In this document: in pieces, positions 1 through 64,000 of the stretch
How the letters are laid out: every line of letters starts with the position of its first letter
Numbering within the stretch: the first letter of the stretch is position 1
Assembly (NCBI RefSeq): GCF_004296335.1
Contig: NZ_SGIU01000002.1
Span: 1,377,882-1,441,881 of the forward strand
Reading direction: 5' to 3'
Length of the DNA stretch: 64,000 nucleotides
Origin: Flagellimonas allohymeniacidonis
Lineage (GTDB): Bacteria; Bacteroidota; Bacteroidia; Flavobacteriales; Flavobacteriaceae
Made by a program: the position numbers and the translations under genes
The notes under the pieces: generated by a model
Database searches by the model: none
What the model saw: the letters and a program-made list of their open reading frames with translations, nothing else
What the model was told of the DNA's origin: nothing

Positions 1-1218
1 GACGCCTCCTTGAATTTTTATCGGTTGGATGAGTTTGAATCAGATGGTGAGGCAGTCACCAATTCAGATTTGATAACACGTCAACACTTGAACAGCGATT
101 TTTATGGTACCGTCTTCAGCCTGATTTATAAATCAGCACAGTTGGATGCTGTTTTTGGAGGAGGATGGAATCGCTATGATGGCGAGCAATTTGGTGAGAT
201 CATAGGTTCTGAATTTGCAATAGTTCCCAATATTCCCAATCGATTTTTTGAGAATGAAAGTGACAAAAAGGATTTTAACATCTACGCAAAAGGCACCTTT
301 AGACTAAATGACCAACTTTCTCTGTTCGGAGATTTGCAGGTTCGTAACATTAATTATGAAGCAAATGGTTCACTTTTTGAGCCTGGCGCAGTTTTGGACG
401 TAGATGAAAACTATACTTTTTTTAATCCCAAAGCTGGGATAACCTATCGCATTAACCCGAACAACAGTCTTTATCTCTCCTATGCCCGCGCTAACAGAGA
501 ACCAGCTCGGGTGGACTTTGAAAATGGGAATCCTGAGCCTGAAAGCCTGGACGATTTTGAATTGGGATGGCGTCATATTACGTCCGATTTTCAGCTGAAT
601 ACAAACATCTATTATCTAGATTTCAGAAATCAATTGGTGCTTACGGGCGCGTTGGATGAGGTAGGTTTTCCCATTCGCCAGAATAGTGGCAGCAGCTTTC
701 GCTTAGGCTTGGAAATAGATGCCAACTGGAATATTTCAGATATGTTTAGGGTTCGTCCAAATTTGGCATTGAGCACCAATAAGAACCGAGATTTCTTTTT
801 TCAGAGAGATGGTCAATTGGAAAACATGGGGAACACCAACATTTCTTTTTCTCCTGAAATCATAGCCGGAAACGTTTTCACTTTCAGTCCGAATGAGGAT
901 TGGAGCTTCAGCTTGTTTTCCAAATATGTGGGAGAACAATTTATGGGCAATATAGACTCACCGGTTTCCAAACTTGATGCCTATTTTGTGAACGATTTGA
1001 ATATTCAATATCAAATCACCGACATTCCCATTGTGAAATCGATTGTTTTTTCTGGTCAAATCAACAACCTATTCGATTTGGAATATGAGAACAATGGTTT
1101 CTTCTTCACTTTTGATGATGATTTTACCAATCCAGGCACGGTGACGACTGTTGAAGGGAACGGATTTTATCCTCAAGCGGGCATCAATTTCCTGTTGGGT
1201 GCAACAATCAATTTATAG
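1..1218 (+). CDS. TonB-dependent receptor, C-terminal part (5' end outside window)
   Basis: The reading frame is open from the first base, so the start lies upstream of the window. The visible ~406 residues are the outer-membrane beta-barrel of a TonB-dependent receptor: alternating aromatic/polar strands, a barrel segment with LYLSYARANREP, and a terminal strand ending in a hydrophobic GATINL. This family imports siderophore-bound iron, vitamins or glycans across the outer membrane using the TonB-ExbBD energy system. The plug domain and any CarboxypepD_reg extension are not visible, so the substrate cannot be assigned. The 40-bp gap to the next gene allows a common transcript, but nothing shows that they function together. 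Confidence 0.85.
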   Translation, partial: DASLNFYRLDEFESDGEAVTNSDLITRQHLNSDFYGTVFSLIYKSAQLDAVFGGGWNRYDGEQFGEIIGSEFAIVPNIPNRFFENESDKKDFNIYAKGTFRLNDQLSLFGDLQVRNINYEANGSLFEPGAVLDVDENYTFFNPKAGITYRINPNNSLYLSYARANREPARVDFENGNPEPESLDDFELGWRHITSDFQLNTNIYYLDFRNQLVLTGALDEVGFPIRQNSGSSFRLGLEIDANWNISDMFRVRPNLALSTNKNRDFFFQRDGQLENMGNTNISFSPEIIAGNVFTFSPNEDWSFSLFSKYVGEQFMGNIDSPVSKLDAYFVNDLNIQYQITDIPIVKSIVFSGQINNLFDLEYENNGFFFTFDDDFTNPGTVTTVEGNGFYPQAGINFLLGATINL

Positions 1219-1257
1219 CGACATAACCATTAAAAGGGATTCTGTATTTTTAGCTTA

Positions 1258-2262
1258 ATGACAGAATCCCTTAATACACCCTTTTTTAAAAAATCTTCAA
1301 TACGCTGGGGAGTAATAGGCTGTGGCAGCGTGACAGAAAAGAAAAGTGTACCCGCTTACCAACAAACCGAAGGTTTTGAGGTGGCCATGATAATGTGTCG
1401 GAATGCTAGTAGGGCAAAGGACTACGCGGAGAGGCATAAGGTTCCATTTTGGACCACAGACGCCAGGGCAGTTATTGAAAATCCGGAAATTGATGCGGTT
1501 TATATCGCTACTCCCCCCGATTCACATAAGGATTATGCCCTTTGGGTGGCAAAGGCAGGAAAACCTTGCTGCATTGAAAAGCCCATGGCACCTAATTTTC
1601 ATAATTGCGAGGAAATCTACAAGGCATTTTTGGACCGTGAATTGCCGTTGTTTGTCGCTTATTACAGAAGGTCTTTGCCTCGATTTTTGAAAATAAAGGA
1701 GTGGTTGGATACCAAACAAATTGGAACAGTTCAGCAAATCCATTGGGTGAAAACAAAACAACCCAATGATTTGGACCTAAGCGGAAAGTACAATTGGAGG
1801 ACTGACGCAAGCATTGCCCTTGGAGGTTATTTTGATGATTTGGCCAGTCATGGATTGGATTTGTTCACCTTTCTTTTGGGTCCAATAAAAAGCGCCAATG
1901 GGAAGGCTTCTAACGAAGGAGATCTCTACTCGGCCTATGATACTATTACAGGATCTTGGGTACACGAAAATGGAGTTGTGGGTAAAGGAAATTGGAATTT
2001 TCTGGCCCAAAACCGAGAAGATAGTGTTGAAATAATTGGTACGGAAGGCAGAATACTATTTTCTGTCTTGGATGAGGCCCCAATCGAACTTATTACCAAA
2101 TCAGGCCGACAAAGCTTGGAAATTCAGCACCCTGTTCATATCCAAAAATATCATGCGGAAAATATCAAAAAGCACTTTAAAGGAGAAGGTATTCATCCTT
2201 CAATTGGGAAATCAGGAGTTCACACCAGTTGGGTGATGGACTCTATTTTAGGCAAACTGTAG
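1258..2262 (+). CDS. Gfo/Idh/MocA family oxidoreductase
   Basis: A cytoplasmic NAD(P)-dependent oxidoreductase of 334 residues, the usual family length. The Rossmann nucleotide loop GVIGCGSV is at residues 18-25. The EKP motif that carries the conserved lysine is at about 107-109. An ASHGLDLF segment near residue 200 matches the position of the catalytic-region histidine. Family members oxidise or reduce sugars, inositols and related polyols, or act as biliverdin reductases; the sequence does not identify the substrate. It starts at ATG 40 bp after the TonB receptor and converges with an aldo/keto reductase, leaving only 4 bp between the stops. Confidence 0.9.
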   Translation: MTESLNTPFFKKSSIRWGVIGCGSVTEKKSVPAYQQTEGFEVAMIMCRNASRAKDYAERHKVPFWTTDARAVIENPEIDAVYIATPPDSHKDYALWVAKAGKPCCIEKPMAPNFHNCEEIYKAFLDRELPLFVAYYRRSLPRFLKIKEWLDTKQIGTVQQIHWVKTKQPNDLDLSGKYNWRTDASIALGGYFDDLASHGLDLFTFLLGPIKSANGKASNEGDLYSAYDTITGSWVHENGVVGKGNWNFLAQNREDSVEIIGTEGRILFSVLDEAPIELITKSGRQSLEIQHPVHIQKYHAENIKKHFKGEGIHPSIGKSGVHTSWVMDSILGKL

Positions 2263-2266
2263 AGCC

Positions 2267-3253
2267 CTACCAATGGTGATGTACGTGCTGCTTTATTTGA
2301 TTTTGATAAATAGCATCGATTGCTTTAAGCTGCTCGATACTTAGTTCTGGAATCTTCAAGGCCTCAAGATTGGAGTGCAGATGCTCTTGTTTAGAAGCAC
2401 CGGGAATAATACAGCCAACTTCCTGGAAGCTCAATATCCATTTGAGTGCAATGGGAGCTAGATTTTGATAGTCTGGGAAAAGTGCCTTCAAGTCTTCAAC
2501 AGCGTTTAGTCCTAATTCAAAAGGAACGCCAGAAAATGTTTCTCCTTTGTCAAAAGCATTTCCCTCCCTGTTGAAAAAACGGTGGTCGTCTTTACCAAAT
2601 CTGGTTTCTTTCGAAAACTTACCGGTCAGCAGACCGCTCGCCAGAGGAACCCTTACTATGACACCCACGTTTCTTTTCTTGGCTTGTTCAAAAAATAATT
2701 CTGCAGGTCTCTGCCGAAACATATTGAATATGATTTGTACCGTGCTTACATTGGGATATTCAATTCCTTTTAGAGCTTCTTCTACCTTCTCTACACTAAT
2801 GCCAAGGTTTTTTATTTTCCCTTCATCTTTTAGCCTATCAAAAAGTTCGAAAATCTCAGGATTATAGTAAACTTCTGTAGGGGGACAATGCAGTTGAATG
2901 AGGTCTAAACAATCAAGTCCTGTATTTTTTAAGCTGTCCTCTACAAATTTCCTTAATGCTTTCGTAGTATATCTTTCAGCAATATGCGGGTTTATTTGTC
3001 TCCCACATTTGGTGGCAATGTAAATCTTTTCCTTTCTTGAGCGTATCACCTTGCCCACGGCGGCTTCACTCGCACCGGCTTCATAAACATCAGCGGTATC
3101 TATAAAGTTTATACCTAAATCTATGGCTTCGTTGATAATTCGGTCAGCTAGATTGGCATCGAATCCAGAACCCCATTTGCCACCTACCTGCCAAGTACCA
3201 AGAGATATTTCGGAAACCTCGAATCCGGTTTTCCCAAGTTTTCTGTAATTCAC
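2267..3253 (-). CDS. aldo/keto reductase
   Basis: A 328-residue soluble NADPH-dependent carbonyl reductase of the AKR superfamily. The catalytic tetrad is visible: Asp52 and Tyr57 in IDTADVY, Lys82 in IATKCG and His122 in LIQLHCPP. The C-terminal cofactor-binding part includes IIPGASKQEH, which resembles the phosphate-binding region of the NADPH-using subgroup. The protein ends in the His-rich string KQHVHHHW, which is unusual but may be incidental. The substrate is unknown. It lies 11 bp downstream of the Rieske-like lipoprotein gene on the same strand, so the two may be co-transcribed. Confidence 0.9.
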   Translation of the reverse strand: MNYRKLGKTGFEVSEISLGTWQVGGKWGSGFDANLADRIINEAIDLGINFIDTADVYEAGASEAAVGKVIRSRKEKIYIATKCGRQINPHIAERYTTKALRKFVEDSLKNTGLDCLDLIQLHCPPTEVYYNPEIFELFDRLKDEGKIKNLGISVEKVEEALKGIEYPNVSTVQIIFNMFRQRPAELFFEQAKKRNVGVIVRVPLASGLLTGKFSKETRFGKDDHRFFNREGNAFDKGETFSGVPFELGLNAVEDLKALFPDYQNLAPIALKWILSFQEVGCIIPGASKQEHLHSNLEALKIPELSIEQLKAIDAIYQNQIKQHVHHHW

Positions 3254-3264
3254 TTCATTTAAGT

Positions 3265-3702
3265 TTAATTAGAAATCGTAACTGTATTGCCGCTTTGGGT
3301 GGCCCTATAAAAAAGCAAGTCGTAGTAGCGGTTCCCATCATCAGGGCGATTGAGCTGTTGTCCTGTAAAAAGGCTGTAGGTAAAATCTTCACAGGAGCAG
3401 ACAACATTTTGGCCCTCAATTTCCATGGTGGAACAGTTATTGGGGGTGTGATTGGGACAGCTTGCCTCAAAGGCAAAAAAGGTATCCAAGCTTGACTTTA
3501 TAACAAAGGCACCACGAGTACCCACACCGGCATTTCCTATATAAACAGGATTTCCGATTGTATTTAAGTCGTTGTACAAGGGAAGATTCAAGTTGATTTC
3601 AAATCGAAAATTCACCTCCTGCAAAAAGGGATTTCTATTGGACGGATCGCTATCACAGCTTATCAAAACAAGTAGGAAAATACAGGTCCAAAAGTGTCTC
3701 AT
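3265..3702 (-). CDS. lipoprotein with degenerate Rieske-like domain
   Basis: A 145-residue secreted lipoprotein: the signal peptide ends in a lipobox (LVLISC, Cys16). The C-terminal half resembles a Rieske 2Fe-2S fold, with a CPNH motif at 82-85 followed 16 residues later by CSCE at 102-105 and then an FxLFTG-type strand. In a true Rieske protein the ligands are C-x-H and C-x-x-H. Here the spacing of the first pair is altered and the second histidine is glutamate, so a normal cluster is unlikely. Two further cysteines (90 and 104) could form a disulfide. The function is unknown; I infer an envelope protein that kept the fold and lost the metal site. Confidence 0.7.
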   Translation of the reverse strand: MRHFWTCIFLLVLISCDSDPSNRNPFLQEVNFRFEINLNLPLYNDLNTIGNPVYIGNAGVGTRGAFVIKSSLDTFFAFEASCPNHTPNNCSTMEIEGQNVVCSCEDFTYSLFTGQQLNRPDDGNRYYDLLFYRATQSGNTVTISN

Positions 3703-3750
3703 ACGTACGATTTCTTAGCAATATAACGGCAAATTTGGTCAAAAAATGCC

Positions 3751-3758
3751 TATCTTTG
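3751..3758 (+). promoter_or_regulatory. -7 element (TATCTTTG) upstream of greA
   Basis: The octamer TATCTTTG fits the Bacteroidota sigma-A consensus TAnnTTTG. It lies 130 bp before the greA ATG, so the mRNA would have a leader of roughly 120 nt. A TTTG at 3734-3737 lies closer than the usual -33 spacing, so only the -7 box is claimed. Confidence 0.5.
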
Positions 3759-3888
3759 CGTTAAATCCTCGCAAAATACGGTGCGTTGCGCAGTGTTGGT
3801 TGAGGATTTTTGTATTTGTGGTAAAAAGTACATTGGGAAGAAGCTTCTGCATTTTCCCCAATGGCTTTTTGTATTAAAATATGACGAA

Positions 3889-4365
3889 ATGAGCAAGATA
3901 TCGTATTATACAGAGGAAGGATTAAAAAAGCTAAGGGAGGAACTCAACCACTTGAAAGATGTAGAACGCCCAAAAGCTTCCCAGGCTATTGCTGAAGCAA
4001 GGGATAAAGGCGATTTGTCAGAGAATGCCGAGTATGATGCCGCCAAGGAGGCCCAAGGACTCTTGGAAATGAAAATTTCCAAAATGGAGGAAATTTTGTC
4101 AAATGCAAGACTTATTGATGAGTCGCAATTGGATACTTCAAAAGTGTTGGTTTTGTCCACTGTAAAATTGAAGAATCAAACCAATGGTATGGAAATGAAA
4201 TACACCTTGGTTGCTGAAAGCGAAGCAGATTTGAAGGCAGGAAAAATATCCGTCACCTCTCCCATTGGCAAAGGCTTACTTGGAAAGTCGGTTGGAGATG
4301 TAGCCGAAATACAGGTCCCCAATGGAACCCTAAAATTTGATATTCTGGAAATCACCCGGGAATAG
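3889..4365 (+). CDS. greA: transcription elongation factor GreA
   Basis: GreA rescues backtracked RNA polymerase by stimulating cleavage of the nascent RNA 3' end. The 158-residue product has the N-terminal antiparallel coiled coil, including the tip region with the acidic pair in DKGDLSENAEYD, and a C-terminal FKBP-like domain ending in FDILEI. The frame stays open upstream to 3781. I chose the ATG at 3889 because the encoded MSKISYYTEEG is the standard GreA N-terminus, whereas the upstream extension is unlike the family. The HIT gene follows after 65 bp, a pairing I believe is common in Flavobacteriaceae. Confidence 0.95.
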   Translation: MSKISYYTEEGLKKLREELNHLKDVERPKASQAIAEARDKGDLSENAEYDAAKEAQGLLEMKISKMEEILSNARLIDESQLDTSKVLVLSTVKLKNQTNGMEMKYTLVAESEADLKAGKISVTSPIGKGLLGKSVGDVAEIQVPNGTLKFDILEITRE

Positions 4366-4430
4366 ACTTTTGAATTCTTTATATTTAGTCCTGTCATTCG
4401 ATAGGATTTTTTTATTCAAAACCTTACGCC

Positions 4431-4823
4431 ATGCCAAGTATTTTCACCAAAATCATAAATGGAGAAATCCCGAGTTATAAAATAGCCGAGGATGACGACA
4501 ACTTTGCATTTTTGGACATCAACCCGAATGCAGCAGGGCATACGCTTTGTGTCCCGAAGAAGGAGGTCGACAAAATATGGGATTTGGATGAGGAAAGCTA
4601 TATGAAACTAATGGCTTTTTCCCGTAAAGTGGCCAAAGCCATCGAGGCTGCCATTCCATGTGAGCGCGTGGGTATTTCTGTAATTGGATTGGAGGTTCCC
4701 CATGTCCATGTGCATCTGATTCCGTTGCATAGCATGAAAAATGCCACATTTCAGCACAAAGAATCCTTAAAGGCTGAAGAATTTGAAGCCATTGCCGAAA
4801 AAATAAGCCGACTTCTTAAATAA
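4431..4823 (+). CDS. HIT family nucleotide-binding protein
   Basis: A 130-residue histidine-triad hydrolase or transferase of the HINT-like branch. The triad HVHVHLIPL is at residues 91-99, with the nucleophile expected to be the middle histidine of the triad. The N-terminal FTKIINGEIPSYKI segment is typical of bacterial HIT proteins. Members act on purine nucleoside phosphoramidates or dinucleoside polyphosphates; the physiological substrate is not known from sequence. Its last 8 bases overlap the end of the convergent zinc-ribbon membrane protein gene. Confidence 0.93.
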   Translation: MPSIFTKIINGEIPSYKIAEDDDNFAFLDINPNAAGHTLCVPKKEVDKIWDLDEESYMKLMAFSRKVAKAIEAAIPCERVGISVIGLEVPHVHVHLIPLHSMKNATFQHKESLKAEEFEAIAEKISRLLK

Positions 4824-5166
4824 TGCCTTCCAAATGCAGATAGACCGAGGCGCCTATCAAACCCAAAATCAGGATTAGAACAATAAAGAATAAAGTGGTA
4901 AATCGAACGGATGGCTTATCGGGCTGTACCAACTTATTGTAATAATCGAACACCCGCTCAATATCGTTGGTCCAATTTACAGGATAGATAATGGAATAGC
5001 ACTTCTTACACTTGATTTCGTGGGTCACTTCATCTGTAGTGCGATGAAAAAAAGGATTGTAGGTGTGTTTTTGGTAAAAGGAGAGTTTTAACTCCTGGTT
5101 GTAACACTCAGGGCAATTGTTGGTAATATCCGCATCCTTAATAACAATCTTTCGCTCCTTAGCCAT
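4816..5166 (-). CDS. small zinc-ribbon membrane protein, unknown function
   Basis: A 116-residue protein I do not recognise by name. It has two CxxC pairs (Cys18/Cys21 and Cys53/Cys56) that probably form a cytoplasmic zinc ribbon, a linker, and one strongly hydrophobic segment at about 89-111 near the C-terminus. This suggests a tail-anchored inner-membrane protein. It starts 5 bp downstream of the histidine kinase gene on the same strand, so co-transcription is likely, and it could be an accessory to that kinase. That role is inference only. Confidence 0.75.
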   Translation of the reverse strand: MAKERKIVIKDADITNNCPECYNQELKLSFYQKHTYNPFFHRTTDEVTHEIKCKKCYSIIYPVNWTNDIERVFDYYNKLVQPDKPSVRFTTLFFIVLILILGLIGASVYLHLEGII

Positions 5167-5171
5167 AGTAA

Positions 5172-6320
5172 CTAGTTGTTCGCTTTCAAGGAAATTTGCA
5201 TGATTGTTCCTTCTTTATTAGACGAAAGTACTTTAATTTTTCCTTTGTGGTACTCTTCCACAATTCTTTTAACAAGGGAAAGACCCAATCCCCAACCCCT
5301 TTTTTTAGAGGTTACTCCTGGGTTGAAGATGTTTTGATAATCACTTTTTGGAATCCCGTGGCCCGTGTCAGAAACCAAAATATGCACATACTGGCCTTTC
5401 TGCTCAATTTCTATCCCAATATTTCCCTTTCCCTTCATGGCGTCAATGCCATTTTTGACCAAATTTTCAATGCTCCAATTGAACAAAGGGGGATTCAGAA
5501 GAACAGGTAATTTTTCAATATTCGAACTAAATGAAAAATGAATGAGTTTGGAGCTTCTACGCTTCAGGTATTCGTAGGCCTTTTTTGTTTCCGAAACAAT
5601 ATCATGTTCCACAAGGTTGGGTGTCGACCCTATTTTTGAAAATCGCTCAGTGATGGTCTGCAGGCGCAAAATGTCCTTCCCAATTTCCTGGGTGATTTCC
5701 GAATTGATATTTTCTGATTTCAAGAGTTCGTTCCAACCGAGCAAGGAAGTGAGCGGTGTGCCTATTTGATGGGCCGTTTCCTTGGCCATCCCTGCCCATA
5801 GCTTGTTTTGTTCAGAAGCCTTGTTCGTTTTGAAAAAGAAGAAAATCACCGTGCCAAAAAGGAAAATGATCAGCAACAGTGCCAAGGGATAATACTTAAG
5901 TTTGTTCAGCACCTCCGAATTTCCATAATACAAGGTTTCCAACAACTCCCCATCTTGAATGATTTGTATGGGTTCGTTCTCTCTCCGAAATTGTTCTACC
6001 TTCTTTTGAAGGTATGTGCTGTCCTGTGCTTTTTCCTCTGGAATGTTGTGTGTTTTGATGGAGCCTTCCTCATTTACCAAAATCATGGGGGTAGAGGTAT
6101 TGTTGCCCATGACCCTTAAGGTAAGGTTTCCCAACTCTTGATCCACTGAAGACTGAATCAATTCCAATTGGGCCGTGGCCCAAATCTCCATTTTAAGCCG
6201 CTCTTCCTCCTTGAACTTCTTGAAAAAACTATTCGTGTTCCAAAGAATAAGGCTCACAATAACAAATGCCGAAACTAGCATAATTGCATTGGAGGCCTTT
6301 CTCTTGGGGTTAAAGTTCAT
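5172..6320 (-). CDS. sensor histidine kinase (orphan)
   Basis: A 382-residue membrane histidine kinase. Transmembrane segments at about 12-28 and 144-163 frame a periplasmic sensor loop of about 115 residues. There is no HAMP domain. The phospho-acceptor box AHQIGTPL contains His184. The ATPase has an N box (ENLVKN, 285-290), a G1 box (DTGHGIP, 318-324) and a G2 box (RGWGLGLSL, 341-349). The HxxGTPL form of the H box is common in Bacteroidota kinases. No response regulator lies beside it, so the partner is encoded elsewhere. The downstream gene is the small zinc-ribbon membrane protein. Confidence 0.92.
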   Translation of the reverse strand: MNFNPKRKASNAIMLVSAFVIVSLILWNTNSFFKKFKEEERLKMEIWATAQLELIQSSVDQELGNLTLRVMGNNTSTPMILVNEEGSIKTHNIPEEKAQDSTYLQKKVEQFRRENEPIQIIQDGELLETLYYGNSEVLNKLKYYPLALLLIIFLFGTVIFFFFKTNKASEQNKLWAGMAKETAHQIGTPLTSLLGWNELLKSENINSEITQEIGKDILRLQTITERFSKIGSTPNLVEHDIVSETKKAYEYLKRRSSKLIHFSFSSNIEKLPVLLNPPLFNWSIENLVKNGIDAMKGKGNIGIEIEQKGQYVHILVSDTGHGIPKSDYQNIFNPGVTSKKRGWGLGLSLVKRIVEEYHKGKIKVLSSNKEGTIMQISLKANN

Positions 6321-6445
6321 TTTTAATGGAATTGGGATTAAAGATAGCGGAAAATGAAAAAAGAATGTTGATAGTTCATACGGGTATATGGTTTTTATTC
6401 GGGTTCATTTTGCTTACTTTTGGAGCTTATTGAAAAGTATTTTGC

Positions 6446-6823
6446 ATGGAAGTTCAGGGAAGAATTAAAATGATAGATGAGACCAAAACCTATGGCAACA
6501 ATGGTTTCAGAAAGCGCGAAATGGTGGTTACCACAGAAGAACAATATCCACAACATATTTTGGTGGAGTTTGTTCAGGACAAATGTGACCTATTGAACAA
6601 TTACCAAGTGGGCCAACAGGTTAAGATCAGTATTAACCTTAGAGGACGTGATTGGGTGAATCCCCAGGGAGAAACCAAATACTTCAATTCAATTCAAGGA
6701 TGGCGAATAGAAAATCTGGAAACTTCTGGTAACTCTGCAGATGCGCCTCCAGTTCCTCCAATGGAGGCCTTTGAACCGGTTGATGATCTTAATGAGGAAG
6801 ATCACGACGATTTGCCATTTTAA
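6446..6823 (+). CDS. DUF3127 protein with SSB-like acidic tail
   Basis: A 125-residue protein of the Bacteroidota family DUF3127, predicted OB-fold-like, containing the motif VQGRIKMIDETKTYG and a GRDWVNPQGETKYFN core. The last ~30 residues are disordered, Pro/Asp/Glu-rich and end in DDLPF. This closely resembles the tip of single-stranded DNA-binding protein SSB (DDDIPF), which recruits repair and replication enzymes. Single-strand DNA or RNA binding is therefore a reasonable inference, not shown here. The stop codon lies in frame only 6 bases before the TTG start of the next gene, so they are probably co-translated. Confidence 0.85.
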   Translation: MEVQGRIKMIDETKTYGNNGFRKREMVVTTEEQYPQHILVEFVQDKCDLLNNYQVGQQVKISINLRGRDWVNPQGETKYFNSIQGWRIENLETSGNSADAPPVPPMEAFEPVDDLNEEDHDDLPF

Positions 6824-6829
6824 TCCACT

Positions 6830-8206
6830 TTGGGGCTTACCCGGGCTATAGAACGTATTTTTGGAAGGTACCTGCCTTCACCTTTTACCATTGCGGTGCT
6901 GCTAACACTGCTAACGATAGTTTTGGCCCTTGTTTTTACGGATAAACCATCAGACGGAAACCATTTTTTCAGAATATTGAAGTTTTGGGAAAATGGGGTC
7001 TGGAACAACGGTCTGTTGGTCTTTGCGTACCAAATGATGCTTGTTTTGGTGCTTGGGCATGTGCTGGTTCTGAGTCGGCCCATGGAACGGTTGATTTTAA
7101 GAATTACGCGTTTGATAAAAGATACCTCAAGCGCGGCTGTTTTGGTTGCGGTTTCAACCATGTTGGTTTCTTTCTTCAATTGGGGGTTGGGACTTATTTT
7201 CGGTGCTATACTGGCACGAAAGGTAGGGGAATATGCCCAAGCGCACCAAATACCCATCAATTACCCATTGATAGGAGCCTCAGGCTATGTTGGATTGATG
7301 GTATGGCACGGGGGAATCAGTGGTTCGGCCCCATTAAAAGTTGCTGAGGAAGGTCATTTGCAAACCTTGCTCAGTGGCATCTCAGAACCCGATGTGATAT
7401 CCCAACTACCTTCGTCCATTTCCACATCGCTTACTATTTTAAGCACTTCGAATCTGGTGTTGTTTGCTCTAATCGTTCTGGTCATTGGAGTGCTAGTGTA
7501 CTTGTTGGGAAAAAAGGCAAAACCCACTCCAATTCATTTAAAGGAATACGAGTTTGATCATACGAAAACCAAGAAACTGATAGGGGCAGAAAAGTTGGAT
7601 TACTCCCGAGTTGCTGCCACATTATTTGGGGTTTTGATCTTTATCGCTTTTCTGGTACAATACCTCCCAGCAATACAAACATTGAACATTACCCCTAACA
7701 TGCTTAACTTTTTTATGTTGGGATTGGCCATTGTCCTCCACGGTAACTTTAAAAACTTCTTGAGAGCCGTTCAGGAAGCTATTGGTGATACAGCCGGAAT
7801 ATTGATTCAATTTCCACTGTATTTTGGAATTATGGGCATCATGGCCGGAAGCGGGATGATCAATCATATTTCCGATTTTTTTGTCTCCATTAGCAATGAT
7901 ACCACCCTGCCAATTTTCACATTTTTTAGTGCTGGCCTGGTCAACGTATTTGTTCCGAGCGGAGGTGGTCAATGGGCCATTCAGGGACCTTTGGTATTAG
8001 AGTCTGCCTTAAAGTTGGGAGTCCCCCTTCCAAAAGCAATAATGGCATTGGCCTACGGTGATCAAATTACTAATATGTTGCAACCCTTTTGGGCACTTCC
8101 TCTTTTAGGAATTACTAAATTAAATGCAAAGGAGATTCTTCCATACACTGTGATCTTCATGTTTTTTGGCAGCGTCCTCTACATTTTGGGACTTCTTATT
8201 TTTTAA
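6830..8206 (+). CDS. short-chain fatty acid transporter (AtoE family)
   Basis: A 458-residue polytopic inner-membrane protein of the AtoE/TIGR00366 family, proposed to take up short-chain fatty acids such as acetoacetate or butyrate. Features are the N-terminal FGRYLPSPFTIAVLLTLL segment, about ten to twelve hydrophobic helices, and the conserved PSGGGQWAIQGP motif near residue 375. The only start before the conserved N-terminus is TTG at 6830, because the in-frame stop of DUF3127 is 9 bases upstream and no ATG occurs until well inside the first helices. The downstream gene aat begins shortly after its stop. Confidence 0.9.
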   Translation: MGLTRAIERIFGRYLPSPFTIAVLLTLLTIVLALVFTDKPSDGNHFFRILKFWENGVWNNGLLVFAYQMMLVLVLGHVLVLSRPMERLILRITRLIKDTSSAAVLVAVSTMLVSFFNWGLGLIFGAILARKVGEYAQAHQIPINYPLIGASGYVGLMVWHGGISGSAPLKVAEEGHLQTLLSGISEPDVISQLPSSISTSLTILSTSNLVLFALIVLVIGVLVYLLGKKAKPTPIHLKEYEFDHTKTKKLIGAEKLDYSRVAATLFGVLIFIAFLVQYLPAIQTLNITPNMLNFFMLGLAIVLHGNFKNFLRAVQEAIGDTAGILIQFPLYFGIMGIMAGSGMINHISDFFVSISNDTTLPIFTFFSAGLVNVFVPSGGGQWAIQGPLVLESALKLGVPLPKAIMALAYGDQITNMLQPFWALPLLGITKLNAKEILPYTVIFMFFGSVLYILGLLIF

Positions 8207-8237
8207 AGCATTTTGTAACTTTAATAAAAATTGCAAC

Positions 8238-8897
8238 TTGGAAAAAAGTAAAAAGAATCTTCCCCTATTCTTTTTGGGAGATAGGTTAGAATTCCCTCCG
8301 GTAGACCATGCCAATAGAGATGGTTTGTTGGCCGTTGGGGGTGATTTATCTCCCGAACGACTGTTATTGGCTTATAAAAATGGCATTTTCCCTTGGTTTA
8401 ACGAAGATGACTTAATTCTCTGGTGGAGCCCAGACCCGCGGATGGTATTGTTTCCTGAAAAACTGAAAGTATCGAAAAGCATGAGGAAGGTGCTTCGCGA
8501 CGGACCGTTTACCTTGACCACAAATACATGCTTTTCCGATGTGGTGGACCGTTGCGCCAAAATTCCCCGGAGAGGGCAGGAGGGCACATGGATTACACCC
8601 AAAATGAAATTGGCGTATCAGGATTTACATGAGAAAGGATTCGCAAAATCATACGAAGTTTGGCAAGATGATACATTGGTTGGAGGATTGTATGGAATGG
8701 ACTTGGGACATGTGTTTTGTGGAGAAAGTATGTTCAGCAGTGTGCCCAATGCATCCAAATTTGCTTTTATCCGTCTGGTTCAAGAATTAGAAAGAAAGGA
8801 TTATCGTCTTGTGGATTGCCAAGTGCATACAGAGCATCTGGAAAGTTTGGGAGCTGAACTTATTACCAGAAATCGTTTTCTTGAAATTCTAAAGTGA
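8238..8897 (+). CDS. aat: leucyl/phenylalanyl-tRNA-protein transferase
   Basis: Aat adds Leu or Phe from charged tRNA to proteins with N-terminal Lys or Arg, marking them for ClpS/ClpAP degradation (N-degron pathway). The hallmark block DGLLAVGGDLSPERLLLAYKNGIFPWF and the following WWSPDPR motif are intact, and the length matches the family. An ATG at 8166 in frame would place the start inside the transporter gene with an unrelated 24-residue extension. The only other candidate is TTG at 8238 (M/L-EKSKKNLPLFFLG), which I prefer because it leaves a normal N-terminus and a 31-bp gap. The choice is not proven. Confidence 0.9.
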   Translation: MEKSKKNLPLFFLGDRLEFPPVDHANRDGLLAVGGDLSPERLLLAYKNGIFPWFNEDDLILWWSPDPRMVLFPEKLKVSKSMRKVLRDGPFTLTTNTCFSDVVDRCAKIPRRGQEGTWITPKMKLAYQDLHEKGFAKSYEVWQDDTLVGGLYGMDLGHVFCGESMFSSVPNASKFAFIRLVQELERKDYRLVDCQVHTEHLESLGAELITRNRFLEILK

Positions 8898-9578
8898 TAA
8901 TTGGGCCGAAGACAGCAGAAAGACCACATTCTGCGGTAATGAGGAGGTATAATCCTCCAAGCGATATTCAATGCCCATTTGAAACTTAAAACCCTTGTCC
9001 AACTGCCATCCAATCTGACCACTGAGCCTTGTATCATATTGGGATGACCTACTTTGCGTTATGCTCAACAGGTTTTCGAAGCCCCCTACAAAATAGGCTT
9101 CGCCCAAATCCAACTTTTCACCCTGCAATGGAAAATCCAGAGCAAATCGATATCGAAAGCGATGTATTGTCCTTGCTCTAGTGATGCGTTGCTCGGCCCT
9201 TAACCGATGCCCAAAACGAATAATCATCGGGCGGGAAGTAGTGTTGAACTGCTGCATAAAACGAAGTTCATTGGCACCATCGTCAAAAATATCTCGAAAA
9301 CGATATTGAACCCCAAAGGCGATACTCTGAGAGCCTTTAATTTTAAATTTAGAAAAATGTGCTAGGTCCAATTGTCTGCTTTGATATTCAACAACTCCTT
9401 CATCAATAAAAAATGAACGATAGGCCAATGAAAAGTTATGGCCATAGGTTTGGGATACATTGTAGTTGACGGCAGCTTGAGGCTGAAAAAAAGCCGTAAG
9501 ATTATCCTGGGCCCTTACCCCAAGGCAACATAGTGCCACAAGCAAAAGAGGTAGTCGTTTAGTACAGGACATGGTCAT
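8889..9578 (-). CDS. DUF2490 outer-membrane protein
   Basis: A 229-residue secreted protein with a signal peptide (cleavage likely after VRAQ) followed by a DUF2490 beta-barrel pattern: alternating strands with the FRYRFAL and GIEYRLEDYT motifs, ending in an aromatic/hydrophobic strand. This family is predicted to form a small outer-membrane porin-like barrel of unknown role. It overlaps the end of aat by 9 bp in the convergent direction. Its start overlaps the end of the upstream secreted-protein gene by 20 bp on the same strand, so it is probably part of the tag-hypothetical-DUF2490 transcript. Confidence 0.82.
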   Translation of the reverse strand: MTMSCTKRLPLLLVALCCLGVRAQDNLTAFFQPQAAVNYNVSQTYGHNFSLAYRSFFIDEGVVEYQSRQLDLAHFSKFKIKGSQSIAFGVQYRFRDIFDDGANELRFMQQFNTTSRPMIIRFGHRLRAEQRITRARTIHRFRYRFALDFPLQGEKLDLGEAYFVGGFENLLSITQSRSSQYDTRLSGQIGWQLDKGFKFQMGIEYRLEDYTSSLPQNVVFLLSSAQLSL

Positions 9579-10164
9579 AGTTGGCTAATGCAAATCTCCG
9601 AACTTTTACAAATTTGCCCTCACTGTTGAACAGTGCTTCGTAATGCTGATAGCCTTTTTCGTTTTTTGCTGAAAAAATCAATTCATAATTGATATAGGGT
9701 AAAATCAGATTTTGGAAGGCTTCTCTAATGGTTTTTTTATTGTTTTGTTTAGAGGAAGGATACTGCTGCTGAATTTTTTTGACCTTGTATTTTTTGAAAT
9801 TGCTTCCAAGATATTGAACAATGCGATTCCAACTGTCCTCAGGGATATCATTAGGTTTGATGATGAATTCTACATCTTCCAGTTGACCCTCGGTGTCGAA
9901 CTCTACACTGTAGTGCAACCGTCCCTTTTTAAATTTGACCTCAAAACTTCTTTTAGCACCATCGGTCTCTTGATAAAATCGAATGCGTTTTGCATCCTCC
10001 AACTTAGGTTCAATTAGGGTGAAGGCGTTTTTGGGGAGTTCTGATTTTGATATTCGAAACTCCCTTTCATTTTTATCTTGACTCCAAATTGGAGAGACAC
10101 CAAGTAGTGTACAAATAATTACAACACTGCTAAACTTCCGAATATCTGAAACAATTGACTTCAT
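9559..10164 (-). CDS. secreted hypothetical protein
   Basis: A protein of about 201 residues that I do not recognise. From the ATG at 10164 it has a signal peptide (hydrophobic stretch FSSVVIICTLLGVSPIWSQ), then a charged domain rich in Lys and Glu. This contains RFYQETDGAKRSFEVKFKKG and a final motif with FVKVRRFALANYDHVLY, resembling small periplasmic beta-sheet domains. The frame is open further upstream, but that part overlaps the tag coding region and lacks a signal-like sequence, so I prefer 10164 (10170 is an alternative). It overlaps tag by 35 bp and DUF2490 by 20 bp, suggesting coupled translation. Confidence 0.7.
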   Translation of the reverse strand: MKSIVSDIRKFSSVVIICTLLGVSPIWSQDKNEREFRISKSELPKNAFTLIEPKLEDAKRIRFYQETDGAKRSFEVKFKKGRLHYSVEFDTEGQLEDVEFIIKPNDIPEDSWNRIVQYLGSNFKKYKVKKIQQQYPSSKQNNKKTIREAFQNLILPYINYELIFSAKNEKGYQHYEALFNSEGKFVKVRRFALANYDHVLY

Positions 10165-10693
10165 GATCATTGACCATTCCTGTGGCTTGCATGTGGGCAT
10201 AGACCACGGTACTTCCCACAAATTTAAACCCTCGTTTTTTTAAATCCTTGCTCAAGGTATCTGATAAAGAGGTGGTCGCTGGGGCATCTTTATAGTTTTT
10301 CCATGTATTCTTGATGGGCTTTCCATCTACAAATCCCCAGATATATTCACTAAAACTTCCAAATTCCCTTTGTACGTCCAAAAAAGCCTGCGCGTTGGAC
10401 ACTGTGGCATGTACTTTTAGTTTGTTTCTGATGATCCCAGGATTCTGAAGAAGCTCATCAATTTTGTTTTGATCGTATCCTGCGATTTTGTGATAGTCAA
10501 AATTGTCAAAAGCTGACCTGAAGTTTTCTCGCTTTCTCAAAACGGTAATCCAACTTAGGCCCGCTTGGAAGGTTTCTAAAATCAGAAACTCAAAGAGGGT
10601 GGCATCGTCTTTCACAGGAACACCCCATTCCAAATCGTGGTAAGCTTCATATAGTGGGTCACCTTCGCACCAACCACATCGGTGTTTGCTCAT
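10130..10693 (-). CDS. tag: DNA-3-methyladenine glycosylase I
   Basis: Tag removes 3-methyladenine from alkylated DNA in base excision repair. The 187-residue product has the N-terminal RCGWCEGDPLYEAYHDLEWG block with the zinc-ligand Cys and His, the ETFQAGLSW catalytic region with Glu, and the C-terminal NDHEVNCFR with the second zinc His/Cys pair. An ATG 15 bases earlier (10708) is also possible; MSKHRCGWC at 10693 is closer to the usual N-terminus. Its 3' end overlaps the next gene. Confidence 0.95.
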   Translation of the reverse strand: MSKHRCGWCEGDPLYEAYHDLEWGVPVKDDATLFEFLILETFQAGLSWITVLRKRENFRSAFDNFDYHKIAGYDQNKIDELLQNPGIIRNKLKVHATVSNAQAFLDVQREFGSFSEYIWGFVDGKPIKNTWKNYKDAPATTSLSDTLSKDLKKRGFKFVGSTVVYAHMQATGMVNDHEVNCFRYSEV

Positions 10694-10735
10694 TTTTTTG
10701 TTTTGCATAAAGATAGCAGAAAACCCAGACCGTTG

Positions 10736-11101
10736 CTATAGGGCTATTAGCTCTTGGGCGACGATGGCATTGTCCACATCAGCATAAATCCTGTTTTGCC
10801 CATCATAAAAAACAGCTTGGTCCTTTCGCTCTAGGACAGCCCTTCGTTTTGCATTGGAGAGCTCCAAAATTCCTGTTATCGTTACAACCTCATCCACTAA
10901 GGCACTTACCGGCACATCTACCTTGAAGGTGGAAATTTTTGGATTGAGGGAGTCGGAGAGGAACAGGTAGGAGTTGTTTGCCGGATTTCCTACTCTAAAT
11001 GTGGTTCCGAGTTCTAACTTATGAGGTTTTACAATGGCGTCGGGCAGGGGTTTAACAAGGTCATGGTTGGGAAAAAGGGAAGGTTTTTTTTTCTTTTTCA
11101 T
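10736..11101 (-). CDS. hypothetical protein downstream of sbtA
   Basis: A 121-residue soluble protein with a Lys-rich N-terminus (KKKKKPS) that I do not recognise. The rest is predicted beta-rich, with a DVPVSALVDEVVTITGILELSN core that could form a small OB or SH3-like barrel. It starts 11 bp after the stop of the SbtA-type permease on the same strand, so it is almost certainly co-transcribed and is a candidate accessory or regulator of bicarbonate uptake. There is no signal peptide or membrane segment. The function is unknown. Confidence 0.7.
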   Translation of the reverse strand: MKKKKKPSLFPNHDLVKPLPDAIVKPHKLELGTTFRVGNPANNSYLFLSDSLNPKISTFKVDVPVSALVDEVVTITGILELSNAKRRAVLERKDQAVFYDGQNRIYADVDNAIVAQELIAL

Positions 11102-11112
11102 ACTCCAAATTC

Positions 11113-12078
11113 TTAGTTGAAACTTTGAATCATAAACAGGTATAGGGGCATCCCCAATGTAATGTTGAAAGGGAATGTGATGGCCAGTGCCATGGGAACA
11201 TATAAACTTGGGTTGGCCTTGGGAGCTGCTATGCGCATAGCTGCAGGGACTGCGATATACGAGGCGCTGGCGGCCAAAATTGCAAACAGAAAACGGTTTC
11301 CAATACTATCCGTAATAAATTGGCTAAACCAGGCCACTAAACATCCATTGATAATGGGAAGACCCACCGAAAAGAACAGGGCAAATTTTCCTTTCCGGAT
11401 GAAGTCTCCCAGTTTTTTCCCGCTGGTTATACCCATATCCAATAGAAATACGGCAAGGAAACCTTTGAAGATATCCGTTGTAAAGGGTTTTATCCCCTCC
11501 GCTTGTGATTCATTGGCAAAGAATCCAATGGCCAAACTCCCCAAAATAAGGAGAACACTTCCGTTGGTAAGGGAATGATGTAGAACCTTGTTGAAGTTTT
11601 GCCGGTCACTTTTTTGCTTCGTAAAGAGGGCCATCAGCAAGACACCAACGATGATGGAAGGAGCTTCCATCAAAGCCATTACAGCCACCATATGACCTCC
11701 AAAATCTATAGTTTCCATTTCTAAAAACGAAATGGCCGTTACAAAGGTTACTGCACTAACGGAGCCATAGGCCGCTGCTATGGCTCCCGAATTTTCAACA
11801 CTGAACTTTCGTCTAAGAATAAAATAGGCGAATACGGGAACAGATACGGCCAAGAAAATCCCAAAGAAGAGCGACCAGACAATTTCCATGCTGAAATCGC
11901 TATGGGACAATTCCAAACCTCCCTTAAAGCCAATGGCAAAGAGCAGGTAAAGTGAAATAAATTTTGATGAATTTTCTGGGATGGACAGATCACTTTTTAA
12001 TTGAACGGCCAAAATGCCCAGAAAGAAAAAGAGAAGTGCAGGGTTGGTCAAATTATCGACCAAAAGATGTAAATCCAT
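11113..12078 (-). CDS. sbtA: SbtA-type sodium-dependent bicarbonate permease
   Basis: A 321-residue inner-membrane permease of the SbtA family (DUF897), which in cyanobacteria imports bicarbonate with sodium. About ten hydrophobic helices are visible. The C-terminal half carries the family signature ASASYIAVPAAMRIAAP followed by NPSLYVP and FPFNITLG, very close to the cyanobacterial pattern as I remember it. The N-terminal half has NPALLFFFLGILA, another SbtA hallmark. In a heterotroph this would feed anaplerotic carboxylation (PEP or pyruvate carboxylase) or carbonic anhydrase. It sits between two small unknown proteins in a minus-strand operon that diverges from a LysR regulator. Confidence 0.88.
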   Translation of the reverse strand: MDLHLLVDNLTNPALLFFFLGILAVQLKSDLSIPENSSKFISLYLLFAIGFKGGLELSHSDFSMEIVWSLFFGIFLAVSVPVFAYFILRRKFSVENSGAIAAAYGSVSAVTFVTAISFLEMETIDFGGHMVAVMALMEAPSIIVGVLLMALFTKQKSDRQNFNKVLHHSLTNGSVLLILGSLAIGFFANESQAEGIKPFTTDIFKGFLAVFLLDMGITSGKKLGDFIRKGKFALFFSVGLPIINGCLVAWFSQFITDSIGNRFLFAILAASASYIAVPAAMRIAAPKANPSLYVPMALAITFPFNITLGMPLYLFMIQSFN

Positions 12079-12084
12079 GAATGA

Positions 12085-12378
12085 TTACTCTTCCAACGTT
12101 ATTTTTAGGATACCGTCAATGCGCAATCTTTTGCCTTCATGACGGATACTATTGATGAAGTTTTGGGCAATGACCTTTTCGTCTTCAAGCTCTTGGATGC
12201 GCTCATCTGGATATTTGGTATTGGCATCACAATCCCCCTCGCACCAAGACAGTCGCTGAAGCTTGTGAAAGTTTATTTTTTGGTCCAGCAAAGCTGTGAT
12301 GACATCGCAGGCTTCTGAAGGCGTAAAAGTGCCATCGACCAACTGTATTTTCTGTTTTGTTTTAACCATTACTTCCAT
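12085..12378 (-). CDS. small protein A, paralogue of the icd-linked protein
   Basis: A 97-residue soluble protein just upstream of sbtA (6-bp gap). I do not recognise a named family. It shares clear similarity with the 120-residue product at 13650-14012: LVDGTFTPSEA against LVEGLFDPAES, then KINFH against KIKFH, and RIQEL against RIEEL (about 15 identities over a 32-residue stretch counted by eye). A central insert with Cys pairs (WCEGDCD) is specific to this copy and could bind a metal or form a disulfide. Its position suggests a partner or regulator of SbtA, analogous in place but not in sequence to cyanobacterial SbtB. This role is inferred. Confidence 0.75.
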   Translation of the reverse strand: MEVMVKTKQKIQLVDGTFTPSEACDVITALLDQKINFHKLQRLSWCEGDCDANTKYPDERIQELEDEKVIAQNFINSIRHEGKRLRIDGILKITLEE

Positions 12379-12416
12379 GTTTGTAAAAAGTTTTAAGATT
12401 TAATTGAATGAAAATG

Positions 12417-12638
12417 TTATTGTTTTTTGATGCTGGCGCCTATTACTAGTGCGGAAATAATTCCTGTGCACAGTAGAAGTTTATCCATAAATAAATACCC
12501 ATTCTGTAGGGAAAGGACAATAAAAAACAACAGAAGGCATATCAAGGCAGCTCTTGAGGCCAACACCCTATGTTGTGACCATTTAATGGATTTTACTTTT
12601 CTTTTTTGCTTGTACGGCAGGGATAATTTTTCGCTCAT
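12417..12638 (-). CDS. small membrane protein at head of sbtA operon
   Basis: A 73-residue protein with two hydrophobic segments (roughly residues 28-47 and 50-66) after a basic N-terminus (KQKRKVKSIKWSQHR). No family is recognised. ATG at 12638 gives MSEKLSLPY; a frame-open ATG at 12659 would add seven residues. It is the promoter-proximal gene of the sbtA operon, 38 bp before small protein A, and its upstream region is shared with the divergent LysR gene and carries a LysR-type palindrome. Confidence 0.6.
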   Translation of the reverse strand: MSEKLSLPYKQKRKVKSIKWSQHRVLASRAALICLLLFFIVLSLQNGYLFMDKLLLCTGIISALVIGASIKKQ

Positions 12639-12667
12639 TGTTTTAAATATTTGATGCAAAACTCATA

Positions 12668-12680
12668 TATATATTTCATA
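12668..12680. promoter_or_regulatory. candidate LysR box between lysR and sbtA operon
   Basis: The 13-mer TATATATTTCATA (reverse complement TATGAAATATATA) has the T-N11-A form of LysR-type operators and lies in the 84-bp divergent region. It matches 12 of 13 positions with the box in front of icd at 15472-15484. The region is very AT-rich, so chance similarity is possible. Confidence 0.45.
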
Positions 12681-12722
12681 TATTTTTATTTATATTTATT
12701 ATCACTTACATAATGATTGCTT

Positions 12723-13646
12723 ATGAACTATACTTTGAACCAATTGCGAATTTTTCTTAAAATTGTTGAAAAACAGAGCATTACGAAGGCTTCGGAAGAA
12801 CTTCATTTGACGCAACCGGCAGTATCCATCCAGCTTAAAAATTTTCAGAATCAATTTCCCATTCCTCTAACAGAGGTTGTTGGAAGACAACTTTTTATCA
12901 CGGATTTCGGAAACGAGATTGCCGTAATTGCCAAACGTATACTCAAAGAAGTTGAAGGGATCAATTACAAATTGCTCACCTATCAAGGGGAGTTGGCAGG
13001 CCGACTTAAAGTCTCGGTTGTTTCTACTGGAAAATACGTGATTCCCTATTTTTTATCGGGTTTTATGAGGGAAAATGCCGGGGTGGACTTGGTAATGGAC
13101 GTGACCAATAAATCCAGGGTTGTTGAAAGCCTGGAGGAAAATCAAGTGGACTTTGCCTTGGTCAGTGTACTACCTGCCCATTTGAATCTTAACAAGATAG
13201 GCTTAATGAAAAATATCTTGCATTTGGTTGGAAACCCCAAGTATTTTGAAAAAGTAAAATTGGGGAAGAAGTCCTTTGCGAAGGATACTCCCTTAATTTT
13301 CAGGGAGAAAGGCTCCGCCACAAGAGCGGCAATGGAGAACTATCTTACGGAGAAGAGTATCGCGGTTGGCAAAAAAATAGAACTGACCTCAAACGAAGCG
13401 GTTAAACAGGCTGTAATTGCCGGTTTGGGCTGTTCTATAATGCCTTTGATAGGTGTGAACAATGAGCTGGAGCGAGGGGATCTAAAAATTATCCCACAAA
13501 AACACCTACCCATAACCACAACATGGAATTTGGTTTGGTTACGGAACAAGAAACTCTCACCTGTAGCCTCAGCACTTCTGGACTACATTGATGCAAAAAA
13601 AGAGGAAATAATAAACTCCAACTTTCAATGGATACAAAGGTACTGA
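12723..13646 (+). CDS. LysR-type regulator, CbbR/CmpR/NdhR-like
   Basis: A 307-residue LysR-family transcription factor. The N-terminal winged helix-turn-helix reads SITKASEELHLTQPAVSIQLKNF. The C-terminal periplasmic-binding-protein-like effector domain has FREKGSATR and SNEAVKQAVIAGLGCSIMP, typical of the CbbR/CmpR/CysB-like branch that senses carbon or redox metabolites. ATG at 12723 gives the standard MNYTLNQLRIF start; a TTG six bases earlier is unlikely. It is divergent from the sbtA operon and convergent with the icd operon. In cyanobacteria the related NdhR/CcmR senses 2-oxoglutarate and represses sbtA, so a comparable role is a plausible inference. Confidence 0.92.
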   Translation: MNYTLNQLRIFLKIVEKQSITKASEELHLTQPAVSIQLKNFQNQFPIPLTEVVGRQLFITDFGNEIAVIAKRILKEVEGINYKLLTYQGELAGRLKVSVVSTGKYVIPYFLSGFMRENAGVDLVMDVTNKSRVVESLEENQVDFALVSVLPAHLNLNKIGLMKNILHLVGNPKYFEKVKLGKKSFAKDTPLIFREKGSATRAAMENYLTEKSIAVGKKIELTSNEAVKQAVIAGLGCSIMPLIGVNNELERGDLKIIPQKHLPITTTWNLVWLRNKKLSPVASALLDYIDAKKEEIINSNFQWIQRY

Positions 13647-13649
13647 TGC

Positions 13650-14012
13650 TTATTCCGAGCGTTTTTTAGGAATGATTTTCACAGTACTATGTATCTCCAA
13701 TATCAAGTCTTTATTTCTAGCTTCTACAACAAGATCGGTCACTTCTTGTTTGGCAGCCCGAAGCTCTTCGATTCGTTTTTGGGAGTTTTCGGGGTTACTG
13801 TTATTGGTTTCTTTCAAGTTAAGAAGCTGAACCGTATGGAATTTTATCTTATAGTTGAGCAGTGATAGGAGGACCTCGGCGGACTCCGCTGGATCGAATA
13901 GCCCTTCTACCAAGCGAACCTGATAGCAGGGATCCCCCTTATCACTGCTGCTTTTATGTGGTAGCAGTTTGTTCTTATTGGCCTTGAGCCATTGAAAAAG
14001 CTTGCTTTCCAT
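13650..14012 (-). CDS. small protein B, paralogue of the sbtA-linked protein
   Basis: A 120-residue soluble protein of unknown function, homologous over about 85 residues to the 97-residue protein next to sbtA (12085-12378). The shared core is LVEGLFDP, LLNYKIKFH and RIEEL, with a C-terminal beta strand (EIHSTVKII). It has an extra basic N-terminal ~30 residues and lacks the Cys pair of its paralogue. Its start overlaps the end of icd by 38 bp in another frame, so it should be translated with icd. This suggests a dedicated partner of isocitrate dehydrogenase or of the same control circuit. Confidence 0.72.
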   Translation of the reverse strand: MESKLFQWLKANKNKLLPHKSSSDKGDPCYQVRLVEGLFDPAESAEVLLSLLNYKIKFHTVQLLNLKETNNSNPENSQKRIEELRAAKQEVTDLVVEARNKDLILEIHSTVKIIPKKRSE

Positions 14013-15411
14013 CGAAGAAATATAGATTTTCGGTTTTTATGACATCCAAATCCTTGGTAATGGCCCTCTCCAAAATGTTGGGAATTTCAGAGGATTCAAC
14101 ACTTGCGCCATTTGAAATGGCAAATCGACAACGCCAGTGATCGGTACAGAAAGTTTCCTCAAACCCGTTTGGCCATACTTTCACCCCTCTGTTCGTGATC
14201 ACTTGAAGTTTAAGATTGGAATTTTCAATGGACTGCAATTTTTGAGCGATTTCATCTGGGTTTGTCCCTGACCAGTGAACAAAAAGGTCAACACCCTTAA
14301 GAATCTTGCTTTTTGGCTCTTTTCTTGTGAATTTGGGAAGGTGGAGCGGTTCGCTTTCTTCGTACGAAACTTTGTTCAATGTTTTGGGTTCATGACCCAA
14401 ATTGGCAATTACTGCTTCGGCAAACTCCTTGGTTCCCACCTTTTGGGCACTTGTGTTTTCGTCAAAGATGTCATACGTATGGATGCCGTCTTCCATGGTT
14501 TTTAGCCAAGCATTTTCCACCTTTTCCGCAACATCATTTTGTCCTAGGTGATTTAGCATCATAATAGCGCCTTGCAACAAGCCCGAAGGATTGGCTAAGT
14601 TTTGACCCGCACGTCGAGGTGCCGAACCATGGATGGCCTCAAACATGGCGCAACTTTCACCAATGTTGGCTGAACCCGCAAGACCTACCGAACCTGTAAT
14701 TTGTGCAGCGACATCGGAAAGAACGTCTCCGTAAAGATTGGGCATTACGATAACATCGAAGTTTTCTGGAGTGTCGGCCAGTTTGGCAGCGCCTATGTCG
14801 ATAATCCAATGTTCGTTTTCAATATCTGAATACTCAGCGGCAATTTCGTTGAATACTTGGTGGAAAAGTCCGTCTGTTTGCTTCATGATATTGTCCTTGG
14901 TAAAGCAGGTCACTTTTTTACGATTGTAGCGCCTGGCATACTCAAAGGCATATCGCACAATTTTTTCACAACCTGGACGACTTATTAATTTAAGGCACTG
15001 CACGACCTCGTCGGTTTGCTGATGCTCAATGCCCGCATATAGGTCCTCCTCATTCTCTCGAATGATCACCACATCCATCTTCGGGTGCTTGGTTTTTACA
15101 AAGGGGTGGATACTGCGACACGGCCTAACATTGGCATAGAGACCCAACGACTTTCGTGTGGTAACATTGAGGCTTTTGTAACCTCCTCCTTGAGGAGTTG
15201 TGATGGGAGCTTTCAAAAACACTTTGTTTTTTCGGATGGTGTCCCATGATTCTTTTGCTATTCCGGATGTATTGCCCTTTAGGTATACATTTTCACCGAC
15301 TTCGATTTCATCGATTTCAAGTTGGGCCCCGGCTGCCATTAAAATTTCTAGGGTGGCGTCCATGATCTCAGGACCGATTCCATCACCCTTGGCTACTGTA
15401 ATTCTGTTCAT
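13975..15411 (-). CDS. icd: NADP-dependent isocitrate dehydrogenase (Thermus-like type)
   Basis: Catalyses oxidative decarboxylation of isocitrate to 2-oxoglutarate in the TCA cycle, releasing CO2. The 478-residue product has the beta-decarboxylating dehydrogenase core: GDGIGPEI at the N-terminus, the substrate-binding serine/arginine region ITTPQGGGYKSLNVTTRK, IRENEEDLYAG, a catalytic Lys/Asp region (TKDNIMK, NLYGDVLSD) and the NADP/NAD loop HGSAPRRAGQ. A C-terminal extension of about 140 residues beyond the core matches the longer Thermus-type enzymes. It is upstream of, and overlapping with, small protein B. The 184-bp leader region before it carries a LysR-type palindrome matching the one in front of sbtA. 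Confidence 0.93.
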   Translation of the reverse strand: MNRITVAKGDGIGPEIMDATLEILMAAGAQLEIDEIEVGENVYLKGNTSGIAKESWDTIRKNKVFLKAPITTPQGGGYKSLNVTTRKSLGLYANVRPCRSIHPFVKTKHPKMDVVIIRENEEDLYAGIEHQQTDEVVQCLKLISRPGCEKIVRYAFEYARRYNRKKVTCFTKDNIMKQTDGLFHQVFNEIAAEYSDIENEHWIIDIGAAKLADTPENFDVIVMPNLYGDVLSDVAAQITGSVGLAGSANIGESCAMFEAIHGSAPRRAGQNLANPSGLLQGAIMMLNHLGQNDVAEKVENAWLKTMEDGIHTYDIFDENTSAQKVGTKEFAEAVIANLGHEPKTLNKVSYEESEPLHLPKFTRKEPKSKILKGVDLFVHWSGTNPDEIAQKLQSIENSNLKLQVITNRGVKVWPNGFEETFCTDHWRCRFAISNGASVESSEIPNILERAITKDLDVIKTENLYFFDGKQAFSMAQGQ

Positions 15412-15595
15412 TCTGATTTATTTTTTGACAAAAATGCGAATATGCAATCATTTAATTTTATTTATATTAATTATGAAATACATAAATTATTATAATAGAT
15501 AAACCGGAATGTCTTCTGAATTGGTTGTTGTCTTTGGCCGAGGGCAACCCTGCAGAGGTAGATGGATTTAAGACATGGCTTATATGCCGAGTGAC
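15412..15595. other. 184-bp region between icd and the CutA-like gene
   Basis: AT-rich near icd, containing the LysR-type palindrome. The part next to the CutA-like gene (about 15510-15595) is less AT-rich and has short open frames in both directions (for example 20 codons at 15510-15572, plus strand), but nothing recognisable as a gene. No tRNA-like structure was found by eye. Confidence 0.5.
15471..15485. promoter_or_regulatory. candidate LysR box upstream of icd
   Basis: TTATGAAATACATAA is an inverted repeat (TTATG/CATAA around AAATA) and contains a T-N11-A core (15472-15484). It begins 60 bp upstream of the icd start codon. The core differs by one base from the candidate box at 12668-12680 in the lysR/sbtA intergenic region. 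Binding by the neighbouring LysR protein is inferred. Confidence 0.45.
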
Positions 15596-15910
15596 TTATA
15601 CTTTCTCTGTATTTTTCTTTAGCTTTTTCTCCTGAAGTGGGTCCATATAAATTATGGGCATGGCATATACCAAGGGAGTGTTTGAAGGATACTTCTCCTT
15701 GATTTTCTTGTTTATTTTAGTGAACAGCAATGCCTTGGTAGTACCCATAACAAGGGTTTGTCCAAAACTTTTTTTCGCTTTGTTTTGGACTCTTTTGTAC
15801 AGAAGCTTATCGGAAACCAGAGCATCCAATACTAGCTTTTCATCCAAAAGAAAATCCACCACCTCCTCGGCCTGGGTTGCCGAATTACAACAAATATGCA
15901 TAAGCACCAT
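15596..15910 (-). CDS. CutA-like protein (divergent, PII-like fold)
   Basis: A 104-residue protein that aligns by pattern with CutA divalent-cation tolerance proteins: HICCNSATQAEEVVDFLLDEKLV at the N-terminus, then a conserved LVMGTTKALLFTKINKKIKE helix region and an NTPLVYAMPI strand. The YxWxG segment of classical CutA is replaced by LYKRVQNKAKK, so it is divergent. CutA proteins form trimers with the same ferredoxin-like fold as PII and SbtB signal proteins, but their physiological role is uncertain. It lies 184 bp upstream of icd on the same strand. Confidence 0.65.
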   Translation of the reverse strand: MVLMHICCNSATQAEEVVDFLLDEKLVLDALVSDKLLYKRVQNKAKKSFGQTLVMGTTKALLFTKINKKIKEKYPSNTPLVYAMPIIYMDPLQEKKLKKNTEKV

Positions 15911-15971
15911 AGCGATGGGGTGAAATAAGTATGGTTAACAATGTTTATGGCGGTTTTTGTCCTAACTTTTG

Positions 15972-16328
15972 CTAGTTGTACGCCAAGAGTTCTTTACTGT
16001 CCAGAGCATTGACCAAATCTGCCGTAAGCGTTTTGTACGTCCTGAAAAATTTTATACCGTTGACCCTTTTAAAGGTAATTACCGGATTCTGATCACCTGA
16101 AACATCGGTAACTACAACAACAGAATTTTTAAGGGTCTTCATATCCGCGATACCACCTCTTTTGATGATGAAATTTTTCCGCGGAACATCCAAATGGCGA
16201 TATTCGCTGGATGAGGGTTCAGAAATAATAAACTTGTCCCCGATCTTCACACTTTGGCTAGCAGTCTGTTGGGCATTGACCCATCCAATCGAAAGGGAGA
16301 ATAACAGTAGTAAAACATAAGTTTTCAT
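15972..16328 (-). CDS. small secreted protein, unknown function
   Basis: A 118-residue protein with a clear signal peptide (MKTYVLLLLFSLSIGWVNAQ) and a predicted all-beta mature domain of about 98 residues. No family is recognised. It has a pattern similar to the protein encoded just upstream (16325-16702): VVV-D, then an ITFKR-GIKFF-Y-T-A-L ending against a VVLRR-GRDFYGYKPTIKAIL ending, so the two may be ancient paralogues. The genes overlap by 4 bp, which suggests coupled translation. Confidence 0.72.
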   Translation of the reverse strand: MKTYVLLLLFSLSIGWVNAQQTASQSVKIGDKFIISEPSSSEYRHLDVPRKNFIIKRGGIADMKTLKNSVVVVTDVSGDQNPVITFKRVNGIKFFRTYKTLTADLVNALDSKELLAYN

Positions 16329-16702
16329 CTTGCCAGATTGTTTTGTTTGTTTGTTTTATTTGATAAGATTGCTTTGATGGTAGGTTTGTATCCGTAAAAG
16401 TCCCTACCATCTTCCCTGCGCAAAACCACTTGGGTTCTTCCGTCGGGCATCGTTTCCATGTGGTCAATGATGACCATAGTACCATGAAAATTAAGGGTCA
16501 TTCCAAAACCTGAGCTCGAATTGAGTGAATTGTTCAATACAACAACCTGGGAGTAAGGTATTTCCAAGAGCAAGTTGTCTTCGGCATCTCCCCTGCTCAT
16601 TGTGAAATGCTCAAATTGGATTTTTTTATAATCGTTCTGTGAGTATACCTCGTAACTCAGCAAAACCAACATTCCTATTAAAATAAGTAATCTTCTTTCC
16701 AT
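16325..16702 (-). CDS. small secreted protein, unknown function
   Basis: A protein of about 125 residues starting MERRLLILIGMLVLLSYEVYSQ, which is a normal signal peptide. An in-frame ATG at 16732 would add ten residues and is less likely. The mature part is beta-rich with conserved-looking LEIPYSQVVVLNN and TQVVLRREDGRDFYGYKP segments. No name can be given. It is the first gene of a two-gene transcript with the similar downstream protein, and its promoter region is shared with the divergent TetR gene. Confidence 0.68.
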   Translation of the reverse strand: MERRLLILIGMLVLLSYEVYSQNDYKKIQFEHFTMSRGDAEDNLLLEIPYSQVVVLNNSLNSSSGFGMTLNFHGTMVIIDHMETMPDGRTQVVLRREDGRDFYGYKPTIKAILSNKTNKQNNLAR

Positions 16703-16757
16703 ATGCAACCACATTAATCTGTTTTCGAACATTAAAGATAGTACTTATCGCACAAAA

Positions 16758-16816
16758 AAAAGTATTACTACTGTTAAAAGGGAGTTAAACTATTATACTA
16801 TGATAGTAATACTTTT
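16758..16816. promoter_or_regulatory. nested inverted repeats, candidate TetR operators
   Basis: A perfect 13-bp inverted repeat, AAAAGTATTACTA (16758-16770) and TAGTAATACTTTT (16804-16816), is separated by 33 bp. The right part also contains an imperfect 19-bp palindrome, ACTATTATACTATGATAGT (16789-16807). They sit between the TetR gene and the divergent secreted-protein pair, just upstream of the TetR -7 box. I infer autoregulation by the TetR protein. Confidence 0.55.
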
Positions 16817-16823
16817 ATATTTG
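16816..16823 (+). promoter_or_regulatory. -7 element (TATATTTG) of the TetR-ABC operon
   Basis: TATATTTG fits TAnnTTTG and ends 27 bp before the tetR-family ATG. It directly abuts the right arm of the 13-bp inverted repeat, so a repressor bound there would block RNA polymerase. Confidence 0.6.
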
Positions 16824-16850
16824 TCTGGAAGTAAAAGTAACTAGTGTGTC

Positions 16851-17537
16851 ATGGAAAGATTAATGCATTCCATAAAAATAGGAATCAACAACAAGCTCTA
16901 CGTTAAGGATCCTGAGTCCTCCGATTTGGGTAAAAGAATTATTGAGCAAAGTATTTTGATGATTGATGAAATGGGTTTTGAAAGCTTCACCTTTAGAAAA
17001 CTTGGTGATCGAATTAAATCCAATGAGAGCTCCATTTACCGATATTTTGAGAACAAGCACAAGCTGTTGTTGTATTTGGCGTCTTGGTATTGGGGATGGC
17101 TTGAGTATAAAATGGTGTTTGCCACCAATGGTATTTCCAATGCTAGTGAGAAGCTGCGAAAAGCAATCGAAATTTTGACGCAAACTGTTGAAGAGGACGT
17201 CTCATTTTCGCATATCAATGAGGTGCTTTTAAACAAAATAGTAATAAACGAGTATTCCAAGTCCTATTTGACCAAGGAGGTTGATCAAGAGAATAAAGAT
17301 GGGTACTTCGTCATTTATAAAAGACTGATTAACCGTCTGTATGAAATGATAGTTGCCTTAGATCCAACATACCCCTATCCATCAAGTTTGGCGAGCACAA
17401 TACTAGAGGGGTCCTTGCACCAATATTTCTTAAGGGAACACTTCCCCATGCTTACCGATTGTAACGAAAAAATTACACCAACCGATTATTTTATGGATTT
17501 GGCCTTTAGGGCCTTAAAACCAACAAATCATGCCTAA
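16851..17537 (+). CDS. TetR/AcrR family transcriptional regulator
   Basis: A 228-residue regulator with an N-terminal TetR helix-turn-helix (LMIDEMGFESFTFRKLGDRIKSNESSIYRYFENKHKLLLYL) and an all-helical C-terminal ligand domain with no recognisable subgroup. Its last 8 bases overlap the start of the ABC exporter gene (ATGCCTAA), so it is the first gene of a four-gene operon (TetR, ABC, HlyD, TolC). It probably represses this operon through the nested inverted repeats upstream, lifting repression when the exported compound or an envelope signal binds. An ATG 12 bases inside is an alternative start. Confidence 0.9.
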   Translation: MERLMHSIKIGINNKLYVKDPESSDLGKRIIEQSILMIDEMGFESFTFRKLGDRIKSNESSIYRYFENKHKLLLYLASWYWGWLEYKMVFATNGISNASEKLRKAIEILTQTVEEDVSFSHINEVLLNKIVINEYSKSYLTKEVDQENKDGYFVIYKRLINRLYEMIVALDPTYPYPSSLASTILEGSLHQYFLREHFPMLTDCNEKITPTDYFMDLAFRALKPTNHA

Positions 17538-19197
17538 AACCATTCTTACCGCATGGCAGCGCCTTTTGGGCATGCTTGCGTTGGACAAAAAAGATATTTT
17601 ACAGATCTTTTACTACGCCATTTTTGCTGGAGTTGTAAATCTTTCCTTGCCATTGGGTATACAAGCCATCATCAATTTGATACAAGGGGCCCAGGTCAGT
17701 ACTTCATGGATAATTTTGGTGATACTCGTTACTCTCGGTGTAGCTTTTGCTGGGGTTTTACAGTTGATGCAGATACGCATTATTGAAAATGTACAGCAGA
17801 AAATATTCACAAGATCATCTTTTGAATTTGCATATCGATTTCCAAAAATTAAGATGAGCCAGCTACGGAATTTTTATCCGCCAGAGCTTGCCAATCGTTT
17901 TTTCGATACGCTTACCATACAGAAATCACTCTCTAAGATTTTGATTGATTTCCCAGCGGCGCTTTTGCAGATTATCTTCGGATTGTTGCTCTTATCCTTT
18001 TATCATCCGTTCTTTATTATTTATGGCATACTGCTGATCCTGTTGATCTATGTTGTTTTTAAATTCACTGCTCAGCGCGGCCTTGAGACCAGTTTGGATG
18101 AGTCACAGAATAAGTACAAAGTTGCCCATTGGATTCAAGAAGTGGCTCGAAGTCTTGTGAGTTTTAAGCTTTCAGGTAAAACTACACATGCTATAGACAA
18201 GAACGATACCTTGGTGGTCAGCTATCTCGATGCAAGGGAAAGTCACTTCAAGGTCTTGGTGCTCCAATTCATTCAAATGATTGGTTTTAAGGTGTTAGTG
18301 ACCGCAGGACTACTTCTTATCGGTGGTCTTCTGGTATTGAACCAAGAAATGAATATTGGTCAGTTTGTGGCTGCTGAACTTATCATCCTTTTGGTGATTA
18401 GCTCTGTGGAGAAACTGATTTTGGGCTTGGAGACTTTCTACGATTTATTGACCTCATTGGAAAAATTGGGTCAGGTAGTGGACCGGGAATTGGAGCCTTT
18501 GGACGGCGAACGTCCATTTTCTGAAGATGAAGGTTTCACCGTAGAATTGCAGAATGTGTCATATTTTGTTCCCGATAGGGACAAAAAAATAATCGACGAT
18601 ATTTCCTTGACCATTTCTCCTTCTTGTACAATTTTATTGCAGGGGCCGAATGGATCCGGAAAATCAACCCTACTCCGATTGATTGCGGGTATTCTTGAGC
18701 CTACCCAAGGCAATATTTTTGTCAACAATGTAGCCCTGCAGGGGTTGAACCTGAACTACTACCGTTACCATTTAGGGCAGTCCCTAACAGAGGAATCCCC
18801 TTTTGAGGGAACGATTGTGGATAACATTACCTTCGGTGACAAGGAGGTTTCGAAGGATGATGTGTATTGGGCACTTGAAAAAACAGGCTTGACTGAATTT
18901 GTCAAGGAACAGCCACAAGGACTCAATACAGTGCTTTACCCCGAAGGAAGGCAAATACCCTATACCATTGCGAAGAAGATTGTTTTGGCTCGTAGTATTG
19001 TAGGTCGACCTAAACTGTTAATTCTAAAAGATCCCCTAGATCAGTTCACAGAAGAAGAGGCTGAACGGATTATGGACTTTCTGACCAATCCAGAAAACGG
19101 ATGGGCTTTGGTCGTGGTTAGCCAAAACCCCAAATGGACAGAGCGTTGCGGACGAATAATCACCATTGAAAACGGAAAATTGATTAACGAAAGATAA
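17530..19197 (+). CDS. ABC exporter (fused membrane and ATPase domains) with degenerate ATPase
   Basis: A 555-residue half-transporter: an N-terminal six-helix ABC membrane domain (about 20-310) and a C-terminal nucleotide-binding domain (about 330-550). Walker A is intact (GPNGSGKST, about 372-380) and a Q-loop is present (HLGQSLTEESPFEGT). The signature LSGGQ is replaced by a segment reading IPYTIAKK (about 475-482). Walker B reads LLILKDPLD, lacking both the Asp and the catalytic Glu, and the switch histidine position reads VVSQNP. The frame is intact without frameshift. ATP binding without normal hydrolysis is implied, at least if the protein works alone. With HlyD and TolC it should span both membranes. 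Confidence 0.9.
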   Translation: MPKTILTAWQRLLGMLALDKKDILQIFYYAIFAGVVNLSLPLGIQAIINLIQGAQVSTSWIILVILVTLGVAFAGVLQLMQIRIIENVQQKIFTRSSFEFAYRFPKIKMSQLRNFYPPELANRFFDTLTIQKSLSKILIDFPAALLQIIFGLLLLSFYHPFFIIYGILLILLIYVVFKFTAQRGLETSLDESQNKYKVAHWIQEVARSLVSFKLSGKTTHAIDKNDTLVVSYLDARESHFKVLVLQFIQMIGFKVLVTAGLLLIGGLLVLNQEMNIGQFVAAELIILLVISSVEKLILGLETFYDLLTSLEKLGQVVDRELEPLDGERPFSEDEGFTVELQNVSYFVPDRDKKIIDDISLTISPSCTILLQGPNGSGKSTLLRLIAGILEPTQGNIFVNNVALQGLNLNYYRYHLGQSLTEESPFEGTIVDNITFGDKEVSKDDVYWALEKTGLTEFVKEQPQGLNTVLYPEGRQIPYTIAKKIVLARSIVGRPKLLILKDPLDQFTEEEAERIMDFLTNPENGWALVVVSQNPKWTERCGRIITIENGKLINER

Positions 19198-19201
19198 GAT
19201 C

Positions 19202-20554
19202 ATGCTTAATATTTCACATAACAGGTTGAACCAGAAAGTCGATATCACAGGATATAAGGCTGGGTTGAAAGTGTTCCATAAAAGGCATTACAAGCACTTT
19301 AACCGATTTTTGGCGGCATTTTCCTTTATCGTGCTAATTATCTTGTTTTTGCCATGGACCCAGAACATCTCGGGGGATGGCTTTTTAACCACACTCAAGC
19401 CTGATCAACGACCTCAGACCATACAATCACCAATTCCCGGTCGAATTGAGAAGTGGTATGTACGCGAGGGAGATTTTGTTAAGGCGGGAGATACCATCCT
19501 TCATATTTCTGAGGTAAAAAGTGAGTATTTCGACCCAAATCTAGTTGCCCGAACAGGACAACAGATTAAGGCGAAGGAGATGGCCGTGACCTCATACCAA
19601 GAAAAGGTAAAGGCATTGGGCACTCAAATTCAAGCAGTTTCAAAAGAAAGAGGGCTTAAGTTGGAGCAGGCACGCAATAAGCTGGTGCAATCCAGACTTA
19701 AGGTCCAGAGCGACAGTATTGATCTTGAAGCTGCCAAGACCAATATTCTCATTGCCCAACGTCAATTTGACCGTACCACAACCTTGGAAAAGGAGGGGCT
19801 AAAGGCGGTGACGGATGTGGAGGAGAAGCGCCTGAAGCTGCAGGAAACCCAAGCAAAACTTATATCCCAAGAGAACAAACTCTTGACCAGTAAAAATGAG
19901 GTCATCAATGCTCAGGTTGAAATTACCAGAATTGAGGCAGAATATGCAGACAAGATAGCTAAGGCCCGAAGCGATAGATTTACAGCCCAATCCAATCAAT
20001 TCGATTCGGAGGCCCAGGTGACCAAGTTGGAAAATGAATACACCAACTATGAGATGCGAAATAATCTCATGTACATCAGGGCACCTCAAAATGGGTTCAT
20101 CAATAAAGCGCTACAATCAGGCATTGGCGAAACCTTCAAGGAGGGAGACCGTCTTGTGGGGATTATGCCTTCTGATTACGAAATGGCTGTGGAGACCTTT
20201 GTGGAGCCCATTGACCTACCTCTTATTCATTTGGGTGAAAAAATACGTATCCAATTTGATGGATGGCCCGCTATAATATTCAGTGGCTGGCCCAACGTTT
20301 CCTTCGGAACCTTTGGAGGAAAGGTGGTTGCCATTGAAACCTTCATCAGCGACAATGGAAAATATAGAATTCTTGTCGCACCTGATAAGGATGAAGCGCC
20401 TTGGCCCAAAGATTTAAGGGTAGGTTCTGGCGCTTTTACCATGGCCCTGCTGGAGGATGTTCCCATTTGGTTCGAACTATGGCGACAGATCAACGGATTC
20501 CCACCAAATTATTATCAACCTGTAAACGGCAAGTCCGATGTTGCAAAAAAATAG
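19202..20554 (+). CDS. HlyD-type membrane fusion protein
   Basis: A 450-residue periplasmic adaptor. One transmembrane helix (about 38-56) is followed by a biotinyl-lipoyl-like half motif (IQSPIPGRIEKWYVREGDFVKAGDTILHI), a long alpha-helical hairpin (about 110-290) rich in Lys/Gln/Glu, the second half motif (MYIRAPQNGFINKALQSGIGE), and a beta-barrel domain with FDGWPAIIFSGWPNVSFGTFGG. It links the inner-membrane ABC component to the TolC channel. It follows the ABC gene by 4 bp and overlaps the TolC gene by 17 bp. Its size and coiled-coil length resemble type I secretion adaptors more than MacA-type drug pumps. Confidence 0.92.
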   Translation: MLNISHNRLNQKVDITGYKAGLKVFHKRHYKHFNRFLAAFSFIVLIILFLPWTQNISGDGFLTTLKPDQRPQTIQSPIPGRIEKWYVREGDFVKAGDTILHISEVKSEYFDPNLVARTGQQIKAKEMAVTSYQEKVKALGTQIQAVSKERGLKLEQARNKLVQSRLKVQSDSIDLEAAKTNILIAQRQFDRTTTLEKEGLKAVTDVEEKRLKLQETQAKLISQENKLLTSKNEVINAQVEITRIEAEYADKIAKARSDRFTAQSNQFDSEAQVTKLENEYTNYEMRNNLMYIRAPQNGFINKALQSGIGETFKEGDRLVGIMPSDYEMAVETFVEPIDLPLIHLGEKIRIQFDGWPAIIFSGWPNVSFGTFGGKVVAIETFISDNGKYRILVAPDKDEAPWPKDLRVGSGAFTMALLEDVPIWFELWRQINGFPPNYYQPVNGKSDVAKK

Positions 20555-21956
20555 AGCAAACATTCTCTTCATAACGGTTCTTCTCTGGACTGGGTTGTTT
20601 GGGATGTATGGTCAAAACGATACCATTGTGCTCAATTTTAATGAGTATTTGGGATATGTGAAAAAGTACCATCCGATTGCTAAACAGGCCCAATTGACCA
20701 TTTCGATTGGTCAGGCCAACTTGATGAAGGCAAGAGGGGGGTTTGACCCCAAAATTGAGGTGGACTATGATAGGAAGGACCTGGATGGAACCGAATATTG
20801 GGATCGGTTGAACACGACCTTTAAAATACCAACTTGGTTTGGCATTGAGCTAAAGGGAAATTTTGAGCAGAATCAAGGTGAGTTTATCAATCCTGACGAA
20901 ACCGTTCCCGATGATGGTTTGTATAGCGCCGGGGTTTCCATGTCACTCGGAGAAGGTTTTTGGATCAATGAGCGGATGGCCACTTTGCGAAAGGCGAAGT
21001 TTTTTCGCGAGCAGACCAAGGCCGACCAGGATTTGTTGGTGAACGAGATTTTGTATAAGGCTTCCTTGGCCTATTTTGATTGGTTGAGAGCCTATCAAGA
21101 TGCGCAGATTTTTGGAGATTTTTTACAAAATGCCCAAACCCGGTTTGGGGGTATTCGGCAAAGTGCTTTGGCCGGGGACCGGGCGATGATCGATACCGTG
21201 GAGGCCAAAATAGCTGTTCAGAATAGGGCCTTGAGTTTGGAGCAGGCCAAAGTGAAGTTGATGAAAAGATCTTTGGAACTTTCCAACTTTTTATGGCTCA
21301 ATGACATTCCTGTGGAGCTTCAGCCCGATGTAGTTCCAGATATCAATGTGGAAAACACCATTGATGGAACTTTGGAAATTATGGGAAGACCATTGGATAG
21401 CTTCACTTTGGAAAACCATCCCAAGATTCGATCATTGGACTTTAAGATAGATGGTCTTGTCGTGGATAAAAGGCTAAAAGCCAATAAATTGTTACCTACA
21501 CTTGATGTGGAGTACAATTTTTTGACGGAGTCGCCGGATCAGTTGAATTCCTTTTTGACCGAGAACTTTAAAGGTGGGGTAACCTTCCGATTTCCTTTGT
21601 TCCTTAGGAAGGAGAGAGGCGATTTAAAATTGGCTAAGTTCAAACTGCGGGATGCCGAATTTGAAAGGGACAATGCTCAAGTAGAAATTCAAAACAAGGT
21701 CGTGGCGATTTATCGTGAGTTGGATTCTTACACTACCCAGAATCAGCTTATTGGTAACATTGTGAGGGACTACAGTACCCTTTTATCCGCAGAGGAGCGC
21801 AAGTTTAGCTTTGGCGAGAGTTCATTGTTTTTGATCAATTCTCGGGAAAGCAGCCTAATTGATGCTTTTTTAAAACAAAACGAAGTGCAGAACAAATTCT
21901 TTTACACCAAGGCGATGCTGTTCAAGAGCTTGGCAATAAACCCAATGGATCTATAA
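20538..21956 (+). CDS. TolC-family outer-membrane channel protein
   Basis: A 472-residue outer-membrane efflux protein with a signal peptide (FITVLLWTGLFGMYGQ), two long helical repeats with amphipathic coiled-coil pattern, and beta segments that would form the outer-membrane barrel (for example GGFDPKIEVDYDRKD and LPTLDVEYNFLTE). It completes the tripartite export apparatus with the ABC and HlyD proteins upstream. The start overlaps the HlyD gene by 17 bp. Substrate not predictable. Confidence 0.9.
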   Translation: MLQKNRANILFITVLLWTGLFGMYGQNDTIVLNFNEYLGYVKKYHPIAKQAQLTISIGQANLMKARGGFDPKIEVDYDRKDLDGTEYWDRLNTTFKIPTWFGIELKGNFEQNQGEFINPDETVPDDGLYSAGVSMSLGEGFWINERMATLRKAKFFREQTKADQDLLVNEILYKASLAYFDWLRAYQDAQIFGDFLQNAQTRFGGIRQSALAGDRAMIDTVEAKIAVQNRALSLEQAKVKLMKRSLELSNFLWLNDIPVELQPDVVPDINVENTIDGTLEIMGRPLDSFTLENHPKIRSLDFKIDGLVVDKRLKANKLLPTLDVEYNFLTESPDQLNSFLTENFKGGVTFRFPLFLRKERGDLKLAKFKLRDAEFERDNAQVEIQNKVVAIYRELDSYTTQNQLIGNIVRDYSTLLSAEERKFSFGESSLFLINSRESSLIDAFLKQNEVQNKFFYTKAMLFKSLAINPMDL

Positions 21957-21967
21957 ATGCAAAGGCT

Positions 21968-22885
21968 ATGGCTCGGAAAAAAGGAATGCTTGGATACAGA
22001 AAATTGTTGAACACCAAAGGGTTCAAGTTGACCTTTACTTCCTATATCAAAGATACTTTCTTCATTGTCTCCGGTATTTTTGCCGCAGCGTTTGGGTTGG
22101 AAAGTTTTCTCTTGCCCAATCGGTTCATTGATGGAGGTGCAACAGGTATTTCCCTCCTAATTTCAGAAGTAGCAGAGATTCCACTTTGGTTGTTGATCAT
22201 TATGGTCAACCTGCCTTTTTTGTTCATGGCTTACCGGGTCATTGGCAAACAGTTTGCTATAAAAGCTGTGTTGGCCATTTTTGGTCTGGCCCTCACATTG
22301 GTTTTGGTAAACTTTCCAGAGGTTACTCAAGATAAACTATTGGTTGCTGTATTTGGGGGTTTCTTCTTGGGAGCGGGAATAGGCCTTTCCATTCGTGGGG
22401 GAAGCGTGCTGGATGGTACCGAGGTGCTCGCCATTTTTTTAAGTAGGAAATGGGGCGCCAAAATAGGGGATATCATCATCTTAATGAACGTGGTCATTTT
22501 TTTGGCGGCAGCCTATTTACTCTCTATCGAAGCCGCGCTTTATTCCATGTTGACGTATTTGGCTGCTTCCAAAACTTTGGATTTTGTTGTGGAAGGTATT
22601 GAAGAGTACACTGGGGTGACCATCATTTCCCAAAAAAGTGAGGAAATGCGCACCATGGTGATTGAAAAGATGGGCCGAGGACTTACCATATATCAAGCTC
22701 GGGGTGGTTATGGAAAGAAAGGGGAGCAAATGGAATATGATGTGATCTATACTGTGATTACCCGTTTGGAAATACGCAAACTGCATCTCGAAATCGAAAA
22801 AATCGACGAAAAAGCCTTTGTGATAATGAACAGTATCAATGATACCAAAGGGGGAATGGTAAAAAAGCGCATCTTGAATCATTAG
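21968..22885 (+). CDS. YitT family membrane protein
   Basis: A 305-residue protein with five to six hydrophobic helices of the DUF161 type (GLESFLLPNRFIDGGATGISLL, then FGGFFLGAGIGLSIRGGSVLDGTEVLA) and a C-terminal soluble DUF2179 domain (GRGLTIYQARGGYGKKG). Its function is not established; PII-like folds have been suggested for DUF2179. It starts 11 bp after the TolC gene, so it may read through from the export operon, but nothing links it functionally. Confidence 0.9.
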   Translation: MARKKGMLGYRKLLNTKGFKLTFTSYIKDTFFIVSGIFAAAFGLESFLLPNRFIDGGATGISLLISEVAEIPLWLLIIMVNLPFLFMAYRVIGKQFAIKAVLAIFGLALTLVLVNFPEVTQDKLLVAVFGGFFLGAGIGLSIRGGSVLDGTEVLAIFLSRKWGAKIGDIIILMNVVIFLAAAYLLSIEAALYSMLTYLAASKTLDFVVEGIEEYTGVTIISQKSEEMRTMVIEKMGRGLTIYQARGGYGKKGEQMEYDVIYTVITRLEIRKLHLEIEKIDEKAFVIMNSINDTKGGMVKKRILNH

Positions 22886-22983
22886 GAGGTCTCAAAAAAA
22901 TACCCTTGATAATTGCTATTGTAAGTTTTCAATAAGGAATACTACCAATGATAAAAATCAGAAAGTAAGCATCAATTAGATGT

Positions 22984-22991
22984 TAATTTTG
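22984..22991 (+). promoter_or_regulatory. -7 element (TAATTTTG) of the thioredoxin-like gene
   Basis: TAATTTTG fits TAnnTTTG and ends 14 bp before the ATG at 23006, giving a very short leader. The intergenic region has no other obvious element. Confidence 0.5.
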
Positions 22992-23005
22992 CAGGAAAGG
23001 ACTTT

Positions 23006-23638
23006 ATGGAAACTTTAGTGGATAACGGAAAAGCAAAGGTTTTGGCATTGGTGGCGGAAGGTATCTCCAAAGGAATGGACTATACCGAATACCGTGATAT
23101 GGTTCATGGTTTGGCCAAAAACAGGGCAACCACCGGTCCCGAACAACTGGAATCGCTCATCAACTATACCGAGCTCAACGATAGACGAATGTCACGTTGG
23201 GACAAAACCCTTAAGATTTCAGAGGAATTGGAAACCAAAATCTCCGAACTGGATAAGGATATCGAGCTATTGGTGTTGACTGAAAGCTGGTGCGGTGATG
23301 CTTCCCCAAGTCTACCTGTTGTCAACAAGTTGGCACAGCTTAATCATAAGATTGACCTAAAAATTGTGCTTCGTGATGAAAATCCGGAGTTGATGGATGA
23401 ATTTTTGACGAACGGGTCGAGATCCATTCCAAAATTGATTGTGCTTGACAAAAATAAAAATGAGATTATCGGCGAATGGGGTCCTAGGCCAAGTTTAGCA
23501 ACGCAGATGGTAGAGGACTATAAAAAAGAACATGGCCATCTCACCTCAGAATTCAAGCAAGACCTTCAAGTTTGGTATAACAAGGACAAGGGGCAGAATA
23601 TTCAAGAAGATTTACTGAAGCTACTTACTCTGAAATAG
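23006..23638 (+). CDS. thioredoxin family protein
   Basis: A 210-residue cytoplasmic protein with a thioredoxin-like fold. The segment LLVLTESWCGDASPSLPVVNKLA carries a single-cysteine CGDA in place of the redox CxxC, and SIPKLIVLD supplies the cis-proline region. It lacks a signal peptide. Members of this Bacteroidota family are annotated only as thioredoxin family; a redox role with one cysteine (glutaredoxin-like or monothiol) is possible. It overlaps the convergent TonB-like gene by 18 bp. Confidence 0.85.
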   Translation: METLVDNGKAKVLALVAEGISKGMDYTEYRDMVHGLAKNRATTGPEQLESLINYTELNDRRMSRWDKTLKISEELETKISELDKDIELLVLTESWCGDASPSLPVVNKLAQLNHKIDLKIVLRDENPELMDEFLTNGSRSIPKLIVLDKNKNEIIGEWGPRPSLATQMVEDYKKEHGHLTSEFKQDLQVWYNKDKGQNIQEDLLKLLTLK

Positions 23639-24340
23639 ATAAGTAATGGTGCCTATTTGCGAGGCTTTGGAATCAGAACTAAATCGGGCTTTCAAGGCGT
23701 ACCGAATGGCATTTTCAATCAGGCAGTAGTTATTTGTGCCGGAACTCTTCTCGTTAAAATCGGCCTCCATTACGTAGCCATTGGAATCTACTTTGATATT
23801 GATTACCACTTTACCTCCTTCAATACAGGTATAAATTGGCGGGGGAAGTGAATACGCATTGCGTTCCACCAAGGAATAGGAGATGGACGTTCTTCTGTCC
23901 TTTAGGTTATTGGTAAACGTTTCTTTTTGTTCTTCGCGTTCACTAAGTTGTTGTTTTTTTTCCTGTCGCTTAGCTGCAAGCTCCTTGAGATGGGACTCAT
24001 ACTCACTATCAGAAGCAGAGAACTCGCTGTTTTCGTTGTTCAACGCCCTTTCTTCCATTAATTCTTCCAAGGTCTTGAGCGGCTCAGGATTTCCCACTGA
24101 AGGCTTAGCCGTTTCGTTGAAGGCCATATGGCTTTTGATGGGATCATTGTTGACCAACTCCTCCAATCGTTTTTCCTCTTCCTTCAAAAGCTCCTCAATG
24201 TCCTCATCTGCCAAACTGAGCTCAATCGCATACTCCTCTTCCTGTATTCCTCCCAGATGGATATTGTACAGCAATAGCACAATAATGCTCATGGAGAACA
24301 CGGTAATAAGTAACGATAACTGTTGACGGTTAAGGTTCAT
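23621..24340 (-). CDS. TonB-like energy transducer protein
   Basis: A 239-residue protein with an N-terminal membrane anchor (about 9-27), a long charged periplasmic linker rich in Glu/Lys with coiled-coil character (about 38-150), and a C-terminal TonB-like domain (GGKVVINIKVDSNGYVMEADFNEKS, then AIRYALKARFSS). It probably belongs to the TonB/TolA-like family. The usual Pro-rich spacer is replaced by an acidic one. It lies 75 bp downstream of truB on the same strand, and its partner ExbBD is not in the window. Confidence 0.75.
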   Translation of the reverse strand: MNLNRQQLSLLITVFSMSIIVLLLYNIHLGGIQEEEYAIELSLADEDIEELLKEEEKRLEELVNNDPIKSHMAFNETAKPSVGNPEPLKTLEELMEERALNNENSEFSASDSEYESHLKELAAKRQEKKQQLSEREEQKETFTNNLKDRRTSISYSLVERNAYSLPPPIYTCIEGGKVVINIKVDSNGYVMEADFNEKSSGTNNYCLIENAIRYALKARFSSDSKASQIGTITYLFQSK

Positions 24341-24415
24341 GGTGCTATAATAACCTCTTTTTTTCTAAATTATTTTATCTCAATGTTCGTACCTAATCCG
24401 GTTTTTGCACAGAAA

Positions 24416-25111
24416 TTAACCCATATTTTGGAGTTTTTCCTTGAAAACTGCCGGTGTGACTGCATTACTTACGTCAAAATCGCCTATTTTGGTTCTTCTG
24501 AGTTGCGAAAGATGAGCGCCAGATTGCAAGGCTTTTCCAAAGTCATGGGCCAGTGACCGAATGTAGGTGCCCTTACTACAAACCACTCTAAAATCCACCT
24601 CTGGCATATCGATTCGTGTAATTTCAAACTCCGTTATAAGTATCTTACGGGATTTTATGGTAACATCCTGTCCTTTGCGGGCGAATTCATAAAGCCTTTT
24701 TCCATCTTTTTTTAGCGCAGAAAAAATGGGTGGTATTTGCTCAACTTCTCCCATGAATTGCCCAGTAGTTTCATGGATAAGGTCCTCCGTGATATGAGCG
24801 GTATCAAAAGTATGGTCAATTTCAGTTTCCAAATCGTATGAAGGCGTTGTGCTGCCCAGCATGAATGTCCCGGTATATTCCTTTGGTTGCCCCTGCAATT
24901 CCGGAATTTTTTTGGTGAATTTTCCGGTGCAAATGAGAAGTAGACCCGTTGCAAGGGGATCCAAGGTGCCAGCATGCCCAATTTTAAATTTCTTAAGGTC
25001 AAACTTTTTACGAATGGCCCATTTTAAAGCGTTAACAGCTTGAAACGAACTCCACTCCAAAGGTTTATCAATCAATAGAATTTGTCCGTTAAGAAAGTCT
25101 TCTTTGGTCAT
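24416..25111 (-). CDS. truB: tRNA pseudouridine(55) synthase
   Basis: TruB converts U55 of the T-loop of most tRNAs to pseudouridine. The 231-residue product has the family motif KIGHAGTLDPLATGLL with the catalytic Asp and a C-terminal KGTYIRSLAHDFGKAL segment. The length is shorter than enzymes carrying a PUA domain, as in other Bacteroidota. It is downstream of uppP in a conserved string (ftsX, DUF3098, uppP, truB). Confidence 0.95.
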   Translation of the reverse strand: MTKEDFLNGQILLIDKPLEWSSFQAVNALKWAIRKKFDLKKFKIGHAGTLDPLATGLLLICTGKFTKKIPELQGQPKEYTGTFMLGSTTPSYDLETEIDHTFDTAHITEDLIHETTGQFMGEVEQIPPIFSALKKDGKRLYEFARKGQDVTIKSRKILITEFEITRIDMPEVDFRVVCSKGTYIRSLAHDFGKALQSGAHLSQLRRTKIGDFDVSNAVTPAVFKEKLQNMG

Positions 25112-25153
25112 TAACAGCTTGTGATTTGTGGGAAAATAAGAAAATCTTGTCGT

Positions 25154-25948
25154 TTATCCCCAAATGCTCCAAGCAATGGCAATAAGACCCACGACCAAAC
25201 AGTATATGGCAAAATAAGTGAGCTTGCTTTGACGAACCAGTTTGATCATCCAGGTACAGGCCGCTAGACCGGCAATAAAAGCTGCGACAAATCCAACTCC
25301 CATGGCCACGGCTTGCTCTCCCACAAAGTTGATTTCCCCACTCAATAAGTCTTTGGCCATTTTACCAAGAATTAAGGGGACAACCATCAAAAAGGAAAAT
25401 CGGGCTGACTTGGTCTTATCCACCCCAAGCAATACAGCTGCTGAAATCGTGGCCCCACTTCGTGAGATACCTGGCAAAATAGCAACCGCCTGTGCCATTC
25501 CAATGGCAAAGGCACTTCGGTATGAAACTCCTTTATCTGTTGTTTTGGCCAAATCGGCCAGATACAGCAAAATAGCAGTAATTAGGAGCATAATCCCCAC
25601 GATTATGATGGCGCCATCGAAAAACACTTCAAGAAAATCCTCCAAAAAGAAGCCTATCAAAGCTGCGGGGATCATCGAAATAATAATTTTCATGGAAAAC
25701 TGCGTCTCCTCATTCCATTTGAATCGAAAAAGACCTTTAAAAATTTCGGCAACATCCTTTCGAAAAACAATCAAGGTGCTTAAAGCAGTTGCAAAATGTA
25801 GGACTACCGTGAACAAAAGACTTTCTTCGGGAAGGGAATCGGCGCCTAAAATGGCTTTGCCCAATTCTAAGTGACCACTGGAAGATACAGGTAAGAATTC
25901 GGTCAATCCTTGAATGATTCCAAGGATAATCGCATCAATAATGTCCAA
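25154..25948 (-). CDS. uppP: undecaprenyl-diphosphate phosphatase (BacA type)
   Basis: Dephosphorylates undecaprenyl pyrophosphate to recycle the lipid carrier for peptidoglycan and O-antigen synthesis. The 264-residue polytopic membrane protein carries both conserved motifs: GIIQGLTEFLPVSSSGH near the N-terminus and LPGISRSGATISAAVL in the middle. It is 1 bp from DUF3098 and 42 bp from truB, consistent with an operon. A long open frame on the opposite strand is a shadow. Confidence 0.96.
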   Translation of the reverse strand: MDIIDAIILGIIQGLTEFLPVSSSGHLELGKAILGADSLPEESLLFTVVLHFATALSTLIVFRKDVAEIFKGLFRFKWNEETQFSMKIIISMIPAALIGFFLEDFLEVFFDGAIIIVGIMLLITAILLYLADLAKTTDKGVSYRSAFAIGMAQAVAILPGISRSGATISAAVLLGVDKTKSARFSFLMVVPLILGKMAKDLLSGEINFVGEQAVAMGVGFVAAFIAGLAACTWMIKLVRQSKLTYFAIYCLVVGLIAIAWSIWG

Positions 25949-25949
25949 A

Positions 25950-26213
25950 TTATTTCTTGTTTTTGTTAGGGTTCAACAAAATGGCATAGACCTGAATGCC
26001 AAGACCGATGAGAACCAAAGTGGGGGCCAATCGTATTCTTCTGAAACTGTAGATGTCGGGATTAAATACATTGGGGTCATCACTGCCACCTCCACTCATT
26101 AAAATAAAGCCCAAAGCAATAAAGGCCAAACCGATGAAGAGAAACAAATAATTTCTTTTTTGAAAAATAAACTCCTTGGTTGGCTTGCTTTCCTTCTTAT
26201 TTTTCTTACTCAT
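25950..26213 (-). CDS. DUF3098 small membrane protein
   Basis: An 87-residue protein with two transmembrane helices (about 28-43 and 66-80), a basic N-terminus (KKNKKESKPTKEF) and the motif ALGFILMSGGGSDDPNVFNPDIYSFRRI that defines DUF3098 in Bacteroidota. It always sits near ftsX and uppP in my knowledge of the lineage, suggesting a role at the cell envelope or division site. The function is unknown. Confidence 0.88.
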   Translation of the reverse strand: MSKKNKKESKPTKEFIFQKRNYLFLFIGLAFIALGFILMSGGGSDDPNVFNPDIYSFRRIRLAPTLVLIGLGIQVYAILLNPNKNKK

Positions 26214-26222
26214 GCTGTAAAG

Positions 26223-27101
26223 TTAATAATAAAGATCGTCAGTTCTTAGGTTCAAAAATCTTTGGGTCGCAAAATGGGTGCTGGCCCAAGAGATGATGAC
26301 ACCCAAGCCAAAAACACCGACAAAGAGACCTATCAACAGCACCAAATCTTGAAACAGATTGAGTTCCGGGAAGTTCTCATTTACATAGTAAAGCACCACG
26401 CCCAAGGCAATAAGGGCAAGTAGAGCCCCGAACATACCAAGTTTAATGTTGGTCCAAATAAAAGGCCTTCGAATAAAGGTTTTGGTCGCTCCAACCATCT
26501 GCATGGTTTTTATAATGAACCGCTTGGAATAAATAGATAATCGAATGGAACTATTGATCAACAGAACTGAAATAAAGGTAAAAACACCGCTGGCTATCAG
26601 AATCCAAAATCCAATTCTTTGCACATTGTCATTCAGTAACGAGATCAAGGGTTTGTCATAACTTACCTCCTCCACATAGGTTTTTGCCGAAATGCTTTCG
26701 GCTATCTCAGCCACTTGGTCTGGGGAAACATAATCTGCTTTAAGATGAATGTCCATTGAGTTTTTTAGCGGATTATATCCTAAAAACTCCACAAAGTTCT
26801 CCCCGATGTCCTCACTATATTGTTCAGCGGCATCTTCTTTGGAAATAAACTCTGCTGTTTTGGTGTACTCCGCCATGGCCAGACTTTTTTGCAGCTGTTC
26901 TATCTCAACAGGTTTCGCGTTGTCCTTCAAGAAAACAGAAATCGTGATTTGTTCCTTGAAATGATCGGCCAGTTTTTTGGTATTCAAAACCAAGAGTCCC
27001 AATACACCCAGTAAAAACAATACCAGGGCAATGCTCAAAACCACAGAAAAATAAGAGGAAATCAGCTTTCTTCGTTGATATCGTTCAATATATTGACTCA
27101 T
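26223..27101 (-). CDS. ftsX: cell division protein FtsX
   Basis: FtsX is the membrane partner of the FtsE ATPase and activates peptidoglycan hydrolases during division. The 292-residue product has the N-terminal transmembrane helix (about 15-38), a periplasmic domain (EQITISVFLKDNAKPVEIEQL) and three C-terminal helices of the FtsX/MacB type, with the KTMQMVGATKTFIRRPF loop. FtsE is not adjacent in this window. It heads the operon with DUF3098, uppP and truB and is divergent from leuS. Confidence 0.95.
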   Translation of the reverse strand: MSQYIERYQRRKLISSYFSVVLSIALVLFLLGVLGLLVLNTKKLADHFKEQITISVFLKDNAKPVEIEQLQKSLAMAEYTKTAEFISKEDAAEQYSEDIGENFVEFLGYNPLKNSMDIHLKADYVSPDQVAEIAESISAKTYVEEVSYDKPLISLLNDNVQRIGFWILIASGVFTFISVLLINSSIRLSIYSKRFIIKTMQMVGATKTFIRRPFIWTNIKLGMFGALLALIALGVVLYYVNENFPELNLFQDLVLLIGLFVGVFGLGVIISWASTHFATQRFLNLRTDDLYY

Positions 27102-27136
27102 ACAGGAAGTTCGATGCGTAAAAATAGAAAAGTAAA

Positions 27137-27165
27137 TTGTAATTAGAGGATTACCGCTATTTTTG
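27137..27165 (+). promoter_or_regulatory. leuS promoter (TTG - 18 bp - TATTTTTG)
   Basis: TTG at 27137-27139 and TATTTTTG at 27158-27165 are separated by 18 bp, matching the Bacteroidota spacing for -33 and -7 elements. The leuS ATG follows 24 bp after the -7 box. Confidence 0.65.
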
Positions 27166-27189
27166 CTTCTCGAAAAAGTTGAAGCGAAG

Positions 27190-30030
27190 ATGAACTATAA
27201 TTTCAGGGAAATTGAGGCCAAATGGCAAAAGTATTGGGCCAAGAACCAAACGTTCAAAGCATCGAACCAATCTGACAAACCCAAGTTTTATGGCTTGTCG
27301 ATGTTTCCCTATCCTTCTGGGGCGGGACTGCATGTAGGTCATCCCTTAGGGTATATTGCCAATGATATCTATTCCCGATACAAAAGGCACAAGGGGTTTA
27401 ATGTACTGCACCCCATGGGATACGACTCCTTTGGCCTTCCAGCGGAACAATACGCGATTCAAACGGGGCAGCATCCAGCGGTTACAACAGAGGTAAACAT
27501 AAAGCGCTATCGTGAACAGCTGGACCAATTAGGGTTTAGCTTCGATTGGAGTCGTGAAGTGCGTACTTCTGACCCTAAATATTACAAGTGGACACAGTGG
27601 GTGTTCATTCAGCTTTTTGATTCGTGGTATAATCAAAAAACGGATAAGGCAGAGGACATTCATGGTTTGATTTCCTTTTTTGAAAAAGAAGGGAATGCCA
27701 ACATCCAGGCAGCTTGTGACGATGATACACCTGATTTCAGTGCAGAGGAATGGGCTAGCTTTTCCGAAAAGACCAAACAAGAAGTGCTATTGAAATATAG
27801 ACTGACCTATTTGGCCGACACTGAAGTGAATTGGTGCCCGGCTTTAGGTACTGTACTGGCCAATGATGAAATTGTAAATGGCGTTTCTGAACGTGGGGGG
27901 CATCCCGTTATTCGGAAAAAGATGACACAGTGGAGCATGCGAATCACTGCGTACGCCCAAAGATTACTGGATGGGTTGGACACTGTCGATTGGCCCCAGC
28001 CCCTAAAAGATTCCCAAACCAACTGGATTGGACGCTCAGAAGGAGCTTCGGTCACCTTTAAGGTGAAGGAACATGATGCAAACATAGAGGTGTTCACCAC
28101 ACGGCCCGATACCATTTTTGGCGCAAGTTTCATGACCTTGGCACCGGAACATGAATTGGTCTCCCAAATAACCACTCCAGAACAAAAGGAGGCGATTGAT
28201 GCCTATATGGAAGCCACAGCCAAACGTTCCGAAAGGGACAGAATGGCCGATGTAAAAACTATTTCTGGGGTATTTACAGGAGCTTATGCCGAGCATCCTT
28301 TTACCAAGGAACCGGTACCCATTTGGATTGGGGATTACGTCTTGGCGAGCTATGGCACCGGAGCAGTTATGGCCGTTCCCTGTGGGGACCAACGTGATTA
28401 TGATTTCGCAAAACACTATAACATTCCCATTCCCAATATTTTTGAGGGGGTTGATATTTCGGAAGAAGCCTTTGCTGATAAAGAAAATACCGTGATTGCC
28501 AATTCTGACTTTTTGGATGGGCTTTCCTATAAGGATGCAGTCAAGAAAGTGATTGAAGCTCTGGAACAAATAGGTCAAGGCGAAGGCAAGATCAACTATC
28601 GCCTTCGTGATGCAGTTTTTAGTAGACAGCGCTATTGGGGCGAACCCTTTCCGGTATATTATGTTAATGGCATGCCTCAAATGATAGCCTTGGAGCACTT
28701 GCCCTTGGAATTGCCCGAAGTGGAAAAATACCTTCCCACCGAAACCGGAGAACCTCCGTTGGGCAATGCAACGCATTGGGCTTGGGATGCCAAAAACAAC
28801 AAAGTTGTTTCCAATGAGATGCTGAGCCAAGTTCAACATGACGGTCATTCCGAACTTGATTCGGAATCCCATGAGGGTGTGTATCCACTAGAATTGAACA
28901 CCATGCCCGGTTGGGCTGGAAGTTCCCAATACTTTAATCGGTATATGGACCCCCATAACGATGAAGCCATCTACTCACAGGAAGCCATTAATTATTGGCA
29001 AGATGTCGATCTTTATATCGGGGGAAGTGAACATGCGACCGGGCATTTGCTCTATTCCCGATTTTGGCAGAAGTTTTTGTTCGACAAGGGCGTTGCAACC
29101 AAGGATGAATTCGCCAAAAAATTGATCAACCAAGGGATGATTACAGGAACAAGTGCGTTTGTCTATAAAGACTTAGATTCTAACACATTGTTTTCGAAAG
29201 GCCTAAAAGAAGGCAAAAATGTCATTCCGGTACATGCCGACGTTTCTCTGGTTAATGCTTCGGATGAGTTGGATGTGGAAGCCTTCAAAAAATGGCAACC
29301 CGAATACAAAGATGCGGAGTTTGTTCTTGAGGATGGCAAATACATTGTTGGGCGTGAGATTGAAAAAATGTCCAAATCCAAATACAATGTCGTCAACCCC
29401 GATGCCATCTGCGAAGAATACGGAGCAGACTCATTGCGTTTGTACGAGATGTTCCTAGGACCCTTGGAGCAATCCAAACCTTGGAATACGGCCGGAATCA
29501 CTGGGGTACATTCCTTCCTGAAGAAAATGTGGAAATTGTATGACGCTATTGAGGAAAGTGAGCCTACCGCTGAAAATCTCAAAACGCTGCACAAAACCAT
29601 CAAAAAAGTGGAGGAGGATATCGAAAATTTCTCCTTTAACACTTCCGTGTCCACTTTTATGATCTGCGTTAACGAATTGACCGCGCAAAAATGTAAGAGT
29701 AAATCCATTTTGGAACCTTTGGCCATTTTAGTATCGCCTTATGCGCCGCATATCGCCGAGGAACTCTGGGAACGGTTGGGGCATAACGAATCGATAGCGG
29801 AAGCACCTTTTCCAATCTTTAAGGAAAAGTACTTGGTGGAAAGCACCAAGGAGTACCCGATTTCCTTCAATGGCAAACTTCGCTTTAAACTCGAACTTCC
29901 ATTGGATATGGGGAAAGACGAGATTGAAGCTGCGGTGATGGCCCATGAAAAAACACACGCACAACTACAGGGTCGCGAACCCAAAAAGGTCATTGTGGTT
30001 CCGGGAAAAATCGTCAATATCGTAGGGTAG
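27190..30030 (+). CDS. leuS: leucyl-tRNA synthetase
   Basis: A class I aminoacyl-tRNA synthetase of 946 residues. The HIGH-type motif is [14 protein letters not shown] near residue 40. The CP1 editing domain spans roughly 220-430 ([12 protein letters not shown]). The KMSKS motif reads [13 protein letters not shown]. The start was set at 27190 ([12 protein letters not shown]) because upstream codons in frame are unlike the family. Between NKVVSN and [14 protein letters not shown], about residues 542-562, lies an in-frame insertion encoded by a palindromic repeat; the flanking blocks are otherwise conserved. The GSSQYF segment has Gln where other LeuRS have Trp. Confidence 0.96.
28815..28875. 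repeat. palindromic repeat element inside leuS
   Basis: A ~60-bp element with two adjacent hairpins. One is a perfect 8-bp stem, ATTCCGAA (28847-28854) and TTCGGAAT (28860-28867), around a 5-base loop. The other is an imperfect stem (28819-28826 with 28832-28839, 6 of 8 paired). It translates to a [18 protein letters not shown]-like peptide. I recall this sequence type as a dispersed repeat in Flavobacteria, here inserted in a gene without breaking the frame. Confidence 0.7.
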
Positions 30031-30108
30031 CCAGTTTCACTCCGGTAAAGGGGACTGCAGGTTTTTGAGGAAGGTCAAGTTTTGTTACCTTCACTCAAAC
30101 CACCTTCC

Positions 30109-30363
30109 ATGGAAACTATAGAAATCCTAGGTCTGGTAGCCGCTACTTTGACCACCAGTTCTTTTGTACCCCAAGTGTATAAAACCTGGAAAGAAAAATC
30201 CACGAAAGATATTTCTTTAACCATGTACCTTGTATTTTTTACTGGGACGATGCTTTGGTTGTACTATGGATTTGTCCACCGCAGTGCGCCCATTGTATTC
30301 GCCAATGGAGTTACTGGGTTGCTGGTGGCCTTTATTCTTGTCCTAAAACTGAAGTATAGGTAG
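30109..30363 (+). CDS. SemiSWEET sugar transporter
   Basis: An 84-residue, three-helix bundle protein of the bacterial SemiSWEET family (MtN3/PQ-loop), which dimerises to transport sugars down a gradient. The PQ-loop motif SSFVPQVYKTWKEKS is visible, followed by a second helix (LTMYLVFFTGTMLWLYYG) and a third. ATG at 30109 gives METIEILGLVAATLTT, the standard N-terminus. It lies 78 bp after leuS and its own promoter was not found. No neighbouring sugar metabolism gene. Confidence 0.9.
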   Translation: METIEILGLVAATLTTSSFVPQVYKTWKEKSTKDISLTMYLVFFTGTMLWLYYGFVHRSAPIVFANGVTGLLVAFILVLKLKYR

Positions 30364-30382
30364 TTTTATTAAAAAATAAAGG

Positions 30383-30417
30383 GTATAGATTCAATTTTTA
30401 TTAAATATAATCTATAC
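30383..30417. repeat. 9-bp inverted repeat after the SemiSWEET gene
   Basis: GTATAGATT (30383-30391) and AATCTATAC (30409-30417) form a perfect inverted repeat with a 17-base AT-rich loop. It could be a weak terminator after the SemiSWEET gene or an operator for ald downstream. No T-run follows, so neither is certain. The rest of the 189-bp gap (30364-30552) is AT-rich without a gene. Confidence 0.35.
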
Positions 30418-30552
30418 ACCCCCATAAAAATAGGGGTCATTGGTTAAAAAAATGTAATTTTTGACATCATACCCCTACTTTTTATCGATTTTATTTCCCT
30501 TTTTGTTCATTTTGTAACACCTTTGAATCATAAATCAAAAAATCACAACAAA

Positions 30553-31653
30553 ATGATTGTAGGGGTACCTAAAGAAATCAAGAACAACGAAAGTCGGGTC
30601 GGGATGACACCTGCCGGCGTTTTCGAATTGGTAAAAAACAACCACACCGTATATGTGCAATCTGGAGCAGGTGAGGGCAGCGGTTTTTTTAATGACGATT
30701 ACCAACAGGCCGGGGCCACCATTTTGGATACCATTGGTCAAGTTTATGCTATGAGCGAAATGATTGTGAAGGTCAAAGAGCCCATTGCTGAAGAGTACAA
30801 CCTAATTCAAAAAGACCAGATTGTTTTTACCTACTTTCATTTTGCTTCCAGTGAAACATTGACCAAAGCCATGATAGCAAGCAAGGCCATTTGCATTGCT
30901 TATGAAACCGTGGAAGATGAAGATGGTACTTTGCCTTTGCTCACCCCCATGTCTGAAGTGGCAGGAAGGATGGCCATTCAACAAGGAGCGAAATATTTGG
31001 AGAAGCCCAAAAAAGGAAGAGGCGTACTCTTAGGTGGAGTTCCCGGTGTAGCTCCGGGGCGTGTACTGGTCTTGGGAGCAGGTACTGTTGGAATTCAGGC
31101 TGCAAAAATGGCAGCAGGATTGGGCGCTCATGTAACCATCTTAGATATCAATATGAAACGTTTGCGTTACGTAAACGATGTAATGCCAAGTCATGTAGTG
31201 ACCGAATTTTCCAACGAGTTTAATATCAGAAAGCATATTAAAGACCACGATTTAATCATCGGGGGAGTATTGCTCAAAGGGGCAAAAGCACCAAATTTGA
31301 TTACACGCGAGATGCTGAAGGATATGCGTCCAGGAACGGTAATTGTGGATGTAGCAGTAGATCAGGGCGGCTGTGTAGAGACCACCAGACCTACCACACA
31401 CGAAGACCCTATTTACATCATAGATGATGTTGTGCATTACTCCGTGGCCAATATGCCAGGGGCGGTGCCTTACACCTCTACGATGGCACTGACCAACGTT
31501 ACCCTGCCATATGTACTTAAGCTAGCCAATATGGGATGGCGAAGTGCTTGTAATTTTGATAAATCCTTGGCGAAGGGATTGAACATCGTTGAGGGTAAAG
31601 TGGTATACGAAGAAATTGCAGAGGCTTTTAGTTGGGAACCTGCTATGGCCTAA
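30553..31653 (+). CDS. ald: alanine dehydrogenase
   Basis: Catalyses reversible NAD-dependent deamination of L-alanine to pyruvate and ammonia. The 366-residue product has the N-terminal MIVGVPKEIKNNESRVGMTPAG block, the VAYETVE segment region, and the Rossmann loop VLVLGAGTVGIQAAKMAAGLGA. Start chosen at 30553, since the upstream in-frame ATG at 30523 adds only a low-complexity leader. A strong terminator follows directly. A 189-bp AT-rich region precedes it and could hold Lrp-type sites, but no TAnnTTTG was seen. Confidence 0.95.
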   Translation: MIVGVPKEIKNNESRVGMTPAGVFELVKNNHTVYVQSGAGEGSGFFNDDYQQAGATILDTIGQVYAMSEMIVKVKEPIAEEYNLIQKDQIVFTYFHFASSETLTKAMIASKAICIAYETVEDEDGTLPLLTPMSEVAGRMAIQQGAKYLEKPKKGRGVLLGGVPGVAPGRVLVLGAGTVGIQAAKMAAGLGAHVTILDINMKRLRYVNDVMPSHVVTEFSNEFNIRKHIKDHDLIIGGVLLKGAKAPNLITREMLKDMRPGTVIVDVAVDQGGCVETTRPTTHEDPIYIIDDVVHYSVANMPGAVPYTSTMALTNVTLPYVLKLANMGWRSACNFDKSLAKGLNIVEGKVVYEEIAEAFSWEPAMA

Positions 31654-31681
31654 CGTACATTTTGTCAGTTAATAACCCTAG

Positions 31682-31702
31682 CCCCGCCTTGGCGGGGTTT
31701 TT
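31682..31702 (+). terminator. rho-independent terminator after ald
   Basis: CCCCGCC (31682-31688) pairs with GGCGGGG (31691-31697) around a TT loop, followed by five T's. It is GC-rich and very stable compared with the local sequence. Confidence 0.85.
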
Positions 31703-31744
31703 GCTTTATAGTTGGTATATTTATAAGAGAAAAACGAAAAAACT

Positions 31745-32443
31745 ATGATGACATATTATATCCTCATTGGAGGAATTGCTTTGTTAAGCTGGCTCGTCAG
31801 TACCCGATTAAAAAGCAAATTCAAAAAATATTCGCGTGTACATTTAAGAAATGGTATGAGCGGGGCTGAGATTGCCCAAAAAATGTTGGATGATCATGGC
31901 ATTCGCGATGTAAAGGTCATTTCAACAGCTGGAATGCTCACAGACCATTATAATCCAAAAAACAAAACAGTCAACCTAAGTGAAGGGGTGTATAGCCAAC
32001 GCAATGCTGCTGCTGCGGCCGTCGCTGCACACGAAGTGGGCCACGCGGTTCAACATGCTCAGGCTTATGAATGGCTGACCATGAGGTCCAAACTAGTGCC
32101 TGTGGTGAGTGTTACTTCAGGCATGAGTACCTGGATTGTTTTTGGAGGAATTGCCCTTATGGCCACCAATGCTTTAGGAGGAATTGGGTTTTATGTGGCT
32201 GTTGCCGGACTTGCGATGATGGGTTTCGCAACCCTGTTTAGTTTTATTACGCTACCCGTTGAATACGATGCCAGTAAGCGTGCATTGGTATGGCTAAAGC
32301 AGAAAAATATGGTAAGTCAACAAGAATATGCAGGTGCAGAAGATGCTTTAAAATGGGCAGCTAGGACCTATTTGGTGGCAGCGTTAGGCGCATTGGCGTC
32401 CCTACTGTACTGGGCCTGGGCGGTATTCGGAGGACGAGATTAA
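31745..32443 (+). CDS. zinc metallopeptidase (YugP family)
   Basis: A 232-residue membrane-bound zinc protease of the YugP/peptidase M48-like family. The HEVGH zinc site is at 96-100 within AAAVAAHEVGHAVQH. Hydrophobic helices flank it (residues 4-20, about 120-170 and the C-terminal LVAALGALASLLYWAWAVFGG). The substrate is unknown. It starts at ATG-ATG 42 bp after the ald terminator and ends with its own terminator. Confidence 0.9.
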   Translation: MMTYYILIGGIALLSWLVSTRLKSKFKKYSRVHLRNGMSGAEIAQKMLDDHGIRDVKVISTAGMLTDHYNPKNKTVNLSEGVYSQRNAAAAAVAAHEVGHAVQHAQAYEWLTMRSKLVPVVSVTSGMSTWIVFGGIALMATNALGGIGFYVAVAGLAMMGFATLFSFITLPVEYDASKRALVWLKQKNMVSQQEYAGAEDALKWAARTYLVAALGALASLLYWAWAVFGGRD

Positions 32444-32465
32444 TCTTTGAGCAATGAGTTTAGTT

Positions 32466-32496
32466 AACCTGCTTGATAACCTCAAGCAGGTTTTTT
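32466..32496 (+). terminator. rho-independent terminator after the metallopeptidase
   Basis: AACCTGCTTGA (32466-32476) pairs perfectly with TCAAGCAGGTT (32482-32492) around a five-base loop and runs into a T stretch. Confidence 0.85.
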
Positions 32497-32521
32497 ATGG
32501 CATTTATTGTAATTTTCATAA

Positions 32522-33133
32522 GTGAACTTCAATAAAACATTGATTCCAAAAGAATATCAAGGCCTATTCGACAATATAGGGCGGTACGTGACTCTCTCGG
32601 ATAGTGAGAAAGAAAGAATTGCCGCTATAGTTACGTTGGCACCCATAAAAAAGAGACAGTTCATAGACCAACCCGGGTATATAAGTCTGTATCGAAATTA
32701 TGTGGTCAAAGGAGCTTTTCGTTCGTTCTTTTTGGATAAGGATGGAAAAGAACACACGGTTCAAATTGCAATTGAGGACTGGTTCGTAAGCGATTTTTAT
32801 AGTTATATAACCCGTACTCCTGCGACCTTATTTGTCGAAGCTTTGGAGGATGCCATATTGCTTCGCATGAAATATGAGGACATTGAGCCCCTGTGCGGAG
32901 AAATCCATGTTTTGAGTGAGTACTACAGAATCACTACGGAAAAGGCTTTTGCCTATTCCCGTAACCGCGCACTTTCCAATTTAAGTATGACTGCCGAAGA
33001 ACGTTATTTGCAATTAACCTCAATGTATCCCGGCATCGTAAATCGTGTTCCCCAAAAGGTTATTGCTTCTTATTTAGGGATGACCCCGGAGTTTTTGAGC
33101 AAGATTCGAAGAGGTATCTCTGGAAATTCTTGA
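32522..33133 (+). CDS. Crp/Fnr family transcriptional regulator
   Basis: A 203-residue regulator with an N-terminal cyclic-nucleotide-binding-like beta barrel and a C-terminal winged helix in which the recognition region reads VPQKVIASYLGMTPEFLSKIRR. Such Bacteroidota members usually lack Fnr cysteines and the true cAMP pocket, so the effector is unknown. The start codon is GTG at 32522. Its stop codon lies inside a perfect TTGA-N6-TCAA palindrome that could be its operator, and the next genes encode DoxX and an SDR, the likely targets. Confidence 0.9.
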   Translation: MNFNKTLIPKEYQGLFDNIGRYVTLSDSEKERIAAIVTLAPIKKRQFIDQPGYISLYRNYVVKGAFRSFFLDKDGKEHTVQIAIEDWFVSDFYSYITRTPATLFVEALEDAILLRMKYEDIEPLCGEIHVLSEYYRITTEKAFAYSRNRALSNLSMTAEERYLQLTSMYPGIVNRVPQKVIASYLGMTPEFLSKIRRGISGNS

Positions 33134-33144
33134 ACTAGTTCAAG
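33129..33144. promoter_or_regulatory. perfect FNR/CRP-like palindrome TTGA-N6-TCAA
   Basis: CTTGAACTAGTTCAAG (33129-33144) is a perfect 16-bp palindrome with the TTGA-N6-TCAA core typical of Crp/Fnr operators. It overlaps the stop codon of the Crp/Fnr gene and lies 80 bp upstream of DoxX. Confidence 0.6.
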
Positions 33145-33172
33145 CAAATTTCCTAATCCAAATTATTAGAGC

Positions 33173-33189
33173 GCCGTTCTAGGAACGGC
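33173..33189. promoter_or_regulatory. second perfect palindrome upstream of DoxX
   Basis: GCCGTTC-TAG-GAACGGC is a perfect 7-bp inverted repeat around a three-base centre, 29 bp after the first palindrome. It could be an operator or a short hairpin in the leader of the DoxX mRNA. Confidence 0.5.
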
Positions 33190-33223
33190 AACTTTGTCGT
33201 GTTGAATTTTAAATCTATTTACA

Positions 33224-33604
33224 ATGAAAACAACACTGAACAATGTACTATTTGGATTTCTTGGACTGCTCATGGTGGTTTTTGGACTAAACAAATTTCT
33301 GGGTTTTATTCCCGTAGAACCTCCAGCCGACGAAACAGCACAACAATTTTTGGGAACCATGTTTACCTCCTATCTTTTCGTTGTGGTCGCGATTGGGGAG
33401 ATAGCAGGAGGTATTCTTTTGGCTATGAGAAAAACCCGACTTTTGGGATGGCTACTATTGGCACCGATTGTGTTTAACATTGTCGCTTTTCATGTGGCCC
33501 ATGATTTTGTGGGCAATGGCATATGGTTGCTCCCGACAGCTTTGTTTTTAGTTGGTGGCTTTTTCTTGAAAGGAGAAACTTTTGAACTTTTAAAAACCAA
33601 CTAG
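33224..33604 (+). CDS. DoxX-like membrane protein
   Basis: A 126-residue protein with four hydrophobic segments (about 8-27, 46-67, 74-92, 100-116), of the DoxX/DoxD-related small membrane family. The function of these proteins is poorly known; some are linked with quinone or thiosulfate redox. It follows the Crp/Fnr gene and precedes an SDR by 1 bp, so the two downstream genes are one transcript probably controlled by the regulator. Confidence 0.82.
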   Translation: MKTTLNNVLFGFLGLLMVVFGLNKFLGFIPVEPPADETAQQFLGTMFTSYLFVVVAIGEIAGGILLAMRKTRLLGWLLLAPIVFNIVAFHVAHDFVGNGIWLLPTALFLVGGFFLKGETFELLKTN

Positions 33605-33605
33605 G

Positions 33606-34439
33606 ATGGAGAAAAGAATCTGGTTAATTACGGGCATATCAAGTGGCTTGGGAAAAGCTTTAGCTGAAAGGATAATGGATTCAGGAGATTTGGTGTTGGG
33701 CACCTTTCGCAAGGAGAATCAAGTGAACGAGTTTAACAAAGCCAACCAAGGAAGGGGTCATGCCTATCTTCTGGATGTCACGGACCATTTGGCCATAGAA
33801 AACGTGGTTGTGGCCATAAAAAATGTGTACAACAAAGTCGATGTCCTAGTAAACAATGCAGGAATTGGATTCATAGGTGCCATTGAAGAAAGCAGTATGG
33901 AAGAAGTGCGGCAAGTTTTTGAGGCCAATTTCTTTGGGGTTCTAAAATTGACTCAGGAAATCTTGCCCCTCATGCGTGAACATAAAGCTGGGCATATTGT
34001 CCAAATCTCATCGCATGGAGGACTGAAGGCTTTTGGCGGATTTGGCATTTATAATGCAAGCAAATTCGCCTTGGAGGGATTTAGTGAGGCCTTGGCCCAA
34101 GAAGTTGCCCCTTTGGGTATCAAAGTATCGCTAGTAGAACCTGGTCCATTTCGTACACAATTTGCCGGTTCGGGGCTTCTAGAAGCAAAACGGACAATCC
34201 CGGATTATAATGAAACAGCGGGCGCCTTCAGAGCCAAACTTAAGGGTGTGGATGGTAAACAGGAAGGGGACCCTGCCAAAGCGGCTGAGGCAATTCTACA
34301 ATTAGTGAACGATGAAACGCCTTCCTTTCGACTACCATTGGGCAAAACAGCACTACTTACCATAGAAATGAAGTTGGATAGTGTGCGGGATGACCTGGAA
34401 AGGAATAGAAGTATCGCCGAAAATGCCGTTTTTATTTAG
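33606..34439 (+). CDS. short-chain dehydrogenase/reductase (SDR)
   Basis: A 277-residue classical SDR. The NAD(P) loop is TGISSGLGKA (9-18), NNAGIGF follows at about 88, and the catalytic Ser/Tyr/Lys triad region is visible as VQISSHGG, then GIYNASKFALEGFSEAL with Tyr and Lys in the YxxxK spacing. The substrate is unknown. It is immediately downstream of DoxX. It ends 2 bp before the convergent Lrp gene. Confidence 0.9.
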   Translation: MEKRIWLITGISSGLGKALAERIMDSGDLVLGTFRKENQVNEFNKANQGRGHAYLLDVTDHLAIENVVVAIKNVYNKVDVLVNNAGIGFIGAIEESSMEEVRQVFEANFFGVLKLTQEILPLMREHKAGHIVQISSHGGLKAFGGFGIYNASKFALEGFSEALAQEVAPLGIKVSLVEPGPFRTQFAGSGLLEAKRTIPDYNETAGAFRAKLKGVDGKQEGDPAKAAEAILQLVNDETPSFRLPLGKTALLTIEMKLDSVRDDLERNRSIAENAVFI

Positions 34440-34441
34440 GC

Positions 34442-34912
34442 TTAAATTGAAATTTGCCTATCAATTTGTTGATCCAGCGAAATGAAGGTCTCCGTACGGG
34501 ATACCCCTTCAATTTGCTGGATTTTCTTGTTCAGTACTTGCATCAAATGCTCGTTGTTTCTGCACAGCACCTTAATTAAGATGGACCAATTGCCCGTCGT
34601 ATAATGGCATTCCAAAACCTCTGGAATCTTCTCGAGTTCTTTCACGGCTCTGGGATTGGCCATGGCTTTGTCCAAAAAAATACCGATATACGCCATGGTG
34701 GAATAGCCCAAAACTTTGGGGTTGAGAATGAATTTCGAACCGGATAACAGACCCGAACTCTCCAACTTTCGAAGCCGTTGGTGAATAGCTGCTCCAGAGA
34801 TGCCAATATTTCGGGCTATTTCTAAAATGGGTCTTCGGGCATCTTCCATTAGAAATCTTAGAATCTTTTTGTCGATGCCGTCAATTTTAACCGAACTGTT
34901 ATTGGATTTCAT
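34442..34912 (-). CDS. Lrp/AsnC family transcriptional regulator
   Basis: A 156-residue regulator with an N-terminal HTH (ILRFLMEDARRPILEIARNIGISGAAIHQRLRKLESSGLL) and a C-terminal RAM ligand-binding domain (LECHYTTGNWSILIKV). Family members respond to amino acids. It lies 48 bp downstream of a saccharopine-dehydrogenase-like gene on the same strand, so it probably regulates lysine or related amino acid metabolism. Confidence 0.92.
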   Translation of the reverse strand: MKSNNSSVKIDGIDKKILRFLMEDARRPILEIARNIGISGAAIHQRLRKLESSGLLSGSKFILNPKVLGYSTMAYIGIFLDKAMANPRAVKELEKIPEVLECHYTTGNWSILIKVLCRNNEHLMQVLNKKIQQIEGVSRTETFISLDQQIDRQISI

Positions 34913-34960
34913 AAGTAGCTTAAAAAAGTCAACCTAAAGGTATCAAAAAAAAGAAAATTG

Positions 34961-36334
34961 TTAAATGGCAATCGAGTCTGGGTTATATCCTAAGTAAGGC
35001 ACCTCAAATTCGTTGAAATCAATCCCATGGGATTTCAGTTCGACTAAAATGGGATCGTATACTTCACTCTTAATTGGTATTTGAATACCTGGGGTTTTTA
35101 TTTTTTGATTCAAAATTTGAAGTGCTGCCATCGCCACTGGAAGTCCAACCGTTTTTGCCATTGCAGTATAGATTCTATTTTCCCCAAGTACTACCATATT
35201 GGCATCTATTTGTTTCTTTTCACCGCCAATTTCGTAGCCAAACTTGTGGTACATCACAATCATATCTTTTTCATGCTCCAAAAGCGTCCAACTATCCTCC
35301 AAAATATACTGTAGCATTTGTGCCGGGGTGGCATTTTCTAGTGGAATTTTTTTGGATGCATCAAATAGATTAAGTTCCAATAACTTGCCCCAGCGAATAT
35401 CATCTTGATCAATTTTAAGGTAATGACGGAGTTTTAGCTCCACAGAATCTGTGGGAGAGTAAGGCAAAAACAAGTTCACAAATTCCCGGTACGACATACC
35501 TTTTGAATTTTCAATGATATAACTATCATCCGTCATACCCAACATTACGAACATGTGCCAAGCTTTTGAAAATCCTACTCGGCGCATGGTGCCCCTATAC
35601 AAGGTAAGTGCATCTTGTAGGCCATAGGCTTCCCTGTATTTTAGTGAATCCCGATTCGCATAGCCTTCAAAGGTGCCATAACCCTTGACCTCCAAAAACT
35701 CCGTTCTTCTGAACAATTTTTGATAGGGAATATATTTATAGGTTCCTTCTTGAATGAATTTTGCCGCTCCGCCTTGACCTGCCACTACAACGTTCCGTGG
35801 GTTCCAGGTAAACTTGTAATTCCAAAGGTTGGTATCGCTGTCGGGTGCTACCAATCCTCCTGTAAAAGACTCGAAAAGCAGCATTTTGCCTCCAGTATCG
35901 CGAATACGATCTATAATCTGCATGGCACTCATGTGGTCAATCCCTGGATCAAGGCCTATTTCGTTCATAAAAACAAGACCAGCTTTTTTGACATCGGCAT
36001 CCAGCTTTTGAATGTCTTGATTGATATAAGATGCTGTAACCAAGTGCTTTGTATGTTTCAGGCAGTCTTCAGCAATTTTAATATGCAGTTTTGGAGGGAG
36101 CATCGAAACCACAATGGAGGCCTCAGCTATTGCTTTTCCTCTTTCAGCATCATTAAAAATGTCCAGCTTTACCAAGCTGCAATTTTCATGTGAGGTCATT
36201 TTTGGGTCAACTTGTGAAAAGTCGATATCGCAGATGACTAATTTCAACTTTTCCTCAGCGGATTTTTCAAGTATATATTTTAGCAAATAGGCGGTGGACT
36301 TGCCAGCACCGAAGACCAAAACTGTACGGGACAT
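34961..36334 (-). CDS. saccharopine dehydrogenase family protein
   Basis: A 457-residue NAD(P)-binding enzyme with an N-terminal Rossmann motif (TVLVFGAGKSTAYLLKYILE) and a saccharopine dehydrogenase C-terminal domain (NEIGLDPGIDHMSAMQIIDRI). It belongs to the family that splits saccharopine or related imino adducts in lysine catabolism, here in the one-domain form typical of Flavobacteriaceae. The reductase (LKR) half is not in the window. Its neighbour is an Lrp regulator. Confidence 0.88.
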   Translation of the reverse strand: MSRTVLVFGAGKSTAYLLKYILEKSAEEKLKLVICDIDFSQVDPKMTSHENCSLVKLDIFNDAERGKAIAEASIVVSMLPPKLHIKIAEDCLKHTKHLVTASYINQDIQKLDADVKKAGLVFMNEIGLDPGIDHMSAMQIIDRIRDTGGKMLLFESFTGGLVAPDSDTNLWNYKFTWNPRNVVVAGQGGAAKFIQEGTYKYIPYQKLFRRTEFLEVKGYGTFEGYANRDSLKYREAYGLQDALTLYRGTMRRVGFSKAWHMFVMLGMTDDSYIIENSKGMSYREFVNLFLPYSPTDSVELKLRHYLKIDQDDIRWGKLLELNLFDASKKIPLENATPAQMLQYILEDSWTLLEHEKDMIVMYHKFGYEIGGEKKQIDANMVVLGENRIYTAMAKTVGLPVAMAALQILNQKIKTPGIQIPIKSEVYDPILVELKSHGIDFNEFEVPYLGYNPDSIAI

Positions 36335-36412
36335 AGCTTTTCGTTACTTTTGATAGAACGATTGCTAAGGTATCAAATTGTTATACCTATAAAAATATTA
36401 GCTAAAAAAGTT

Positions 36413-36805
36413 ATGAAAAAAACATTTTTGCTTGCTGGTGCGGTATTAGGTTTGTTGGCAGTGCTTTTAGGGGCTTTTGGAGCCCATGGATTGGAGAAAA
36501 TTGTGGATAAGGATGCTGTTGAGTCGTTTGAAACAGGTGTCCGCTATCAAATGTACCATGCATTCTTCTTTTTGTTTGTTGGTATTTGGGATGGAATTGG
36601 AATTAAGAAACAAAGACTGCTTTTTTGGTTGGTCTTGATGGGAATCATACTTTTTTCTTGCTCGATTTACCTTTTGGTATTGGGTCCCGTGCTGTCATGG
36701 GATTTAAAAATAATTGCCTTTTTAACACCTTTAGGAGGCACATTATTGATTGGGGCATGGTTTTTTTTGGGATATTTCATTTTGACCAAAAAATCGACAA
36801 AATAA
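36413..36805 (+). CDS. DUF423 small membrane protein
   Basis: A 130-residue protein with four hydrophobic helices of the DUF423/YgdD type, with the conserved LLGAFGAHGL motif after the first helix and TGVRYQMYHAF near residue 45. The function is unknown. ATG at 36413 (MKKTFLLAGAVLG) is preferred to the upstream ATG at 36350, whose translation adds a non-hydrophobic stretch unlike the family. It is followed by pckA with its own promoter. Confidence 0.9.
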   Translation: MKKTFLLAGAVLGLLAVLLGAFGAHGLEKIVDKDAVESFETGVRYQMYHAFFFLFVGIWDGIGIKKQRLLFWLVLMGIILFSCSIYLLVLGPVLSWDLKIIAFLTPLGGTLLIGAWFFLGYFILTKKSTK

Positions 36806-36819
36806 ACTACAAAAACACC

Positions 36820-36847
36820 TTGGTAAGCACTTATTTTTCTAGCTTTG
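36820..36847 (+). promoter_or_regulatory. pckA promoter (TTG - 17 bp - TAGCTTTG)
   Basis: TTG at 36820-36822 and TAGCTTTG at 36840-36847 are 17 bp apart and lie 21 bp before the pckA ATG, matching the Bacteroidota -33/-7 spacing. Confidence 0.65.
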
Positions 36848-36868
36848 CCCCAAATTAAATCCTAAAAA

Positions 36869-38485
36869 ATGACATCGCACAACCCAATTACGAAATCGAT
36901 TTCGTTAAAGCAGCACGGAATTTTTCACGATAGGGTAAACTATCAATCTTCCCCAGAAAACTTACACGACAAAACCATAGACATGGACATGGGTAAAGAA
37001 GCTTCTTCAGGGGCTTTGGCTGTAAGCACCGGAGAGTTCACCGGACGTTCTCCAATGGATCGGTTTATTGTAAAAGATGAAATTACCGAGGACAAAATAT
37101 GGTGGAGTAACATCAACATTCCATTTGAGAGCGACAAGTTTGACCAATTATATGACAAGGTCATTAGCTACTTGAATGAAAGGGAACTGTTCGTGCGGGA
37201 TTGCTATGCCTGTGCTGATGGGGACTACAGAATGAATCTTAGGGTAATCAATGAATATCCTTGGTCCAATATGTTTGCCTACAACATGTTCTTAAGACCT
37301 ACTGAGAATGAATTGGATGCTTTTGAACCAGAATGGACCGTAATCAATGCGCCTGGGTTTCACGCGGACGCAAAAATTGATGGTACGCGCCAACATAATT
37401 TCGCAATTTTGAACTTCACCAAAAAGATTGCTTTGGTAGGAGGAACCGGGTATACTGGGGAAATCAAAAAGGGGATTTTCTCCGCCCTTAATTTCATTCT
37501 ACCTGTGTACAAAAATACCTTGCCCATGCACTGCTCGGCCAATGTCGGAGAAGACGGGGATACGGCACTTTTCTTCGGATTATCAGGAACAGGAAAAACC
37601 ACTTTGTCAACTGACCCGAACAGAAAGTTGATAGGCGATGATGAGCATGGCTGGACCCCAGACAATACCGTATTTAATTTTGAAGGGGGATGTTATGCCA
37701 AAGTGATAGACCTTTCACAAGAAAAGGAACCCGAAATCTACGGTGCCATAAAAAAGGGTGCCATTTTGGAGAATGTTATCATGGACGCAAATGCAGTAGT
37801 GGATTATAGCGATACCTCCATCACCCAAAATACCCGGGTGAGCTATCCCATTCATCATATTGAAAACATACAACAACCCTCCATAGGAAAAAATGTAAAG
37901 AATATCTTCTTTCTAACCGCTGATGCTTTTGGTGTTTTGCCTCCTATATCAAAATTAACCCCAGCGCAAGCTGCATATCATTTTATTTCTGGATATACAG
38001 CGAAAGTAGCTGGAACCGAAGCCGGAGTTATTGAGCCCCAACCGTCTTTTTCAGCATGTTTTGGAGCGCCTTTTATGCCTTTGCATCCCGCTAAGTATGC
38101 TGAGATGTTAAGTGAGAAAATGATAGAAAATGGGGTGGATGTTTGGCTGATCAATACAGGTTGGACCGGTGGGCCCTACGGCGTGGGTACCCGAATGAAA
38201 TTAAAGTATACCCGTGCTATGATCAGTGCCGCACTGAGTGGAAAATTAGGGTTATATACCTATGACAACTACCATATTCATTCTGTATTTGGAGTGGCCC
38301 AGCCCCGGGAGTGCCCAGGAGTGCCTACCAGTGTTCTGAGCCCAAGAGCCACGTGGAACAATGATGATGCCTACTATAAAACGGCATTTAAATTGACCAA
38401 TGCGTTTCGAGAGAACTTTAAAAAGTTTGAAGCTTATGCGAGTGAAGAGATTCGCCGTGGGGGCCCCCAACGATATGCCTTCTAA
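36869..38485 (+). CDS. pckA: phosphoenolpyruvate carboxykinase (ATP)
   Basis: Interconverts oxaloacetate plus ATP with PEP plus CO2 plus ADP; can be gluconeogenic or, under high CO2, anaplerotic. The 538-residue enzyme has the P-loop GLSGTGKTTLS (about 238-248), GDDEHGW downstream, and the substrate-binding block FTGRSPMDRF near the N-terminus. The length is that of the ATP-dependent type. It ends at a bidirectional terminator facing hemD. Confidence 0.96.
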   Translation: MTSHNPITKSISLKQHGIFHDRVNYQSSPENLHDKTIDMDMGKEASSGALAVSTGEFTGRSPMDRFIVKDEITEDKIWWSNINIPFESDKFDQLYDKVISYLNERELFVRDCYACADGDYRMNLRVINEYPWSNMFAYNMFLRPTENELDAFEPEWTVINAPGFHADAKIDGTRQHNFAILNFTKKIALVGGTGYTGEIKKGIFSALNFILPVYKNTLPMHCSANVGEDGDTALFFGLSGTGKTTLSTDPNRKLIGDDEHGWTPDNTVFNFEGGCYAKVIDLSQEKEPEIYGAIKKGAILENVIMDANAVVDYSDTSITQNTRVSYPIHHIENIQQPSIGKNVKNIFFLTADAFGVLPPISKLTPAQAAYHFISGYTAKVAGTEAGVIEPQPSFSACFGAPFMPLHPAKYAEMLSEKMIENGVDVWLINTGWTGGPYGVGTRMKLKYTRAMISAALSGKLGLYTYDNYHIHSVFGVAQPRECPGVPTSVLSPRATWNNDDAYYKTAFKLTNAFRENFKKFEAYASEEIRRGGPQRYAF

Positions 38486-38490
38486 AAACA

Positions 38491-38521
38491 AAAAGCCCGA
38501 TCAGTTGATCGGGCTTTTTTT
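38491..38521. terminator. bidirectional terminator between pckA and hemD
   Basis: AAAAGCCCGATCA (38491-38503) and TGATCGGGCTTTT (38506-38518) form a 13-bp perfect stem with a GT loop, giving T-runs for both convergent transcripts. Confidence 0.85.
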
Positions 38522-38537
38522 ATTTTGAATACCAATT

Positions 38538-39281
38538 TTATTTATTGACGCTGGTGATATATTTCTGAAGTGCCATCGTCATGGACGGTGTTTCAGGGGT
38601 CGGCGCTTTAATGTCGATTCGAAGACCGGCATCCGTAGCGGCTTTCACCGTACTGTTACCAAATACGGCTATTCTTGTTTCGTTTTGCTCAAAATCAGGG
38701 AAATTCTTCAATAGGGATTCAATACCTGATGGACTAAAGAAAACTAGTACATCGTAGTATACATTTCTTAAATCGGAAAGATCACTGATTACGGTTTTGT
38801 AGAAAATTCCACGTGTCCAGTCTACACTCAACTCATTAAGAGCATCAGGTACTGCGGCTTTTAGGGTATCAGAAGAGGGAAGAAGAAACTTCTCATCTTT
38901 ATATTTCTTGATCAATGGTGTCAATTCATTGAACGCACGTTTGCCAACGTAAATTTTCCTTTTGCGGTATACTACGTATTTCTGTAGATAGTAGGCAACC
39001 GCTTCAGACTGGCAAAAATACTTCATGCTGTCTGGCACCTTAAAACGCATCTCTTCAGCAATCCTAAAAAAATGGTCAACCGAATTTCGACTGGTTAGAA
39101 TGATTGCAGTAAAATTGTTAAGATCAATTTTTTGCTGCCGTACATTCTTGGCCTGCACACCCTCTACATGGATAAAAGGTCTGAAATCTACCTTTACCTT
39201 TTCCTTTTCAATTAATCGTGAGTAGGGGGAATTTTCGATTTTGGGTTCTGGTTGGGAAACCAAAATTGTTTTTACCTTCAT
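38538..39281 (-). CDS. hemD: uroporphyrinogen-III synthase
   Basis: Closes and inverts ring D of hydroxymethylbilane to give uroporphyrinogen III in haem and tetrapyrrole synthesis. The 247-residue product has the weak HemD pattern: TILVSQPEPK start, AIILTSRNSVDHFF mid-domain and VFFSPSGIESLL followed by AVFGNSTVKAATDAGL. Family sequences are poorly conserved, so the call rests on pattern and on the gene order hemD-DUF4271-GT39 known in Flavobacteriaceae. Confidence 0.85.
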   Translation of the reverse strand: MKVKTILVSQPEPKIENSPYSRLIEKEKVKVDFRPFIHVEGVQAKNVRQQKIDLNNFTAIILTSRNSVDHFFRIAEEMRFKVPDSMKYFCQSEAVAYYLQKYVVYRKRKIYVGKRAFNELTPLIKKYKDEKFLLPSSDTLKAAVPDALNELSVDWTRGIFYKTVISDLSDLRNVYYDVLVFFSPSGIESLLKNFPDFEQNETRIAVFGNSTVKAATDAGLRIDIKAPTPETPSMTMALQKYITSVNK

Positions 39282-39288
39282 AAGCCTT

Positions 39289-39945
39289 TTAAACTTTTAG
39301 ATAGCTTCCAATTACAACCAAGGGTGCAATTTCGAGTGTGCAAAGGTACAAAATAAAATAGAAAATGTTGGGTACTAAGACTTTTTGATAGTTCTTCAAC
39401 AGGTTTGCCAGACCTATGGTATTAATTGAAAAAACTAAAATAATTGTGATATAAATGACAGTTTTTGAGTCTTGTAGCACATAAATCAGCAGTATATTGC
39501 TTATGAGCATTATCAGGCTGCTATGGTTCAAATAGGTGAGCTTGGTGTAAATGATTTCAGAAACTAGGCCATTGGTATTGAAAACAAAACCCTTGACGGA
39601 CTGAAGAAGTACTTTTAAGACTTGAAACCCTCCAACGAGAGCAAAAATCAATGCAAAAATTGGTATCGGGTCGTTAGAAGGGTGTGGGAAAAATGCCTTC
39701 CAAGCCAAAAATATGAACAAAGAAAGATTGATGAGCTGAAACAAGGTCATGAGCACATGGAACCAGCTGAATAACCGACCTTTCTTGTTATAAAGTACGA
39801 TATATTTATTGTTGAAAGGAAGTATTAAAAAACTTAAAAATCGCGTTTGGAACATATACTTGGCCAGCGTGATCACGACTAGGCTCAACAGAATGGCAAT
39901 CGTCATCCAATCAAAAGATTCAACGGTTTTATAGATTGGGTTCAT
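39289..39945 (-). CDS. DUF4271 membrane protein
   Basis: A 218-residue polytopic protein with about six hydrophobic helices and the family pattern of DUF4271 (MLISNILLIYVLQDSKTV, then NTIGLANLLKNYQK). The function is unknown. It overlaps the glycosyltransferase gene upstream by 4 bp and is 7 bp before hemD on the same strand. Confidence 0.82.
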   Translation of the reverse strand: MNPIYKTVESFDWMTIAILLSLVVITLAKYMFQTRFLSFLILPFNNKYIVLYNKKGRLFSWFHVLMTLFQLINLSLFIFLAWKAFFPHPSNDPIPIFALIFALVGGFQVLKVLLQSVKGFVFNTNGLVSEIIYTKLTYLNHSSLIMLISNILLIYVLQDSKTVIYITIILVFSINTIGLANLLKNYQKVLVPNIFYFILYLCTLEIAPLVVIGSYLKV

Positions 39946-41600
39946 TGCTCAATTTTAATGGGTTGCCCATTCAAGCCAGGAAGCAACTGGTTTTCAGATA
40001 TACCTACTCTAAAATAACCTACATTTTCCATTTTTGGTTTTGGGAGAACAAACCGGAACGATACGGTATCCTGAGATACAATCTTTTCCATATTGGCATC
40101 AACTTTCTCAACTGTAATAGGGACCATCTCCTTGACCTGCTTATATCTGTTGGAAAAAGCTACGGTAAATGAAAGTTTGTTCAGGGCAATGTCGAAATCA
40201 TACGGATTATATACCTCAAGCCGATAACAATTTGAACAGGAATCTTCCATCACTAGACCTTGTAGCTTTCTAAAAGACTCAAAATCATCCATGAAAATAC
40301 CATAAAATATACTTCCATCAGGATGGGAATAAGAAATATCCCCTGCACTTCTATATTTTGTGGCGTAAAGAATCTTTTTGTTCCGAACCCTTTCTTCGGA
40401 GTTATCAATGGAATATTGGTTCTTGCGGTACATATAATTGTTCAAGCTAAAACTATGCTGCCCCGAATAGAACTCATACATAGGAGCTCTTCTATATGAA
40501 TTTTCAAAGACCACCGGGATTCCCCCAGATTTTGTATGGAGCTCGCTTACCCAGTCTTTGTTGCCATGTGTTTCAAAAAGTAAGGGTAATAGCGGTTGGT
40601 GAATCAGCCAAGCCCTGGCATAGAGCATCACGAGTAAACTTACCAAACCCAGTCGATACACCCATTTTCTCACATTGCTGTGTTCCAGCAGATAGTTGAA
40701 AGTTAAAATCGCCATGGGGATGGAAACAATAATAATCCATTGGGTTTGAACCCTTCTATTAAAACTGGAAACAAAGAAGAATATGATCACCCCAAAAGAC
40801 AAGTACTTTAAGGCCTTGATAAAGGGATCAGTAGCCTTTGTTTTGATCAATGCGAGATAGACCCAGTAAAAAAGAAGCCCAAAAATGGCCACTAGGTTCA
40901 CAAAATACCCCAAAGTGAACTTTGAAAAAGAATAGGCCTGGTTGGGACGCTCATAAAGGTGATACTTTATGGAAATAAAATCATTTTCATAAAGCCAATA
41001 TAAATGCGGTGAATAGCAGGCCAATGCAATCAATACCGCCAACCATGCTCTTCCGTTCTTCAAAAGTTTTATGTTGGAAAGAAATACAAAAAAGATAACC
41101 AAGAACGCATGATATTTACTGTACATCAATGCCGACATGGTGACTCCAATGGCTATTGTCGTGATAATGGAAGGGTCTTTTAGAAATCGTTTGTAAAGCC
41201 ATAAGAAAAGTGCAGTGAAAAATAGCAATGGGGTGTCGGGTAGCGTTAAAAAACCATAAGCATTCATTAAGGTCATGGAAAATACCAATACAAAGAAATG
41301 AATCACGTAGTCATTCTTTTTTTGATTGTCAATGGTACTCCATAATATGAGGTAGGTTCCTGCGGCCAAAACACAGCTCATAAACCGAACCCCCAACTCA
41401 CCTGAGAACAAAAAACTGCTTAATTTAATAAGAAAAGCGACCATCGGAGGGTGGTCAAAATAACCCCAGTCCAGCTCTTGGGCATAATACCAATAATAAG
41501 CCTCATCGTAAATGAGTTCCGTAAAATAGCTTTGAAGGAGGTTTAGAATGAAAAGCGATGCCAGTAGAATGAGAAAAAGCCTGGGAAACTTTTGGGCCAT
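39942..41600 (-). CDS. GT-C glycosyltransferase, family 39-like
   Basis: A 552-residue membrane protein of the ArnT/PMT type: an N-terminal helix, then YDEAYYWYYAQELDWGYFDHPPMVAFLIKL, the DEAYYW/DHPP acidic motif that binds the polyprenyl-phosphate sugar donor, about ten further helices, and a C-terminal extracytoplasmic domain of about 190 residues. It probably transfers a sugar from polyprenyl phosphate to an envelope acceptor. The start at 41600 (MAQKFPRL) gives a normal N-terminus; upstream ATG adds 15 residues. The polyprenyl-phosphate mannosyltransferase-like gene upstream in opposite orientation could make its donor. Confidence 0.87.
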   Translation of the reverse strand: MAQKFPRLFLILLASLFILNLLQSYFTELIYDEAYYWYYAQELDWGYFDHPPMVAFLIKLSSFLFSGELGVRFMSCVLAAGTYLILWSTIDNQKKNDYVIHFFVLVFSMTLMNAYGFLTLPDTPLLFFTALFLWLYKRFLKDPSIITTIAIGVTMSALMYSKYHAFLVIFFVFLSNIKLLKNGRAWLAVLIALACYSPHLYWLYENDFISIKYHLYERPNQAYSFSKFTLGYFVNLVAIFGLLFYWVYLALIKTKATDPFIKALKYLSFGVIIFFFVSSFNRRVQTQWIIIVSIPMAILTFNYLLEHSNVRKWVYRLGLVSLLVMLYARAWLIHQPLLPLLFETHGNKDWVSELHTKSGGIPVVFENSYRRAPMYEFYSGQHSFSLNNYMYRKNQYSIDNSEERVRNKKILYATKYRSAGDISYSHPDGSIFYGIFMDDFESFRKLQGLVMEDSCSNCYRLEVYNPYDFDIALNKLSFTVAFSNRYKQVKEMVPITVEKVDANMEKIVSQDTVSFRFVLPKPKMENVGYFRVGISENQLLPGLNGQPIKIEQ

Positions 41601-41721
41601 CAAACGAATTTTAGATGGGTCAAAGTTACAAACTTTGACCAACAAAGTCAGGGAACCAAAAACTTGTGTTGACCCAAAAAGAAGGTATAAAGTGTTATTT
41701 TAGCGTTCTAATCACGAGTGA

Positions 41722-42450
41722 ATGGCGGACGGATTGGTCATTATACCCACTTTCAACGAAATTGAAAACATTGAGGCCATCATCAAAACGGTCTTTGACC
41801 TTAAAAGAGATTTTCACATTTTGGTGGTCGACGACAATTCGCCCGATGGTACGGCAGATAACGTTCGGCAGTTGCAGACCCAATTTCCTGAATCCCTTTT
41901 TTTAGAAGTCCGCAAGGAAAAATCTGGTCTGGGAACCGCCTATATCCATGGATTTAAATGGGCTTTGGCCGGGGATTATGAGTACATTTTTGAAATGGAT
42001 GCGGACTTTTCGCATCGGCCTGCAGATTTGCTTCGATTGCACAGGGCATGTTTAAATGAAGCGGATGTGGCCGTGGGCTCGCGCTACAAAAAGGGCGTGA
42101 ACGTGGTGAACTGGCCACTGTTCAGAATTCTGCTTTCGTACGGCGCATCTTTTTATGTAAAGTTGATTACGGGGATGAAGGTGCATGACCCTACTGCTGG
42201 TTTTGTCTGTTATCGCAGAAAAGTATTGGAAACCATAAACTTGGATAATGTTCGATTTATCGGATATGCTTTTCAAATTGAAATGAAATTTAGGGCCTAC
42301 CTAAAAGGGTTCAATATCGAGGAGGTTTCGATTATTTTTACAGATAGGATCAATGGAAAATCAAAAATGAATTCCTCCATAATTAGAGAAGCTATTTTTG
42401 GGGTCTTCACCATGAAGTTGAGGAGTATTTTCTTTAAAAAGAATTTTTAA
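41722..42450 (+). CDS. polyprenol monophosphomannose synthase-like glycosyltransferase
   Basis: A 242-residue GT-A glycosyltransferase of family 2, of the dolichol-phosphate mannosyltransferase type. Features: IIPTFNEIENIEAIIKTVF, VDDNSPDGTAD, FEMDADFSHRP (DxD) and GFVCYRRKVLE. It probably makes polyprenyl-phosphate mannose (or similar) as donor for GT-C enzymes such as the divergent neighbour. It lacks membrane segments. It is followed after 2 bp by the dihydroorotase gene. Confidence 0.9.
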   Translation: MADGLVIIPTFNEIENIEAIIKTVFDLKRDFHILVVDDNSPDGTADNVRQLQTQFPESLFLEVRKEKSGLGTAYIHGFKWALAGDYEYIFEMDADFSHRPADLLRLHRACLNEADVAVGSRYKKGVNVVNWPLFRILLSYGASFYVKLITGMKVHDPTAGFVCYRRKVLETINLDNVRFIGYAFQIEMKFRAYLKGFNIEEVSIIFTDRINGKSKMNSSIIREAIFGVFTMKLRSIFFKKNF

Positions 42451-42452
42451 GC

Positions 42453-43787
42453 ATGTCTCGAATTTTAATAAAGAATGCCAAGGTTGTCAATGAAAATAAT
42501 ATCATCGAAACCGATTTACTTTTGGATGGGGATTTCATTGAAAAACTGGATACCGACATCACTCATGATTCTGCTGAGGTCATTGATGTTCAGGGAGATT
42601 ATGTGTTGCCAGGGATTATTGATGACCAAGTCCATTTTAGGGAACCGGGCTTAACGCACAAAGGGAATATTGAAAGTGAGAGTAGGGCAGCTTTGGCAGG
42701 GGGCATCACCAGCTTTATGGAGCAACCCAACACGGTTCCGCAAACCACGACCATAGAAAAACTCGAAGCCAAATTCGCCACAGCAGCCAATACTTCTTGG
42801 GCCAATTATTCCTTTTTGTTCGGTGGCACCAACGATAATTTGGAAGAATTAAAAAAGTTGGACAAAAATGCTTGTTCCGGGGTAAAATTGTTTCTAGGTT
42901 CGTCCACGGGAAACATGTTGGTGGATGATGAAGCGGTCCTTGAACGCATTTTCAGTTCAACGGAGATGGTGATATCTACCCATTGCGAAGATGAGGGCAC
43001 GATTCGGGCCAATCTTGCAAAATATAAGTCAGAATATGGGGATGACATTCCAATGCGATACCATCCCATCATACGGAGTGAAGAAGCTTGCTACCTTTCG
43101 TCATCCAAAGCCATTGCCCTGGCAAAAAAAACAGGAGCCCGATTGCATGTCTTCCACCTTTCCACTGGGATTGAAACAGATTTGTTTACCAATACCATTC
43201 CTTTAGAGGAAAAAAAGATTACGGCTGAGGTATGCATTCACCATTTGTGGTTTTCCGATGAAGATTATGACACCAAAGGGGCACTGATCAAATGGAATCC
43301 AGCGGTGAAAACTTCAAAAGACAGGGACATGCTTTGGGAGGCCCTGTTGGATGATAGAATTGATGTGGTGGCCACGGACCATGCGCCGCATACCCTTCAG
43401 GAAAAGGATAATCCTTATGCCAACTGTCCCTCGGGAGGACCATTGGTGCAACATGCCTTGTTGGCAATGCTCCAAAAAGAACAGGAAGGAAAAATAAGCT
43501 TGGAAAAAGTGGTTGAAAAAATGTGCCACAATCCGGCCAAACTATTTGATTTGGATCGAAGGGGCTTTATCCGGGAAGGATATTATGCGGATTTGGTTCA
43601 GATCAATCGAAATTCACCTTCGCTGGTGGAAAAATCCAACATTCTGTACAAATGTGGTTGGTCTCCCTTTGAAGGCGTCACATTTGATTCGAAAGTTGTT
43701 CGAACTTTTGTAAATGGGCATTTAGCCTATGATAAGGGCGCTTTTTCTGAAAAGAGAAACGCCAGAAGATTGACATTCAATCGTTGA
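42453..43787 (+). CDS. pyrC: dihydroorotase
   Basis: Catalyses ring closure of carbamoyl aspartate in pyrimidine synthesis. The 444-residue class I-type enzyme has the metal-site block IDDQVHFREPGLTHKG, where the first histidine of HxH is Gln, a Lys in GVKLFLGSSTGNM, His in STHCED and LHVFHLST, and Asp in VATDHAPH. The Gln substitution is, from memory, common in Bacteroidota homologues. It sits between a glycosyltransferase and a DUF4296 lipoprotein; no other pyrimidine gene is near. Confidence 0.9.
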   Translation: MSRILIKNAKVVNENNIIETDLLLDGDFIEKLDTDITHDSAEVIDVQGDYVLPGIIDDQVHFREPGLTHKGNIESESRAALAGGITSFMEQPNTVPQTTTIEKLEAKFATAANTSWANYSFLFGGTNDNLEELKKLDKNACSGVKLFLGSSTGNMLVDDEAVLERIFSSTEMVISTHCEDEGTIRANLAKYKSEYGDDIPMRYHPIIRSEEACYLSSSKAIALAKKTGARLHVFHLSTGIETDLFTNTIPLEEKKITAEVCIHHLWFSDEDYDTKGALIKWNPAVKTSKDRDMLWEALLDDRIDVVATDHAPHTLQEKDNPYANCPSGGPLVQHALLAMLQKEQEGKISLEKVVEKMCHNPAKLFDLDRRGFIREGYYADLVQINRNSPSLVEKSNILYKCGWSPFEGVTFDSKVVRTFVNGHLAYDKGAFSEKRNARRLTFNR

Positions 43788-43788
43788 A

Positions 43789-44217
43789 ATGAAGAAAGTA
43801 ACACTGCTTTTATTTGCCATACTGACCATCTCATGCGCTGAAAAGGTAATTGAGCCACCTCAAGACCTTATTCCCAAGGAGAAAATGGTGGAAATTTTAC
43901 ATGACCTGGCCATCTTGAATGCCACGAGAACGTCGTTTGGGTCAGTGTTGGAAGACAATGATATTGAAATCATGGACTTTTTGTTTCTGAAATACGAAAT
44001 AGACAGCCTTCAATTTTCCAACAGTGACCGGTATTATGCTTCCATTCCTTTGGAGTATCAATCCATATATGAAGAAGTGGAGTCTAAAATTCAGAAGCAA
44101 AGAACATCTCTGGAAGAGGCCAAGAAAAGCAGAAATGACAGTATCCGGAAGGTTCAAGAAGCCGAAAAAGATACGGTCAATGTGAAGAAGGAAGACCCCA
44201 CCCCATCTTCCAATTAA
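43789..44217 (+). CDS. DUF4296 lipoprotein
   Basis: A 142-residue lipoprotein with a signal peptide ending in lipobox TISC (Cys about 16). The mature N-terminal part has PKEKMVEILHDLAILNATR, the DUF4296 signature; the C-terminal ~50 residues are a charged coiled coil ending in a Pro/Ser/Asn-rich tail. Its function is unknown. It begins 1 bp after the dihydroorotase stop and overlaps the convergent epimerase gene by 4 bp. Confidence 0.87.
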   Translation: MKKVTLLLFAILTISCAEKVIEPPQDLIPKEKMVEILHDLAILNATRTSFGSVLEDNDIEIMDFLFLKYEIDSLQFSNSDRYYASIPLEYQSIYEEVESKIQKQRTSLEEAKKSRNDSIRKVQEAEKDTVNVKKEDPTPSSN

Positions 44218-45212
44218 ATCTTGAATTTGGAACTGCAAAAAGCAATGGTGTCGTCCAAGGATTCGTATTCAAATCCGGGGATAGTTCTGGATTTGGCATT
44301 GTCGTAATTCTCTTGGTTGTAAAGGCCTTTTACAATGTTTTTTGTGAGCTTTCTGCGTTTTCCGGTAAATATTTGGGAAAGGAAATCCATCCGCCATAAA
44401 AATTCCAATACCCACATCGGAACTTTCTTTTCGGGTGGATTTACTCCCATGGCTACGGCGATTTTTTCAAAAACATCAAGGTAACTTAGGTTTTGGTTGA
44501 CCAAAATATAACGCTCCCCAGAGATATTGGATTTCATTAGATAGGTCATTGCAGATACCACATCGTTTACGCTTGTAAAACCGGTTCCTCCAGGAAATGA
44601 ACTCTTTTTTTCCTTGGCGACGTGTTTGAAAAGCACACCGCTTCCTGAGTGCCAAAACCCGGGACCCAATACAATTCCTGGGTTAACAACAACAACTGGA
44701 AGCCCTTCTTTCCAACCTCTCCAAACTTCCAGTTCGGCCTCAAACTTTGACAGACCATATACCGAAACATAGGTGTCGTTCCACTCTGTTTCCTCGTTAA
44801 TGGCGACACCTTTTTTCCCTGAACCAATAGCAGCAATTGAGCTGACATAGCACAGTTGTTTAATACCATGTTTGAGCGATAGGTTTACGACGTTCGCCGT
44901 GCCCTCAACATTGATTTTTAACAAGGAATTGAAATCTTTGGGATCAAACGAAATAAGTGCTGCAGAGTGGTACACATAGTCCACATCATGAAAATGGGCT
45001 TCCAAAGAACCCAAATCGGTAATATCGGCCTTTACCCATTGGATTTTTTTGAGGTAATCCTCAGGATTATCAGTGTAGTAGCTAAAAACCTTGGTGACCT
45101 TGGGGATGGAACTTTTATCTCGATAGGTTGCTTTAACAGCCTCTCCTTGTTCCACCAATTTGAAGAGCAAATGGGCCCCAATCAATCCAGTTCCTCCGGT
45201 AACCAAAATCAT
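44214..45212 (-). CDS. NAD-dependent epimerase/dehydratase family protein
   Basis: A 332-residue extended SDR. The Rossmann loop is VTGGTGLIGAHLL (4-16), and YxxxK-type residues occur in SVYGLSKFEAELEVW. Domain architecture matches NAD-dependent epimerases or dihydroflavonol-4-reductase-like proteins. The substrate is unknown; nearby glycosyltransferases make a sugar nucleotide plausible but not certain. Confidence 0.88.
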   Translation of the reverse strand: MILVTGGTGLIGAHLLFKLVEQGEAVKATYRDKSSIPKVTKVFSYYTDNPEDYLKKIQWVKADITDLGSLEAHFHDVDYVYHSAALISFDPKDFNSLLKINVEGTANVVNLSLKHGIKQLCYVSSIAAIGSGKKGVAINEETEWNDTYVSVYGLSKFEAELEVWRGWKEGLPVVVVNPGIVLGPGFWHSGSGVLFKHVAKEKKSSFPGGTGFTSVNDVVSAMTYLMKSNISGERYILVNQNLSYLDVFEKIAVAMGVNPPEKKVPMWVLEFLWRMDFLSQIFTGKRRKLTKNIVKGLYNQENYDNAKSRTIPGFEYESLDDTIAFCSSKFKI

Positions 45213-45267
45213 TTCGTAAAAGTACCCATTTGATGCGGATTTACATATCGATATAAGAACTTCATTC

Positions 45268-45275
45268 TATATTTG
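45268..45275 (+). promoter_or_regulatory. -7 element (TATATTTG) of tyrS
   Basis: TATATTTG fits TAnnTTTG and ends 21 bp before the tyrS ATG at 45297. It also supports choosing that ATG over the upstream in-frame one at 45273. Confidence 0.6.
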
Positions 45276-45296
45276 CACTTTCTGAAATACCTAGGG

Positions 45297-46592
45297 ATGA
45301 GTAAAAACTTTGTAGAAGAATTACGTTGGAGGGGAATGGTCCATGATGTGATGCCGGGCACTGAGGAACATCTTATGCAGGAGATGCAGGCTGCTTATGT
45401 GGGGATCGACCCTACTGCCGATTCGCTTCACATTGGTCATTTGGTCAGTGTAATGATGCTCAAACACTTTCAATTGGCCGGTCACAAACCTTTTGCTTTG
45501 ATTGGCGGAGCCACGGGCATGATAGGAGACCCCTCAGGCAAATCGATGGAACGTAATCTTTTGGATGAGAAAACCCTGCGGCTTAATCAGGAATCGATCA
45601 AAGAACAGCTCTCCCGTTTTTTGGACTTTGAAAGTGATGCACCCAATGCGGCCATGTTGGTGAACAATTACGACTGGATGAAGGATTTTAGCTTTTTGGA
45701 ATTCATTCGTGATGTTGGAAAGCATATCACCGTGAATTACATGATGGCCAAAGACTCTGTGAGGAAACGCTTGTCTTCTGAGGCAAAGGAAGGCATGTCA
45801 TTCACCGAGTTTACCTACCAATTGGTGCAGGGGTACGATTTTCTGTATTTGTTCCAAAATTACAACTGCACCCTACAGATGGGCGGAAGTGATCAATGGG
45901 GTAATATTACCACGGGTACAGAGCTCATCCGAAGGATTGGTGGCGGTAAAGGTTTTGCCTTGACTTGTCCGCTGATCACCAAGGCGGATGGCACCAAATT
46001 TGGCAAGACTGAAGGCGGCAACATTTGGTTGGACGCCCATAGAACATCTCCCTATAAATTCTACCAATATTGGCTAAATACCTCTGATGAAGATGCGGTA
46101 AAGTATATTAAGATCTTCACGTTTTTAAGTAAAGATGAGATAGAGGCGCTAGCCAAAGAACATGAGGAAGAGCCACATTTGAGGATGCTTCAGAAAAAAC
46201 TGGCTGAGGAAATCACGGTAATGGTCCACTCAAAAGGGGATTTGGAAAAAGCCGTTCACGCAAGTACCATTCTCTTCGGAAAATCCACCTCAGAAGATCT
46301 AAAACAGTTGGACGAAAAGACATTTTTAGATGTTTTTGAAGGGATTCCGCAGGCAGAGCTGCCCAAATCTGAACTTGAAAATGGTCTGGATATGATAGGG
46401 GCTTTGGCGGCCAAAACGGGCTTCCTAGGTTCCAATGGTGAGGCACGAAGAGAGTTAAAACAAAATTCCATTTCTGTAAATAAAGCGAAGGTCAAGGAGG
46501 ATTACACCATAAGTTCTTCGGACTTGATCAATGACCGTTTTGTGCTCCTACAACGAGGAAAAAAGAATTACTATTTATTGATAATCAATTGA
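45297..46592 (+). CDS. tyrS: tyrosyl-tRNA synthetase
   Basis: A 431-residue class I synthetase of the TyrRS-alpha type. HIGH motif DSLHIGHL, the KMSKS-equivalent KFGKTEGG, and a C-terminal S4 RNA-binding domain ([18 protein letters not shown]). The start ATG at 45297 ([14 protein letters not shown]) is supported by the -7 box directly upstream. It ends 6 bp before the convergent LuxE-like gene. Confidence 0.96.
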
Positions 46593-46598
46593 TTGAAG

Positions 46599-47585
46599 TC
46601 AAAGAGCCATAAGGTTGCAACCCCTTATGTCCGAATGGTCAAACCGTCCCAAAACTTCGAAAGAGCCATCTTCATAGGTCTTGCCCAGGTCTTGCGTGGC
46701 AATGAATGCACAGGAGTATACATTGGCCAAATCTATTACATTGACTCCTCCAGTTTTGCGGTGGACTGCCCAGGACAAAGGATCTTCTGAGTCCCGCGTC
46801 ATGATTTTCATCCAATTTGGGGATTGAAATCTTCCGTTGCCCTTAGAGTAGGCCTGCGACAACAACTCGGTCATGCCATATTCGGAATGTATTTCTGAGG
46901 TGCTGAAGGCTTTTTTCAACACCCGATGGAGCTCTTCACGAATCATTTCTTTTCTGCGGCCTTTCATGCCGCCAGTTTCCATGATGGTAGTATGCCTTAA
47001 GGGAATGGGAAACTCTTCTGCCAAATCAAGCAAGGCAAAAGAAACACCAATGAGCAATGTTTTTTGTTTTGCTTTTTCAAGTCGCAAAAGGGTTGAACTC
47101 AGTTCTTGCAGGTTGTTGAGGTAAAAACCACTGTCCGAATGTCCGCTTTTTTCTATTAGATCGTTGACCATATAGACCAAGGACGAATTTTGACGCTCCA
47201 AATAAGAAGGTAACAAGGCCAAAACGCAATATTCGTTTATTGGACCGTAGAATTTCTCGAATGCCAAACGATAACTTTGCTGGTAGAGTCTAGCATCGAG
47301 AACAAAATGTTTGCTGGTTAAGCTGCCCGTAGTGCCACTGCTTTCAAAAACAAGTTCGGGGACTTTCCCAGAACATATAATTCGTTCCGATTTGAAGAAT
47401 TCGATAGGTAAAAAGGGGATATCCAGGGTTTGGGATACGTTCGAGGGCGATTTTCCCAAAAGCTTACAATATTTCCTGTAGATGGAGTTGTTTCGATACT
47501 GAAAATCGAAGATTTCGAGTGCTAGATCATTAAAATCAGCCTGATTGTCTAACGCGAAGATTTTCTGGATTCTTTTAACGTCCAT
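46599..47585 (-). CDS. LuxE/acyl-protein synthetase-like protein
   Basis: A 328-residue protein of the acyl-protein synthetase/LuxE branch of the adenylate-forming superfamily. The ATP-binding P-loop-like motif is FESSGTTGSLTS, and TIMETGGMKGRRKE and EYGMTELLSQAY are the central catalytic motifs. LuxE activates fatty acids as acyl-AMP and transfers them to its own cysteine or a carrier. There are no luxC, luxD or luxAB genes nearby, so a luminescence role is not supported; lipid or capsule acyl activation is possible. Confidence 0.87.
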   Translation of the reverse strand: MDVKRIQKIFALDNQADFNDLALEIFDFQYRNNSIYRKYCKLLGKSPSNVSQTLDIPFLPIEFFKSERIICSGKVPELVFESSGTTGSLTSKHFVLDARLYQQSYRLAFEKFYGPINEYCVLALLPSYLERQNSSLVYMVNDLIEKSGHSDSGFYLNNLQELSSTLLRLEKAKQKTLLIGVSFALLDLAEEFPIPLRHTTIMETGGMKGRRKEMIREELHRVLKKAFSTSEIHSEYGMTELLSQAYSKGNGRFQSPNWMKIMTRDSEDPLSWAVHRKTGGVNVIDLANVYSCAFIATQDLGKTYEDGSFEVLGRFDHSDIRGCNLMAL

Positions 47586-47644
47586 CAGGAAGTAAAAGTA
47601 CCCAAAAATAGAAAGCTAAGTGTCAAAAAGTGAAGAGAGCCAAC

Positions 47645-47971
47645 CTATTTGATGACCAGCTTACGGGTCATTGTTTTCTCTCTTTCCGTTACTTGAAGCA
47701 CATATACGCCGGGAACCAATCGTGAGATGTTCAAAGTATTGGTTGAAATCCTGTCGGTTAGAACAACCTCTCCAAAAACATCATAAATCTTTATTGATTT
47801 AACGCCGTTCGTTTCTGTGGTAATATACACTTCATCGCCATAAACGGGATTGGGGTACATTTTAAAACCCTGCAATTCGCTTATTTGTTGGGTATTGACA
47901 CTGACCAATTCCTGACCGAAGGTAAATAGTGGAAAAGCCATAAGTATAATAACAAAGTAGAGTTTCCTCAT
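47645..47971 (-). CDS. minimal T9SS-sorted protein
   Basis: A 108-residue protein consisting of little more than a signal peptide (about residues 1-19) and a type IX secretion type A sorting domain (FKMYPNPVYGDEVYI to TRKLVIK). The conserved YPNP start, the GVYVLQV strand and the KLVIK end are present. Since the sorting domain is normally removed after export, what remains would be very short. It has a paralogue next door (48112-48423). Confidence 0.87.
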   Translation of the reverse strand: MRKLYFVIILMAFPLFTFGQELVSVNTQQISELQGFKMYPNPVYGDEVYITTETNGVKSIKIYDVFGEVVLTDRISTNTLNISRLVPGVYVLQVTEREKTMTRKLVIK

Positions 47972-48111
47972 AAATGCTGATTTGGGAATTAAGCATTATA
48001 AATGTAGTCAACAAGGTTAAAGCATACCATAAAATGTTGTGAAACAAAGAATTATGTATGTAAAAAAGAAAGAAACCCGGCTAAGAGCCAGAACTTGTAG
48101 GAAAAATGGAA

Positions 48112-48423
48112 CTATTTGATAATGAGCTTTCGGGTGGCTACCTTGCTATGTTCCTGTATTCTAATGATGTACACTCCTCTGTCTAGATTGGAAAGATTGA
48201 GCTCCCTGCCTATGATGGTTGTCCGTAACACTTGGGTTCCCAAAACATCAAAAATGACTATTTGCTTAGGGGAGTTTTGAGGGGTTTCAACATAGATTTT
48301 ACCTTGGGTAACCGGATTTGGATAGAGCTTTAACCCATTGATATCAGCAGTGGATTGGATATTTTCTTGAGAAAACCCAATACTGCAAATACATAAAAAG
48401 AAAACCAAGTAAAGGTGTTTCAT
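48112..48423 (-). CDS. minimal T9SS-sorted protein (paralogue)
   Basis: A 103-residue protein: signal peptide (MKHLYLVFFLCICSIGFSQ) and a T9SS type A sorting domain (LKLYPNPVTQGKIYV to TRKLIIK) separated by only about 10 residues. ATG at 48423 was chosen because it begins the signal peptide directly; the upstream frame is not signal-like. It is similar to the neighbouring minimal protein and lies 140 bp from it on the same strand. Confidence 0.85.
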   Translation of the reverse strand: MKHLYLVFFLCICSIGFSQENIQSTADINGLKLYPNPVTQGKIYVETPQNSPKQIVIFDVLGTQVLRTTIIGRELNLSNLDRGVYIIRIQEHSKVATRKLIIK

Positions 48424-48485
48424 ACAAAGTAGGTTACAAAGGCTATGCCACAAATATAGCTAAATACGTCGCTGAAAATGAACCG

Positions 48486-48517
48486 TTTATCGAAAAAGGA
48501 CCCAGATTTTCGATAAA
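48486..48517. repeat. 11-bp inverted repeat between T9SS gene and beta-helix lipoprotein gene
   Basis: TTTATCGAAAA (48486-48496) and TTTTCGATAAA (48507-48517) form a perfect stem around a 10-base loop. It lies upstream of the second minimal T9SS gene and 5 bases below the terminator of the lipoprotein gene. It could be an operator or an additional hairpin. Confidence 0.4.
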
Positions 48518-48521
48518 GTGC

Positions 48522-48552
48522 AAAATAAAAGGCCCTGCTGAGCAAGGCCTTT
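48522..48552 (-). terminator. terminator of the beta-helix lipoprotein gene
   Basis: AAAGGCC (48528-48534) and GGCCTTT (48546-48552) with an inner TGCT/AGCA stem form a hairpin; on the minus strand it is followed by a T-rich tail. It lies 22 bp past the stop codon of the lipoprotein gene. Confidence 0.75.
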
Positions 48553-48574
48553 AACTATTGCGAAACATCTTAAA

Positions 48575-49777
48575 TTAGTTGATACCCACGGTCCACCCAG
48601 CTCCCCAAGTGGCAACATCGGTACCTGTACCATTTCCAACCCCGGAAATAATGTCAGCCTCAGTAAAGGTGAATCCGGTATCATTTTTCAAGTTGGTGGT
48701 CACATTGTTGAAGGTAACATCAACAATGTTCAAGAGGTCATCCAATACACCTTGACCTGTTGGATTGTCTCCCATATCACCATCCAAATCAAAAGCTTCA
48801 TCGTAGTCGTTGATAACTACATTGGTGAAGGTACCTTGTGTACCGGCTCTTAGCCTAATCGCTTCGTCACCATCGTCTGTGCCGTCACCAACTACGGTTA
48901 CATTGGTCACGGTAGGAGCTGAGAAATATCCACCCTCATTGCTAAAATCAGTGTTGTATCCATCACATTCGAAAGCTTTGTCGTGGCTATCTCCGTGCTG
49001 CACGTAAACGTCGGTTAAACTTCCTACAAATCCTTCTGTCCAGTCAATGGAATCGTCTTCGGAATTTACAACGACCAAGTGGCTTGCATTCACTGTTCCT
49101 CCGAAGAATTCGAATCCATCGTCGGAACCTTCATAAACCTGAACAAAATCAATAGTGGTACCAGTTCCCACTCCGTAGATGGAAACTCCATTAAGTTCGG
49201 CATTACCATCAATGGCACCACCGGCATATTCTACTCGAACGTATTCTAGAATACCTGAATTATCGGTTGGCATATTTCCTCCAAAAGAAAGACCTCCAAC
49301 TTCGGTTGTTGCTGTGTCATCAGAACCATTTGGAGTAGAGTTGATCGGTGCTCTTCCACAGATTACCAAACCTCCCCAATCTCCAGAAGATGGAGTACCA
49401 GCGTTGGATGTAAATACTATGGGTGCATCTGGCTCACCGTCGGCAATGATTCTTGCCCCTTGCAAAATAGCAATGTAAGCATTTACTCCCACGGGCTCAG
49501 CTCTCACAGTCATACCAGCTGGAACGGTAAGTGTAGTTCCTGCGGACATCAAAACAGGACCGGTAATTACGTATTCTATTTCTGAATCCAAGGTTAAATT
49601 CTCCGTGAAAACACCACTAAGGTTAACCGTGTTTTCAGATTGGTCAGGATCACTTCCAGTATTATTGTTCGTAGTTGTTACACTGTTATCGTTAATAACA
49701 ATGTCTGAGGTATCGTCGCTTTCACAAGCAATAAACAAAGCAGCGGCTATACCTAAAAATAAAAACTTGTTTTTCAT
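48575..49777 (-). CDS. beta-helix-like surface lipoprotein
   Basis: A 400-residue lipoprotein (signal peptide ending LFIACESDD) whose mature part after a Thr/Asn/Asp-rich linker has repeated short beta strands with Gly/Asp/Asn turns typical of a right-handed parallel beta-helix. Segments include AYIAILQGARIIADGEPDAPIVFTSNAG, DWGGLVICGRAPIN and DGFEFFGG. I know this family as recurring next to TonB receptors in Bacteroidota, but it has no name. The substrate is unknown. It is the 3' gene of the receptor transcript (22-bp gap). Confidence 0.78.
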   Translation of the reverse strand: MKNKFLFLGIAAALFIACESDDTSDIVINDNSVTTTNNNTGSDPDQSENTVNLSGVFTENLTLDSEIEYVITGPVLMSAGTTLTVPAGMTVRAEPVGVNAYIAILQGARIIADGEPDAPIVFTSNAGTPSSGDWGGLVICGRAPINSTPNGSDDTATTEVGGLSFGGNMPTDNSGILEYVRVEYAGGAIDGNAELNGVSIYGVGTGTTIDFVQVYEGSDDGFEFFGGTVNASHLVVVNSEDDSIDWTEGFVGSLTDVYVQHGDSHDKAFECDGYNTDFSNEGGYFSAPTVTNVTVVGDGTDDGDEAIRLRAGTQGTFTNVVINDYDEAFDLDGDMGDNPTGQGVLDDLLNIVDVTFNNVTTNLKNDTGFTFTEADIISGVGNGTGTDVATWGAGWTVGIN

Positions 49778-49799
49778 TTGTTTGAGTTTAAAAAAAGAA

Positions 49800-52625
49800 T
49801 TAAAATTTATATTTAAGGGTTAGCCCAACGTTAACCCCAAGGTTATACTCTCGTATTACGATATCCCCGATTCCGGTTCCTTCCCGTACAAAGGAGATAT
49901 CTGGATCCAAAATGTTCTTTGCTGATAAATTGGCTTCAAAATGTTCACCAAAAGAGTTTTGCCATACAAAATTCAAAGTGGGAACCGCTTTTTCAACAAT
50001 ATTACCCAAGCTGCCTGCTCCCAAAGAGAAAATACGATCGGAGAAATATGAGAAGGCTACGGTAGCCCTGGGTTTATAAGTTCCAAATACAGGACTATAA
50101 TTCAAATCGGCATTTATAATAAAAGGCGAAGCTCCTTCCAATTCATCCGAAGTTCTGTCGAAGGTGGTTCCGAAAGTATTTTCTTCACCAGCTGGAATGT
50201 CCCTCAAATCCTGGTCTGTATTTGTATAAGCCGCATTCAAGCCTACAGAAACTACAGCGTTGTCATCCGCATCTGTGTAAAGATTTTTCCTTACTTCCAA
50301 TTCGACCCCGAAGATATCCGCTTGCTCCCCAGTTCTAAAATACCTCTGGGTTCCCGTAGCATCAGCGGCTACAACTCGGTTTACAGGATCCTTGATGGTT
50401 TTCGCAAATGCTGCAAGCGAAATGATCTCGCCTCTTTCCAAAAACCACTCATACTTAATATCGTAGTTGTAAATGTCAGAATAGGTTGCTCCAGTTCCAT
50501 CGAGGCCTCCCAACAAATCTGGGTTACCACCATATCGTATTGTCACTGCTTCATATACAAAAGGAGCTACTTCCTTAAACTCGGGGAAAGATGCTGTTTT
50601 ACTAGCTGCAAACCTTAAATTGGAATTCTCGTTTAGGGCATATTTTATGTTCAAACTTGGAAGGAAGATATTTTCGTAAACACTTCTAGCGCCGGGATCA
50701 TCAGGTCGGATGTTGATCACATCATAAACGATATCTTGATCATAGGTCTCAACACGTAGCCCTGGAACAAATGACCATTTTTCACCAACTTGAAGTTCAG
50801 CAGCTGCGTAAACACCGTTAACATTCAAGTTACCTTTGTACGTATTCTCTGGAAGCCCAGGACGGTTTCGATTTCCAATATCGTTGTTGATGGGATTCAA
50901 TACGAGCAAATCCCAAAGACCACTCCCAGCAGGAATATTGATGTTGTTCACATCGAAAATGGAATTGAAGTTGTTCACATCCGTAATCGGTGTTGCGTCA
51001 CGATCTTGAATCTCGTACCCATATCGAATACTATTGAACCTACGCTCTTTTCGCCTTCCGTTATATCCAAAATTCAATTTGACATTATCAGAAACCTGAT
51101 AACCAAGATGGATGAAACTGTTTAGCTCGTCATCTTCGATACTTTGAAAAAAGCGTTGGTTGTCGAAAGGAATATTGGTATAAAAAACAGGATTTGTGTC
51201 GGCATCTGCATCCAAAGCAAACTGATAGTTTTCCAAGGACAATCGCTTACGATCGGGTTCATCAGAAAAAACCTTGTTAAAACCTATTCCCCAATCAACA
51301 TCCCACTTTTCGTCAAAAACATGCTGACCTGTTAATTGGTTAACAAAAATCATGTCTTGGTTGAACTGTACGTTCTGAATAAAGAAACCTTCATCGGTTG
51401 TAATGATGGCGTCCCGATTGGTACCCAATCCATTGACACCATAAAAGCCAACCGCATCCGTTGAACTGTTGATGAACAAAGAGCTGTATTTGACTTTGTT
51501 TTCACTATTGATGCGATATACAATGTTACCCAATGCAGTGGTGTTTGTTTTGTATGCAAATTCACGAACATTGGGAAAGTCTACTTTCAGTACATTGGTA
51601 AAGTCTCTTGCGGGACCTTCCCAGATTTCGTAGCCATTGTTAAAGCTTGCAGCACCAAAAAAGCTTAATCGTGATTCATCGTTATTAAAGTTGAAGGAAT
51701 AGCCGCCTTCCACAGCCGCAGATAGGTTTATGGGATTCCATGCGTCTTGTGGGTCCACACCATGGGAAAGGATAATGGCGAAAGGGTCATTATCGTAGCG
51801 GTTGTAAAAACCGAAATTGCTTGGGCCTTCACTTCGTACGAAGTCTTCCCCAGAGGCATTGGTGTTTATTCCACTTCCCAAGACAATCTCAAAATATCCA
51901 TCGCCGGTATATTCTTTGGAATCAACATTTACATTTCCGGCAGCAAAGTCACCAAAGAATGTAGAATTATAAGCTTTTCCTACAGAAACATTTTCAATGA
52001 TACTGGAAGAGAACAAGTCCAGATTAATATTCTTTTTATTGACATCATTGGAGGGAAGCGCAAGACCATTCATGGTCGTATTTTGATAACGGTCACCCAA
52101 TCCTCTAACATAAACATTGCTTGAACCCTGTTGTTTTGAGATACCAGAAATTTGCGCTACGGCTGCGGCTGCATCATCAATACCTTTTAAGGTAAGGGCC
52201 TCTGCACTGATGGCTTCTTGAATCACCAAGGCTTTTTTCTGTGAAAGCAAAAGAGCAACTTCCGAATCCTGTCTAGCTGATGTGGTTACAACAACCTCGT
52301 CCAAGCCTACACTACTTGCCCCGAGACCTGCATTTATCTGGGCAACTTTTCCAGCCTCAACGACCACGTTTGGGATTTCCAAGGTTTCATATCCCAAAAA
52401 GCTAATGACCAAGGTGTAGGTTCCAGGCTCAACATTCTCAATTTCGAAAAGTCCATCAAAATCGGAGGTAGTCCCCTGGGTTGTTCCTTTGATAATCACA
52501 TTGGCAAAGGCCAAAGGATCGTTGTTAAGTTCCTTATCGGTCAATTTACCAACAATGCCGCCACTTTGCTGTGCAAAACCACTTATACATATGAAGGTAA
52601 ATAAGAGTGTCAGATATGTTCTCAT
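49800..52625 (-). CDS. TonB-dependent receptor with CarboxypepD_reg domain
   Basis: A 941-residue outer-membrane receptor: signal peptide, an N-terminal CarboxypepD_reg-like domain (GGIVGKLTDKELNNDPLAFANVIIKGT to VISFLGYETLEIPNVVVEAGK), a plug (about 120-250; GISKQQGSSNVYVRGLGDRYQNTTMNGLALPS), and a long barrel ending in NLGVNVGLTLKYKF. The ligand is unknown. It is divergent from a PhoB/PhoR-like pair, and its downstream gene is a surface lipoprotein, so phosphate-limitation or a related signal is a reasonable guess for control. Confidence 0.92.
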   Translation of the reverse strand: MRTYLTLLFTFICISGFAQQSGGIVGKLTDKELNNDPLAFANVIIKGTTQGTTSDFDGLFEIENVEPGTYTLVISFLGYETLEIPNVVVEAGKVAQINAGLGASSVGLDEVVVTTSARQDSEVALLLSQKKALVIQEAISAEALTLKGIDDAAAAVAQISGISKQQGSSNVYVRGLGDRYQNTTMNGLALPSNDVNKKNINLDLFSSSIIENVSVGKAYNSTFFGDFAAGNVNVDSKEYTGDGYFEIVLGSGINTNASGEDFVRSEGPSNFGFYNRYDNDPFAIILSHGVDPQDAWNPINLSAAVEGGYSFNFNNDESRLSFFGAASFNNGYEIWEGPARDFTNVLKVDFPNVREFAYKTNTTALGNIVYRINSENKVKYSSLFINSSTDAVGFYGVNGLGTNRDAIITTDEGFFIQNVQFNQDMIFVNQLTGQHVFDEKWDVDWGIGFNKVFSDEPDRKRLSLENYQFALDADADTNPVFYTNIPFDNQRFFQSIEDDELNSFIHLGYQVSDNVKLNFGYNGRRKERRFNSIRYGYEIQDRDATPITDVNNFNSIFDVNNINIPAGSGLWDLLVLNPINNDIGNRNRPGLPENTYKGNLNVNGVYAAAELQVGEKWSFVPGLRVETYDQDIVYDVINIRPDDPGARSVYENIFLPSLNIKYALNENSNLRFAASKTASFPEFKEVAPFVYEAVTIRYGGNPDLLGGLDGTGATYSDIYNYDIKYEWFLERGEIISLAAFAKTIKDPVNRVVAADATGTQRYFRTGEQADIFGVELEVRKNLYTDADDNAVVSVGLNAAYTNTDQDLRDIPAGEENTFGTTFDRTSDELEGASPFIINADLNYSPVFGTYKPRATVAFSYFSDRIFSLGAGSLGNIVEKAVPTLNFVWQNSFGEHFEANLSAKNILDPDISFVREGTGIGDIVIREYNLGVNVGLTLKYKF

Positions 52626-52813
52626 CAGTTGTTTGCTTGGATTTTATTTCGGGGCAAAGAACGCGACGAGCTGTAAAAGCGATGTTAGGCCGGGGTTAAA
52701 AATTCATTGAAAAACTGTTACAATAACGTTATGACATTAAATGAATGTTAAGCATTTATGACGTTATAGTATTATATTTACATTTGGGCAGTTAACACTA
52801 AATGTACCATTCC
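52626..52813. promoter_or_regulatory. divergent control region, TonB receptor / two-component pair
   Basis: A 188-bp AT-rich intergenic region. It holds the palindrome ATAACGTTAT (52723-52732), direct repeats TTATGAC (52729-52735, 52756-52762) and ACGTTAT (52726-52732, 52761-52767). The minus-strand reading contains TGTCATA, identical to the half-site of the E. coli Pho box, but the second half-site at the normal 11-bp period is not seen. Confidence 0.35.
52779..52786 (+). promoter_or_regulatory. -7 element (TACATTTG) of the response regulator gene
   Basis: TACATTTG fits TAnnTTTG. It ends 15 bp before an ATG at 52802 and 27 bp before the ATG at 52814; the longer leader favours 52814 as the start. 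The intergenic region also repeats TTATGAC at 52729-52735 and 52756-52762. Confidence 0.55.
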
Positions 52814-53500
52814 ATGAAAGCTAAGGACATACGTATTCTTTTGGTAGATGACGAACCAGATATTTTGGAGATTGTCAGCTATAACTTATCTGGAGAGGGA
52901 TATGAGGTCTTCACGGCCAAAAACGGGGTTGAAGGTGTTGCCAAAGCCAAAAAGAAACAGCCCCATCTTATTATATTGGATGTCATGATGCCAGAGATGG
53001 ATGGCATTGAAGCTTGTGAAATACTCAGGAGTACTCCAGGCTTGGAAAACACTATTATTACCTTTCTCACTGCAAGGGGCGAGGATTACTCCCAAGTTGC
53101 CGGTTTTGATGCTGGTGCCGATGACTACATTACAAAGCCCATTAAACCCAAAGTGTTGGTGAGTAAGGTGAAGGCTCTTTTAAGAAGATTAAAGGAAGAC
53201 AAAGCCGAGGTTGAGGATATTGTAAAAGTGGGCAATATTGTAATCAATAGGGAAGAATATAAAATCGTGAACAATGGTAAGGAGATTGTACTCCCAAGAA
53301 AGGAATTTGAACTCCTTTCCCTCTTGACCTCAAAGCCGAGCAAGGTCTTCAAACGCGAAGTGATTCTGGATAAAGTTTGGGGCAACGAAGTGGTTGTTGG
53401 AGGAAGAACCATCGACGTGCACATCAGAAAATTGCGTGAAAAAATTGGAGACCATCACTTCAAGACCGTCAAGGGCGTGGGCTACAAGTTTGTGCTGTAA
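52814..53500 (+). CDS. response regulator, OmpR/PhoB family
   Basis: A 228-residue two-component regulator. The receiver domain starts with RILLVDDEPDILEI (acidic pocket Asp pair), the phospho-acceptor Asp is in LIILDVMMPEMDG, and Lys is in YITKPIKPK. The C-terminal winged helix reads LLTSKPSKVFKREVILDKVWG. It is of the PhoB type. ATG at 52814 (MKAKDIRILL) is preferred to 52802 because it leaves a normal leader after the -7 box. It overlaps the kinase start by one base (TAATG). Confidence 0.92.
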   Translation: MKAKDIRILLVDDEPDILEIVSYNLSGEGYEVFTAKNGVEGVAKAKKKQPHLIILDVMMPEMDGIEACEILRSTPGLENTIITFLTARGEDYSQVAGFDAGADDYITKPIKPKVLVSKVKALLRRLKEDKAEVEDIVKVGNIVINREEYKIVNNGKEIVLPRKEFELLSLLTSKPSKVFKREVILDKVWGNEVVVGGRTIDVHIRKLREKIGDHHFKTVKGVGYKFVL

Positions 53501-54591
53501 TGGCCATACAAACCCGAAAATCTTACAAGTTTGCTTTACGTTCTTCTCTCCTCATCACCTTTTTCTTTACGGCGAGTTTAGTCGTTTTCATGTTGCTTCA
53601 AAATAATTGGGATTGGTTTTTCCTTGCTGTTTTTGTGGTTATAAGTTTCGCTGTCTCCTTTGTGGTACTTCAAATTCGGGTAGAACGTTTTATTTACCGA
53701 CGGGTCAAAAAAATATATGACGACGTATCGCTATTGGAATCCACCTCATTTTCCTCAAAACCGGTAACCACCGATATGAAAACCTTGACAGAGGAAATTG
53801 AAAAATTTGCCGAGGACAAAAAAATAGAAATCGATACCCTAAAAATCAGGGAAGAATACCGAAAAGAATTCTTAGGTAATGTGTCCCATGAACTAAAAAC
53901 CCCTCTTTTTACCGTGCAGGGATATATTCTCACTTTGCTTGACGGGGCTATTAAGGATAAAAAAGTGAGGGAAAAATATTTGGCTCGAGCCAATAAAGGT
54001 GTTGAGCGGCTTATTTATATTGTCCGTGACCTTGATCTGATCTCAAAACTTGAAGTTGGAGGTTTAAAATTGGAACGGGAGGATTTTGATATCATTGAAC
54101 TGATTCAAAACGTATTTGAACTTCTTGAGATGAAGGCCGCCAGTAAGGAGATCACCTTGACCTTCGATATGGAATACAACCATCCCATCTATGTCAATGC
54201 GGACAGGGAGAAAATACAGCAAGTAGTAAGTAATCTGTTGGTGAATTCAATCAAATATGGTCATCCAAAAGGGACAACCGAAGTAAGCGTTGAAAACCTT
54301 ATCAAGAACAAAGTAATTGTTAGGGTGACCGATAATGGGGAGGGAATTCCCAAGGAGCACATACCCCGATTGTTCGAGCGATTCTACCGGGTAGATAAGA
54401 GTGGAAGCCGCCAGGAAGGGGGTTCTGGGCTGGGACTTGCCATTGTAAAACACATTATAGAGGCCCACGATGAGAAAATTTATGTGGAAAGCGAGGAGGC
54501 AGTGGGTTCTGAATTCTCTTTTACCTTGGAAAAAACTTCGAAGATGGTCGAAAAGTCACTGATCGAATCAAAGGAAGTGAGTCCCATGTAG
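53500..54591 (+). CDS. sensor histidine kinase, PhoR-like
   Basis: A 363-residue kinase with two close N-terminal transmembrane helices (about 14-30 and 34-54) and almost no periplasmic domain, a linker, the H box FLGNVSHELKTPL, N box VVSNLLVNSIKYG and G boxes DNGEGIPKEHIPRLFERF and GGSGLGLAIVKHI. The short-sensor layout is that of PhoR-like kinases that listen through a membrane partner. It is translationally coupled to the regulator. Its last 112 bases overlap the end of the convergent glycosyltransferase gene. Confidence 0.92.
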   Translation: MAIQTRKSYKFALRSSLLITFFFTASLVVFMLLQNNWDWFFLAVFVVISFAVSFVVLQIRVERFIYRRVKKIYDDVSLLESTSFSSKPVTTDMKTLTEEIEKFAEDKKIEIDTLKIREEYRKEFLGNVSHELKTPLFTVQGYILTLLDGAIKDKKVREKYLARANKGVERLIYIVRDLDLISKLEVGGLKLEREDFDIIELIQNVFELLEMKAASKEITLTFDMEYNHPIYVNADREKIQQVVSNLLVNSIKYGHPKGTTEVSVENLIKNKVIVRVTDNGEGIPKEHIPRLFERFYRVDKSGSRQEGGSGLGLAIVKHIIEAHDEKIYVESEEAVGSEFSFTLEKTSKMVEKSLIESKEVSPM

Positions 54592-55592
54592 GATTCAATT
54601 CTTTCCAAAACATCAATGGTAAACTCATTTTGCTTACAATACGGGACCAAACCTTTCTTGTCCAAACGCTTTGCCAAATATTCTTGTTCGTATTGACCCG
54701 GAGTCGGAATAAAAAATGCCTTCTTTTCCAATTTGGCCAAATCCATAACCGTGGTATACCCTGAACGACATAGTATTCGTGCACTTTGATTAATTGACTT
54801 TTCCAGTTCTGAAGATTGCATAAAATTATAAATCTCAATGGAGCCTTTGTCGGAGGTTACGGTTTCTTTGGTTTGAGAATTCTCAATGACACCCTTAATC
54901 AGGAGTACCTTTCCCTCAAAGATGGTGAACTCCTTAAGCAATTTTTCCTCCAATAAGGTGCGTTGTGGTTCAGGACCCGATAGAAGAACCATAACGTCAA
55001 ATTTTGTATCGACATCACTTTTTTGAAATCGACTTAAGGGCCCCAAGTATTCTATATTGATTTTCGATTTTTTCAAATGGCCCAGTTTTCCAGTAAGATT
55101 GGGCTTACCTTTAATATCGGGCACCCAGCAGGCATCGAATTTTTTAATGATTTTTTGATGGGCCTTTGAGCTCATCCAGGTCGTATTTCCAGAAAGCACA
55201 TTTAATTGATGGGTGATGAACACGCAAGGGACTTTTTTATAAAAGACCCCCATCCGGTTATCTGAAATGATGCCCTCAATCTGATGTTTCTTTACTAATT
55301 TCTTTACTGCTTTTTTCTCAGCCGCCATGGCCTTGAGCACTTTGGGAGAATCCCAAATCATTTTGATTTTAAAATTTCTTGCCTTCTCGGCGTAGGTAAT
55401 TTTGTAGGAGGGCAGTTCAAAGGATGGGAGATTGGGAAATTCTTTTTGTAACAAAGCAAGCGCCACACCGTCTGAAGCAATATAGGGCTTATGTCCAAAT
55501 GCCAATAACGCATTGATAATGGGAATACATCGCGTTGCATGCCCTAAACCCCAGTTTAGAGGCGCAACCAGGATTCTTTTGGAATTTTGCAT
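54480..55592 (-). CDS. MurG-like glycosyltransferase family protein
   Basis: A 370-residue GT-B glycosyltransferase: N-terminal ILVAPLNWGLGHATRCIPII, the central MVLLSGPEPQRT start of the second domain, and a C-terminal nucleotide-sugar binding block with ILCRSGYTTVMDLAKLEKKAFFIPTPGQYEQEYLA, similar to MurG and YjiC-like enzymes. Acceptor and donor are unknown. The last 112 bases (37 codons) overlap the convergent kinase gene, giving both proteins an unusual low-complexity tail. Confidence 0.88.
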   Translation of the reverse strand: MQNSKRILVAPLNWGLGHATRCIPIINALLAFGHKPYIASDGVALALLQKEFPNLPSFELPSYKITYAEKARNFKIKMIWDSPKVLKAMAAEKKAVKKLVKKHQIEGIISDNRMGVFYKKVPCVFITHQLNVLSGNTTWMSSKAHQKIIKKFDACWVPDIKGKPNLTGKLGHLKKSKINIEYLGPLSRFQKSDVDTKFDVMVLLSGPEPQRTLLEEKLLKEFTIFEGKVLLIKGVIENSQTKETVTSDKGSIEIYNFMQSSELEKSINQSARILCRSGYTTVMDLAKLEKKAFFIPTPGQYEQEYLAKRLDKKGLVPYCKQNEFTIDVLERIESYMGLTSFDSISDFSTIFEVFSKVKENSEPTASSLST

Positions 55593-55632
55593 TCATGTAA
55601 GAAACAACATCGAGATTGCTTTTGTATTTCCT

Positions 55633-55640
55633 TAGTTTTG
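55633..55640 (+). promoter_or_regulatory. -7 element (TAGTTTTG) of trmB
   Basis: TAGTTTTG fits TAnnTTTG, 35 bp before the trmB ATG. No clear -33 TTG at the usual distance. Confidence 0.45.
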
Positions 55641-55675
55641 CCAAAACATTAAATTTTCGCAAGTCCTAGTACCCC

Positions 55676-56344
55676 ATGGGAAGTAAAAACAAGTTAAAAC
55701 GGTTTAAAGAGAATGAGTCATTTCCAAATGTGCTCCAACCTACTCGGGAGGAGGTAATCAATGGTTTTCAATGGAAAGGAAAATGGAAAAGCTTCTTTAA
55801 AAATGACCATCCTATTGTTTTGGAGTTGGGGTGTGGTAAAGGTGAATATACGGTAGGCTTGGCTGAACAAAATCCAGAGAAAAATTACATTGGCATTGAC
55901 ATCAAGGGCGCCCGATTTTGGAAAGGTGCAAAGTCCGCTTTGGACCTGGAGTTGAAAAATGTAGGCTTTCTTCGTACACAAATTGAATTGGTCGACCTGT
56001 TGTTTGACAAAGGCGAGGTCGATGAAATCTGGATTACCTTTCCCGATCCACAAATCAAATACAAACGCACCAAACATCGACTAACCAATCCAATCTTCTT
56101 GAAAAAATATGAGCAAATTTTGAAACCGGGAGGGGTTGTAAATCTAAAGACCGACAGTGAGTTCATGCATGGCTATACCCTCGGTCTGTTGCAAGGACTG
56201 GGGCACGAGATTATGTATTCGAACCATGATGTATATCGAAACGAGGGAAGCCCCGCCGAGGTTCTGGAGATAAAAACATTTTATGAAAATCAGTACCTTG
56301 AAGATGAAAAACCAATAACCTTCTTAAGGTTTAGGCTACACTGA
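55676..56344 (+). CDS. trmB: tRNA (guanine(46)-N7)-methyltransferase
   Basis: A 222-residue SAM-dependent methyltransferase that makes m7G46 in the variable loop of tRNA. Motif I is LELGCGKGEYTVGLAEQNP; the family block ITFPDPQIKYKRTKHRLTNPIFL, with the catalytic Asp, follows; TDSEFMHGYTLG lies near the end. Length is normal. A LysE transporter gene starts 3 bp after it. Confidence 0.95.
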   Translation: MGSKNKLKRFKENESFPNVLQPTREEVINGFQWKGKWKSFFKNDHPIVLELGCGKGEYTVGLAEQNPEKNYIGIDIKGARFWKGAKSALDLELKNVGFLRTQIELVDLLFDKGEVDEIWITFPDPQIKYKRTKHRLTNPIFLKKYEQILKPGGVVNLKTDSEFMHGYTLGLLQGLGHEIMYSNHDVYRNEGSPAEVLEIKTFYENQYLEDEKPITFLRFRLH

Positions 56345-56347
56345 CCA

Positions 56348-56977
56348 ATGACACACTTACTTACGCTTTTTTTTGCAACTTTTTCTGCCGCATTCATGGC
56401 TACCGTACCACCAGGTTTGCTCAATATGAACGCCGCCAAGACCAGTGTGGAAAAGGGGAAACTAAATGGGGTCATATTCAGCTTGGGAGTTTCCTCCATG
56501 ATCATGGTGCAGGCTTATATTGCGGTTCTCATTTCTAAATTCCTGTATAACAATCCCGAGGTGATCGATATGTTACTGAAAGTAGCGTTGGGAGTTTTTG
56601 CTTTTTTTGCCATCTATTTTTTTGTGACTGCGAAGAAAAACAAAAAAGGAGGGATAAAATCGGTGAAGGTCAGCAAGAAGAACAGTTTCTTCAAAGGCAT
56701 GTTGCTGGCTGCCTTAAACCTCTTGACCATTCCTTACTATAGCGGACTGAATGCCATGTGGAACGGCGCTGGATGGATTAAATTTGAAATAACAGATATT
56801 CTTACCTTCGTTTTAGCTGCGGGGTTGGGGACCTTTTCTGTGCTCTATTTGTACACCTTTTATTTCAATAAATTGGAAACCAAAACCAATCGGTTCTCAA
56901 AAAATTCCAATTACATTTTGAGCGTTTTGATGGTAATTCTTTTGGTAATAACCTTATTCCGGATATTCTACAAATAA
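56348..56977 (+). CDS. LysE family amino acid exporter-like protein
   Basis: A 209-residue membrane protein with five to six hydrophobic helices of the LysE/RhtB type (FATFSAAFMATVPPGLLNMNAAKTSVEKGK, with the conserved PPGLLNM region). Family members export basic amino acids, homoserine or similar. The substrate is unknown. It overlaps the next gene by one base (TAATG). Confidence 0.88.
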   Translation: MTHLLTLFFATFSAAFMATVPPGLLNMNAAKTSVEKGKLNGVIFSLGVSSMIMVQAYIAVLISKFLYNNPEVIDMLLKVALGVFAFFAIYFFVTAKKNKKGGIKSVKVSKKNSFFKGMLLAALNLLTIPYYSGLNAMWNGAGWIKFEITDILTFVLAAGLGTFSVLYLYTFYFNKLETKTNRFSKNSNYILSVLMVILLVITLFRIFYK

Positions 56978-57300
56978 TGGAGGAGCCCAACTTTTTTGAT
57001 AAAGTGTATGAAGTCGCCAAGCAAATACCTTATGGCCGGGTAACCTCTTATGGGGCCATTGCCAAATATTTGGGGGCCGCCCGAAGTGCTCGAATGGTGG
57101 GCTGGGCCATGAACAATTCCTTGGCAAAGGAAGTCCCCGCGCATCGCGTTGTGAATCGGGTAGGTGTGTTAACAGGAAAACACCATTTTGACGGTACCAA
57201 TCTCATGCAACAACTTTTGGAAAATGAAGGTATCGAGGTACAAGACAATCAAATTGTTGATTTTCAAAAATTCTTTTGGGACCCTGCCAAAGAGCTATAG
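56977..57300 (+). CDS. alkyltransferase-like protein (MGMT family without active Cys)
   Basis: A 107-residue protein of the MGMT DNA-binding family (helix-turn-helix region YGRVTSYGAIAKYLGAARSARMVGWAM, Arg finger). The usual PCHR active-site motif reads PAHR, so the methyl-accepting cysteine is alanine. This is the arrangement of ATL proteins, which bind O6-alkylguanine without repairing it and hand it to nucleotide excision repair. It has only the C-terminal half of full-length MGMT. It is co-transcribed with the LysE gene. Confidence 0.87.
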   Translation: MEEPNFFDKVYEVAKQIPYGRVTSYGAIAKYLGAARSARMVGWAMNNSLAKEVPAHRVVNRVGVLTGKHHFDGTNLMQQLLENEGIEVQDNQIVDFQKFFWDPAKEL

Positions 57301-57397
57301 CTGATTCAGAACTTTCAACAATTTCTTGGAATAACCTAAGTCAATCCCATCATCTTCATTTTCAATGACCAAACTTTCCTTTGTTACCACTAAGGCG

Positions 57398-57405
57398 TAT
57401 CTTTG
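57398..57405 (+). promoter_or_regulatory. -7 element (TATCTTTG) of the mrp gene
   Basis: TATCTTTG fits TAnnTTTG and ends 42 bp before the mrp ATG at 57448. The longer open frame starting at 57403 would begin inside the -7 box, which argues for the start at 57448. Confidence 0.55.
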
Positions 57406-57447
57406 TTATTTATAATCAGTTTAAACGACTGGAAAGCAAAAGAGTTC

Positions 57448-58587
57448 ATGAAGCTGAGTAAAACAGACGTACTAAAGGCCTTGGAAAAGATTTCAGCCCC
57501 TGGTGAAGGTCAGAATATGGTGGAGAGCGGTGCGGTGACCAATGTGCAGGTGTTTGGCGATGAGGTAGAGGTGGATGTCACCATCAAAAACCCAAGTCTT
57601 CAGGCCAAGAAGAAGACTGAGGTTGAGATTTTAAAAATCATCCATCAAGAAGTCTATCAGAAAGCCAAAATAAAGGTGAACCTTAAGGTGGACGCTCCGG
57701 CGAAACCCAAGGTGAACCAAATCAAGGGAAATCCCATTCCAGGAATTCAAAATATCATCGCAGTTGCTTCCGGAAAAGGAGGAGTAGGGAAATCCACAGT
57801 GACGGCAAATTTGGCGGTTACCTTGGCAAAAATGGGTTTTAAAGTTGGTCTTTTGGATACCGATATTTATGGACCTTCCATGCCCATTATGTTTGATGTG
57901 GCCATGGAGAAGCCCTTGTCGGTGAACATTGATGGTAAGGCAAAGATGAAACCCGTGGAAAATTATGGGGTCAAGTTGCTTTCCATCGGGTTTTTTACCC
58001 AACCCAATCAGGCTGTGATTTGGAGAGGCCCCATGGCTTCCAAAGCCTTGAATCAAATGATTTTTGATGCCCATTGGGGAGAACTCGATTTCCTTTTGTT
58101 GGATTTACCTCCTGGAACGGGAGACATCCATTTGAGCATCATGCAATCCCTACCGGTTACCGGAGCAGTGGTGGTAAGTACCCCACAAGAGATTGCCTTG
58201 GCCGATGCGAGGAAGGGTGTTGCCATGTTTCAGCAGGAAGCTATAAGTGTTCCAGTTTTGGGAATTGTGGAGAATATGGCCTATTTCACGCCAGCAGAGC
58301 TCCCCAACAACAAATATCATATCTTTGGTAAGGACGGAGCCAAGAATCTTGCTGAAGACTTAGGGGTACCTTTTCTGGGAGAAATTCCTTTGGTACAGAG
58401 TATTCGTGAGGCAGGGGATGTAGGTAGGCCCGCTGCCCTGCAAACAGCCACGCCTACCGAAGAAGCTTTTGAGGAGTTGACGAAAAGTGTAGTAAGCGAA
58501 TTGGTAAGACGGAATACGGCCTTACCTCCTACAGAAGCGATAAAAATTACGACCATGGCGGGATGCGCTGCCATAAAAAAGAAATAA
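57448..58587 (+). CDS. Mrp/NBP35-type Fe-S cluster carrier ATPase
   Basis: A 379-residue P-loop ATPase that loads iron-sulfur clusters onto apoproteins. It has an N-terminal FeS-assembly (DUF59) domain (KTDVLKALEKISAPGEGQNMVESGAVTN), the ATP loop GKGGVGKSTVTANLA (about 110-124) and Walker B-like LLDTDIYGPSMP. Classical Mrp proteins have a CxxC pair in the ENMxYF loop; here it reads ENMAYFTPAELPNNKY, with no cysteine. A cysteine occurs only in the last residues (MAGCAAIKKK). It is followed by a NifU-like gene after 2 bp, consistent with Fe-S assembly. Confidence 0.92.
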   Translation: MKLSKTDVLKALEKISAPGEGQNMVESGAVTNVQVFGDEVEVDVTIKNPSLQAKKKTEVEILKIIHQEVYQKAKIKVNLKVDAPAKPKVNQIKGNPIPGIQNIIAVASGKGGVGKSTVTANLAVTLAKMGFKVGLLDTDIYGPSMPIMFDVAMEKPLSVNIDGKAKMKPVENYGVKLLSIGFFTQPNQAVIWRGPMASKALNQMIFDAHWGELDFLLLDLPPGTGDIHLSIMQSLPVTGAVVVSTPQEIALADARKGVAMFQQEAISVPVLGIVENMAYFTPAELPNNKYHIFGKDGAKNLAEDLGVPFLGEIPLVQSIREAGDVGRPAALQTATPTEEAFEELTKSVVSELVRRNTALPPTEAIKITTMAGCAAIKKK

Positions 58588-58589
58588 AC

Positions 58590-58829
58590 ATGACTTCTGA
58601 CGAAATAAGAATCAATGTGGAAAAAGCTTTGGATGAGATACGACCCTTTCTCCAAAGTGATGGCGGTGACATATCTTTGGTTTCAATAGATAATGGCAGT
58701 TCCGTGAAAGTAAAGTTGGAAGGCAACTGCATCGGATGCAGTGTCAACCAAATGACCTTGAAGAGCGGAGTTGAAATGACCATCAAAAAATATGTGCCCC
58801 AAATCGAAGAAGTGATCAATATAAGTTAG
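58590..58829 (+). CDS. NifU-like Fe-S scaffold domain protein
   Basis: A 79-residue protein consisting of the NifU C-terminal (Nfu) domain, with the cluster-binding pair CIGCSV at about residues 48-53. It transfers 4Fe-4S or 2Fe-2S clusters to targets. The frame is open upstream to 58563, inside the mrp gene; ATG at 58590 (MTSDEIRINVEKALDEIRPF) is the normal start. It is almost certainly expressed with mrp. Confidence 0.93.
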   Translation: MTSDEIRINVEKALDEIRPFLQSDGGDISLVSIDNGSSVKVKLEGNCIGCSVNQMTLKSGVEMTIKKYVPQIEEVINIS

Positions 58830-58896
58830 GCTGATAATTGTCATAATCCCTTCGCATGGCAAGCTGTAAGTTGCACCTTCCTAAAGAACTTTTTGG

Positions 58897-59955
58897 ATGA
58901 TTAAAACCGATATTTTGATTATTGGAGCAGGACCTACGGGTCTTTTTGCTGTTTTTGAAGCGGGCCTGTTGCAACTCAAATGCCATTTAATCGATGCACT
59001 GCCCCAACCTGGGGGTCAATGTGCCGAGATTTATCCCAAAAAACCCATTTATGATATCCCTGGTTTCCCAGAGGTTTTGGCCGGAGAACTGGTGGACAAC
59101 CTGATGGAGCAAATTAAGCCTTTCCAGCCTGGATTTACCCTCGGCGAACGGGCAGAGACCATTGAGAAGTTGGACGATGGGTCTTTTATTGTTACTACCA
59201 ACAAGGGAACAAAACACCAGGCGCCCATTGTGGCCATCGCAGGAGGTTTGGGGAGTTTTGAGCCTCGCAAGCCCCAGTTGAGAAACTTATCGCAGTTTGA
59301 AGATAAGGGAGTGGTGTATATGATTCGGGAACCTGAGGTGTTTCGAGATAGAAAGGTAATTATTGCCGGAGGTGGTGATTCTGCTCTTGATTGGTCCATC
59401 TTTTTGGCCGATGTGGCGTCAGAGGTGACTCTTGTGCACCGTCGAAATGAATTTAGAGGTGCCCTCGATTCCGTTGAAAAAGTACAGCAACTCAAAAATC
59501 AAGGTAAAATCAACCTCATTACACCGGCAGAGGTCGTTGATTTGAAGGGAACAAACAAACTGGAGGGGGTGGTCATCAAAAAAACAGATACCTCCGAAGA
59601 AATCGCATTGGAGGTGGATAATTTTATTCCCTTGTTTGGCCTGTCACCGAAACTGGGACCCATTGCCGACTGGGGATTGGAAATTGAGAAGAATGCCATT
59701 AAAGTTGACAATACTTTGGACTATCAAACCAATATTCCAGGGATTTATGCCATTGGCGATGTTAATACCTATCCCGGAAAGTTAAAATTGATTTTGTGTG
59801 GTTTTCATGAGGCAACCTTAATGTGCCAAAGTGCATATCAACGTATTTTTCCGGATAAAAAATATGTAATGAAATATACCACGGTCGGTGGCGTTACAGG
59901 ATTCGATGGAAGTAAGAAAGAGGCACCAAAAGCTGTGGTTAAAGCCATTGATTAA
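58897..59955 (+). CDS. ferredoxin-NADP reductase type 2 (YumC-like)
   Basis: A 352-residue flavoprotein of the thioredoxin-reductase-like class that lacks the CxxC redox pair. FAD loop IIGAGPTGLFAVFEAG (7-22), the second Rossmann loop IIAGGGDSALDWSI, and the C-terminal FAD loop GIYAIGDVNTYPGKLKLILCGFHEA. It should transfer electrons between NADPH and ferredoxin. The ferredoxin gene directly downstream (56-bp gap with its own -7 box) is the natural partner. Confidence 0.92.
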   Translation: MIKTDILIIGAGPTGLFAVFEAGLLQLKCHLIDALPQPGGQCAEIYPKKPIYDIPGFPEVLAGELVDNLMEQIKPFQPGFTLGERAETIEKLDDGSFIVTTNKGTKHQAPIVAIAGGLGSFEPRKPQLRNLSQFEDKGVVYMIREPEVFRDRKVIIAGGGDSALDWSIFLADVASEVTLVHRRNEFRGALDSVEKVQQLKNQGKINLITPAEVVDLKGTNKLEGVVIKKTDTSEEIALEVDNFIPLFGLSPKLGPIADWGLEIEKNAIKVDNTLDYQTNIPGIYAIGDVNTYPGKLKLILCGFHEATLMCQSAYQRIFPDKKYVMKYTTVGGVTGFDGSKKEAPKAVVKAID

Positions 59956-59975
59956 AGATTCAAGTAAGGATTGTA

Positions 59976-59983
59976 TACATTTG
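59976..59983 (+). promoter_or_regulatory. -7 element (TACATTTG) of the ferredoxin gene
   Basis: TACATTTG fits TAnnTTTG and lies 27 bp before the ferredoxin ATG. Confidence 0.5.
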
Positions 59984-60010
59984 CGGACTTTAGAGATGTT
60001 ATACGTTTGA

Positions 60011-60343
60011 ATGAGCGACATTAAAGTAAAAATTACCGACCGTGAGGGTGTACTGCACGAAGTGGATGCCCCTACCGATATGAATATGAACCTTATGGAG
60101 GTTGTACGTTCCTACGAGTTGGCCCCCGAAGGTACGATTGGCATTTGTGGCGGTATGGCCATGTGTGCTTCCTGTCAGTGTTATGTAAAATCTGAACATG
60201 CGCTTCCTGAGAAATCGGATGACGAGGAAGCTATGCTATCCGAGGCATTCTTTGTAGAGGACAACAGCCGCTTGGGCTGCCAAATCCATATGACCCCTGA
60301 ACTTGATGGGTTGGAAGTAGAATTGGCACCAGAAGAGGCCTAA
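60011..60343 (+). CDS. 2Fe-2S ferredoxin (adrenodoxin type)
   Basis: A 110-residue electron carrier with the motif ICGGMAMCASCQCYV and a fourth ligand in RLGCQIH, the arrangement of adrenodoxin-type ferredoxins. These serve in Fe-S cluster assembly, P450 or other oxygenase reactions. The upstream ferredoxin reductase is the likely electron donor. The start ATG at 60011 gives MSDIKVKITD. It overlaps the end of the convergent ABC exporter gene by 4 bp. Confidence 0.95.
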   Translation: MSDIKVKITDREGVLHEVDAPTDMNMNLMEVVRSYELAPEGTIGICGGMAMCASCQCYVKSEHALPEKSDDEEAMLSEAFFVEDNSRLGCQIHMTPELDGLEVELAPEEA

Positions 60344-62079
60344 ATCCTTGCTTGATAGGTAAACAGATTGTAATATCTGCCCTCGGAAGCAATCAGTTCA
60401 TCGTGTGTGCCCTGCTCGGCAATTCTTCCATTTTCAATCACCAAAATTTGATCGGCCTTTCGAATGGTACTTAGGCGGTGTGCGATGACAAAAGTGGTTC
60501 TTCCTTTGGTCAATTCGGCCAAACTCTTTTGAATCAAAGCTTCAGATTCAGTATCCAAACTGGAGGTGGCCTCATCCAAAATCAAAATCCTAGGGTTGGC
60601 CAAAACAGCTCTCGCAATCGCGATACGTTGGCGTTGTCCTCCAGAAAGTTTCACCCCGCGTTCGCCAATCAAAGTGTCCAATCCTTCATCGAAGCGATTG
60701 GTAAATTCATCAACGTAAGCAGCTTTTACTGCCTTTTGCAATTGTTCCTCAGAGGCATTGGGCCGCGGGAAAAGAATATTCTCCCGAATGGTTCCTTCAA
60801 ATAAAAAATCATCTTGAAGAACGACCCCCAAAAATTGACGAAAACTGGTCAAATCAACCTTCGCCATGTCTTTTCCATCAATGGTGATTCTTCCAGAATC
60901 AGGATTCAAAAAACTGGCCGCCAACCCGGCGATGGTCGATTTACCCGACCCAGAACTGCCCACCAAAGCTATGACTTCTCCGGAAGCGGCGCTAAAACTC
61001 ACATTGTGCAATACCTCCTTGTCCTCTTCGTAAGCGAAAGAAACATCTTCAAAGGCAATATCACCAACAATTCCGTTTAGTTCGATGGTTCTTTGCGTAT
61101 TGTCCGCTTCAGCGGTCTCATTCATAAGCTCTTCAGTACGATCCAATCCTGCCAAGGCTTCGGTCAACTGACTTCCAATATTGCTCATCTGAACAATGGG
61201 TGCTACCATTAAGGCCAGCAAAAAGGTAAACTCAAAGTATTCACCCGTAGTCAATTCCCCTTGAATCATTTTATAGCCTCCGTATCCCATCATAATTCCG
61301 GTGGTGGCCAGTCCAAGTAGAAAAGTGGAAGAACTGGTCATCACGGCCGTGGCGGTCAAGCTCTTTTTCACATTCTCATAAAGACGCTGCACCCCACCTT
61401 CAAAGACCTCAGCTTCTTGCTCTTCCGCATTGAAACCCTTAATAACGCGAATCCCACCTAGGGTTTCGGTAAGGCGTCCTTTTACCTCTGCATTGATTTT
61501 ACCACGATCTCGAAAAACAGGACGTATAATTTTAAAGGCCTTTAGTGCAATCACTGCAAAAATGGCGAGAGGAATTAAGGTCAATAGGGTCATGGTCGGA
61601 CTGATTCTTAGAAGTAAGATAAGGGAAACCACGGCGGTAATGGTCCCACCCACCAGCTGCACTAGTCCGGTACCGATTAAATTGCGAACACCTTCAACAT
61701 CGCTCATTATTCGCGAAACCAAGGCCCCAGATTTTGTATTGTCAAAAAAACGAATGGGTAGGGAAAGCACCTGTTTCTGAACCTGTGCCCTTAATTCGGA
61801 GATCATATACTGCGCCTGAATGCTCAACACTTTGGTCAGAAGAAAGGACATGACAGCCTGCACCAAAAAAGACAGAATGACCACAATGACGAGAATCCTG
61901 AGAAAATCAAAGTCTTTATTGGGGATGATTTCATCCAAAAAATAGCGCAGGGATACGGGTGCAACAAAACTGGCCGCTTTACTGATAACAATCAGCAATA
62001 GCCCAATGAAGACCAAACCTCTTCTAGGCCAAATTATGGTCTTGAACGCCTTTAAAATGCTTACCTTTTTGTCCGCCAT
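60340..62079 (-). CDS. ABC exporter, MsbA/multidrug type (ATPase-permease)
   Basis: A 579-residue half-transporter with a six-helix N-terminal domain and a C-terminal ATPase: Walker A LVGSSGSGKST, Q-loop region, signature LSGGQRQR, Walker B ILILDEATSSLD and switch His in VIAHRLST. It exports lipids, lipid-linked sugars or drugs as a homodimer; the substrate cannot be given. ATG at 62079 (MADKKVSILKAF) was chosen because the upstream extension is not family-like. All catalytic motifs are intact, unlike the exporter at 17530-19197. Confidence 0.93.
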   Translation of the reverse strand: MADKKVSILKAFKTIIWPRRGLVFIGLLLIVISKAASFVAPVSLRYFLDEIIPNKDFDFLRILVIVVILSFLVQAVMSFLLTKVLSIQAQYMISELRAQVQKQVLSLPIRFFDNTKSGALVSRIMSDVEGVRNLIGTGLVQLVGGTITAVVSLILLLRISPTMTLLTLIPLAIFAVIALKAFKIIRPVFRDRGKINAEVKGRLTETLGGIRVIKGFNAEEQEAEVFEGGVQRLYENVKKSLTATAVMTSSSTFLLGLATTGIMMGYGGYKMIQGELTTGEYFEFTFLLALMVAPIVQMSNIGSQLTEALAGLDRTEELMNETAEADNTQRTIELNGIVGDIAFEDVSFAYEEDKEVLHNVSFSAASGEVIALVGSSGSGKSTIAGLAASFLNPDSGRITIDGKDMAKVDLTSFRQFLGVVLQDDFLFEGTIRENILFPRPNASEEQLQKAVKAAYVDEFTNRFDEGLDTLIGERGVKLSGGQRQRIAIARAVLANPRILILDEATSSLDTESEALIQKSLAELTKGRTTFVIAHRLSTIRKADQILVIENGRIAEQGTHDELIASEGRYYNLFTYQARI

Positions 62080-62208
62080 TTGATTTTTTTGAAAGAAGAC
62101 GCAAGTTAGTCCAAATTTAAACACCTAAAACCACATAAAGCACTCATCAATTAGTATGAAAGACAAACAAATTACATAGTACCTTTATTTGACTTTTTTG
62201 ACCACCAA

Positions 62209-63267
62209 ATGCTAAAGAAGACCATTTTCTGTTTATTTCTGATATGGGTTGTATCGCTATCCGGGCAGGAAAAATACATCCAGTTCCGAGAGATTGTTAC
62301 TGACAGCGCTCAAATTCTGACCGAGGAGCAGCTGACCCGCCTACGTGTAAAACTAACCGAATTTGAGAAAGCAACAACAAATCAGTTGGTGGTACTGACT
62401 ATCGAGAAGCTTCCCGCTGAAACCATAGAGCAGTATGCCAATGGCACCTTTAATCAAAACAAACTGGGCCAGAAAGACAAAGACAATGGCATTTTGATTG
62501 TTTTTTCAGAGGCTGATAGAGAGGTAAGAATTGAGGTGGGGTATGGATTGGAATCCTACATCACCGATGCTGTGGCTTCCCGAATAATTCGGAATACCAT
62601 GATTCCCGAATTTAAGGAGGGACGCTATTACGTTGGACTGAATTTGGCCACGGACCTTATCATGAAGCTTTTAAATGATCCTGAGGCGCTTGAAGAGTTT
62701 AAACAGGAAATGGAAGGAGAAAACCAAGGCTTATCAGGGGGATTAAAAATTTTTGTTCTGCTCTTTCTGTCTGTATTTATTGCAGCGGGAGGATTCATTT
62801 TTTACAAGACCTATTCCAATATTGTTGAGGTGTTTCGGGGTATTTTTATTGGGAAACTTGGGGTGTTGCCTGGCCTGCTGATGGCTGTTTTCGCTTTACT
62901 TCCCATACTTTTCTCTTCGGTGTTCATTGTAATGCCCTTGGTATTTGCGATTTTGTTTTTGGATGTTGGGATTGACCTTTCACAGTACGAATACTTGTTG
63001 GATGAACCTTCATGGTTACTCTATGCTCTTGCAGGTTTTATTGCATTGACCATCATTTTAGCACTTCTAAAGATTTCTATTAAAGGGAAGGAAGACTTCA
63101 AGCTCTCTTGGTTCAAAAGCGATAAAAAATATGTATCGAAAACCTTTTCTTCGGGAGGCACACATTCCTTCGGTTCAAGTTCTGGCTCTTCGTTTAGTAG
63201 TAGTTCGAGCAGTTTTTCAGGTGGTGGAGGCAGTTCTGGCGGAGGAGGCGCAAGCGGAAGTTGGTAA
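62209..63267 (+). CDS. TPM domain (YgcG family) membrane protein
   Basis: A 352-residue protein: signal peptide, a TPM domain (REIVTDSAQILTEEQLTRLRVKLTEFEKATTNQLVVLTI, then YANGTFNQNKLGQKDKDNGILI and VRIEVGYGLESYITDAVASRIIR), a membrane region with four helices (about 180-290), and a C-terminal tail of Ser/Gly repeats ending GASGSW. TPM proteins are linked with photosystem II repair in plants and with unknown envelope functions in bacteria. The Gly/Ser tail is typical of this group. Confidence 0.88.
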   Translation: MLKKTIFCLFLIWVVSLSGQEKYIQFREIVTDSAQILTEEQLTRLRVKLTEFEKATTNQLVVLTIEKLPAETIEQYANGTFNQNKLGQKDKDNGILIVFSEADREVRIEVGYGLESYITDAVASRIIRNTMIPEFKEGRYYVGLNLATDLIMKLLNDPEALEEFKQEMEGENQGLSGGLKIFVLLFLSVFIAAGGFIFYKTYSNIVEVFRGIFIGKLGVLPGLLMAVFALLPILFSSVFIVMPLVFAILFLDVGIDLSQYEYLLDEPSWLLYALAGFIALTIILALLKISIKGKEDFKLSWFKSDKKYVSKTFSSGGTHSFGSSSGSSFSSSSSSFSGGGGSSGGGGASGSW

Positions 63268-63345
63268 AGGGTAACCTGTGGTTTAAGCCACATCGCTTCA
63301 CCCATATTATTTTTATCTTCACGGCACATTCTTAAGACAAAGCAT

Positions 63346-64000
63346 ATGAAAAATTTGGCGCTGATTTTCTTGTTGGGCATGGCTTCCTGTGCAACAAAGG
63401 AAATAACCGAAGTTGAAAAGTGGCAGGCACAAGCCGAAAATATTACCATTATCCGAGATGATTTTGGGGTTCCTCATATTTACGGAAAAACCGATGCCGA
63501 TGCAGTTTTTGGATTGCTGTATGCGCAATGCGAGGATGATTTTAACCGGGTTGAGCAAAACTACATTTGGGCCATAGGCCGATTGGCCGAGGTGGAAGGC
63601 GAAGAGGCCCTTTACAGCGATTTGCGTGCCAGACTTTTCATGACCAAGGATGAAGCTATTGCCAACTATGAAAAAAGCCCAGATTGGCTAAAAGAACTTT
63701 GTGATGCCTTTGCTGATGGAATTAATTATTACCTGCATACCCATCCCGAAGTAAAACCCAAGCTATTGACCCGATTTGAACCTTGGATGCCCTTTTATTT
63801 TAGTGAGGGCAGTATTGGTGGCGACATCGAACGAATTTCAACCCGAGGTATTAGGTCGTTTTACGAAAGTGCTATGACGGTCCCAGAGATGGAGGCTTAT
63901 GAGCTCAAGAAAGAAAAGGAAATGGCAGAACCTCAAGGCTCCAATGGCATTGCGATATCTGGAAAACTGACCCAATCGGGCAACGCTATGCTATTGATCA
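63346..64000 (+). CDS. penicillin acylase family protein (3' end outside window)
   Basis: The first 218 residues of a lipoprotein-like Ntn-hydrolase. It has a signal peptide with a lipobox (LLGMASC, Cys 15) and then VPHIYGKTDADAVFGLLYAQCEDDFNRVEQNYIW, the A-chain motif of penicillin G acylases. The visible end reads EPQGSNGIAIS, with Ser-Asn at the predicted autocleavage site where the new N-terminal Ser becomes the nucleophile. It likely cleaves acyl-amide bonds (acyl-homoserine lactones, penicillins, or N-acyl peptides). The beta chain lies outside the window. Confidence 0.88.
   Translation, partial: MKNLALIFLLGMASCATKEITEVEKWQAQAENITIIRDDFGVPHIYGKTDADAVFGLLYAQCEDDFNRVEQNYIWAIGRLAEVEGEEALYSDLRARLFMTKDEAIANYEKSPDWLKELCDAFADGINYYLHTHPEVKPKLLTRFEPWMPFYFSEGSIGGDIERISTRGIRSFYESAMTVPEMEAYELKKEKEMAEPQGSNGIAISGKLTQSGNAMLLI

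Follow-up and report, generated by a model that had tools for sequence, protein, structure and literature searches.

The window analysed here, a 64,000-nucleotide stretch of the Flagellimonas allohymeniacidonis genome, contains leuS on the forward strand (27190..30030), which encodes a leucyl-tRNA synthetase (LeuRS) of 946 residues with the PF13603 editing domain and class I domains recognised by Pfam. LeuRS loads leucine onto tRNA and is an essential enzyme. Inspection of the sequence and comparison with 69 genus genomes delimited a 60-bp in-frame insert in this gene (28816..28875, plus strand; codons 543-562) that encodes a 20-residue peptide, with conserved LeuRS on either side and the frame open throughout. 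An earlier note on this DNA had described a palindromic repeat lying in frame between conserved blocks of this essential enzyme, and the comparison upheld that description; the position it gave (28815-28875, residues about 542-562) was right apart from the exact bounds. A search with the C-terminal 406 residues (E ≤ 1e-30) found one leuS match in the whole 3.57-Mb genome, and as no second leuS was detected, the insert-bearing gene presumably works.

The ten residues upstream of the insert (28786..28815, plus strand) are common, with small changes, to genus alleles with CGTC-type and LSAVEG-type inserts, and the downstream flank (28876..28899, plus strand), of a 13-letter type, was seen in the allele comparison only together with a lengthened loop. 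Structure prediction placed the insert between strands at residues 538-541 and 564-570, with residues 546-561 scoring below 50, in a model that was poor overall (mean pLDDT 60.9, pTM 0.41). Going by this model, the insert site is probably an exposed loop between the two strands. The peptide itself probably forms a surface loop that is neutral or nearly so.

The insert consists of two palindromic units arranged head to head with abutting heads. The left unit (28816..28843, minus strand; a pattern match with 1 mismatch) has a CGTC head at 28840-28843, a stem ATGTTGAA/CTCAGCAT in which 28832-28839 pairs with 28819-28826, the loop CTTGG (28827-28831), and the tail CTC; its stem is imperfect, with one G-T pair and one mismatch among 8 positions. 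The right unit (28843..28875, plus strand; an exact pattern match, also identified by its fold) starts with the head GGTC at 28843-28846, the first G of which is common to the left head, followed by a perfect 8-bp stem ATTCCGAA/TTCGGAAT (28847-28854 and 28860-28867) enclosing the 5-base loop CTTGA, and the tail CCCA. The two adjacent hairpins claimed in the earlier note were thus confirmed, the left one as an imperfect palindrome.

Allowing ≤3 mismatches, the right-half pattern matched once in the 64-kb window, and none of 100 shuffled sequences gave a match. A general unit pattern, GTCATNNNGAACTTGNTTCNNNATC, was then scanned with ≤1 mismatch in 71 genus genomes and was present in 61 of them, at 0-29 units per genome among the matches listed, while the reversed pattern used as a control gave 0 matches in all 71. 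In 62 of the 69 units sampled, the three stem pairs left unconstrained by the pattern were all Watson-Crick, against a chance expectation of ~1.6%. The rarity of the pattern in shuffles and in the reversed control, together with the stem pairing, indicates a real structured repeat family.

The anatomy fits that of CGTC REPs, as far as these are described in the text of Di Nocera et al. (2013, PMC3733652): an unpaired CGTC head (variants TGTC and CCTC), a stem of 8-9 bp starting with AT pairs, a loop of 4-5 bases, a three-base tail that is mostly CCA, a predominance of head-to-head dimers, no dedicated transposase, and copies inside genes, tRNA synthetases included. The leuS insert shares the CGTC-type head, an 8-bp stem starting with AT, a 5-base loop, the arrangement as a head-to-head heterodimer and the location within a tRNA synthetase gene, and by stem and loop the nearest family, going by the text description in PMC3733652, is CGTC-2. 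It differs from that description in its right head, GGTC, which lies outside the named variants, in its tails (CCCA on the right, CTC on the left), in the abutment of its two heads, and in its very low copy number, with three units here and 0-29 in relatives, among the matches listed, where CGTC REPs form a repeated family. The main text of PMC3733652 contains 'Flavobacteri' 0 times and 'Bacteroidetes' once. GTAG REPs, which are mobilised by RAYT, are likewise small palindromes in pairs, but the units found here have no GTAG head, and no Y1 transposase match was found in this genome or in the four unit-richest ones.

RAYT was considered as a mobiliser and rejected: PF01797 occurs in 13 of the 71 genomes and is absent from this genome and from the unit-richest G005, G068, G064 and G029, so that RAYT does not track unit copy number; the insert resembles the CGTC REPs of PMC3733652 in this respect as well, as these have no transposase association in the text. 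A MITE with target duplication was also rejected, because the GAG present at both ends of the insert is not kept in other carriers, which show GAG/GAA, GAG/ACA and GAG/CAA.

In the F. allohymeniacidonis genome itself the scan listed three units at ≤1 mismatch, two of which form the leuS insert, while the third (C2:47335-47359, locus L314) lies in a 241-residue frame with the PRAI (trpF) domain. No copy between genes was found among these matches, so the term 'dispersed', which the earlier note had applied to the element, fails for this genome and holds only across the genus. Its further statement that related repeats in flavobacteria are intergenic was largely borne out, as 59 of 89 units in the sampled loci (with some places counted twice) lie outside frames of 100 aa, often near a gene end. 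In L047, L049, L051 and L055, a CGTC unit stands 20-24 bases past the end of the leuS frame.

The trpF gene may be a second hotspot. Tail-to-tail unit pairs sit at the matching trpF loop in four relatives, and trpF-like frames of G068 and G006 also contain units. In this genome, trpF carries its CGTC unit in frame at the loop occupied in relatives, together with what appears to be part of a second unit. Besides L314, units of the trpF type were seen in L040, L058, L148, L156, L318 and L319, with trpF confirmed by Pfam in L148, L156, L040 and L314 only. A single unit also occurs in metG in two loci (Pfam-confirmed in L138 only). The in-gene copies of leuS, trpF and metG share hydrophilic reading frames, H.EL.S.S and KQVQ.D, or frames closely resembling them, and the orientation of the pairs varies: the leuS insert is head to head, whereas the trpF pairs and several intergenic pairs of the genus are tail to tail.

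The full head-to-head dimer is rare outside leuS. Among the matches listed for this genome it has no second copy, so of the element that the earlier note expected elsewhere in the genome, only the one additional unit in trpF was recovered. In searches of 60 and of 71 genus genomes, 7 strong matches spanned most of both halves, all of them in leuS, among the matches listed. None of 17 weaker peptide matches in the genus lay in a matched frame of over 109 residues, but the two that spanned both halves (G068 and G006) fell within frames of 243 and 244 aa resembling trpF, on the opposite strand. Weak matches crossing the junction outside leuS, in G079, G029 and G066 and at one place of this genome (C2:1072384), had no unit nearby at ≤4 mismatches. 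A scan of 397 family genomes found the head-to-head pattern at 8 places in 7 genomes. Four are in leuS, namely G000, G206 and G399 at the insert site and G234 at a loop of the editing domain, and four are elsewhere (two of them in G403, the others in G208 and G289), of which the G208 place and one G403 place fall in frames of 319 and 286 aa. Among 395 genomes drawn from the order, the pattern occurred in one, F. allohymeniacidonis itself.

To place the insert among its relatives, which carry the names Flagellimonas, Allomuricauda and Muricauda, leuS was compared from 69 genus genomes (70 loci, as one genome was split in two) and from additional contig loci that were the best 80 of 590 and overlap the genome set. 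Repeat classes were assigned by hand-made peptide patterns. On this basis, 52 of the 69 genus genomes lack a repeat-type insert at the loop and 17 have one. The expectation in the earlier note that the 20 residues would be absent from relatives therefore holds for most of the genus, although a dimer of the same kind occupies the same leuS codon outside it (L184, L193, L194 and G206), in carriers that include loci titled Flavobacteriaceae NORP20, Cytophagaceae SAT51 and Leeuwenhoekiella HyVt-349. Together with the lack of a second full dimer in this genome, this means that both observations which the earlier note had named as speaking against it were made in part.

At least three dissimilar kinds of repeat occur at this one position, after VV.N. 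The first are the CGTC units, whose left unit also occurs by itself in other leuS alleles and whose spacers vary among the carriers of two units. The second kind, TGAGCGCAGTCGAAGGG, encodes the peptide LSAVEG, and the third is a GGGGGAG type, CCCTCTGGGGGA, encoding SPSGGDREGE. Repeats can be nested, as in L062, where PRLTDGQ lies within EMLK...VQHD. The LSAVEG kind is dispersed in 57 of 71 genomes, among the matches listed, with no reversed matches, and starts with TGTCACCC in leuS; judged by this sequence it may be a remote relative of the CGTC/TGTC units, in which case fewer independent families would be represented at the site.

The allele type correlates with the loop. Where an allele ends in VFPLEL, the loop comprises 18 residues or contains the third (GGGGGAG) kind of repeat; in the insert-free F-PLEL alleles the 18 residues include, for example, DLIDHKT. 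The loop was longer, at 23-64 residues, in every allele ending in (V/I)YPLEL, and 24 non-redundant alleles of this type comprised 16 with CGTC units, 4 with the LSAVEG kind and 4 others. The earlier note had predicted that removal of the insert would join NKVVSN to GVYPLELN as in relatives; this was not the case, as most insert-free relatives have residues resembling DLIDHKT-VFPLEL instead.

Since other, dissimilar repeats occupy the same loop in relatives, the loop seems to be a place where short repeats have settled time and again in marine flavobacteria. I consider it rather likely that an element of a known kind occupies an unusual hotspot here, as a head-to-head CGTC-type REP pair in LeuRS that arose by repeated accretion into a tolerant loop. 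Units would arrive repeatedly at the loop, singly or paired, through some mobiliser, or else reach it by very local conversion, and arrivals in essential genes would survive only where the loop is tolerant, the frame is kept and the peptide is hydrophilic. Where the repeat is no longer active, intergenic copies would be lost while in-gene copies stay trapped, since a deletion inside a gene would mostly disrupt the frame, and the counts in this genome point to such a course. Loss of free copies and trapping would explain why units were found here only in leuS and trpF; a genome may thus retain its last copies of a repeat solely within genes.

Repeated accretion is favoured by the dissimilar and sometimes nested kinds at one codon site, by the differing spacers, by the left unit standing alone in other alleles and by the common reading frames in leuS, trpF and metG. 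On the other hand, the abutting dimer was found in the genus only in leuS, among the matches listed, with no donor pool of whole dimers seen, and neither a target duplication nor a mobiliser came to light, as this genome lacks RAYT. The possible kinship of the LSAVEG type with CGTC/TGTC units and the poor model behind the loop exposure also count against it.

The age and spread of the insert were assessed with 10 parsed carriers of both units, a subset of all carriers, giving 45 pairs. Third-position identity was 0.83 within the insert compared with 0.46 before and 0.48 after it (ten codons each side; codon permutation p ~5e-5). In all 45 pairs the insert was more alike than the 50 upstream codons, and in 43 of them it was more alike than either near flank; the other two pairs, which speak against repeated accretion, both include L120, a decayed copy. 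Near flanks were used for these pair counts, as the far downstream comparison window was out of register for L193 and L194 (nucleotide identity 0.37). Identity dropped at the insert edges, with 18 of 20 flanking codons at 0.22-0.53; the remaining two, one on each side, reached 0.80 (upstream) and 1.0 (downstream). A LeuRS tree was built from 139 rows, reduced to 116 non-redundant ones, with the loop left out. The F/Y loop type required 21 changes on it, close to the mean of 22.0 (minimum 17) in 300 shuffles, so that insert type has no signal on the leuS tree. Both the excess of third-position identity over the flanks and this missing signal agree with repeated accretion, with the reservation that recombination may blur the tree.

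The same data bear on the main alternative, a single insertion into an ancestral Y-PLEL allele of leuS. The insert would then have passed to other species and genera through conversion or transfer of very short tracts, and most lineages would have lost it. The carriers share the same codon and unit order, and loop A occurs in 9 of 9 leuS right units compared with 8 of 27 units elsewhere, which points to one origin or to selection for Asp and weighs against repeated accretion. A single origin would also agree with the invariable coincidence of Y-PLEL and a lengthened loop, and with the rarity of the dimer elsewhere. In the block just upstream (core 480-545), moreover, the four leuS genes nearest to that of F. 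allohymeniacidonis are all carriers, at 83% versus 82% for the next, which again is contrary to repeated accretion. Against a single origin, similarity ends at the insert edges, dissimilar kinds occupy the site, and copies also sit at the editing-domain loop, as a whole dimer in G234 and a left unit in L129 and L115. Taken together, a single origin appears unlikely, though it deserves consideration. Transfer with long flanks was rejected, as identity ends at the edges and the other leuS blocks are mostly about as close to non-carriers, the carrier-nearest upstream block being the contrary point.

The insert site is not the only loop of LeuRS to hold such sequences. A second loop, located ahead of TTRPDT in the editing domain, behaves alike: 47 of the 69 loci parsed there have repeat-type inserts, versus 17 of 69 genomes at the insert site (both counts using a slightly wider set of peptide patterns), which favours accretion into tolerant loops. 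In L095, L112, L118, L126, L127 and L128 this loop holds an NSELKTQNS-like peptide insert. The leucine-specific domain before KMSKS (29155-29361 in the window, LeuRS residues 656-724) is hypervariable across the genus, with lengths of 67-162 in the 61 of 70 loci that were parsed and a mean pairwise identity of 0.43 versus 0.91 in the mid block (2211 pairs). Whole LeuRS frames range from 936 to 1200 residues in the genus, whereas control frames vary far less, IleRS frames being 1134-1159 aa where whole (69 of 71 genomes) and the second matches in the same 71 genomes, putative ValRS, 880-937 aa.

This variability also fits two wider proposals. In five leuS loci the editing-domain loop holds a whole DUF559 domain flanked by GC-rich repeats, and it is conceivable, albeit improbable, that LeuRS in marine flavobacteria is an open-loop enzyme on which diversifying pressure acts, capturing repeats and DUF559 at fixed loops. 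The DUF559 unit with its GC-rich repeats would then be a mobile element able to insert in frame into essential genes and to be retained in the protein without splicing. Alternatively, the inserts may be selected for, with the surface loops of LeuRS being diversified and repeats supplying new peptide. The length range of LeuRS relative to the control enzymes and the hypervariable leucine-specific domain are in line with such selection, but no partner or pressure was identified, the same repeats are also found in trpF and metG, loop tolerance alone may suffice, and the control enzymes are just two; I regard this as quite improbable. A role of the hairpins as RNA or DNA structure in leuS, slowing translation or affecting mRNA stability and kept by selection for pairing, would accord with the complementary stems and the high identity of the insert DNA at third positions, but is highly improbable given that stems are broken without compensation in some carriers, e.g. 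L073 and L120, and that the local RNA fold of the insert region showed no unusual stability (z -0.68).

Among known systems, accretion of CGTC-type units into leuS is comparable to the Rickettsia palindromic elements RPE-4, RPE-6 and RPE-7; a parallel to Rickettsia palindromic elements drawn in the earlier note was upheld. According to PMC3767692, these are ATGAC-tagged repeats that lie in genes, with different groups at one orthologue site; RPE-7 occurs in IleRS and PheRS-beta, the listed insert lengths are 68-192, and the authors favour one origin while leaving hotspots possible. The likeness to the elements of PMC3767692 lies in the position in frame within a conserved gene and in the different repeats at one site in orthologues; the differences are that the kinds at the one leuS codon look dissimilar and that the carriers are not Rickettsiales. 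In-gene CGTC REPs and site-sharing by RPEs are therefore already known, and the part that appears new, judged from the sequence comparisons, is a leuS hotspot of dissimilar repeats across genera, of which no report was recognised in the portions of the literature searched. As the anatomy of CGTC REPs fits and no known leuS hotspot was found, this would be a known kind of element in a new setting. Dissimilar repeats at one codon across species and genera, insert-free relatives and length-stable sister enzymes make the question of hotspots versus one diverged ancestor, raised for Rickettsia in PMC3767692, testable in marine bacteria with many cultured strains.

The endonuclease-like DUF559 domain was seen next to GC-rich repeat peptides in several genus members, in the leuS loci L071, L098, L099, L122 and L123 and in other genes. 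Among the matches listed, it lies in frame inside MetH in L262 and L275, inside RecG frames in L284, L288 and L298-L301, and at the start of the HemD frame in L282, L297, L302 and L303. DUF559 was Pfam-checked in L122, L262, L275, L284 and L282, and the others were judged by frame length and start.
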